Below are positions 1-32,562 of a stretch of 32,562 nucleotides of DNA, one piece after another. Source of the DNA: Terriglobia bacterium (lineage in GTDB: Bacteria; Acidobacteriota; Terriglobia; Terriglobales; Acidobacteriaceae). How positions within the stretch are numbered: the stretch's first letter is position 1; every line of letters begins with the position of its first letter. The notes beneath the pieces are model-generated. The model did not search any database. It saw only the letters and a program-made list of their open reading frames with translations, and was not told the DNA's origin. Made by a program: the position numbers and the translations under genes. The stretch is from positions 1-32,562 of the forward strand of contig JAJPHW010000133.1 in NCBI GenBank assembly GCA_021325035.1, given 5' to 3'.

Positions 1-7
1 AAAAATT

Positions 8-81
8 TGGCTGGGCCGCTAGGATTCGAACCTAGACAAAGTGCTCCAAAGGCACTTGACCTACCATTAGTCGACGGCCCA
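8..81 (-). tRNA. tRNA-Gln (anticodon TTG)
   Basis: Read on the minus strand, the 7-bp acceptor stem TGGGCCG pairs with CGGCCCA (positions 75-81 and 12-18). The anticodon loop reads CTTTGGA, giving anticodon TTG (Gln). The T-arm contains the canonical GGTTCGAATCC. The CCA end is encoded in the DNA (positions 8-10). It lies 58 bp downstream of ispE on the same strand. Confidence 0.95.
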
Positions 82-139
82 GTAAGTCTCTAATTTCAGG
101 CTGTAATACCAGTTTAATCTGAGAATCGCGCGCTCGAAA

Positions 140-1147
140 CTAAAAACTCGAAACCTGAAACTTGCTCCAATACTGCCGTCGCGTCAGGGTGGTTGTCGCC
201 ACCGCCGGTGTGCCGCGCTTCCTCAGCCTTGCCGCGGCTTTTTCAGCGGCAACTCGCGTCCCGAACAGGCCATACAAGGCCGATCCTGAGCCTGATAGCG
301 AGGCATAAACCGCCCCAGCCTGCTCAAGCTCACTTTTTACCTCACGCAATTCGGGATACTTAGGAAAGACGACTCGTTCAAAGTCGTTTTCGATCCCGGT
401 ACGGACGAGGTCGAGAAGCGGGGTCTCGGCCCGGCCCCTGCCTTTACTCACAGGGACACCGGATGACTGCCCATTCAGCCACGCAGCAATCATGCGACTG
501 AATAAATTAATTCTATCGGAGGGATGGGCTGCCGTCAATTTATCAGAGGCAGTTGCCACCTGCGCGGCCAGGCGCAGCTCGTCAGCTAATTTGTCCCAAT
601 CCGCAAATGCTTTTGGAGTTGAGACGCCAATTTCTGGAGTCGCGATGACGCACGGCATCGCGGGCAAATCAGGGAGCGGATAGACCTCCTCGCCTCTGCC
701 AACCCCTAAAATCGTGCCTCCCACGAGAAATAGCGGCAGATCCGACCCCACTTCCGCAGCGATGCGCAAGCGCTCTGGTCCGGTAAGTCTTTTCTTTACA
801 GCGTCTTCCAGCGCAATCAAGGCAGCGACTGCGTTACCCGACGCTCCTCCCAAACCTCCTTGCACGGGCAACCGCTTTTCGATCTCGATTACCGCTCGCC
901 CATGCGCTTTCAGCGCCGCCATCGCCCGTTCGACAATTTTCCAGCAGGTATTGGAAGCATCTCGCGGCACCCGCTCGTCGTTGCTGACAATCTCAATCCC
1001 ATCACCACGCTTCACCGAAACGCGGAGGATATCATGCAGCGCGATCGTTTGATACACCGTACGGAGTTCGTGAAATCCATCAGCCCGGGACGGACCAATG
1101 CTGAGTCCGAGGTTGATTTTCGCGAAAGAACGGACAGTAACAGGCAT
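140..1147 (-). CDS. ispE: 4-diphosphocytidyl-2-C-methyl-D-erythritol kinase
   Basis: Cytoplasmic GHMP-family kinase of the non-mevalonate (MEP) isoprenoid pathway. It phosphorylates the 2-hydroxyl of CDP-methylerythritol using ATP. The 335-residue protein opens with the IspE signature AKINLGL (residues 9-15, including the conserved Lys10). The glycine-rich ATP loop GGLGGASGNAVAAL is at about 97-110, and GSDLPLFL supplies the conserved Asp. A C-terminal GHMP motif of the form LSGSGSALYGLF is present. It is somewhat longer than the usual 280-320 residues because of a Ser/Gly/Arg-rich stretch near residues 225-245. The start ATG at 1147 fits the family N-terminus. The tRNA-Gln follows it on the same strand. 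Confidence 0.95.
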   Translation of the reverse strand: MPVTVRSFAKINLGLSIGPSRADGFHELRTVYQTIALHDILRVSVKRGDGIEIVSNDERVPRDASNTCWKIVERAMAALKAHGRAVIEIEKRLPVQGGLGGASGNAVAALIALEDAVKKRLTGPERLRIAAEVGSDLPLFLVGGTILGVGRGEEVYPLPDLPAMPCVIATPEIGVSTPKAFADWDKLADELRLAAQVATASDKLTAAHPSDRINLFSRMIAAWLNGQSSGVPVSKGRGRAETPLLDLVRTGIENDFERVVFPKYPELREVKSELEQAGAVYASLSGSGSALYGLFGTRVAAEKAAARLRKRGTPAVATTTLTRRQYWSKFQVSSF

Positions 1148-1278
1148 GGATGGATGATTTTACGCGGCCCTGAGTCTATCGTGCTATTCGAAATAGCTAG
1201 ATCCAAGTTTCTACAAAAATTCCGCCTTTCCACCTTTCTTTCCTGACATGCACGAATGCCAGCTTCTATCTGCCGAGA

Positions 1279-1743
1279 TCACAGCACTGCGATTACGGCC
1301 AGAACCGCCAAAGTGGCGAGCGTCGCGACGTGAAGAATGATGTGCAGCGTATTTGGCCGGATGCCGTTGCGTTCAGGCAGGAAAGCATGGGTGTTCCCGA
1401 ACATTGTCTGATAGCGCGCTGCGCGCGCTGGATCGGAACGAAAAAAGTATGGAATCCACCAAGCCTGCAATTCGCCCATGAATAAAAGAACATAGCTAAT
1501 ACCGAGGTAATCGAATAACCATGCTGGCAATGGCTGCCCGAGATGGACAGTGCTGGCCACAAGACCGAAAGCAAATGGAGCAGCGCCCATGAGCGTATCA
1601 GCGATAAGTTTGCTTCGCGAGTTCTCAGCATGAACAGCTCTTAAGTCATTAAGGCTCCCGAGAGGAATCCAATCGTGCAGAGCCAGAAACAGCACATGGA
1701 AAACCTGAAGCACAAACAATGCCCATATTGCGACAGAGTGCAT
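1279..1743 (-). CDS. Small multi-pass membrane protein, function unknown
   Basis: I do not recognise a named family. Starting at the ATG at 1743, the 154-residue protein has about four hydrophobic segments: residues about 2-25 (a Phe/Leu-rich helix), about 50-68 (around APFAFGLVAS), about 75-98 (around YVLLFMGELQAWW), and the C-terminal LHIILHVATLATLAVLAVIA. The reading frame is open up to 1884, but that longer start would overlap the upstream gene ending at 1793. The extra 47 residues are Ser/Thr/Pro-rich and not membrane-like, so the internal ATG is preferred. The role is unknown. It lies between ispE and another unnamed membrane-anchored protein on the same strand. Confidence 0.6.
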   Translation of the reverse strand: MHSVAIWALFVLQVFHVLFLALHDWIPLGSLNDLRAVHAENSRSKLIADTLMGAAPFAFGLVASTVHLGQPLPAWLFDYLGISYVLLFMGELQAWWIPYFFRSDPARAARYQTMFGNTHAFLPERNGIRPNTLHIILHVATLATLAVLAVIAVL

Positions 1744-1792
1744 TCGGCTATTAGACCATCTCGACACAAACGTCGCGCTACAAAATTTTGCT

Positions 1793-2464
1793 TCAGGCTC
1801 CGGCAGTCGCGGAGAGCTTCCTGTCGTGCTTGTCGTCAAATTTATTGGGAGCCACATCGGCGGTAACGTCGTGCACGAACTCACGGCGCCGCTCCGGGCC
1901 TTTGCGCTCTACCACCCGCACTCGGCGCGAGGGCATGTTGCTAGGTTCGAGGCTGAGGATGCGCCCATCGCGTACATGGATTTGTGAGCGAAACCAGTCC
2001 GTCCGGTACATACGGCCCGAGGCATAAAAAGTCATTGAGGCCGCAATGGGGCCCTCAAATTCTCCTCCGGTGCAAGCCAGGATGCCCTTACCCATCTCCT
2101 GCGTCCAGGTCATGCTGCCGACCAGCGGATCATTCAGACGGCAACGTTCGAACGGGACCGCATGCGTGAGCTTGCGGAGTTGCAACAATTGCAGCAGGAC
2201 GGAGCATTTTGCCAGGTTGGTAACAATCACCCTCGCTTCCGTTGCGGATATGCGCTCGAGCTTGATGTGCAGATCAGGCGACCATTCCCGCTCGAACTCT
2301 TCGCGGGCGAGGGCCAGGCCTTTATCGGTAGCTTCCACATAGCGCAGCGTCGCGCGGGCGAGAATCACGCTGAAAAAGCAGGTCACGACCGTTGCGATAA
2401 CTGGAATGTAGCTGATGAAAGTCGAGAACGAAATTTTGAACGAGTGAATCGCCTGCACGGGCAT
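1793..2464 (-). CDS. Membrane-anchored protein of unknown function
   Basis: A 223-residue protein not assigned to a family. One hydrophobic segment (about 14-38, around YIPVIATVVTCFFSVILA) is followed by a short helical region rich in Ala/Arg/Glu. After that comes a predicted beta-rich domain (about 60-180) that reads like a cytoplasmic module tethered to the membrane. The C-terminus is basic and charged. An AAGGAG ribosome-binding site lies 11 nt upstream of the ATG at 2464, supporting this start. The protein points in the same direction as the membrane protein at 1279-1743, about 50 bp downstream, so the two could be co-transcribed. Function cannot be inferred from sequence. Confidence 0.6.
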   Translation of the reverse strand: MPVQAIHSFKISFSTFISYIPVIATVVTCFFSVILARATLRYVEATDKGLALAREEFEREWSPDLHIKLERISATEARVIVTNLAKCSVLLQLLQLRKLTHAVPFERCRLNDPLVGSMTWTQEMGKGILACTGGEFEGPIAASMTFYASGRMYRTDWFRSQIHVRDGRILSLEPSNMPSRRVRVVERKGPERRREFVHDVTADVAPNKFDDKHDRKLSATAGA

Positions 2465-2674
2465 AATGGCTTGGCTCCTTGCTACGCGAAAGACTCAAGC
2501 TCAATAAGGGGAGGGCTTTTGCAGCGCGCTTATTGCTACGCCTGCTTTTAACATCCGAAAGAGTCTAGCGGGGGGAGAGCGACCGCCCTAGATGCGCATG
2601 GTGCAGAGGCGAGAACCCTTGGTGGACAAGGACTTTAGTAACAGAGAAAATCGGAGAATCCTCTATCAGCAATG

Positions 2675-3412
2675 CTAGCTCTTTCTCTTGTACTGAATCG
2701 AGAAATCAAACCCCGGATTCGGTGGAAACAGCTCCGCGACTTTTCTCAGGCGTTCAGCCAACGGCTGGGGCGCGAGCAAAGGATAGTCGCGCTCGCGGAG
2801 ATCGTAGTAATCCACATCAATGTAGAGCGACAGCAGATAAATCGAGATTGCATCCGCAAAAGCCGCAGCGAAGTATTCGTTCTTGTACTTTTCCGTGTCC
2901 GGGCCGTTTTCAGTCGCCAATTTGCGGGCTTCCCAAGCATCGAGCGAAGTCTCACCGCGAACCGCGGCTTCGACTTGCTTCCACGCCAAATCCGAAAATT
3001 CGCGCGACACTCCCGCTTTTTCGACGAGGGCATGGCCGACGTTAATAAAAAACTCGAAAGCAACGGAAAATTTGTCGTCCATCAGGCGCGTGGAAATAAA
3101 CACACACTGCGAGCCGCCGAGGTCGAGATTGCGATGGCACACCGCGTTGTCACTGAGCGCGATGTCGTAACGGTCGGCGATGACGGTGTCGTCGCCCTGA
3201 TTCACCGTAAGCGGGACAAAATAATAGGCTTTGCCGTGAAGTGCGCAGGCCGCGGCATCGGGCACGGCGGAAACCATGCGTTCCAGATCGGCCAAGGCAA
3301 CGGTCAGATCTCCGGCAGTAGCGTAGCAAATACCATTGGGCGCCTGGGAAACGGGGCTTTGGCGGACGACCTCCGCCGGGGTGCGAGTCATCGCGGATGC
3401 AGCTTGGGGCAT
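2675..3412 (-). CDS. Conserved-looking hypothetical protein
   Basis: A 245-residue soluble protein with no signal peptide or membrane segment. The composition is that of a globular cytoplasmic protein, with acidic helical segments (around residues 150-200) and a hydrophobic core region near ISIYLLSLYIDVDYYDL. I do not recognise the family. The frame uses codons typical of the neighbouring chromosomal genes, and no competing frame over this stretch encodes a convincing protein. Met8 is an alternative start because no strong ribosome-binding site is visible before the first ATG. It is transcribed divergently from the small membrane protein at 3477. Confidence 0.6.
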   Translation of the reverse strand: MPQAASAMTRTPAEVVRQSPVSQAPNGICYATAGDLTVALADLERMVSAVPDAAACALHGKAYYFVPLTVNQGDDTVIADRYDIALSDNAVCHRNLDLGGSQCVFISTRLMDDKFSVAFEFFINVGHALVEKAGVSREFSDLAWKQVEAAVRGETSLDAWEARKLATENGPDTEKYKNEYFAAAFADAISIYLLSLYIDVDYYDLRERDYPLLAPQPLAERLRKVAELFPPNPGFDFSIQYKRKS

Positions 3413-3476
3413 GGTTGTATTCTAGCGCACGCTGTTCGGCTCTGTTAGTTCGGGCTGCGGGATTTACAATTAAGTG

Positions 3477-3794
3477 ATGGCAGCGATTGCCCAATCCGCT
3501 CCGCACATGCCGCGCTGGTATCTGGTTCCAGTTCGGGCTCTGGTTCTGACTTTTGCCTTTACTCTGATGTCGTTTGCCATCTCGCTATTCCTGGGCATTC
3601 TGGGCGTTATTGTTGCGTCTGCATTGCGGGGTGTTCATCCGAATATGACTCTGGCCTACCGCAAAGTGGCCTTCCCCATCGCGGTCATCGTGGCCGTTGT
3701 CGTTTTTATCTCAGCCTTGATAATGGAAATTCGCCGCTATCGCCAGATGAAAACCCTGGCCGGAATTGAAAGAGCGAGCCGACAAAGCGCATGA
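3477..3794 (+). CDS. Small membrane protein with two transmembrane helices
   Basis: About 105 residues with two strong hydrophobic segments: about 18-43 (around LVLTFAFTLMSFAISLFLGILG) and about 62-82 (around VAFPIAVIVAVVVFISALI). A basic C-terminal tail follows. A GTG codon lies immediately before the ATG at 3477, and I use the ATG. Its stop codon overlaps the ATG of the following amidotransferase-type gene (ATGA arrangement at 3791-3794), so the two are very probably co-transcribed and translationally coupled. The family was not recognised. Confidence 0.65.
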   Translation: MAAIAQSAPHMPRWYLVPVRALVLTFAFTLMSFAISLFLGILGVIVASALRGVHPNMTLAYRKVAFPIAVIVAVVVFISALIMEIRRYRQMKTLAGIERASRQSA

Positions 3795-4531
3795 AACCGA
3801 GAATTGCCATTCCTGTACCCCACTCCGGTTTGCCGGAGTATTCCGAACGCGCGCTCCCGCAATATGAACGCGCGGTGGAATTGGCCGGCGGCGAGCCGGT
3901 GCGCATTGCGCTCAACCAAACTCCGGCGCAGGTCATGAAGACTATTGAGCGTTGTGACGGAGTTTTGCTACCGGGCAGCAGCGCGGACGTTGACCCGGCA
4001 AAATACGACCAAGCACGCAATCCTAAAACAGCAGACGCGGACAAGAAACGCGACACCGTGGACGAACTTCTGTTGCAAGACGCCTACAACATGCGCAAAC
4101 CGATTTTGGGAATTTGTTACGGCATGCAGACGTTGAATGTCTATCGCACCGGATCGCTGCTGCAGGATATCGAGTCTCCGGTTAATCACCGCGCAGGAAA
4201 AACTGTGCCGGTGGCCCATTCCGTGGAAGTTGACGCAAAATCGAAGCTCGCTGAAATCATCGGCGGCGAAAAAATCATTTCGGTAAATTCCAGCCATCAT
4301 CAATCGGCGGATGCAATCGGAGATGGATTGCGCATTGTTGCCCGCTGTCCTGACGATGGAATCATCGAAGCTGTCGAAGGCACTTCGCCGGACCATTTTG
4401 TGCTGGCGGTGCAATGGCATCCCGAGCGGTCTGTAGATTTGGATGAGCCTTCACGAAGGATTTTCCGGGCTCTGGTGGAAGCCGCAAAATCCCGCCATAA
4501 AACACTGGCTGGAGAATTCGAATCAGTTTAG
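3791..4531 (+). CDS. Class I glutamine amidotransferase-type hydrolase (peptidase C26, PuuD-like)
   Basis: 246 residues matching the peptidase C26/gamma-glutamyl-gamma-aminobutyrate hydrolase type of class I glutamine amidotransferase. The N-terminal pattern PHSGLPEYSERALPQYERAV and the oxyanion region LLPGSSADVDP are typical. The nucleophile Cys109 sits in GICYGMQ, and His210/Glu212 complete the triad in QWHPE. Known members cleave gamma-glutamyl bonds, for example gamma-Glu-GABA in putrescine catabolism. No other putrescine-pathway genes are present, so the substrate here is not established. The ATG overlaps the preceding stop by 4 nt. It converges on the penicillin-binding protein gene with only 2 bp between them. 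Confidence 0.85.
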   Translation: MKPRIAIPVPHSGLPEYSERALPQYERAVELAGGEPVRIALNQTPAQVMKTIERCDGVLLPGSSADVDPAKYDQARNPKTADADKKRDTVDELLLQDAYNMRKPILGICYGMQTLNVYRTGSLLQDIESPVNHRAGKTVPVAHSVEVDAKSKLAEIIGGEKIISVNSSHHQSADAIGDGLRIVARCPDDGIIEAVEGTSPDHFVLAVQWHPERSVDLDEPSRRIFRALVEAAKSRHKTLAGEFESV

Positions 4532-4533
4532 AT

Positions 4534-6756
4534 TCAGTGCGTTTCTTCCGCGGCTGGCGCGGCGTCTGGAGTATCTACTTTTAGGCTCGGATTTGGCGCC
4601 AAATCCGGCATGGGCTGAAATTCTCCCGGATCTTTTCCCGCCAACGCGACTTTCATAAAATCCATCCAGATGGGGAGGGCCGCGCGCGCGCCGGTCTCTT
4701 TTGCCCCGATCGGTTTCTTCTCGTCGTAACCAACCCACACGCCGGTCGTAATCGTGGGCGAGAACCCAACAAACCATGCATCCGTGAAGTCGTTGGTTGT
4801 GCCAGTCTTCCCTGCTAACGGCACCTTCATGCTGCTGGCGGCGATTGCAGTCCCATGCTGCACAACTCCTTGAAGCATGGAAGTCATGATGCGCGCCGTG
4901 CGCGCGCTGACCACATCCTTTACGTCGGGATAATCCTCCTCCAACACGCGGCCTTCATAGTCCGTCACTTTGGTGATGTAGCGGGGAACGAGGCGCACGC
5001 CATCGTTGGGAAACACGCTGTACGCCGATGCCTGCTCATAAAGCGTAATATCCGCTGCGCCCAAGGCAATGGGAAGGTAGGGCGGCATGTTGGAAGTAAT
5101 ACCGAAACGATGCGCATATTCGATGACAGTGCGAATCCCCAGGCTATCGGCCAACTTCAACGCAGGAATGTTGCGTGACTGTGCCAACGCCCGGCGCAAA
5201 GTAATCGCACCCTCAAAGCGCTCGTCGTAATTGTGCGGAGTGTAGGGCCCTGAGTCGGTCTGAAAAGTAATAGGGGCATCGATGACGATGTCATCCGGCT
5301 TCGCGCCGCGATCAATGACCGCCGTATATACATAGGGTTTGAACGATGAGCCAACCTGCCGTTGGGCCTGCGTGGCCCGATTGAATTTTGATTGGTTCGG
5401 ATCGCGTCCGCCGACCATGGCTTTAATTTCACCGCTGGCATTATCAATCGCAATAAGGGAGCCTTCGAGGCCGGAGTCCTGCTCCAGACTTACCCGCGAT
5501 TTTGCATCGGCCAAAGCAAGCACTTTTACGTAAACAATGTCGCCGGGTTTGAGAATGTCCTGTATCTTCTGTTGCGTCCAAGCAGCATCGCTTTGCGCGA
5601 GCATTGCCGAATAATGGCTGAATTTGACGATCGCAGAACCGGGCGCGGAAGCCGTTACCAGAGCGTGAACATATCCGTTGACTTCAGGTTCGTCATCCCA
5701 GTCGGGGTGCGAATAGTTTTCCAGACTCGTGCTGCCATTCAATACGTTTTGCAGATGGCCTTTCCAGCCGTGTCGGCGTTCGCAGGCTGCCAAGCCATCC
5801 AGTACAGACTGGTTCGCGGCGCGCTGCAAATCCATGTCGAGAGACGTATAAACTTTCAACCCTCCCTCGTGCACTTGATCGCTGCCATATTTATTTTCGA
5901 GATAACGGCGGATGTCTTCCACAAAATATGGCGCAAGAGAATTCGGCTCGCGATGCAACTTCAATTCAATGGGCTGATTGCGTGCGATATTTGCCTCTGA
6001 GGCTTTGATCTTTCCGTCTTCCAGCATGTTGTTGATGACCAGATTGCGGCGTTTAAAAGCTCGATCGGGATGCGTAATCGGAGAGTAATAGAACGGCGAC
6101 TTGGGAAGCCCTGCCAACAATGCGGCTTCGTCGAGCGTAAGTTGTTTCGCCGGTTTGCTGAAATAAAATTCGGAAGCTGCTTCAAAACCATAGACGCCAT
6201 GCCCCAAATAAATCTGGTTGGCATAAAGCGTAAAAATTTGTGGCTTGGTAAATCGCCGTTCGATTTGAATCGCGAGTAGAGCCTCCTGCATTTTGCGGCG
6301 AAAAGAACGATCGGGCGAGAGAAAAAGATTGCGCGCCAATTGCATGGTCAGCGTGGAAGCGCCCTGCACCCGCCCGCCCGAAGCGATATCGCGATAAGCC
6401 GCGCCCGCAATGCGCCAGACATTGATGCCCCAGTGCCGGTAAAACTCTTTATCTTCCGTGGAAATCAGCGCATCGCGGAGAACCTGCGGATAGTCATCAT
6501 AAGTTGCGATGACGCGGCGTTGTAATGCGAACGACCCAATCACGCGGCCGTGATCGTCATAGAGTTCGGTAATCGAACTGGGTCGGTAGCGTTCGAGTTC
6601 TTCCACTTGAGGTAGATCGGTGGTGTAAACCAGCAGCAAGCCTGCTCCCGCGCCGATCGCCGCGGCAATGAGGACTAGAACGGCAAAAAGAAGCCTGCCG
6701 ACCGTCTTGCTGGGTAGGGTCGGAGTCTCAGGAGCATCTTCAAAAATCGAATGCAT
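4534..6756 (-). CDS. Class A penicillin-binding protein (PBP1A-type transglycosylase/transpeptidase)
   Basis: Bifunctional peptidoglycan synthase, polymerising lipid II and cross-linking stem peptides at the outer face of the inner membrane. Starting at the ATG at 6756 it has 740 residues. It has a cytoplasmic tail, one membrane helix (about 20-45), and a GT51 domain with the catalytic Glu in EDKEFYRHWG (101-110) and QGASTLTMQLARN (131-143). The transpeptidase domain carries SxxK at Ser470-Lys473, SRN at 527-529 and KTG at 650-652. All catalytic motifs are intact. The frame is open to an earlier ATG at 6822, but that start lies inside the terminator hairpin of the upstream gene and adds an unconvincing peptide. 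The C-terminal tail is Pro/Ala/Glu-rich. Confidence 0.95.
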   Translation of the reverse strand: MHSIFEDAPETPTLPSKTVGRLLFAVLVLIAAAIGAGAGLLLVYTTDLPQVEELERYRPSSITELYDDHGRVIGSFALQRRVIATYDDYPQVLRDALISTEDKEFYRHWGINVWRIAGAAYRDIASGGRVQGASTLTMQLARNLFLSPDRSFRRKMQEALLAIQIERRFTKPQIFTLYANQIYLGHGVYGFEAASEFYFSKPAKQLTLDEAALLAGLPKSPFYYSPITHPDRAFKRRNLVINNMLEDGKIKASEANIARNQPIELKLHREPNSLAPYFVEDIRRYLENKYGSDQVHEGGLKVYTSLDMDLQRAANQSVLDGLAACERRHGWKGHLQNVLNGSTSLENYSHPDWDDEPEVNGYVHALVTASAPGSAIVKFSHYSAMLAQSDAAWTQQKIQDILKPGDIVYVKVLALADAKSRVSLEQDSGLEGSLIAIDNASGEIKAMVGGRDPNQSKFNRATQAQRQVGSSFKPYVYTAVIDRGAKPDDIVIDAPITFQTDSGPYTPHNYDERFEGAITLRRALAQSRNIPALKLADSLGIRTVIEYAHRFGITSNMPPYLPIALGAADITLYEQASAYSVFPNDGVRLVPRYITKVTDYEGRVLEEDYPDVKDVVSARTARIMTSMLQGVVQHGTAIAASSMKVPLAGKTGTTNDFTDAWFVGFSPTITTGVWVGYDEKKPIGAKETGARAALPIWMDFMKVALAGKDPGEFQPMPDLAPNPSLKVDTPDAAPAAEETH

Positions 6757-6805
6757 GATTTCAAGCCCAGCATAACAGGGGGAGGAGTGCGCTTGTAATA
6801 TCCAC

Positions 6806-6844
6806 AAAAAGAAGCCGCTCACCGTAAGTTCGGTGAGCGGCTTC
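6806..6844 (-). terminator. Rho-independent terminator of the S41-like gene
   Basis: A perfect 14-bp stem is formed by GAAGCCGCTCACCG (6811-6824) and its complement (6831-6844) with a 6-nt loop. Read on the minus strand it is followed by TTTTT (6806-6810). It lies 17 bp past the stop of the S41-like gene and before the penicillin-binding protein start, so it separates the two transcripts. Confidence 0.9.
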
Positions 6845-6861
6845 TCAATACGATTCCTAAA

Positions 6862-8079
6862 CTAGCTGGCGCGGTTTTTCAGGACTTCAATGGCTTTCTG
6901 CAATTGCTCATCCTGTTGCACAACCGGCTTCTTGTTGTTTTCGTCGGCGGGCGTTGCGTTTTCATCTTCATCGGGAAGCGCAGAGTCATCCTGCTCATCC
7001 GCCACAAGCACGTTCGGAGTTACCGCTGTATCCTGAATCGCTTTGCCGCTGGGTGAATAGTATTTCGCCACCGACAAAATCAGCGCAGAACCGTCTTTCA
7101 ACTCGATCACTTTCTGGACGGAACCATCGCCGAAAGTCTTATCGCCCACGACGTCTGCGCGAGCATTATCGAGCAATGCGGCGGCAACAATTTCAGCCGG
7201 ACCTGAAGTCCCTTTGTTCACGAGCACGACTACAGGCAGAGTTGTAATCGCCTTGGCCGCGTCCGCATTAAAAGCTTCGCGCGGATATTTTTGCCCCTGC
7301 AAATAGGTAATCGTCCCGTGATTGAGGAAGAGGTTCGCAGTGGCGATGCCTTCGGATTCTTCGCCTTCGGCGCAATTGCGCAGGTCCAGAATCAGTTTTT
7401 TGACGCCGGACTTCTGCAAAGCTTTGATCTTGGCAGCGATCTCGCCGGATTCGCCCTTAGTGAAAGTATCCACATGAATCACGCCGACGCCATCTTGCAG
7501 GACTTTGTCGGAGGCTGGTGGAACATTGACGATGTCCCGCGTAATCACCATTTTTTGCGGCTCAGCCCGGCGCGCTCGCACCAGAGAAACCGTGACGGTG
7601 GAACCCGGCGTCCCGCTGAGCAAATTGTGCACTTCCGCCAGCGACATTTCGCGGGTGCTTTTGCCATCAATCGCTTCAAAAATATCGGATGCTTCTACGC
7701 CGGCTTTATCCGCCGGGCCGCCGGGAATTACAGCAATCACCGAAGCATATCCAAAACGCTTGGAAATCGCGGCCCCGATATCACCCTTCGCTCCTGCTTT
7801 ATGCACCTTGAAATCTTTATATTGCGCAGGATTCAAATAGCTTGAGTTGGCGTCAAGCGATTCCAACAATCCGTGCAATGCGCCATCCGTGACCGCAGGG
7901 ATGTTTGGGTCTTCCACATATTCCTGCTGCACGCGCGATAACACTTCGCTATAAACCTGCATCTGGCGGTAAGCGCCCTCGTTGCTGGAGGCGCGAACGC
8001 CGTTCATTCCGCCAACGATCACAAAAAGCAGTAGAACCGCGGAGCAGGCAAGAATTGAAATTTTTGTTTTCATGGACAT
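6862..8079 (-). CDS. S41/C-terminal-processing-protease-like protein lacking the classical Ser/Lys dyad
   Basis: 405 residues with the full architecture of carboxy-terminal processing proteases. It has an N-terminal signal/anchor (about 6-27), a helical domain, a PDZ domain (about 85-180, with GPADKAGVEASDIFEAIDG), an S41 core (about 190-355) and a Lys/Glu/Gln-rich tail. Family members normally have SASASE with a nucleophilic Ser and, exactly 25 residues later, the catalytic Lys in TFGKGSVQ. Here the aligned segments read GTSGPAE and TFGDGSVQ, so the Ser position is Gly (the only nearby Ser is shifted by one) and the Lys is Asp. The protein is probably a non-catalytic scaffold or uses different chemistry. 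The ATG at 8079 precedes a good signal sequence. It has its own terminator. Confidence 0.85.
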   Translation of the reverse strand: MSMKTKISILACSAVLLLFVIVGGMNGVRASSNEGAYRQMQVYSEVLSRVQQEYVEDPNIPAVTDGALHGLLESLDANSSYLNPAQYKDFKVHKAGAKGDIGAAISKRFGYASVIAVIPGGPADKAGVEASDIFEAIDGKSTREMSLAEVHNLLSGTPGSTVTVSLVRARRAEPQKMVITRDIVNVPPASDKVLQDGVGVIHVDTFTKGESGEIAAKIKALQKSGVKKLILDLRNCAEGEESEGIATANLFLNHGTITYLQGQKYPREAFNADAAKAITTLPVVVLVNKGTSGPAEIVAAALLDNARADVVGDKTFGDGSVQKVIELKDGSALILSVAKYYSPSGKAIQDTAVTPNVLVADEQDDSALPDEDENATPADENNKKPVVQQDEQLQKAIEVLKNRAS

Positions 8080-8240
8080 CGGGTTAGGTCTTTATTCTCA
8101 ATTCGGAGAGGGCGCTCTTGGGAGCGCGATCTACCTCAGATTATATCTCTTTGGATGCGAAAAGCCCGATACACGATGGGACTAACATTTCTTAGGTAAC
8201 CAGGGGTTATTGCAGGGAGATGGAAGATTTGTAAAAACTG

Positions 8241-8594
8241 CTACGCCGTGACTTCTGTAGCTTTTTCCACCACCGCGTCCAAGTGCGCCAGCGTTTGTTC
8301 CACTGTTAGGGCATACATGTCGCGACCTACACCTTCGCCGGACTCCAGAGCGGATTTGAGGTAATGTCCAGCAATTTGAATAGCCAAAGGATCGGTAATA
8401 TCCCTGCCTTCGCGATTTTTGTACTCTACCCACGCCGGCAGAGGCAGCGCAATCCATATCGTGCGGCCATCCACGAGGAACTTTATATCCACGGCATCGG
8501 CGTGACGGGTGGCAATGGCCACAATCAGAGCCTGATAGACGCAATGCACCTGTTTTTTAGTCCAGCGGTCGGTAGCTGTGAAGTCGTTGTACAT
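8241..8594 (-). CDS. Small hypothetical protein
   Basis: 117 residues, soluble, no signal peptide or membrane helix. It has an N-terminal helical region (around KKQVHCVYQALIVAIATRH), a short strand region (VDIKFLVDGRTIWIALPLPAW) and a C-terminal helix. I do not recognise the family. It is transcribed on the minus strand, upstream of the S41-like gene but about 160 bp away. The gap contains a 6-bp GC-rich hairpin (8112-8127) and a TATAAT on the minus strand (8140-8145) that could be the -10 element of the S41-like gene. No matching -35 is visible. Confidence 0.6.
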   Translation of the reverse strand: MYNDFTATDRWTKKQVHCVYQALIVAIATRHADAVDIKFLVDGRTIWIALPLPAWVEYKNREGRDITDPLAIQIAGHYLKSALESGEGVGRDMYALTVEQTLAHLDAVVEKATEVTA

Positions 8595-8664
8595 GGAATA
8601 CGGGAATTATAACGGACGAGGCCTTAGCGAACCAATGGCTCAAGTATGATGATTTTGCGAAGAA

Positions 8665-9267
8665 ATGAAGAACATCGGCATTCTCCTTTCGGGACGAGGC
8701 TCAAATTTCGAGGCCATCGCTAAGAATGTGGCCACGGGCGCCGTTCGAAACGCCCATATCGCCGTCGTCATATCCAATAAACCCGATGCCGGCGGCCTCG
8801 AAACCGCACGCAAATTAGGGCTTAATGCGGTCGCCATTCCCTCCAAAGGCAAAGACCGGGAAAGCCATGATCGCGAAGTCGTTGCGGCGTTAAAGCAGCA
8901 CAATGTTGACCTTGTCTGCCTCGCCGGATACATGCGGCTGCTGTCACCGTGGTTCGTGCAGCAATTCCCACAACGAATTCTGAACATTCATCCATCCCTA
9001 CTGCCGGCATTCCCCGGATTGGAGGCGCAAGAGCAGGCCTTCGCCTATGGCGTGAAAGTCGCTGGATGCACTGTGCATTTTGTAGATGAAGAACTCGACC
9101 ACGGTGCGATCATCGTGCAGAAAGCCATCCCAGTACTCGATTCCGACGATGAGCACACGCTGGCTGCCCGCATTCTCGAGCAGGAACATATCGCATATTC
9201 CGAAGCTATCAATCTCGTCCTCAGCGGCAAATTCAAAACCGCAGGCCGAAGAATCGTAAAGACCTGA
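8665..9267 (+). CDS. purN: Phosphoribosylglycinamide formyltransferase (GART 1)
   Basis: Third step of de novo purine synthesis: transfer of formyl from 10-formyl-THF to glycinamide ribonucleotide in the cytoplasm. 200 residues is the usual length. The N-terminal LLSGRGSNFEAI phosphate-binding motif is present. Asn107 and His109 lie in ILNIHPSLLPAFPG, and Asp145 in DEELDHGAII matches the catalytic triad of the family. The frame, length and start at the ATG at 8665 all agree with the family. No other purine genes are adjacent. The next gene (Kbl-type) follows 62 bp later on the same strand. Confidence 0.96.
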   Translation: MKNIGILLSGRGSNFEAIAKNVATGAVRNAHIAVVISNKPDAGGLETARKLGLNAVAIPSKGKDRESHDREVVAALKQHNVDLVCLAGYMRLLSPWFVQQFPQRILNIHPSLLPAFPGLEAQEQAFAYGVKVAGCTVHFVDEELDHGAIIVQKAIPVLDSDDEHTLAARILEQEHIAYSEAINLVLSGKFKTAGRRIVKT

Positions 9268-9329
9268 GGTTCGCCTCGTTCCCATCTCCGGTATTAAACT
9301 GATAAGGCATTCATTGCCAGGAGCTTCCT

Positions 9330-10544
9330 ATGCCTACCGCAACTCGTATTGATCCTCTTTCCTATCTCACGACGCAATTAAACGATCTCAAGGCAAAAGG
9401 TACGCATTTCAAACTACGCGTGCTGGATGATGAACAGGTAGCCGTCTGCACATTCGACGGCAAGAAAGTCATCAACCTCGCTTCGAATAATTATTTAGGC
9501 TTGACCACGCATCCTTTGCTTCGCGAGGCTGCCATCGAAGCCACGCGTAAATACGGCGTGGGATCGGGTGCGGTGCGTACCATCGCGGGCACGATGAAAA
9601 TCCACATGGAACTGGAAGAAAAGATCGCCCGATTCAAGAACGTCGAAGCCTGCGTGGTCTTTCAATCCGGATACGCCGCCAATGCCGGCACGGTTTCGGC
9701 CATTCTGGGTAAGGAAGATTTCATCATCTCCGACGCGCTGAACCACGCCTCCATCATTGACGGCGCGCGCCTTTCACGGGCGAAGATTCTGGTGTTCCGC
9801 CATAAAGACATCGCCCACGCAGAAGAGCAATTGGCCAGCATTAAAGATGAGCCAGGCAAGAAGCTGCTCATCACCGACGGCGTTTTTTCCATGGACGGCG
9901 ACATCGGGCCGCTGCCCGCCCTGTGTGATCTCGCCGAAAAATACGGCGCCATCATGATGGTGGATGATGCCCATGCCTCTGGCGTGCTTGGCCGCAACGG
10001 CCGCGGCACCATTGATCACTTCCATGTTCACGGGCGCGTGGATATTCAAGTAGGAACACTCTCCAAAGCCATTGGCGGGCTCGGCGGCTACGTCTGTGGA
10101 TCAAAAGATTTGATTGATTTTCTCTACCATCGCGCCCGTCCGTTCTTGTTTTCGACTTCGCATCCGCCCTCGGTCGCGGCGACCTGCATTGCGGCCTTCG
10201 ATGTTCTCGAAAACGAGCCCGAGCGCATGGAAAAACTCTGGCACAACACTCACTTTTGGAAGAAAGAATTGGGTCTGCTTGGCTTCGACATCGGTGGCAA
10301 GGCCACTCCAGCGAGTGAGACGCCGATTACGCCCATCATCATCGGTGATGGCAAGCTCACCATGGACTTCTCCCGTGCTCTCTTCAACGAAGGCGTCCTT
10401 GGCACTGGCATCGCGTTTCCGACCGTACCCGAAGGCAAAGCCCGCATCCGCACGATCATGACCGCGACGCACACGAAGGACGAATTGGAGCAGGCCTTAG
10501 CCGTATTGAAGCGTGTTGGAAAACAGATGGGCATCCTGCAATAG
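9330..10544 (+). CDS. kbl: Glycine C-acetyltransferase (2-amino-3-ketobutyrate CoA ligase) or close AONS relative
   Basis: PLP-dependent alpha-oxoamine synthase of 404 residues. Kbl cleaves 2-amino-3-ketobutyrate with CoA to glycine and acetyl-CoA, the second step of threonine degradation. The related BioF makes 8-amino-7-oxononanoate. Family motifs seen are NNYLGL (53-58), the Gly-rich YGVGSGAVRTIAGT (75-88), VDDAHASGVLG and the PLP lysine Lys246 in GTLSKAIGG. Kbl is favoured over BioF because no biotin genes are nearby and the opening is Kbl-like, but no threonine dehydrogenase gene is adjacent either. AGGAG lies 6 nt before the ATG. There is no obvious terminator after the stop. Confidence 0.85.
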   Translation: MPTATRIDPLSYLTTQLNDLKAKGTHFKLRVLDDEQVAVCTFDGKKVINLASNNYLGLTTHPLLREAAIEATRKYGVGSGAVRTIAGTMKIHMELEEKIARFKNVEACVVFQSGYAANAGTVSAILGKEDFIISDALNHASIIDGARLSRAKILVFRHKDIAHAEEQLASIKDEPGKKLLITDGVFSMDGDIGPLPALCDLAEKYGAIMMVDDAHASGVLGRNGRGTIDHFHVHGRVDIQVGTLSKAIGGLGGYVCGSKDLIDFLYHRARPFLFSTSHPPSVAATCIAAFDVLENEPERMEKLWHNTHFWKKELGLLGFDIGGKATPASETPITPIIIGDGKLTMDFSRALFNEGVLGTGIAFPTVPEGKARIRTIMTATHTKDELEQALAVLKRVGKQMGILQ

Positions 10545-10572
10545 TTGCGCGCTAGATACGTTGTGTTTTGTA

Positions 10573-10601
10573 TTGACGCGCCACTACTATTGGCTTATAA
10601 A
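10573..10601 (+). promoter_or_regulatory. Sigma70-type promoter for the FG-GAP protein gene
   Basis: TTGACG (10573-10578) and TATAAA (10596-10601) are separated by exactly 17 bp, a near-consensus housekeeping promoter. The predicted start point near 10608 gives a leader of about 80 nt before the ATG at 10687. It lies in the intergenic gap after kbl. Confidence 0.65.
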
Positions 10602-10686
10602 GATTCAGTACGAAACCGCCTGAGATCTCCCACTTAGGCTTAAGTCCACCGGGCTGTCTAACGCCTCGCCACGAAGGAGCGTATCC

Positions 10687-12354
10687 ATGCGAAAATTCCT
10701 GAGCCCTCTGTTTTGCGCATTGCTGTTTTCTACTTTCATGCTGGCTCAATCTGCGCCGGTGGCCTTTCTCAGCCAGCTTTATCCGGATACGGTCGCGCCC
10801 GGTCATGCCCAATTTCAACTGACCTTAAGCGGAGCGGGATTCCAGACAGGCGCAGTAGTGAATTGGAATGGCTCGCCCCGTTCAACAACTTTTGTTTCAG
10901 TTAATCGGCTCGAAGCAACCATCACGGCTGCCGACGTAGCGCGCGCCGGGACCGCAGCGGTCACGGTCACGAATTCAGGCGCCATCACTTCGAACTTGAT
11001 TTATTTCCCAATTCATCATGCATCTGCCAATGTTGCCTTCGCACGACGCGATTTGGGGATTGTCCCAGGGTGGGGTGTTGCCGTCGCCGACTTTAATCAC
11101 GACGGTAAGCCGGACATAGCTGCGGTGACGGGTGCAGGCTTCGGACCATATTCTCTAAATATCTTTTTGAACAATGGCAATGGAACATTTAGTGGACCAA
11201 CCACGTTTTCTAACAGTGCGGACGGCTCCCAACAGATGATCGCCGCTGACTTCAACAATGATGGGAACGTTGATTTATTGGTAGTAGGAGCATACGGCGT
11301 GAATTCAATGTGGCTTGGCAATGGTGATGGCACATTCATTCTTAGCCCCCATACTCTGAACCTAAATGATGAGAATTGCCTGGCTGTGGGCGATTTCAAC
11401 CGGGACGGCAAGCTCGATTTATTCATTACGGGCGGAACTGACGGTGATAATTCTGCAGTAGTTTTTCTAGGCAATGGTGACGGCTCCTTTACCCTCGGAC
11501 AGAATCTGGGAAATGTGTTCAACCCTCAACCTCCCGTTATTGGCGACTTCAATCGTGATGGGAAACTTGACGTGGCTGTACCACAAGAGGGTGTAAATAT
11601 TTATTTGGGCAATGGGGATGGTACTTTTGCCAGTCCAGTGAGTTATCCCGTTCCCAACGCGCCGTTCGCGTCAGTAGTAGCTGATGTTAATGGAGATGGG
11701 AAGTTGGACATCCTCAGCGATGGTATGTCCGTCCTGCTAGGCAATGGCAATGGAACTTTCAGTTCTGGCTATGCGGATGCCATTCCCAATGCTTACTATG
11801 CTTTGGCGGGAGACTTTAACAACGACAACAAGATTGACCTTCTAATGGGATATAGCGATTTGTTTCTTACCTTGGGCAACGGTGATGGGACATTCCAAAG
11901 CCCCTTACTTTGGAATGCGGGAGAAAATGCGCACTTAGGAGCGATAGGCGATCTGGACGGGGACGGTCGGCTTGATTCTCTGGTAGTCATCACAGTGGAT
12001 CCGCTAACAAATACTTCGGCGCTTTCCATCTTTCTTCAGACGAATCTCAGTCTCGAATCTTCGTTTTTGAACTTTGGAAATGTGAAAGTACGGACGACGA
12101 GCCCACCGCAAACTTCGACCCTGACGAATATTGGTACAGCTGCGGTTACGATTGGCGCAATCAGCATTTCGGGTGGCCCTGGCTTCGCCGAAACGAACGA
12201 TTGCGGCACATCACTGGAACCGGGAGTAAGCTGCACTATTTCTGTGAGTTTCACTCCTCACGCAAAAGGTTCATTCCAAGGAAAAGTTCGTATCGGTTAC
12301 TCAGGTACTACAGGAAGCCCGCAATATATTGAATTACTTGGTTTAGGCAACTAG
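10687..12354 (+). CDS. Secreted FG-GAP/VCBS repeat protein with IPT-like and choice-of-anchor D-type domains
   Basis: 555 residues. A Sec signal peptide (about 1-20, cleavage near AQS-AP) precedes an Ig/IPT-like domain (about 25-105). Seven calcium-loop repeats of the form DFNxDGKxDL follow (for example DFNHDGKPDIA, DFNRDGKLDVA, DVNGDGKLDIL), most paired with LGNGDGTF segments. This is the beta-propeller FG-GAP/VCBS pattern. The C-terminus (about 455-555) is a beta-sandwich like the choice-of-anchor D domain, with FGNVKV, TNIGTAAVTI and FTPHAKGSFQG. It is likely an extracellular or surface-associated binding protein, typical of Acidobacteria-like genomes. It is a single-gene transcript with its own promoter and terminator. 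Confidence 0.85.
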   Translation: MRKFLSPLFCALLFSTFMLAQSAPVAFLSQLYPDTVAPGHAQFQLTLSGAGFQTGAVVNWNGSPRSTTFVSVNRLEATITAADVARAGTAAVTVTNSGAITSNLIYFPIHHASANVAFARRDLGIVPGWGVAVADFNHDGKPDIAAVTGAGFGPYSLNIFLNNGNGTFSGPTTFSNSADGSQQMIAADFNNDGNVDLLVVGAYGVNSMWLGNGDGTFILSPHTLNLNDENCLAVGDFNRDGKLDLFITGGTDGDNSAVVFLGNGDGSFTLGQNLGNVFNPQPPVIGDFNRDGKLDVAVPQEGVNIYLGNGDGTFASPVSYPVPNAPFASVVADVNGDGKLDILSDGMSVLLGNGNGTFSSGYADAIPNAYYALAGDFNNDNKIDLLMGYSDLFLTLGNGDGTFQSPLLWNAGENAHLGAIGDLDGDGRLDSLVVITVDPLTNTSALSIFLQTNLSLESSFLNFGNVKVRTTSPPQTSTLTNIGTAAVTIGAISISGGPGFAETNDCGTSLEPGVSCTISVSFTPHAKGSFQGKVRIGYSGTTGSPQYIELLGLGN

Positions 12355-12374
12355 AACTGATTGCTTTATTCGCT

Positions 12375-12408
12375 ACCCTCCTCCCGCTTTCGAGGAGGGT
12401 TTATTTTT
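12375..12408 (+). terminator. Rho-independent terminator after the FG-GAP gene
   Basis: A 9-bp perfect stem ACCCTCCTC/GAGGAGGGT (12375-12383 and 12392-12400) with an 8-nt loop is followed by TTATTTTT on the plus strand. It lies 20 bp past the stop of the secreted protein gene. Confidence 0.85.
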
Positions 12409-12460
12409 GCCCCGACTTCCTTGCATCCATCCATAACTTCAATATGTCCGCGCAAAGTAG

Positions 12461-12685
12461 GACGCATTAACTCATGCGGCAAAACATCTTTGGCTGGTGG
12501 AATACACCTCCGCAACTCGCGAAGGCGCCAGTCGGCTTGACCCGGGGAGCCACCAACAGATGGTACAAGCACTCTTGAGTGCGGTCGAAAACCCTCCTCA
12601 AGGAATACGAATTGTCGAAGCACCTGAAATCCGCTCTGGGCTTGGGCTTTCCGCTGAGCAAGGGCCTGCTGTTGTTAGTCTTTGA
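12461..12685 (+). pseudogene. C-terminal relic of an NAD(P)-binding epimerase-like gene
   Basis: The frame between stops reads TREGASRLDPGSHQQMVQAL followed by LSAVENPPQGIRIVEAPEIR. This strongly resembles the C-terminal end of nucleoside-diphosphate-sugar epimerase/NAD(P)-binding Rossmann proteins, whose final helix ends in VENPP-G-RI--VP-IR. No Rossmann GxxGxxG segment is present upstream, and the frame is closed by TAG at 12458. I read it as a decayed fragment of about 70 codons. The rest of the gap 12409-12863 shows no gene I can support. The assignment rests on recognised pattern only. Confidence 0.4.
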
Positions 12686-12863
12686 GCAAACTACACCGTC
12701 TAAACTTACGCCGAGGACAGGTTAATTTCGGCTAATGCCGTCTCTAAAGAACCAAGGTAATACGCACAAGTACCCTCTTACCAAAGCGCATGCACGTGGG
12801 ATATTTGTCAGCGCAAGGGCTTGGTGAGATGTTGAGATTGCACCGGAGAGAGTGAGCCCACGG

Positions 12864-13256
12864 ATGGCGAGAGAAGATTATCTGGACGATGTGCACAACC
12901 GGATACTGCGAGTGACGGAAGACCTACGGGCAATTCAGCGCGAACTGAATTGCGCCGCAATGGAAGCGCCGGGCGATCCCGAATTGATGGAAGCGCTCAG
13001 TGCGATTCCCGAGATGGAGTCTCTCCAGACGCTTCGCTCCGCTCTCGACCAGATGCGGCACTTTTTGTTTTTTTATATGCAGGTGGTAATGAACGAATCC
13101 GAAGCAGGCGACAAGATACGCCAATCTTTGCGGCAAAAAAACAATGAAGGCGTAGTGTTAAGCCCCGAAATTACGGAATCAGAGAGATTGCGCTCAGCCG
13201 CCGATCTGGCACTGCTGCAATATCTGGCCGAAGGCAAGACCCGCAAACCCAACTAA
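12864..13256 (+). CDS. Small helical hypothetical protein
   Basis: About 130 residues, mainly helical and charged (around residues 10-40 and 55-95), with no signal peptide. I do not recognise the family. A GGAGAG at 12845-12850 lies 13 nt before the ATG at 12864. An in-frame GTG at 12852 is an alternative start but would sit only 1 nt from that site. The gene converges on the GlmS-like gene with a 1-bp gap between stops, so the two 3' ends meet with no room for a separate terminator. Confidence 0.6.
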   Translation: MAREDYLDDVHNRILRVTEDLRAIQRELNCAAMEAPGDPELMEALSAIPEMESLQTLRSALDQMRHFLFFYMQVVMNESEAGDKIRQSLRQKNNEGVVLSPEITESERLRSAADLALLQYLAEGKTRKPN

Positions 13257-13257
13257 A

Positions 13258-14388
13258 TTATTCCAGCGTGACCGACTTCACCAGATTTCGTGGCTTATCC
13301 ACATCCAATCCCTTTTTCACCGTTATGTAATAAGCGATCAGTTGCAAGGGGATGATCTCGAGTATCGGCGAGAGTAACTCCGGCGCTTGCGGAACAAAAA
13401 TGACCTGGTCCACGATATTCGGCAGGAGACTGTCGCCTTCTGTGGCAATCGCAATTACCTGCCCCAATTGTTTTTTGTACGCTTCAATATTCGAGACGTT
13501 CTTTTCATATCGAAGAACCGAACCGAAATCGTTCTTATCGCAAGTGGCAATGGCAACAACGGGCAGATGTTCATCCACCATGGCTATGGGACCGTGTTTG
13601 GTTTCGCCTGTGGGATAGCCTTCGGCGTGAATGTAGGAGACTTCCTTCAGCTTGAGCGCCCCATCCATCGCCACCGGGTAATGAATCGCCCGCCCGACAA
13701 AAAGAAAATCCTCAAATTTGTAATAAAGTTTGCCAATCTCCTCACAGGCGGTTGAAGATTCCAATGTTTTTTCGACTTTTTCAGGCAAACTCAACAACTC
13801 CTTGATGTGTGCCCTGCGCTGCTCTTTGCTAAACTTGCCGCGAACTTGCCCCAGATAAAGCGCGAAAAGATACAGCACAGCCATCTGCGCCGTAAAAGCT
13901 TTCGTGGAAGCAATACTGATTTCCGGACCCGCATGAGTGTAAAGCACTCCGTCAGCTTCACGCGCTATCGTCGAATCAATCACGTTTGAGATCGCAATCG
14001 TCTTTGAGCCCTTTGCCTTGGCCTCGCGCTGCGCGGCGGTCGTATCTGCAGTTTCTCCGGATTGCGTGATGACAATCGTCAACTCTCCCGGTCCAATCAA
14101 AGGATTGCGGTACTCGAACTCACTGGCATAGTCCACATCCACAGGAATATTCAGCAGTTCCTGGATCATGTATTGGCCAGCCATCCCTGCGTGGCGGCTG
14201 GTTCCGGAAGCGACAATGTTGATACGGCGCAATGCGCGCAAATCGTCCACGCCGATCCGGATTTCATCTTCCAGGCGCACGACCGCATCATCCAATGACA
14301 CACGCGGTTCGATGGTGTCGCGTAAGCCCTTCGGCTGGTCGAAGATTTCTTTCAGCATGTAATGCGGAAATTTGCCCTTATCAGGCAT
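13258..14388 (-). CDS. GlmS-like sugar isomerase/deaminase without glutaminase domain (tandem SIS)
   Basis: 376 residues corresponding to the interdomain linker and isomerase half of GlmS. The hinge HYMLKEIFDQP (9-19) is followed by SIS1 (SGTSRHAGM about 61-69; TQSGETADT 109-117) and SIS2. Isomerase residues equivalent to E. coli Lys485, Glu488, His504 and Lys603 are present as Lys246, Glu249, His265 and Lys371. The N-terminal Cys-nucleophile glutaminase domain (about 240 residues) is missing. This is not a truncation by the window or neighbour: a GAGGAG site lies 5 nt before the ATG, and nagA ends 27 bp upstream. With nagA it probably deaminates GlcN-6-P to Fru-6-P plus ammonia (NagB-II/GlmD-like). 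It could instead take ammonia from elsewhere to work in the biosynthetic direction. Confidence 0.85.
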   Translation of the reverse strand: MPDKGKFPHYMLKEIFDQPKGLRDTIEPRVSLDDAVVRLEDEIRIGVDDLRALRRINIVASGTSRHAGMAGQYMIQELLNIPVDVDYASEFEYRNPLIGPGELTIVITQSGETADTTAAQREAKAKGSKTIAISNVIDSTIAREADGVLYTHAGPEISIASTKAFTAQMAVLYLFALYLGQVRGKFSKEQRRAHIKELLSLPEKVEKTLESSTACEEIGKLYYKFEDFLFVGRAIHYPVAMDGALKLKEVSYIHAEGYPTGETKHGPIAMVDEHLPVVAIATCDKNDFGSVLRYEKNVSNIEAYKKQLGQVIAIATEGDSLLPNIVDQVIFVPQAPELLSPILEIIPLQLIAYYITVKKGLDVDKPRNLVKSVTLE

Positions 14389-14415
14389 GAAGGCTCCTCA
14401 CTATAAAATTTCGGA

Positions 14416-15573
14416 TCATGAATAGTTCCCGCCGATCACAGTTTGCAAAACCTCGCCTTTCGAATTGAGGACGGCGAAGTCAGCGCGGGCGCCAGACTCG
14501 AGGCGTCCGCGGTTTTTGAATCCCATCACATGCGCAGGATTCAATGAAGCCAGTCTCGTTGCCCGCTGTAAATCCCATCCAGCAAATTGCATGACGTTGC
14601 GCACTGCGCGGTCCATGGTGAGTACGCTGCCGGCAAGCGTTCCGTTGGCGAGACACTTCCCATCTTTCACTTCGACCTCGACTTCACCGAGTAGGTAGCA
14701 TCCGTCAGGCATGTCGGTCGCCGAAATCGCATCCGTGATAAGAACAGCGGAATCTGGCCCTTTTGCTTCCAAAAAGAGCTTGACGATCGTCGGATCAAGA
14801 TGGATTCCGTCGGCGATGATATCGGCGGTGATTTTGGGATTAGTAAGAACTTCCCCGAGAATTCCCGGATCGCGGTGGTTCAGAGGCCGCATCGCGTTAA
14901 AAGTATGGGTCGCATGGCGTGCTCCCGCGGCAACGCCTGCTCGCGCTGCATCCAGGGTCGCATCGGAGTGCCCCATGCTCACGCACACTCCACGCCGGGC
15001 GGCATGTGCGATCACTTCCTCAGCGCCGTCCAGTTCTGGTGCGATGGTCACGAGAGCGATGTGCCCGCGTGCGGCCTGCCAAAAGCGCTCAAAGATAGCA
15101 ATTGTTGGAGGCACCAAATTCGCGGGCGGATGCACTCCCCGCCGGGCATGGCTAATGAATGGCCCTTCGAGATGAATTCCCAAAGGAACGGCACGATTCG
15201 AGGGCTTACGTTTTGCCGCATCTTCAATTTCATTCGCGAGGCGCTCCAGCGAACTGAGAATTGCATCCACCGGAGCGGTGACCGTGGTCGGAAAATACGC
15301 ACTCACTCCGTGCCTGGAGAGAGATTGCTCCAGTGCCTCAAAACCGGATGTATCGGCGCGCATGACATCGTAACCTGCTCCGCCGTGGATGTGAATATCA
15401 ATAAAGCCGGGAACGATGACCGCATCACCCAAATCAATCACGTTCGTGGCTGAAGGTACTTCCTTATGATCCCGTGGGGCCACAGAATGAATCATGCCGC
15501 CTTCCACCATTACAACCGGATGGACGATGCGCTCCAATGGTGTAAGAAGAGATTTTGCGGTAAAAGCGATCAT
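14416..15573 (-). CDS. nagA: N-acetylglucosamine-6-phosphate deacetylase
   Basis: Cytoplasmic amidohydrolase removing acetate from GlcNAc-6-P during amino-sugar or cell-wall recycling. 385 residues is the normal length. Metal and catalytic residues are visible: HIHGG (His61, His63), HLEGPF (Glu136), GHSDAT (His202), HTFNAM (His223) and the catalytic Asp281 in LITDAISATDMP. It is followed 27 bp later by the glutaminase-less GlmS-like gene on the same strand, forming a two-gene catabolic unit. No transporter or NagK/NagE is in the window. The 215 bp between nagA and tRNA-Pro holds no gene. A TATAAT at 15720-15725 may serve the tRNA. Confidence 0.95.
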   Translation of the reverse strand: MIAFTAKSLLTPLERIVHPVVMVEGGMIHSVAPRDHKEVPSATNVIDLGDAVIVPGFIDIHIHGGAGYDVMRADTSGFEALEQSLSRHGVSAYFPTTVTAPVDAILSSLERLANEIEDAAKRKPSNRAVPLGIHLEGPFISHARRGVHPPANLVPPTIAIFERFWQAARGHIALVTIAPELDGAEEVIAHAARRGVCVSMGHSDATLDAARAGVAAGARHATHTFNAMRPLNHRDPGILGEVLTNPKITADIIADGIHLDPTIVKLFLEAKGPDSAVLITDAISATDMPDGCYLLGEVEVEVKDGKCLANGTLAGSVLTMDRAVRNVMQFAGWDLQRATRLASLNPAHVMGFKNRGRLESGARADFAVLNSKGEVLQTVIGGNYS

Positions 15574-15789
15574 TCGTAAATTTATGCTGCTAGCACTATA
15601 GCTGAATCAACGCTCGCGTATATAAACGATTTAATAGAGCGGATTTTACACTAGACGGCGCACGCGCGGACGCAAACAGCCCGCATCAACCACCCGCAGA
15701 AACATCACGACCGCGATGTTATAATTTTCAAGTTGTGCGAGTTTATCGCATTACTGCGCATCCCGCCTGAATTGCGCGCATAACACCGT

Positions 15790-17300
<1,511 letters not shown>

Positions 17301-17376
17301 CAGATCATCCCCTTTTCAGGCTCCCTATGGTAGTCGGCCCTAGGGGTTTTGCAAGCCAAATCCCAACAAAGCGAAA

Positions 17377-17625
17377 TCAGTCGCGAGTTGGCTTTCTAGC
17401 CATCGAACGCTCGCTTAGTTGCTCTTTTATCGCTGTATACGCGTTGTTAACAGCGTTTCTCAGCACGTCTGAGCAGATACGCTCACAGAACTCTCGATAG
17501 CACTCTGCGCAAAACGGGACTGATACAGACGACTGCTGAAGTCGCTTACTGATTCCGACTGTCGATGTGATGAGCACGACAGAGTAGTTGGCATTCGCTT
17601 CACAGTTGCTACATGACTTTTGCAT
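17377..17625 (-). CDS. Small Cys-pair protein of the island replication/integration operon
   Basis: 82 residues with two Cys pairs, CSNC (residues 4-7) and CAEC (about 39-42), which look like a split zinc-binding site. A helical basic C-terminus follows. GGGAGG sits 7 nt before the ATG. The start overlaps the preceding 58-residue gene by 17 nt, indicating translational coupling. It lies between the Rep-side genes and the integrase, so a DNA-binding or recombination-accessory role is possible but not shown. The family was not recognised. Confidence 0.65.
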   Translation of the reverse strand: MQKSCSNCEANANYSVVLITSTVGISKRLQQSSVSVPFCAECYREFCERICSDVLRNAVNNAYTAIKEQLSERSMARKPTRD

Positions 17626-17785
17626 TTTGATTTGCCTCCCGATCCCATTCGTCCAACAATCTGAACAACTCGATTAGCTTCGCAATCTCTTCTGCATCCA
17701 GCTCGCGTATACATGTTTCAGCGCATCGCATTTGATCTTCTGGCGCGTCAGACTTCGCGACATCGATCTGGGAGCGCCGGGCCAT
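17609..17785 (-). CDS. 58-residue small protein in the island operon
   Basis: An open frame with ATG at 17785 and stop TAG at 17609-17611, 58 residues. It begins MARRSQIDVAKSDAPEDQMR and continues as an acidic amphipathic helix (around LDAEEIAKLIELFRLLDEWD). It starts 3 nt after the stop of the upstream 127-residue gene and overlaps the next gene by 17 nt, which is the arrangement expected for a genuine coupled gene. A role as a small helical regulator or excision factor is only a guess from position. Confidence 0.55.
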   Translation of the reverse strand: MARRSQIDVAKSDAPEDQMRCAETCIRELDAEEIAKLIELFRLLDEWDREANQNAKVM

Positions 17786-17788
17786 GAC

Positions 17789-18172
17789 TTAACTTGTGAA
17801 CTCGCTATTCGCAAGCTGCTCTAATCGGGACAGCAGATTTTTGATACGCTGTTTAAGCAGAGTTCGACTACGATGTTTGTCTTGATCGTCGGTGAAGATG
17901 CCGAGCAAGCTGTCGAGCTTGCTGAGTTCTTTCTTTAGGCCGCGAAGCTCAGTCAAGATCGCTTGAATCTCGTGCAGCACACGAGCATGTTCACGAAATG
18001 GAAAGTCATGTTTGCGAAGCGTTGAAACTAACTCAGAGAGATTCAGAATCCCTTGACGACCCCGAACGAATATCTGCATTCCACATGGGTCACAAATGAA
18101 GTATGGTTTCGCGTTCTTATCTTTCCTTTGTTGCAATTCTTGACTACATAAGAAGCAAGGTATCTTTGCCAT
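17789..18172 (-). CDS. Zinc-ribbon plus coiled-coil protein in the Rep operon
   Basis: 127 residues. The N-terminal zinc ribbon has CFLC (residues 6-9) and CDPC (about 28-31). A charged helical/coiled-coil region (about 60-120) with repeated Leu/Glu/Lys spacing follows. It lies 52 bp downstream of the Rep gene on the same strand and 3 bp before the next small gene. This suggests an accessory protein for replication or transfer of the element. No specific family was recognised. Confidence 0.65.
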   Translation of the reverse strand: MAKIPCFLCSQELQQRKDKNAKPYFICDPCGMQIFVRGRQGILNLSELVSTLRKHDFPFREHARVLHEIQAILTELRGLKKELSKLDSLLGIFTDDQDKHRSRTLLKQRIKNLLSRLEQLANSEFTS

Positions 18173-18224
18173 AAAATTCGATTTTTTCTCTAACGTTACG
18201 TTGTAATCTCTGCAATCAGTTGTT

Positions 18225-19235
18225 CTAGGCCATTAATGGGGCAATCGAAAAACTCTCCAAGAAGCCATCGTTGTCAAACTTAAAATCTGTCGCCTGAGTC
18301 AAGAATTGCGCTAGGACGCTCCAAATATCGGCCCTGAGCAATGTCCACTTTTCATCGTGGGGCGCCTTCTCAATCAAGCGAAGCGATCTCGCAGTGGTGA
18401 CCCGACGTGATCGTCCGGCAGCCGATAACAAAAGCTCTTTGGTCAAATACTTGGAGAGATAGCACGAGATTTTGTGAACGTCGACGAACCGAATATCGAC
18501 AACCGTCCCGCCGCCAAGAGCGCTCCAGCTTTCGCGAATCCATTGCCACTCAACGAATCGATCAACTAAAACGTGGAGGTGAGGTGTACCGTTCCGCTGG
18601 AATTCAAGAACAGCGATGTACTTTATGGCAGACCCGAATTTCCGCCGCAGATAGAGCCGGAACTTATTGAAAACGCGACGCAAATAGCGAACCGGCTCGC
18701 CTTTGACGCGAACGGGGTCAAGAGTTAGCGTGAGAAATCGGCAAAGCTGCTCGCTCTCCGCCAACCGCTGAATGTGAAATTTGTACAATCGAGCCTTGCG
18801 TGGCCCGCAGAGACTGCACCCCCATGTTTTGCAGTTAACACGGATTGCTCTTTGAGTTCCATTTTCCGCAGAACCTATGACTGTCCAGACCCCGCAGTAA
18901 GATTTCCGCCCAAGTACGTGATTAATCGGTCGCGTGTATTTGTTTCGATTATTCTTAAGATAGTCAAGAGAAGAAACCAACCCCTGCTGCGTCCCTTCGC
19001 TCCGCAGTACGGCGCTCGCTTCGCGACCGCCGCTGAGAACTCCGTTCTCAGACTCTTGCCCACTTTTACGCTGAGAAGTGTTAACAACAAAATTTGATGG
19101 GCAAGCCTCCGAGTTTCGTTCGGCTGTTAGTGGAGTTGTAGGCTCTCTCAGCACCGGACAGGAGTGGTCAACCTGTTCGCCGGAATTGGATCGAACCGCA
19201 CCCCGCTTGCCCGCGTTGAATTCTTCATTCTTCAC
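18225..19235 (-). CDS. Rolling-circle replication initiator (HUH endonuclease-like Rep)
   Basis: 336 residues. After a poorly conserved N-terminal region of about 90 residues comes a zinc-like segment C135-x4-C140-x2-C143 (NCKTWGCSLCGPRKA). The HUH-type motif is GTPHLHVLVD (His219, His221), and the catalytic Tyr motif is YLSKYLTKE (Tyr259 or Tyr263, with Lys262/266). This order matches plasmid/phage rolling-circle Rep proteins, which nick the origin and bind its 5' end covalently. The start used is a GTG at 19235 without an obvious ribosome-binding site, and the real start may be internal. It leads the operon that ends with the integrase and diverges from the gene at 19250 with a 14-bp gap. 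No origin was identified. Confidence 0.8.
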   Translation of the reverse strand: MKNEEFNAGKRGAVRSNSGEQVDHSCPVLREPTTPLTAERNSEACPSNFVVNTSQRKSGQESENGVLSGGREASAVLRSEGTQQGLVSSLDYLKNNRNKYTRPINHVLGRKSYCGVWTVIGSAENGTQRAIRVNCKTWGCSLCGPRKARLYKFHIQRLAESEQLCRFLTLTLDPVRVKGEPVRYLRRVFNKFRLYLRRKFGSAIKYIAVLEFQRNGTPHLHVLVDRFVEWQWIRESWSALGGGTVVDIRFVDVHKISCYLSKYLTKELLLSAAGRSRRVTTARSLRLIEKAPHDEKWTLLRADIWSVLAQFLTQATDFKFDNDGFLESFSIAPLMA

Positions 19236-19249
19236 AAGCCGAGCGTAGA

Positions 19250-19975
19250 ATGACCAACATCCCTATGTCTGTTTCATCTCGCAGCGCCAAATTGAAACGA
19301 AAACCTCAGCAAAATAGTTGGCGAGGCAAACTCAGCCCCGCAGGAATTCAATACATCGAGAAACAACGATTGGCGCGGACAGTCGCAAAAGTCGTCCGTA
19401 AACAACCAACCATCAATGTTGTGGAAGAGGTGATTTCTAAGCTAGGAGAGATGTCCACACGATTTGCAAAGAGTGAACGTGATTCCGCCGAATCCGCCAA
19501 ATGGGAGAAACTAGTTGAATCAAAACTGCGCGAAATTCTCTACGAAGAAACCCCTTCTGTACAACACATCTCGACCTTCATCTCCGATGTGTTGGAACAC
19601 ATGGGCCCAGTGGCTAATAAGGCTGTAACCCTTATTTTGGCCATTCCGATTCATTTCCTATGGAGCACAATCGCGGATGTTCGTAAGCGACAATTCGGAA
19701 ATGCAAAGCTTACACCTCGCGAATCATTGTGGGTGCTAGGTACGGCGCTGGTAGAGATCGGCAAGGTTTGTCGTACCGGCGATACAACGCCGATAACCAA
19801 AGGGCGAGGAAACCCAGACTTGATTGATACGATTAAAGCGATTCGAAGGCATCAACGAGGGAAGCTATCCTATCGAGAGCTTAAGGATGCGATCGACTAT
19901 ACGGGTCTGCATTGCCCCCAAATAGATCAGCTGCGTCTCTTTGAATTCCGCGCTCGAAAAGGTAACCGATTGTAA
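19250..19975 (+). CDS. Island hypothetical protein with a hydrophobic central segment
   Basis: 241 residues, basic N-terminus (SRSAKLKRKPQQ). A helical acidic region is at about 60-100, a hydrophobic stretch at about 124-142 (around AVTLILAIPIHFLW) that could be a membrane helix or buried core, and a helical C-terminus. It is divergent from the Rep gene with only 14 bp between start codons, so its promoter must lie inside the Rep 5' coding region. It may therefore be co-regulated with replication. The family was not recognised. Confidence 0.6.
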   Translation: MTNIPMSVSSRSAKLKRKPQQNSWRGKLSPAGIQYIEKQRLARTVAKVVRKQPTINVVEEVISKLGEMSTRFAKSERDSAESAKWEKLVESKLREILYEETPSVQHISTFISDVLEHMGPVANKAVTLILAIPIHFLWSTIADVRKRQFGNAKLTPRESLWVLGTALVEIGKVCRTGDTTPITKGRGNPDLIDTIKAIRRHQRGKLSYRELKDAIDYTGLHCPQIDQLRLFEFRARKGNRL

Positions 19976-20031
19976 GTCAGATACATTCAGGTATTTTCCA
20001 AGAGCGAGGAATTTTCTCATGGAATGCAAAC

Positions 20032-21267
20032 CTAGCGCGGAATGGGGCTAATACCCTCTTCTCTTGCCTTCTTGATGTCAATGAGACCGTAACTAGGATC
20101 GTTATTACCTAGTTTTGGCGAGACTTCTAACTTGAATTCCTGATCGCCTTTTTTGGTGGCGGCAGCGAATTCGGTGTAAGAAATCGTCGATTGCAACCAT
20201 TGGCGGTCGTGGCGGGGAAATGGCTTGTCTACGAGTGCGACTGGGTTTCCACTGCCTAGCATTGTAGTTTCCAAAAATTCCAAACTGTTCAAGGTTCCAT
20301 GACTCCGAGGATCGAGATAATAGCCCACAAACATGTGCCCTGGCTTTCTCACCAATACCGGAAAAATACCGATTTTGTATAAGACGGAAGCAAAGAGTAC
20401 CGATCCATCGACGCAGTTTGCTTGATCCATTCGGAAAGTCTCATCTACAAAACGCACACTCTGACTCCGCACGTTATCTGAAAAACCCGAGGCCGTGGTG
20501 ATGCTCGAATACTTGACCCTGTGACGTTGGAGAACATTCCATATTGCGAAGACTTGCATACGCACATCGTCAGCCGAGGCCTTGCCTTGGCGGTAACCAG
20601 TGATCTGTTGCACCGCACCCCATTCCAATGATTCTTTCAGAATCTCGTCAATGATGGGGCTATTTTCATTCACGAACGCGGCGAAGAGTCTCGATTGATC
20701 GGTAATATGGCCTTCTTCGTCTTTTACGGCTACTGGAATGTCGTTCACTGCACGAATCTGGAGGCGGCTAGTCTTTTGCCCGAGGTCGAGGCCGTCGGCC
20801 TTTACGTTCACCACAATAGTCGCTGGGCTAGGTTCATCGTTATACGCGAGTTTATGCATGTCCCATCGCGGTGTTGGAGCAATCAAGTATTCCTGCCCTG
20901 CATTCTCAAGAGTCACATCGCAAGAACTTGCGTCGATGAAAAATCCGTCAACTTTCACTTCGACGTGGACGCGAGAGGCAGGCGTTGAAGATTTGACTTT
21001 GACTCGAAAAGAGCTACGAGGATCACAGAGGATGGGACTTGCTCCCTTCGACTGCATCCCTCCCACGGCAAGAATTTTAGCCGGGAACATCTGAGTAGGA
21101 AGTACGGGTTCCCAAGTAAGGCTCACAATCTCTTGCGGCACACTGTAAATAGAACCAATGACCACAGTTACGCAAAGAATGACCAAGGCGCTGGCATAGG
21201 CCCTTCGGTATTTGTGGAACGCTCGTGAATTGTCGGATGCGTCACAGTGTCGGTTCGGTTGAAGCAT
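20032..21267 (-). CDS. Membrane-anchored transglutaminase-like protein
   Basis: 411 residues. One N-terminal membrane helix (about 25-43) is followed by an extracytoplasmic beta-rich region (about 60-170). A transglutaminase-like domain comes next, with a plausible Cys-His-Asp triad at Cys285 (QANCVDGSVLFASVLY), His311 (GHMFVGYY) and Asp319 (YYLDP). Such folds act as peptidases or transamidases, and some are non-catalytic. The substrate is unknown. The start ATG at 21267 has GAGGGAT about 6 nt upstream. It lies in the island next to an XRE regulator on the other strand. The family call rests on the Cys/His/Asp spacing and surrounding pattern. Confidence 0.65.
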   Translation of the reverse strand: MLQPNRHCDASDNSRAFHKYRRAYASALVILCVTVVIGSIYSVPQEIVSLTWEPVLPTQMFPAKILAVGGMQSKGASPILCDPRSSFRVKVKSSTPASRVHVEVKVDGFFIDASSCDVTLENAGQEYLIAPTPRWDMHKLAYNDEPSPATIVVNVKADGLDLGQKTSRLQIRAVNDIPVAVKDEEGHITDQSRLFAAFVNENSPIIDEILKESLEWGAVQQITGYRQGKASADDVRMQVFAIWNVLQRHRVKYSSITTASGFSDNVRSQSVRFVDETFRMDQANCVDGSVLFASVLYKIGIFPVLVRKPGHMFVGYYLDPRSHGTLNSLEFLETTMLGSGNPVALVDKPFPRHDRQWLQSTISYTEFAAATKKGDQEFKLEVSPKLGNNDPSYGLIDIKKAREEGISPIPR

Positions 21268-21363
21268 GCTGCCATCCCTCTATTCAACGAATGTAAGACC
21301 TACGTCAGAGCGTCCTATGACAGAGCGTGGACGACGGCAAAGGATAGCTCGATTGTATGAAGG

Positions 21364-21579
21364 ATGCAAGATGCTATTGTAGTCAGAAAAAAGTTGGGAA
21401 TGCGTGTTCGGAAACTCCGCGAATCGCGAGATTGGTCGCAGGAAGAACTAGCACACCAAAGCGGACTTGCTCGTTCTTTCACGGGAGCTATCGAGCGCGG
21501 CGAAAAGGACCTACGCCTGACAACCCTCGTTAAGCTGGCAAATACGTTCAAAATTCCAGTGAATCAGCTTTTCAAATAA
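21364..21579 (+). CDS. XRE-family helix-turn-helix regulator
   Basis: 71 residues comprising one Cro/C1-type HTH: GMRVRKLRESRDWSQEELAH, SGLARSFTGAIERGEKDLRL and LVKLANTFKIPVNQLFK give the five-helix pattern. It probably represses island genes. The promoter region upstream (21268-21363) is shared with the divergent transglutaminase-like gene, which is a possible target. Met13 is an alternative start; the first ATG at 21364 gives the usual short N-terminal extension. Confidence 0.9.
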   Translation: MQDAIVVRKKLGMRVRKLRESRDWSQEELAHQSGLARSFTGAIERGEKDLRLTTLVKLANTFKIPVNQLFK

Positions 21580-21673
21580 AAGACTTGTTGATCCGAGCCC
21601 TAGTGCAGATAAAACAACACTGAAAGGAATAGAGTGGGCGTAATTTGTTGCTAGTATTTGCTTCGATTCAACC

Positions 21674-22381
21674 CTAAAACAATGATTCCTGTTCAATCTC
21701 TTTTTCGGCTACGCGCTCCGAGCAAGCTGGATCATCGTTTTTCGGATCGTTCACGCGATTGCTGACGCGGCGACATTCCATAAGTGTAGCGTCGTAAGGT
21801 GTGAGCATCGAAAATAAACTTTCCTCGTTGTGAAATTTCGGATCGAGCCACAGATCGTAATTCTCAGGGCCAAGGATCACCGGCATTCGGTCGTGAATAT
21901 CCGCGACGAGAGAATTCGGCTTGGTCGTCAGGATCGTACAGCTTTCGATTATCTCCTTGCTGGGCGAGCGCCATCTGTCCCATAACCCTGCGAATGCAAA
22001 CACGTCCCCATGTCCGATCTGAAAGCAATAGGGTTGTTTAGATTTTCTGTTTAGTTTCCATTCATAGAATCCGTCAGCGGGGATAAGGCACCTTTGAGAT
22101 TTGAACGGCTCTCTGAACGCTGGTGTCGTAGTGACAGTTTCCGACCGTGCGTTAATCCTTCGTGCAGAGCTAGACAAATTCTTAGACCATGAGGGAACGA
22201 GTCCCCAACGCATCGAAGACGCCCTACGAATGGGTTTGTCCGGTTCCTGCCGGATCACAAGAACGGGTTGAGTAGGGGCGATGTTGTAACGTGGGACTAT
22301 CTCATAGTCCGAATCAAAATGAACTTGAAACATCTCTTCGAGAATCTGACGTGACCGTGATTGTCTAAATCGACCGCACAT
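21674..22381 (-). CDS. SRAP-family abasic-site protein (YedK/HMCES type)
   Basis: 235 residues with MCGRF at the start, where Cys2 becomes the N-terminal residue after Met removal. NARSET (Asn77), DGFYEW (Glu107) and IHDRMPVIL (His163) match the catalytic positions of E. coli YedK (Cys2, Asn75, Glu105, His160). Known members form a thiazolidine crosslink with abasic sites in single-stranded DNA and shield them. Its presence on a mobile element with a rolling-circle Rep, which makes ssDNA, is suggestive. The C-terminal tail is Asp/Glu/Asn-rich. The family is strongly supported; the element-specific role is inferred. Confidence 0.93.
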   Translation of the reverse strand: MCGRFRQSRSRQILEEMFQVHFDSDYEIVPRYNIAPTQPVLVIRQEPDKPIRRASSMRWGLVPSWSKNLSSSARRINARSETVTTTPAFREPFKSQRCLIPADGFYEWKLNRKSKQPYCFQIGHGDVFAFAGLWDRWRSPSKEIIESCTILTTKPNSLVADIHDRMPVILGPENYDLWLDPKFHNEESLFSMLTPYDATLMECRRVSNRVNDPKNDDPACSERVAEKEIEQESLF

Positions 22382-22480
22382 AAGCGATTATCCCGAAGCG
22401 CCCGCAAATTCAGATTTACAGCGGATTCGACTGATCAAATTACCATTTCTCCGGCGACTAAAGATCGGGGGAAATAAAAA

Positions 22481-22670
22481 ATGACAATCCGCATCCAGGC
22501 GGCCAGTTCTCTTCGGATGTCAACGGAGCGGCAACAGTATTCGTTGGAATACTAAGCTGAATTTATAGAAAAATACGCAGAAATGAATGGGCTTTACGTC
22601 GTAGAAACATATTCGATGGTGCAAAATCGGGTGTCATCTTTCGCCAGCGGAAGGGTCTTCGAATAGCGTT
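22481..22670 (+). pseudogene. Degraded N-terminal fragment of a serine resolvase/recombinase
   Basis: From the ATG at 22481 the frame reads ...LRMSTERQQYSLEY-stop-AEFIEKYAEMNGLYVVETYS. It then continues one frame over as DGAKSGVIFRQRKGLR. This is the conserved start of a serine recombinase (R-M-S-T-E-x-Q ... YS-x-N-Q ... YSD-x-G-K-S-G) carrying an in-frame stop and a frameshift. Only about 60 codons remain. A GGGGGA site before the ATG is retained. It marks a former recombinase gene unrelated to the intact integrase at the left end. Confidence 0.65.
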
Positions 22671-22681
22671 TGGGAGCAAAC

Positions 22682-22709
22682 AAAAGCCCTCATTGTGTGA
22701 GGGCTTTTT
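22682..22709 (+). terminator. Rho-independent terminator
   Basis: An 11-bp stem AAAAGCCCTCA/TGAGGGCTTTT (22682-22692 and 22698-22708) with a 5-nt loop ends in TTTTT. It follows the resolvase relic and precedes the membrane coiled-coil gene, shielding it from read-through. The A-tract on the other side could let it act in both directions. Confidence 0.8.
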
Positions 22710-22823
22710 CCGTCGTAAACTGCTCGAATTGTGGTGAAGCTTTGACGATTACTGTAGGCCTGGAATTTGTTTGTGTCAACGACACCATTACCGGGGAAGT
22801 TTAAGCGAAATTCGTTTCTATCT

Positions 22824-24050
22824 ATGCTTTGCTCACTTAAACTTTCGCCACTTAACCCGAGTCTTGCCCACGATCTGAGCAAGATGATGCGGAGGGACTT
22901 AGACACATGGTCTAGCTGGTGGTTTTGGATACTAGTCGGCTCGACAATTGCCGTAGTTATTGGCGTCCTCTGCGAAGCTCCTGAAATTTGGCAAGAGGTC
23001 GGATTAAGTCGAAAGACCGTGGCAGGTATCAGAAGATTTTGGTACTTCCGGGTACGAAAAATTGACCTAAACGGTTGGGAGAGGCTTTGCCCGGAGCTTA
23101 TAACAACGAATGAACGCCACAGAAAATTAATAGTGCTGGCAGGATTCGTCGGTTGGACGTTCGTTGCGCTCGGCGTCGCCGGAGAAGGGTTTGCTGAGTA
23201 TTTTGTAAACGATGCTGAAACTAATCTTCGTGCTTTCGACCAAGCCGAGCTAGTTGAGACGCAGCAATCCGCTAATTCTGCGGCATTTGCGGCATCGCTT
23301 GCCGATACTTTTGCAGACAAAGCAGACGCCACCGCTAAACGTGCGCTCGGCAAATCCGAAGCTGCTGTATCTGCGGCCAGCAACGCCGAACGTTCGCTGG
23401 GGAAGGCAAAGGATGAGGCCGACAAAGCACAACAAGCATCACTAAGTGCCTTGAATCTTGCGACTGGCGCACGACAAAAAGCGGATTCATTTGAGGCCGA
23501 CATTAAATTCGTAAAGACGCAAGCGGAAGAGGCGAAAACAAAAATAGAAGAAGTAGTTGACGAGGCGAAGGAAGCTACAGAGGAACTACACCGAATCAAG
23601 GTTGATAGATCGCTGACAAATGAACCTTTATTTCTGAAAGAAGTCAGTAATTTTCCGGGCGCTGAGTACACGTTTTCTGGCGTTTCCCAAGATGAGGAAT
23701 CCGTAAAACTGCTTTTGCGGATTGATGAAGTCCTACAAAGGGCAGGATGGGTAAGGGTTAAGCCGAATGGAGTCGTTATGGGTCTGCCAGTATTTGCCAA
23801 GGAGCCTGACTTTATCGTTGCGGTAACAACGGGCACAGGCGTATTTGTCTCGATAGAATCCCTAGAATCTCCCGAGTCGATTAACCTCAGGCCCCGAATG
23901 AAATGGACACGACCTGTCCAAGCTGCTATGGGTTTAGCAGAAGCGTTAAATCTATGGATTTCCCCTAAGCAGGACGCGAAAACACTGACCGTTAATCGAG
24001 GAACGTCAGATATTGTCCAGATTACTGTTGGGAAAAAACCCATTAGATAA
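22824..24050 (+). CDS. Two-helix membrane protein with alanine-rich coiled coil and C-terminal domain
   Basis: 408 residues from the ATG at 22824. The frame is open upstream only to TTG/GTG codons, and ATGs at 22884 and 22887 are alternatives. Membrane helices lie at about 32-50 (WWFWILVGSTIAVVIGV) and 101-120 (KLIVLAGFVGWTFVALGVAG). A long Ala/Glu/Lys-rich coiled coil (about 125-255) follows, then a globular C-terminal domain (about 265-408) ending with ...QITVGKKPIR. The domain order suggests a membrane-tethered sensor or scaffold, and the family is not named. Its coiled-coil codons create a long serine-rich antisense frame (22634-24121) that is not a gene. Confidence 0.75.
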   Translation: MLCSLKLSPLNPSLAHDLSKMMRRDLDTWSSWWFWILVGSTIAVVIGVLCEAPEIWQEVGLSRKTVAGIRRFWYFRVRKIDLNGWERLCPELITTNERHRKLIVLAGFVGWTFVALGVAGEGFAEYFVNDAETNLRAFDQAELVETQQSANSAAFAASLADTFADKADATAKRALGKSEAAVSAASNAERSLGKAKDEADKAQQASLSALNLATGARQKADSFEADIKFVKTQAEEAKTKIEEVVDEAKEATEELHRIKVDRSLTNEPLFLKEVSNFPGAEYTFSGVSQDEESVKLLLRIDEVLQRAGWVRVKPNGVVMGLPVFAKEPDFIVAVTTGTGVFVSIESLESPESINLRPRMKWTRPVQAAMGLAEALNLWISPKQDAKTLTVNRGTSDIVQITVGKKPIR

Positions 24051-24128
24051 ACAAACAACAACACCGTTGATGGGTGCCCAGTGCGTCGAACGTTTACCCT
24101 GCGGGCGCGAAACGGCACCACTACCGAT

Positions 24129-24317
24129 CTACTGCTTAGTCCGCCACACGTGATCTCGCACTTGATAAATATCTTTAAGTGGCCATGACAAATCTTTCAC
24201 TACGCCATTCTGTATAACGCTTACATTCACCGCTTCTTCTACTGGCGATGCCGCGTAAAGAACGAACCAGTCATTAATGGTATCGCCTGCTTTGGGGCAT
24301 TGCTGATTTTCAGCCAT
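24129..24317 (-). CDS. Small hypothetical protein (62 residues)
   Basis: The ATG at 24317 is preceded by AGGAAG at an 8-nt spacing, which supports expression. The 62-residue product is soluble and near neutral (AGDTINDWFVLYAASPVEEA...). No family was recognised. It converges on the membrane coiled-coil gene, and the space between stop codons is about 78 bp. Confidence 0.5.
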   Translation of the reverse strand: MAENQQCPKAGDTINDWFVLYAASPVEEAVNVSVIQNGVVKDLSWPLKDIYQVRDHVWRTKQ

Positions 24318-24428
24318 ACTGCCACTTCCTACCTAGAATGATTGTCCTAATCTCTTAGAGCAAACAACTTACTTTGGTCACCCCGTTGAAAACAACGTCC
24401 GTTCCCATGTCGGTAGGTTGCCCTATTG

Positions 24429-24590
24429 GTGCGCTGGTGGGCTTTGTTTGGCACGCTTTCAGAGCCGGAATCATTAACTCCAAAGGAAATAATCGACCGA
24501 TTCAAAAAGGTCTTCGGCAGGGATATAACACCCGCAGAGCGAAAAAGTTTATTCTTCGATGAACCCCAACTAGGGAGGAAACCTACCTAA
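24429..24590 (+). CDS. Possible 53-residue protein or gene relic
   Basis: The frame reads LSEPESLTPKEIIDRFKKVF followed by GRDITPAERKSLFFDEPQLGRKP, a convincing helical small-protein sequence. No good ATG is present; GTG at 24429 or TTG at 24444 are the candidate starts, and a stop lies at 24414-24416. It may be a short real gene or the C-terminal remnant of a longer one. It ends overlapping the stop of the minus-strand gene at 24587. Confidence 0.35.
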   Translation: MRWWALFGTLSEPESLTPKEIIDRFKKVFGRDITPAERKSLFFDEPQLGRKPT

Positions 24591-24754
24591 ACGGCTTTTT
24601 CTGTTTCTCGTTGCCGCAGAACCCTAAGGCGTCGCTTCTTCTCTTCGAGCAGCCGATCTATCTCCTTCGCAAGCTCGATGAGTTTTTCCGAGTCTTGTTC
24701 ATTCGCGGCTTGTTCGCACAGTTCCATCCAGCGTTCTTTTTTTTCTCCCTTCAT
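24587..24754 (-). CDS. Small helical protein (55 residues)
   Basis: From the ATG at 24754 (GGAG 8 nt upstream) it encodes MKGEKKERWMELCEQAANEQ and continues as a charged helix with DSEKLIELAKEIDRLLEEKKRR. A longer start at 24784 lacks this site. The sequence resembles short uncharacterised helical proteins common in Acidobacteria-like genomes. I base this on pattern memory and cannot name a family. Function unknown. Confidence 0.6.
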   Translation of the reverse strand: MKGEKKERWMELCEQAANEQDSEKLIELAKEIDRLLEEKKRRLRVLRQRETEKAV

Positions 24755-24784
24755 TGGCTTATCTCCTACATAAGTCAAACCCAA

Positions 24785-25100
24785 AAAACATGAGAAAGTT
24801 TATACCCAATTGCCTGAATCCTAGAGAGGCAAAGACCCTACTTCCTAATAGGGCGTTAACGGAGAACTCTTAGTGTTTCCTCAAAAACTCTACGGGTATA
24901 TTGCTTACGAAGCCGGGGAAGGCCGCAGGCAATAGCGTCAACGAACCGATAGGACACCACCCTTGCGTTTCATTTGCGAACTGCGCCAAAATGTCGGCAC
25001 ACTGCCGTCCATTAGGCAGTAAGACCCACAAATTACTAATGCAAGCTGCTGAATCTAAACCCCGATCTGTGCTGGGCACGAAAATGCCCTGTTTCCCTCT
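24785..25100. other. Gap without a supported gene
   Basis: No convincing gene is visible in this 316-bp stretch. A minus-strand frame (24870-25079, GTG start, 69 residues) reads like a plausible short protein (LLPNGRQCADILAQF...), but it has no ribosome-binding site at normal spacing. I leave it uncalled. Confidence 0.5.
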
Positions 25101-25352
25101 ATGTCGAACTTCAACGAAGCTGAGGCTATTACCAGGATCGAGGCCTTGGTGGCCGAACTCAAAGCTATCGAGCTATGGGATCGAGAGTACTTGAAACCAC
25201 CAAAGCCTTCCCCAGAGATGAAGGAGTCATTTATTGCACGAGGGTTGAGAAGAACTGAGATCCTCACCGATTTGCGCAGAATCATCTCAGAAATTGAGAA
25301 ATATCACCGGATCATTGCCGTTTGGAGCGATCCGACAACTTTTTTCAGCTAG
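25101..25352 (+). CDS. Small helical hypothetical protein (83 residues)
   Basis: The 83-residue product is mostly helical, with an acidic N-terminal helix (NEAEAITRIEALVAELKAIE), a proline-containing turn (KPPKPSPEMK) and a second helix (RRTEILTDLRRIISEIEKYHR). No signal peptide, and no ribosome-binding site of quality is seen. It precedes the tyrosine recombinase by 48 bp on the same strand. The helical hairpin might be a DNA-binding or scaffold element, but this cannot be decided. Confidence 0.5.
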   Translation: MSNFNEAEAITRIEALVAELKAIELWDREYLKPPKPSPEMKESFIARGLRRTEILTDLRRIISEIEKYHRIIAVWSDPTTFFS

Positions 25353-25378
25353 CACTAAAGTCCTAGAAATTCTTGCCG

Positions 25379-25402
25379 ATAGTGCCTCTTAGGAGGCACT
25401 AT
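25379..25402 (+). promoter_or_regulatory. Hairpin sequestering the ribosome-binding site and start of the tyrosine recombinase
   Basis: A perfect 10-bp inverted repeat, ATAGTGCCTC (25379-25388) and GAGGCACTAT (25393-25402), with a TTAG loop. The right arm contains most of the Shine-Dalgarno AGGAGG (25391-25396) and the first two bases of the ATG at 25401. In RNA the site would be closed, which fits translational control. As DNA it is also a candidate operator or recombinase binding site. Confidence 0.7.
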
Positions 25403-26465
25403 GCCCAAATTTGAATCCCACAAAGCAGTAAATCTTGAAGCGGTTAAACGTCTTGCGCGATGGTTACATGCGCAAAATTATAGAGAGTCCACGATTCTCG
25501 GCTATTGCAGCACGGCGAGGAAGCTCTGCACTTTCGTTGGGGATCGCCCACTCCGTTCGGTTACTCCCATGCAAATCAGCGACTTCATCACTTCGACCTT
25601 GCCAACACAGTGGTCAGACAGTCGCGTTCACGATAAGTTAACAGCGCTCAGGTGTTTTTTCGATTTTTTATACTTGGGTGGTGTCGTCGACAGCGTTGCT
25701 CCTCGCTATTTGTCCGCGCGAGGTCGAATCAAAAAACTCCCACCTACGATCAGTCAGCCTCAAGCCCTCAAACTCATCAAGGCCGCGAAGACTCCGCGTG
25801 AGAAAGCAATAGTCGAGCTTTTTTATGCGACTGGAAGCCGCACAAAAGAAGTTGCTGAGATTAGAGTCGAAAACATTAACTTTAAAAAACGATGTTTTCC
25901 CGTACTCGCAAAACGGAAAGAGCGCATTGTCTATTTCGGCCCTGCGGCCCACGAAGCCCTAAAACTATATTTAGGCGAACGTAAATCGGGGTATCTGTTT
26001 CAAGATGAAATACGCCCACAACGCGGCATCCTTGCGTATCACAACGATGCGTGGTTGGCGACTTGGCGCGATCATCACGTCGGCATTAAGCATGGCCAGC
26101 GACGCAGCAAAGGCCTTGGAAGCACCAAAACAACGTCGCGTGCCCAAGCAAAAGCGCGATTCAAAGAACTGATGAAGACGATCAACCTCGTTCGCCCCAA
26201 ACCTGACCGACCCTTGACGAATTCGACTTTCAACCGAATCATCCAAGAAGTTGCTCGACGGGCCAAACTGGGTATCATCGTCACTCCCAAGATGCTCCGG
26301 CATAGTTTCGCCACACATCTTCTCGAACGGGGCGCGGATATTCGCGTGATCCAAGAACTCTTAGGCCACGCCTTCCTGACTTCGACCCAAGTCTATACCC
26401 GCGTTAGCAATCTACAGGCTGAGGAGACATTTCGTCTCTACCATCCAAGGGGAGGCCAGCAATGA
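25401..26465 (+). CDS. Tyrosine recombinase/phage-type integrase (XerC/D-like)
   Basis: 354 residues. An N-terminal SAM-like core-binding domain (about 10-95) is followed by the catalytic domain. Catalytic Arg147 lies in ATGSRTKEVAEI, Arg300 in TPKMLRHSFATH, His323 in ELLGHAF and the nucleophile Tyr332 in STQVYTRV. The position that is usually His in HxxR is Lys297. Between the two Arg boxes is an inserted Gly/Lys/Arg-rich segment (about 205-270) absent from compact XerC/D proteins. Expression is probably limited by the hairpin over its ribosome-binding site. The stop overlaps the next gene by 4 nt. It is probably a second recombination module of the composite island. Confidence 0.9.
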   Translation: MPKFESHKAVNLEAVKRLARWLHAQNYRESTILGYCSTARKLCTFVGDRPLRSVTPMQISDFITSTLPTQWSDSRVHDKLTALRCFFDFLYLGGVVDSVAPRYLSARGRIKKLPPTISQPQALKLIKAAKTPREKAIVELFYATGSRTKEVAEIRVENINFKKRCFPVLAKRKERIVYFGPAAHEALKLYLGERKSGYLFQDEIRPQRGILAYHNDAWLATWRDHHVGIKHGQRRSKGLGSTKTTSRAQAKARFKELMKTINLVRPKPDRPLTNSTFNRIIQEVARRAKLGIIVTPKMLRHSFATHLLERGADIRVIQELLGHAFLTSTQVYTRVSNLQAEETFRLYHPRGGQQ

Positions 26466-26818
26466 AAAAGGAAGATCAAAAGTTGTTGGACGATATTTTC
26501 CTTCAACCGTGGTTCGTACCCCGCAAGACAGCATTGGCTATTCGTCGAATTCTGCCCCGGCAGTATTGGCACAAGATGAGGTTCTACTTCGAGGAATACG
26601 GATGTGTTAAGTGCGGCAAAAAGAAAGGGCGGTACAACGCGAACGGTTTATGTTGGCCATGCGGACGACTCCTGAAATGGAGAATGTCAGTTGTTCTCAA
26701 ACACCGATGGAAGAACTTACGTGTTGAAGATGAAGCGCCGAGCGTGATGCGGATTTTGACTGCTAAACAGATGCTGGAGGATTTGATTCGGGAAAAACCG
26801 GCCAACCGAAAACGTTAA
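26462..26818 (+). CDS. Zinc-finger protein coupled to the tyrosine recombinase
   Basis: 118 residues, basic. It has a Cys pair CVKC (about 38-41) and a second pair CWPC (about 55-58), forming a probable four-Cys zinc site, flanked by helices with many Arg/Lys. Its ATG overlaps the recombinase stop (ATGA), so the two are translated together. It is likely a DNA-binding partner or directionality factor of the recombinase. No family name was recognised. Confidence 0.75.
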   Translation: MKKEDQKLLDDIFLQPWFVPRKTALAIRRILPRQYWHKMRFYFEEYGCVKCGKKKGRYNANGLCWPCGRLLKWRMSVVLKHRWKNLRVEDEAPSVMRILTAKQMLEDLIREKPANRKR

Positions 26819-26996
26819 GGCAGAGGATCGACGGAAGGTTTAAGGGGTTAGGAGAGATAGCGATGCCCAAAGTTGAACCCCCTTAACACAACTTGCACCG
26901 CAATGGTGTGTGCGTAACTGATGTTGTGTAGAGTTACGATTGCAAAAAAAGAGACTGCGACTGGATGCCTTCGAGTAAACTGTTCCACGAACTGAA

Positions 26997-27439
26997 ATGC
27001 CTGACAAGTTTAAATGTCCAACTTGTGGTTCGGGAAGAACCAAGCCGTTATCGATGACAATCTCCGAAGGCACGAGACGAAGGAAGACAATCGGATTTTC
27101 AAAACGGTCGGTTTGGAGTTCGACGAGCACCTATAAGTCTGATCTGGTTTCCAGTCTTCCCCAACGTCCTGGAACGGTGGCGCGTATAGGTGTATTTTTA
27201 TTGGAGTCTGCGGTCTGTTGGTCGCGATCTCTCTTGCTCTAGCCAAGGCGCGGGAGGGATTTGCGGTGGCAGTTGGCCTAGTCAGTTTTTTCCTGCTAGT
27301 CGGGGGGATCGGCGCTAGAAAATCGGCGGATCAACTACAGAATGCTCAAGCCGCCTGGGATCGAACTTGGGTTTGTGCTCGTTGTGGTCATCGGTGGCAA
27401 TCTTGGATCACAAACTCAATCAATCTTCTTAATCGATAA
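26997..27439 (+). pseudogene. Frameshifted zinc-ribbon membrane protein
   Basis: Frame one (from the ATG at 26997) gives KFKCPTCGSGRTKPLSM then GTRRRKTIGFSKRSVWSS..., an N-terminal zinc ribbon. From about 27160-27185 the sensible sequence moves to another frame. That frame gives GAYRCIFIGVCGLLVAISLA (a membrane helix), VGLVSFFLLVGGIGARKS (a second helix) and WVCARCGHRW (a matching C-terminal Cys pair). The two halves make one coherent protein of about 145 residues if read across a one-base shift. I interpret it as a disrupted gene; a sequencing error or programmed frameshift is possible. Confidence 0.6.
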
Positions 27440-27967
27440 AATAGGATGTATCTCAAACCCATTGTTAGCTCCGCCCTTCTGGTCGTGCAAAAAATCGAAG
27501 AAACCAACACCCGTAAGCTCAAGCACAGTGTGAGCAGGCAGCGCCATCAGAGTCCTTCGCACAGAGAGGTACTCTTGCTCGTGACCCGTGCCTTCCGCAC
27601 AGTCCGGCGCGGGAACTTCGGCGATCATTCGCTGATCGGATTCGTCCAAATCTTGTAACAAAAGGTGGAGGTCTGAATCCTTTTCGCGCCTGACCTGCAA
27701 AAGCCTAGCCTTTATGCGGAAGATATGTAGTTCCTCTGGAGCGATGCGTCGGTCGTATGGGTACGGTACTTCGTGGATCGCCAGCGCACTCAGAGCCGCA
27801 ACTGTAGTATCAATTGGTTTTGGATCAATCTGCGCTCTATCTTTGTCCGCAAGAACCTTCACAGGCCATCGTTCATAACCGCATTCGCGGCTTTTACGAG
27901 CTTGGCAGGGTGACCCCAGACTGACGGACAATACGAAGAGTATTAAGCTACTGACAAGTTTTGCCAT
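27416..27967 (-). CDS. Small secreted protein of unknown function
   Basis: 183 residues from the ATG at 27967; the frame is open to 27991. A Sec signal peptide (about 2-24, around SLILFVLSVSLG) is followed by CGYERWPVKVLADKD and a C-terminal GVGFFDFLHDQKG...FEIHPILSI. This pattern recalls a short exported family seen in many soil bacteria, but I know no function. Its start overlaps the end of the upstream secreted protein gene (27948), so the pair is probably co-transcribed. Its 3' end overlaps the frameshifted gene on the other strand by 24 bp. Confidence 0.65.
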   Translation of the reverse strand: MAKLVSSLILFVLSVSLGSPCQARKSRECGYERWPVKVLADKDRAQIDPKPIDTTVAALSALAIHEVPYPYDRRIAPEELHIFRIKARLLQVRREKDSDLHLLLQDLDESDQRMIAEVPAPDCAEGTGHEQEYLSVRRTLMALPAHTVLELTGVGFFDFLHDQKGGANNGFEIHPILSIKKID

Positions 27968-28223
27968 AAGCGGGTCGATAACCTTTCTCAAGGGCTTGCT
28001 TCTGAGTCATGTACTCCCCACTCTTGGTATTTCCGTACCATCGCGTTCCGGGGCAGTGGTATATACCCGAGTTGGTGTTGACCCAGACCTTGGTATTTGG
28101 GTTACCCTGCGTCGTGCGTGGCCTTGGAGGATTTTCTTGAGGCGTGCCGCCCTCTAGCCCGGCACCGAAAAATAAAAGGCAGACTAGCAGGATTAAGGAG
28201 AGTTTCGAGAACAACTTGTGCAT
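27948..28223 (-). CDS. Small secreted protein with a VNTNSGIYH motif
   Basis: 91 residues from the ATG at 28223; a longer TTG start is open at 28259 but lacks support. A signal peptide (about 3-20, LSLILLVCLLFFGAG) is followed by a Pro/Thr-rich linker. The C-terminal block VWVNTNSGIYHCPGTRWYGN then TKSGEYMTQKQALEKGYRPA is a pattern found in small exported proteins. Two Cys (in YHCPG and GKTCQ) could form a disulphide. Its role is unknown; it forms a pair with the downstream secreted protein. Confidence 0.65.
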   Translation of the reverse strand: MHKLFSKLSLILLVCLLFFGAGLEGGTPQENPPRPRTTQGNPNTKVWVNTNSGIYHCPGTRWYGNTKSGEYMTQKQALEKGYRPAYGKTCQ

Positions 28224-28448
28224 AGCGGCTAGTCCCAACCGAACCAATATAGCCAGCAATTCTGCTCTTCGACAAAAACAAATGCAATCAAAATACTCGC
28301 AAATTTCAAGTCTAGGGAGTATGCTATGTGCGCTGCGTTGGAACTCGTTTTCTTGAAGTTTGCGCAGCCCGGTGCTTTCTTCCCCCTGTTACAGCCAAAA
28401 ACATTGTGAGCAGACTAACTCTTTCAATGTAATAAGGAGACCAATCAT

Positions 28449-28988
28449 ATGAACGAAGACGACGAGTCTAAGTTGAAGGAAATCGACGCCTTGATCCGAC
28501 GCGGAACCGAATCAATTGTTCCGGCTGCGGCTAGTCAGGGCAATGTGCTCTCCGGCTTAGAGGAGCGATCTGAGACTCTCAAGAAACAACAATTGGACTT
28601 ACTTGGAAGATTTCAAGCTAAGAAAATTGAGCGGAAAAGTGCCGTCGAGCAGTTGCGGGCTATACATGAAACTCGGCTTGAGCAGGCTAAGTTTGCACTT
28701 ACGAAAGCGCTGGAGGTCGAAAAAGGAAGAATAGACCTCGTGGCCAATAAATATCTCTATCAAATCACACAGGAGTATTTACATGATATGGCCCTCATGG
28801 GGCTATCGAATGAGGATGCCCGAACAAAGACCCTCTTCGCCTTGAACGTTCAAACCACGGCGCACTTGCAACAAGCTCAAGCGGCGCAGTGGCCTGAGAC
28901 CTTGAGGACAAAGACGATTGCGGCGATTATGAAACGCTATGAAGAATTTTCAAACAACTTGATGGATGGGGACAAGAAAAAAGTCTGA
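28449..28988 (+). CDS. Coiled-coil protein, first gene of the putative membrane-motor operon
   Basis: 179 residues, cytoplasmic, almost entirely helical. There are coiled-coil stretches at about 40-95 (KKQQLDLLGRFQAKKIERKS) and a second helical region around 115-165. A strong GGAG lies before the ATG at 28449. It is separated by 21 bp from the MotA/ExbB-like gene and heads a run of five tightly packed plus-strand genes. It may be a cytoplasmic partner of the motor-like proteins. No family was recognised. Confidence 0.65.
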   Translation: MNEDDESKLKEIDALIRRGTESIVPAAASQGNVLSGLEERSETLKKQQLDLLGRFQAKKIERKSAVEQLRAIHETRLEQAKFALTKALEVEKGRIDLVANKYLYQITQEYLHDMALMGLSNEDARTKTLFALNVQTTAHLQQAQAAQWPETLRTKTIAAIMKRYEEFSNNLMDGDKKKV

Positions 28989-29009
28989 TTCTGAATCGAG
29001 GAGATTCCC

Positions 29010-29996
29010 ATTAAGAATTTTCTGCTCACTCTGACAACCCGCCGAGCATTCAAGCTCTTCATACTTGCAGGGATCCTGGGGGCAATTGGTATCGCAGCCG
29101 ATTTTGCACTCCCATGGTTCCCTGCCGCCATCGTGGCAATTTACGGATCGTGTCTCATATACGCGGAGATCGTCGGCCATATTTCTCACTCGGATTTAAC
29201 TAATAATTCTCCTTATTTCCTGGGGTTCGTCCTTTTTCTCTTCTCATTATTTGTCACCTTCACGCGCTATGGTGTCCAGGCAGAGCACATGCAGATGGGA
29301 TTCGTCATTCGTGAACTAGGGTCATCACTGCTGACGACGGTTGTTGGTTTACCGTTTCGACAGTGGTTGTTTGCCTATGACCCTGCCCAGCAAGATCAGG
29401 ATGCGTTTTACCGAACTCTGGAAGAAGAACTTCGTCGAAGCGCTGGTGAGTTTAAGAAATCACAAATAGAGCTTGTCGGCTTGGTAGAACAATTCGTGGA
29501 AGTCCGGAAGACTCTTTTTGAACAAGAGCAGACGGCGGCAGAACAATACGTCAGTAATCTGCGACGAGCGGTCTTGATCTTTGAGGATAGCTTTGGAGGG
29601 TACCCGCAACTCATAGCGTCGTCTTTGGAAGCTTGCACAAAGATGTTCGACAAATTGAAAGCTAGGATGCAGAAGCTGTCAGAGGTGGTGGAGCAATTCG
29701 ATTCCAGCCAGCTCAAAAATGCTGAAACCGAACTACAAAAATTCACAGAGCAAGCTATTGTCTTGCGTCAAAGTTTAGATGCATTGAGCGAGTCTGTGAC
29801 CGGGCTAACGTCCCAAGCGGGAGCGATCCCCGGTGTAGTATCGCAAGCATATGGGGCTTTCGCCGAGACAGCTGGTCAAGGGGCAGCCCAACTTAGGGCC
29901 AATCTCGGCATTCTGTTGTCTGACTTAGGGAACTTGGATCGGCTCCTCACTGAGTTTGTGGATATTCAGACGAAAGCAATCGGAAGGGCCGGGTGA
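29010..29996 (+). CDS. MotA/TolQ/ExbB-like multi-pass membrane protein with long helical tail, apparent ATT start
   Basis: Read from ATT at 29010 (GGAG at 29000-29003, 6 nt away) the product has about 328 residues. The first ATG/GTG-type start is GTG at 29133, which would cut into the second membrane segment. Hydrophobic segments lie at about 14-36, 37-56, 66-84 and 98-122. The last contains SSLLTTVVGLPFRQWLFAYD, resembling the TT-x2-GL-x5-Y pattern of MotA/ExbB proton-channel helices. A 200-residue charged helical tail (130-328) follows, like the long cytoplasmic tail of ZorA. The homology is weak and inferred. The next gene starts 3 bp after the stop. Confidence 0.6.
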   Translation: MKNFLLTLTTRRAFKLFILAGILGAIGIAADFALPWFPAAIVAIYGSCLIYAEIVGHISHSDLTNNSPYFLGFVLFLFSLFVTFTRYGVQAEHMQMGFVIRELGSSLLTTVVGLPFRQWLFAYDPAQQDQDAFYRTLEEELRRSAGEFKKSQIELVGLVEQFVEVRKTLFEQEQTAAEQYVSNLRRAVLIFEDSFGGYPQLIASSLEACTKMFDKLKARMQKLSEVVEQFDSSQLKNAETELQKFTEQAIVLRQSLDALSESVTGLTSQAGAIPGVVSQAYGAFAETAGQGAAQLRANLGILLSDLGNLDRLLTEFVDIQTKAIGRAG

Positions 29997-29999
29997 TCG

Positions 30000-30503
30000 A
30001 TGCGAATTGATATATTCGGCCTGACTTTCGCAGAAACTGCACTCGTCCTGCTATTTGGTGTTTTTGCAGCTTTGCTGGCTGGCAAGGCAGAGGAGAATCG
30101 TGTACTCAGCGAAGCTAAGATTCAGCAAGAGCACATGGCAACTATGCAGGCCAGCCTGGATGCAGAGAAACAACGTAGCGCCAGCCTTTCGCGGAAATTA
30201 GAGAGTCTGGCGCCTAAGCTCCGGTCTAGCGTTCTTCCAAGTTGCGCAGAAACTGGACTAACGCAAGGGTGGCTTTTTACTGCGACAGTAAAGTCCAGTG
30301 ATTCATATGAAATCGATGGTGCATCCCTGAATCTTAGCAAGTTACTAGAGGTGTATTCGGCGCAGTTGCAACAAGCCAGTGGGGCTGAATGCCGCGAACG
30401 AATAAGGCTCTACGTTGGGGAAGGCATCTCAGGAGCGGACTACGAATATGCTTTGCGACGAATTAGTCAATATTTTTATGTGGCATACATGGGATCGAGA
30501 TAG
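30000..30503 (+). CDS. MotB/ExbD-like single-pass membrane protein
   Basis: 167 residues. A short cytoplasmic start leads to one hydrophobic helix (about 12-28, ETALVLLFGVFAALLAG) with Glu12 at its edge. A charged coiled-coil linker (about 30-72) is followed by a C-terminal domain (about 78-167) containing IRLYVGEGISGADYEYALRR then ISQYFYVAYMG. That segment recalls the short periplasmic fold of ExbD/TolR or a MotB-type domain. No peptidoglycan-binding OmpA signature (TD..G) is seen, which argues against classical MotB/ZorB. It begins 3 bp after the MotA-like stop and abuts the next gene. Assignment as the partner subunit is inference. Confidence 0.55.
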   Translation: MRIDIFGLTFAETALVLLFGVFAALLAGKAEENRVLSEAKIQQEHMATMQASLDAEKQRSASLSRKLESLAPKLRSSVLPSCAETGLTQGWLFTATVKSSDSYEIDGASLNLSKLLEVYSAQLQQASGAECRERIRLYVGEGISGADYEYALRRISQYFYVAYMGSR

Positions 30504-30668
30504 ATGCTAGCGTGGCTAAAGCGACTGTTCCGCGGTGCGTTGAGTTCAAATTCAATTCGATCGGACGAAGACAAATGGATGCAACTGGCTGAAATCATCC
30601 GACAGACGGAAATCAAATCGCGGGAACTGACCGACAGATACAGGCACTTCGCAAAGGCTACTGAGTAA
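30504..30668 (+). CDS. 54-residue small protein in the motor-like operon
   Basis: The ATG at 30504 begins directly after the previous stop, and the TAA at 30666-30668 overlaps the next ATG by 1 nt. The product begins with a short amphipathic basic region (MLAWLKRLFRGALSSNS). A charged helix follows (DKWMQLAEIIRQTEIKSREL). The spacing on both sides strongly supports a real translated gene. No family is recognised; a membrane-surface adaptor is possible. Confidence 0.6.
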   Translation: MLAWLKRLFRGALSSNSIRSDEDKWMQLAEIIRQTEIKSRELTDRYRHFAKATE

Positions 30669-31258
30669 TGAGCATCCAGCTCTCAGGTTCTCACACTCGA
30701 TCGGAAAGAGTCCGACGCCTCTTCGTCGCGCTCATGAAGAGCCTAGTGCAGTCAGAGTTAGGCTTTTCGATCAGAGATGGAGAGGCTTCTGACTTGGCCG
30801 TTCATGAACGTCTCTCGGATGCTTTAGCTTCGATAAAAGAAAAGCTCGAAATCCATCGACAGGTTCCAGATGCCAGAACCCGCTTGACCTTAGCTGTTCA
30901 CGAGGCTTCCCTGACTGGCACGAAGCATTCCGGTGATCCCTATGTGCAAGAACAGATTATAAAAGCCCGTCGGGCAGCCTTCTCAGCGCTCGATACAAAG
31001 AACGCGGCGAAACGACACGAAGATCAAAGGGCTGCATCTCTACGAAGGCAAATGGCTGAGATTATGAGCTGGGGGCGAAGTCATTCGCGTTTCGTCAGCG
31101 AACTTCAGAGACTCTATTCTCAGACTCTGTTTGATCTAAAGCGATTCGATTTGCCGGAGCACCTACTAGTTCGAGCTATTAGTGAACTCAATGCGATTTT
31201 TGAGATCGCTGTTGAGAACGGGCTGTCCTTGGAATGTAGCCGTTCGCGAGGTCGCTAG
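30668..31258 (+). CDS. Helical protein, last gene of the motor-like operon
   Basis: 196 residues, soluble and predicted largely helical, with charged stretches (AKRHEDQRAASLRRQMAE) and a helical C-terminus (LLVRAISELNAIFEIAVENG). No signal peptide or membrane helix. It starts within the stop of the 54-residue gene (TAATG), indicating translational coupling. I recognise no domain. It may be the effector or cytoplasmic regulator of the operon, but nothing in the sequence shows a nuclease or ATPase motif. Confidence 0.6.
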   Translation: MSIQLSGSHTRSERVRRLFVALMKSLVQSELGFSIRDGEASDLAVHERLSDALASIKEKLEIHRQVPDARTRLTLAVHEASLTGTKHSGDPYVQEQIIKARRAAFSALDTKNAAKRHEDQRAASLRRQMAEIMSWGRSHSRFVSELQRLYSQTLFDLKRFDLPEHLLVRAISELNAIFEIAVENGLSLECSRSRGR

Positions 31259-31408
31259 TTCTGGATCAGCCGAAAACACCTAAGAAACCAACCAAGTTTA
31301 CTGCGTAGACAGAATCGCAGCGAAATCCGCAAACGACTCTCATTTCTTGAGCCCACTTTGCATATATTGCCAAAGATTTAAGAGCTTTGGTCTTAAGTTC
31401 CGATTCTA

Positions 31409-31561
31409 ATGGTTTCGGCACCGCGCAGCTTGTTGATGCGCTGCGCATCGCAATGGTGGAACATAACATTTTTCGTCCTGCTGATCGCCGCGAGTCTATG
31501 TCTATCTCTGGCGACCGCCAGACGAAGTATCCAAATTCAACCGATTAGGATCAGGAAATAA
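31409..31561 (+). CDS. Possible 50-residue membrane protein
   Basis: From the ATG at 31409 to the TAA at 31559-31561 the frame encodes a basic N-terminus and one hydrophobic helix (WWNITFFVLLIAASLCLSLA), ending in RRSIQIQPIRIRK. No clear ribosome-binding site is seen. A 7-bp GC-rich hairpin (31423-31429 with 31440-31446) lies inside it. It is supported only by its hydrophobic content and uninterrupted frame. Confidence 0.3.
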   Translation: MVSAPRSLLMRCASQWWNITFFVLLIAASLCLSLATARRSIQIQPIRIRK

Positions 31562-31740
31562 GACGAGAGTCAGTGAGTTGAAACCGTGGTCATTGTGACA
31601 GATTCGTTCTAATGTTTGCCATTAGGCCCGCCACGCTTCGTCGTTTCGCCGCGGGTCTGTCGGCTAACCGTAGTTATCCGAGCACTCCGAAAGCTCGCCA
31701 ACTCAATGGCGCAAAATCGCCTTTTCCCTCACTGACTTTC

Positions 31741-31807
31741 GTACGTCTCAGAGTGAGATGTCACGGGCTGCACGAACATAAAATTTCGAAAGCCGTCTGC
31801 TAGGGCC
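31741..31807 (+). repeat. Att-like direct repeat, copy A
   Basis: It matches copy B about 285 bp to the right: GTnCGTCTCAGnGTGAGA at one end and TTCGAAAGnCGTCTGCTAGGGCC at the other. The first part holds a short inverted repeat GTCTCA-gag-TGAGAT. The segment after this copy diverges from the integrase-derived sequence that follows copy B. Confidence 0.65.
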
Positions 31808-32025
31808 AATCAATGTTACAGAGCGTGAAATAACTTGTCGAGAATGTGAGTTCGAAGAATCGAACTAGGTTCGACCCTGGCAATTATAAATATACGTCGA
31901 TTTCTTCATGGCCCTTCCTTTTCGAGTCAACGTGTTTTAGTGCCAAGTGCATTTTCGCCGTAACTAGTGTCGAGCTACTTCTTGGCGAAATCTAGTGCCT
32001 CAAGAGTGTCTTTGACCCTCGAAAT

Positions 32026-32093
32026 GTGCGTCTCAGGGTGAGACAGCCAAAGGATGGGAGAGCAGAAAAGTTCGAAAGTCGTCTGCTAGGGCC
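32026..32093 (+). repeat. Att-like direct repeat, copy B, adjoining the right junction
   Basis: It carries a perfect 6-bp inverted repeat GTCTCA-ggg-TGAGAC (32030-32044) and TTCGAAAGTCGTCTGCTAGGGCC (32071-32093), ending at the 14-bp attachment repeat. Copy A at 31741-31807 is the same unit. This is a candidate recombinase or excision-factor binding region. Confidence 0.65.
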
Positions 32094-32105
32094 GACCAAT
32101 TCTCA
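32092..32105. repeat. Right attachment-site direct repeat (attR core)
   Basis: CCGACCAATTCTCA, identical to 15860-15873 at the tRNA-Pro end. The bases after it match the 3' coding end of the integrase with many differences, not plain tRNA flank. Confidence 0.7.
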
Positions 32106-32190
32106 AATTTCACGTGTTGAAAGATCAGATCAAACGGCTTTCTGTATGACAGGATTAGATTTACGTCGTCCGTTAGCCGCATGGATTCCA
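32095..32190 (-). pseudogene. 3' relic of a second, divergent serine recombinase
   Basis: Read on the minus strand it gives DDVNLILSYRKPFDLIFQHV followed by KFENWS. The intact integrase ends with DGVNLVPTYRKPFDVIFKHA and KSENWS just before the tRNA. The similarity covers about 30 codons and stops on the right near 32190. It is the tail of an older element of the same kind, left beside the same target site. Confidence 0.7.
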
Positions 32191-32458
32191 AATCTTGCGC
32201 GGAAAAACTTGCTTTGATGCAGGGGAGATTCCCCTCCGCTCTTCGATTCCTGCGAGGAGAGCGCCGTATCGTCCAGCCAGTAACCTGTGCTAATGAAATC
32301 CTGTGGCCAGCCATCGCACTCCGACCCCATATAGCTAAGCTTGCCTGCTTTCGCTTTTGCAGAAGTTGTACTTAACTCACCCTGTGTAAAGTGCACTATC
32401 CTGGCAAGAAACGGTGAAAATGCGTCTTTCACCCCTCAAATTCAATCTATATCCACTG

Positions 32459-32464
32459 TATAAT
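32459..32464 (+). promoter_or_regulatory. Candidate -10 element for hslV
   Basis: A perfect TATAAT lies 14 nt before the hslV ATG, which would leave a leader of only about 8 nt. No clear -35 element is present at 16-18 bp. The call rests on the hexamer alone. Confidence 0.35.
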
Positions 32465-32478
32465 CATAGTTTGCCCTC

Positions 32479-32562
32479 ATGCCTACGAAGCGTCTGATTC
32501 GATCCACTACAGTTCTCTGCGTGCGCCGCAACGGCTCGGTGGTCATGGCCGGAGACGGACAG
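32479..32562 (+). CDS. hslV: ATP-dependent protease subunit HslV (5' part, cut by window end)
   Basis: The first 28 codons are present, MPTKRLIRSTTVLCVRRNGS then VVMAGDGQ. Mature HslV begins at the catalytic Thr of the TT pair, here Thr10-Thr11, and the conserved AGDGQ follows. HslV forms a double hexamer peptidase working with the HslU unfoldase. Some HslV proteins have such an N-terminal propeptide. It marks the return to chromosomal housekeeping genes after the island. The rest of the gene lies outside the window. Confidence 0.85.
   Translation, partial: MPTKRLIRSTTVLCVRRNGSVVMAGDGQ

Follow-up and report, generated by a model that had tools for sequence, protein, structure and literature searches.

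The short glmS-like gene in the window (the whole 32,562-nucleotide stretch of Terriglobia bacterium DNA that was analyzed) raises the question of what a GlmS paralogue without a glutaminase domain does next to nagA. Both genes lie on the minus strand, and nagA is followed, after a gap of 27 bp, by the short gene:

14416–15573, minus strand: nagA, first gene of the pair (385 aa, ATG start; matches to TIGR00221 and PF01979)
14394–14398, minus strand: ribosome-binding site AGGAG, 5 nt before the ATG of the short gene
13258–14388, minus strand: glutaminase-less GlmS paralogue, proposed glucosamine-6-phosphate deaminase (376 aa, ATG start)

The nagA product scored 327 bits on TIGR00221 (cut-off 225.65). 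The 376-aa protein matched the GlmS model TIGR01135 only at positions 245–607 of 607 (423.6 bits; cut-off 418.05), and residues 244–608 of E. coli GlmS (1moq) aligned to it with an E-value of 1.1e-79. It contains two stretches of the SIS domain (PF01380) and has no match to PF01182 (NagB). An in-frame TGA (14398–14400) is followed by three codons and then the ATG, giving an open frame of 379 aa. A tblastn search with the glutaminase half of the same genome's GlmS found no remnant in the window at E ≤ 1. The initial annotation, made from the sequence of this locus, had described an intact, well-initiated gene beside nagA from which the Cys-glutaminase half is absent, and this description holds. 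Because its score exceeds the equivalog cut-off for GlmS, that rule would label the protein a biosynthetic transaminase, and an annotation error is likely for the short form. We instead consider it highly probable, judging from sequence and gene context, that the protein is a glucosamine-6-phosphate (GlcN-6-P) deaminase derived from glmS and replacing NagB.

No conserved operon was seen beyond the two genes, and their neighbors differ among relatives. Two tRNAs were the only RNA families found in the window, and a promoter scan found one candidate, compared with 2.3 expected in shuffles.

Recurrence of the short form and its linkage to nagA

Matches of at least 68% identity were found in 41 of 300 genomes of the family (the window's own included), all in open frames of 373–471 aa. 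The dN/dS ratio was 0.026–0.086 in the six pairs of relatives with computable dS, and the three pairs that include the window were saturated. Because the same form recurs in so many genomes, always as an open frame, the gene is not a chance truncation; together with the low dN/dS among relatives, this recurrence also excludes a pseudogene or an assembly artefact. Thus, the short form is a family-wide paralogue group, and not only the single odd gene that had been described at first.

At 38 of the 41 distinct short-form loci of at least 67% identity, nagA lies upstream on the same strand (34/37 in the scan of genome contigs, plus the window and L037–L039). It is also upstream at both loci of 59% identity (L040 and L041), which were counted apart because they had been assigned to the nagA type partly on the presence of nagA. 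The loci L145, L146 and L148 are without nagA, and a NagB-fold gene lies about 3.5 kb upstream of L146. As controls, we inspected full-length loci: in this family, none of 14 full-length glmS loci had nagA (eight of the 14 come from genomes with a nagA-linked short form), and neither did any of the 43 other, full-length loci of the contig scan, almost all of which belong to different acidobacterial groups or to other phyla. Within the family, the short form was present in 25/31 genomes with nagA and in 0/6 without it (Fisher p = 4e-4, or 5e-3 if a G020 copy cut by a contig end is counted against the hypothesis), p-values that overstate the association because the genomes are related.

Sixteen more divergent short forms, of at most 54% identity (L043–L058), had nagA upstream in no case, and it was absent from the surrounding DNA examined. 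Several of them have neighbors unrelated to amino sugars. L054 lies near genes resembling those of sialic-acid catabolism, and ROK kinases or regulators occur near L043, L047, L052 and L058.

Some short-looking genes were set aside. L059 (G007) is directly preceded by its glutaminase half, which lies in a different reading frame, and in the tree this locus falls among full-length GlmS. L042 (G011) runs off the end of its contig and likewise takes a tree position with the full-length forms, and L061, the G020 copy mentioned above, was excluded from the short-form count. The single short-looking frame outside the family, in G050, is a cut full-length gene, with the contig edge inside a glutaminase remnant.

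Deaminase genes in the window's genome and in related genomes

The initial annotation had tied its reading to the presence of a full-length glmS elsewhere in the genome and the absence of nagB. The genome that holds the window is 98% complete. It carries a full-length glmS at G000:C91 (832.9 bits on TIGR01135), and over the isomerase half the product of that gene is 60% identical to the short form. NagB was not found in this genome: the best TIGR00502 score, 42.2 bits, fell on the sole NagB-fold (PF01182) gene, which is a 6-phosphogluconolactonase (216.5 bits). No NagB-II-like gene was found there either. The pathway context of a deaminase is present: the short gene is linked to nagA, and the searches of the genome found no second deaminase. 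Steps upstream of NagA are plausible as well, through a ROK or BadF-type kinase and a permease. The genome's only ROK gene and a sugar MFS permease gene overlap, and the ROK product scores below the cut-off of its kinase model; the BadF-type kinase is nearest to NagK and also falls below its model's cut-off.

These gene contents bear on the possibility that the short enzyme is an ammonia-dependent glucosamine-6-phosphate synthase, which would back up GlmS by using free ammonia. PMC4281351 describes deaminases as reversible and Giardia NagB as efficiently making GlcN-6-P from Fru-6-P and ammonia. In addition, no full-length GlmS match was found for G012, a 99% complete genome that does carry a short form, so that a biosynthetic use is possible there. 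However, the window's genome already has a full-length GlmS, and nagA already provides GlcN-6-P, which would make a second source of it an odd partner. The short forms also track nagA, and some of their neighbors fit uptake and catabolism. We therefore regard the synthase role as improbable. A hexose-phosphate isomerase, interconverting Fru-6-P and Glc-6-P, seems more doubtful still: the isomerase half is complete, and that of GlmS is also known for a phosphoglucose-isomerase-like side activity, as in E. coli, but a separate PGI-like frame (57 bits on PF00342; cut-off 22) is present in the genome, adjacent to a transaldolase gene, and the linkage of the short form is to nagA.

Next to the deaminase reading stands the question of whether NagB has been replaced. 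Among nagA-bearing genomes, NagB-like genes of at least 140 bits occur in 9/13 of the sister family and in 1/31 of the window's family (p = 9e-6). This threshold was picked after the scores were known; at 100 bits or more, the counts are 10/13 and 10/31 (p = 0.009). No short form was found in the sister family. Its NagB-like genes score 150–181 bits, below the TIGR00502 cut-off of 236.9, and in the two that were tested the NagB score was well above the 6-phosphogluconolactonase score. Among the 25 short-form genomes, seven also have a NagB-like gene of at least 100 bits, including G033, the only genome of 61 whose NagB match exceeds the curated cut-off. In 18 of the 25 (17 if a broken NagB-like gene of 91 bits in G014 is counted), no other candidate deaminase of at least 100 bits was found. 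G007 and G025 have nagA, and none of the three deaminase types was found in them. Replacement of NagB, as first proposed from the window, is thus supported by the co-occurrence with nagA, by the difference between the two families and by the search of the window's own genome.

Catalytic residues and replaced positions

The four isomerase residues that the initial annotation had listed as retained align with E. coli GlmS Lys485, Glu488, His504 and Lys603, which we take to be catalytic residues, and all four are unchanged in 56/56 short forms examined. The counts below refer, in this order, to nagA-type short, other short, full-length and NagB-II-like alignment rows; the 40 nagA-type rows exclude the window (shown apart), the truncated L190, the four duplicates L033–L036 and, without need, L125.

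13651–13653, minus strand: codon of Lys246 (E. coli Lys485); 40/40, 16/16, 68/68, 6/6
13642–13644, minus strand: codon of Glu249 (E. coli Glu488, presumably the isomerisation base); 40/40, 16/16, 68/68, 6/6
13594–13596, minus strand: codon of His265 (E. coli His504, presumably the ring-opening residue); 40/40, 16/16, 68/68, 6/6
13276–13278, minus strand: codon of Lys371 (E. coli Lys603, presumably the Schiff-base lysine of the C-tail); 40/40, 16/16, 68/68, 5/6

Four other positions, C300, R331, R539 and A602 in E. coli numbering, are fixed in 68/68 full-length rows and lost from the short forms, as would be expected if contact with the glutaminase no longer matters. This loss speaks against the short protein being a heteromer partner of full-length GlmS or of an unlinked glutaminase, or a regulator. 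The isomerase halves of GlmS dimerise, so mixed dimers would be possible, and at a distance of 9 kb there is a class I amidotransferase-like gene (3791–4531; 103.5 bits, cut-off 266). However, a search of the window's genome for the GATase_6 family (PF13522) gave seven matches, all in open frames of 479–688 aa; this search yielded no class II glutaminase as an independent protein, and hence no separate glutaminase subunit of the kind that the initial annotation had named as a counter-argument. We consider a heteromeric or regulatory role very unlikely.

Descent and comparison with known systems

In a tree without an outgroup, one branch separates short from full-length forms (SH-aLRT 99), and the short forms group with the full-length GlmS of their own family (SH-aLRT 93.7), which agrees with the proposed descent from GlmS; this tree omits six NagB-II-like and two odd rows. 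When the NagB-II-like rows were added (82 rows), a free search placed the root among the short forms, which then formed a grade around full-length GlmS. A tree in which the short forms were held as one clade was 3.6 log units better and had been missed by the free search (p-AU 0.613; the two odd rows omitted). With this p-AU and long branches in play, in trees from quick searches only, a single clade is neither rejected nor shown.

The short form resembles GlmS in its four catalytic residues, its DxPRNL-x-KS C-tail and its score over the curated cut-off; it differs in lacking the glutaminase half, in its linkage to nagA and in the replacement of residues fixed in full-length forms. SIS-fold deaminases are already known, namely NagB-II and GlmD, and the short form scores far below both models. 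Like NagB-II (NF046059; Shewanella SO3506), whose activity was confirmed by its authors (PMC2996990), it is SIS-fold and glutaminase-less. However, it reaches only 118.5 bits on NF046059 (cut-off 430), and the genome's own full-length GlmS reaches 119.1. NagB-II-like proteins of related genomes score 200–238 bits, also under this cut-off, and are separated from the short form by a branch with a length of 1.42 changes per column; in G038, such a gene lies beside nagA. We take the archaeal deaminase of the GlmS-isomerase-domain type to be GlmD (NF041128, archaeal glucosamine-6-phosphate deaminase), on which the short form scores 93.9 bits (cut-off 580). Identity with the known NagB-II or GlmD is ruled out by these scores. 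According to PMC4281351, the archaeal deaminase is a dimer similar to the GlmS isomerase domain. With NagB (TIGR00502, PF01182), the short form would share its proposed reaction and pathway position, but its fold matches are to SIS only.

It is scarcely credible that the short enzyme is a NagS-like SIS protein, dehydrating GlcNAc-6-P ahead of NagA as in Streptomyces. NagS does belong to the SIS superfamily and works with NagA, which deacetylates its product, as described in PMC12680351. However, that text gives NagS a different chemistry and one SIS domain spanning the whole protein (a 796-bp cloned fragment), whereas the protein studied here has two SIS stretches in 376 aa, passes the GlmS model and belongs to a group with the GlmS C-tail lysine in every short form examined. 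Moreover, of three distant homologues outside Streptomycetaceae reported there, one had negligible activity and two had none.

Proposed function

We suggest that glmS was duplicated, perhaps once, in the ancestor of the Terriglobales family, and that one copy would have shed its N-terminal glutaminase domain, presumably in a single loss, and with it the intramolecular ammonia supply, keeping the whole sugar-phosphate isomerase half. Because the glutaminase half is absent, glutamine-dependent synthesis is not expected of the short form, and without channelled ammonia the isomerase half should convert GlcN-6-P to Fru-6-P and NH3. The reaction would begin with ring opening by His265 and formation of a Schiff base between the sugar and Lys371, followed by an aldose-ketose proton shuttle through Glu249 and the release of ammonia. 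NagA and the short enzyme would thus carry GlcNAc-6-P through GlcN-6-P to Fru-6-P in place of the missing NagB, and the biosynthetic direction would be left to the full-length GlmS elsewhere in the genome. Within one genome, the two paralogues probably run in opposite directions.

Among the matches listed in PMC, which mostly leaves subscription papers outside, no title or abstract opening concerned a glutaminase-less GlmS in Acidobacteriota. Paralogues with and without the domain in one genome, differing at few changed residues, offer a natural experiment on the contribution of the glutaminase domain. The short form would also fill a gap in GlcNAc catabolism in the genomes of this acidobacterial soil group. 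On balance, we lean towards the broader view that one glmS duplication in the Terriglobales ancestor and one loss of the glutaminase half turned a biosynthetic enzyme into a catabolic one across much of the family, independently of NagB-II and GlmD, and that GlmS may have been displaced by the short form, which would make the essential GlcN-6-P from free ammonia, in one genus or more (G012, possibly G108).

Gene pair and linkage to nagA

The pair in the window consists of two genes:

14416-15573, minus strand: nagA, 385 aa
13258-14388, minus strand: glutaminase-less glmS paralogue, 376 aa, ATG start, 27 bp after nagA

The initial annotation described the second gene (the short form) as intact and well initiated beside nagA, lacking the glutaminase half, and this description held. 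AGGAG lies 5 bases ahead of the ATG, an in-frame TGA lies upstream with 3 codons between (open frame 379 aa), and the protein matched the GlmS model TIGR01135 (423.6 bits; cut-off 418.05) only over positions 245-607 of 607, the isomerase half. Pfam detected two SIS stretches, and the protein aligned to E. coli GlmS 244-608. The four residues said to be retained were indeed found, matching E. coli Lys485, Glu488, His504 and Lys603, which we take to be the catalytic residues of GlmS.

A serine-recombinase-like gene (15801-17300, minus strand) runs into a tRNA-Pro gene (15790-15866, plus strand), its last codons being the tRNA's complement, and the arrangement at 15790-17300, just upstream of nagA, resembles the border of an element that has inserted into tRNA-Pro. 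A 134-aa gene (12852-13256), convergent with the short form, matched nothing in Pfam or NCBIfam and has a counterpart at the equivalent position in three relatives (L033, L034, L037). At 3791-4531, 9 kb away, lies a class I amidotransferase-like gene (103.5 bits with the gamma-glutamyl-GABA hydrolase model, below cut-off) that showed no apparent link to the pair.

We scanned named genomes with patterns from the window's protein. Among the best 80 of 110 loci were 37 short forms, 68-81% identical to it, in records named Acidobacteriota, many of them Terriglobia, Terriglobales or Acidobacteriaceae; 34 of the 37 have nagA upstream in the same orientation. At L130 an opposite-strand protein-kinase gene is inserted between the two, at L152 the contig ends within nagA, and at L145, L146 and L148 nagA was missing. 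Just downstream of L145, on the other strand, is a large sodium/solute-symporter-like gene, and a GntR-type regulator gene is also present; L146 has a large transporter-like gene in the same position, whose protein resembles that of L145 by eye. Adding the window and L037-L039 to the 37 and removing four duplicates left 41 distinct loci with an identity of 67% or more, 38 of them linked to nagA, which was also present at L040 and L041 (59% identical). In 43 of 46 measured rows (duplicates included) nagA was found, in 40 of these no more than 150 bp away (median about 30 bp). It was not found, within the DNA fetched, at 16 more divergent short forms, giving 40 of 59 for all short forms seen. 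As a control, the few kb fetched around each of 14 full-length glmS loci in the window's family contained no nagA, and eight of these loci belong to genomes whose short form does have nagA; this strengthens the linkage. It was likewise found at none of the 43 other loci among the best 80 of 110, which are full-length GlmS, almost all of them belonging to different acidobacterial groups or different phyla (L189 is cut by its contig and L179 lies in two frames).

Residues and predicted reaction

The four catalytic positions were invariant in 40/40 nagA-type (mostly nagA-linked) short forms, 16/16 other short forms and 68/68 full-length proteins; NagB-II-like rows kept them in 6, 6, 6 and 5 of 6. 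Four further positions (E. coli numbering) were fixed in all 68 full-length proteins: C300, which is Ser in 56/56 short forms, and R331, R539 and A602, which in nagA-type short forms are Glu (38/40), Gln (38/40) and Val (37/40). We infer former contact with the glutaminase or its ammonia channel for some of these positions. The short form would keep GlmS chemistry and, because ammonia delivery is gone, should convert GlcN-6-P to Fru-6-P in the cell. Among relatives, six pairs gave a dN/dS of 0.026-0.086; saturation affected the three pairs that include the window.

Proposed replacement of NagB

The window's genome (3.86 Mb, 97.95% complete) carries a full-length glmS on contig C91 (832.9 bits), 60% identical to the short form over the shared half. 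No NagB was found there, as the proposed replacement predicts: the sole PF01182 protein scored 216.5-216.9 bits as 6-phosphogluconolactonase versus 42.2 as NagB. An NF046059 search of this genome found no NagB-II-like gene, its three matches being the short form, the full-length GlmS and a SIS protein of 24 bits. Nor did a separate glutaminase emerge from the GATase_6 family, whose seven matches each sit in an open frame of 479-688 aa. Two kinases, each scoring below its model's cut-off, make a source of GlcNAc-6-P plausible: one is encoded by a ROK gene that overlaps the gene for a sugar MFS permease, and the other, of BadF type, has Shewanella NagK as its nearest match.

We then surveyed 61 genomes (37 of the window's family, 14 of a sister family, 10 others), of which 50 had nagA over its cut-off. 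Within the family, the short form occurred in 25/31 genomes with nagA versus 0/6 without (Fisher p 4e-4, or 5e-3 with a truncated copy in G020 counted against; both overstate the association, the genomes being related). None of the 24 genomes outside the family had one; the one short-looking frame, in G050, was a full-length gene cut by a contig end. NagB-like genes of at least 140 bits occurred in 9/13 nagA-bearing sister-family genomes versus 1/31 in the family, and at a threshold of 100 bits in 10/13 versus 10/31 (p 0.009, with the same caveat on relatedness). The sister-family genes scored 150-181 bits, under the curated cut-off of 236.9, and the two tested scored 174 and 180 as NagB versus 71-78 as 6-phosphogluconolactonase. 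Six genomes, one in the window's family, had NagB-II-like genes of at least 200 bits; in G038 this gene adjoins nagA. However, against a simple swap, 7/25 short-form genomes also had a NagB-like gene of at least 100 bits, including G033, the only one of the 61 with NagB above cut-off. G014 had a broken NagB-like gene (91 bits), and in G007 and G025 nagA was present and none of the three deaminase types was found. At G020:C107, G032:C60 and G033:C8 a NagB-like gene (106-123 bits) adjoins a NagA-like gene (178-207 bits, below the nagA cut-off), a pairing that may serve a pathway for a different amino sugar, e.g. galactosamine.

Distribution and descent

In an even sample of 300 family genomes, 41 (the window's included) had a match of at least 68% identity, each within an open frame of 373-471 aa. 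Divergent short forms, 41-54% identical and away from nagA, occurred in 15/37 surveyed family genomes (16 genes, L043-L058). L054 neighbours N-acetylneuraminate-lyase-like, epimerase-like and MFS genes, and ROK kinases or regulators lie near L043, L047, L052 and L058, as near nagA-type L040; others adjoin genes with no evident link (citrate lyase, RNase, glycine dehydrogenase). A tblastn search of 66 loci, the window included, found a real glutaminase-half match only at L059 (G007:C35). This locus, considered as a short form, is a frame-disrupted full-length glmS, in which a frame change (about 7186-7824), either real or an assembly error, splits the two halves. G012 (99% complete) had only a short GlmS (G012:C8, L049; 46% identical) and no full-length match, and in G108, of the same genus, only one match reached an E-value of 1e-60 (5.2e-98); in both, the short form may be the sole GlmS-type enzyme.

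All trees were quick searches. With 74 isomerase halves, a single branch parted 39 short from 35 full-length forms (SH-aLRT 99), and the short forms grouped with their own family's full-length GlmS (93.7, not decisive). A single clade of nagA-type short forms was not rejected (p-AU 0.57). When NagB-II-like proteins were added, their long branch (1.42 changes per column) joined among the most divergent short forms, and the short forms became a grade surrounding the full-length proteins. We read this grade as probable long-branch attraction, since the full-length sequences of Nitrospirota, Verrucomicrobiota and Patescibacteria fell among other full-length GlmS. The tree improved by 3.6 log units when the short forms were constrained together (p-AU 0.613), so that a single clade is neither rejected nor shown, and this outgroup analysis weakens the claim of a single origin. 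We prefer, by inference, a history in which glmS would have duplicated once in the family's ancestor, one copy would have lost its glutaminase half in one event, and the unlinked copies would have diverged later.

Comparison with known enzymes

NagB-II of Shewanella is a glutaminase-less SIS deaminase, confirmed by its authors (PMC2996990), and an archaeal glutaminase-less SIS deaminase is said to resemble the GlmS isomerase domain (PMC4281351). By score the window's protein belongs to neither (118.5 bits against NagB-II, cut-off 430; 93.9 bits against the archaeal GlmD model NF041128, cut-off 580); it is GlmS with half removed, although it should work like both. A NagS-type dehydratase, as described in PMC12680351, is an unlikely identity.

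Linkage, co-occurrence and trees thus support, at the genome level, the proposal of a deaminase evolved from GlmS and replacing NagB. The kind is already known, as glutaminase-less SIS deaminases exist; what is new is the likely independent origin, the use in a large part of one family, and a trap for mis-annotation.
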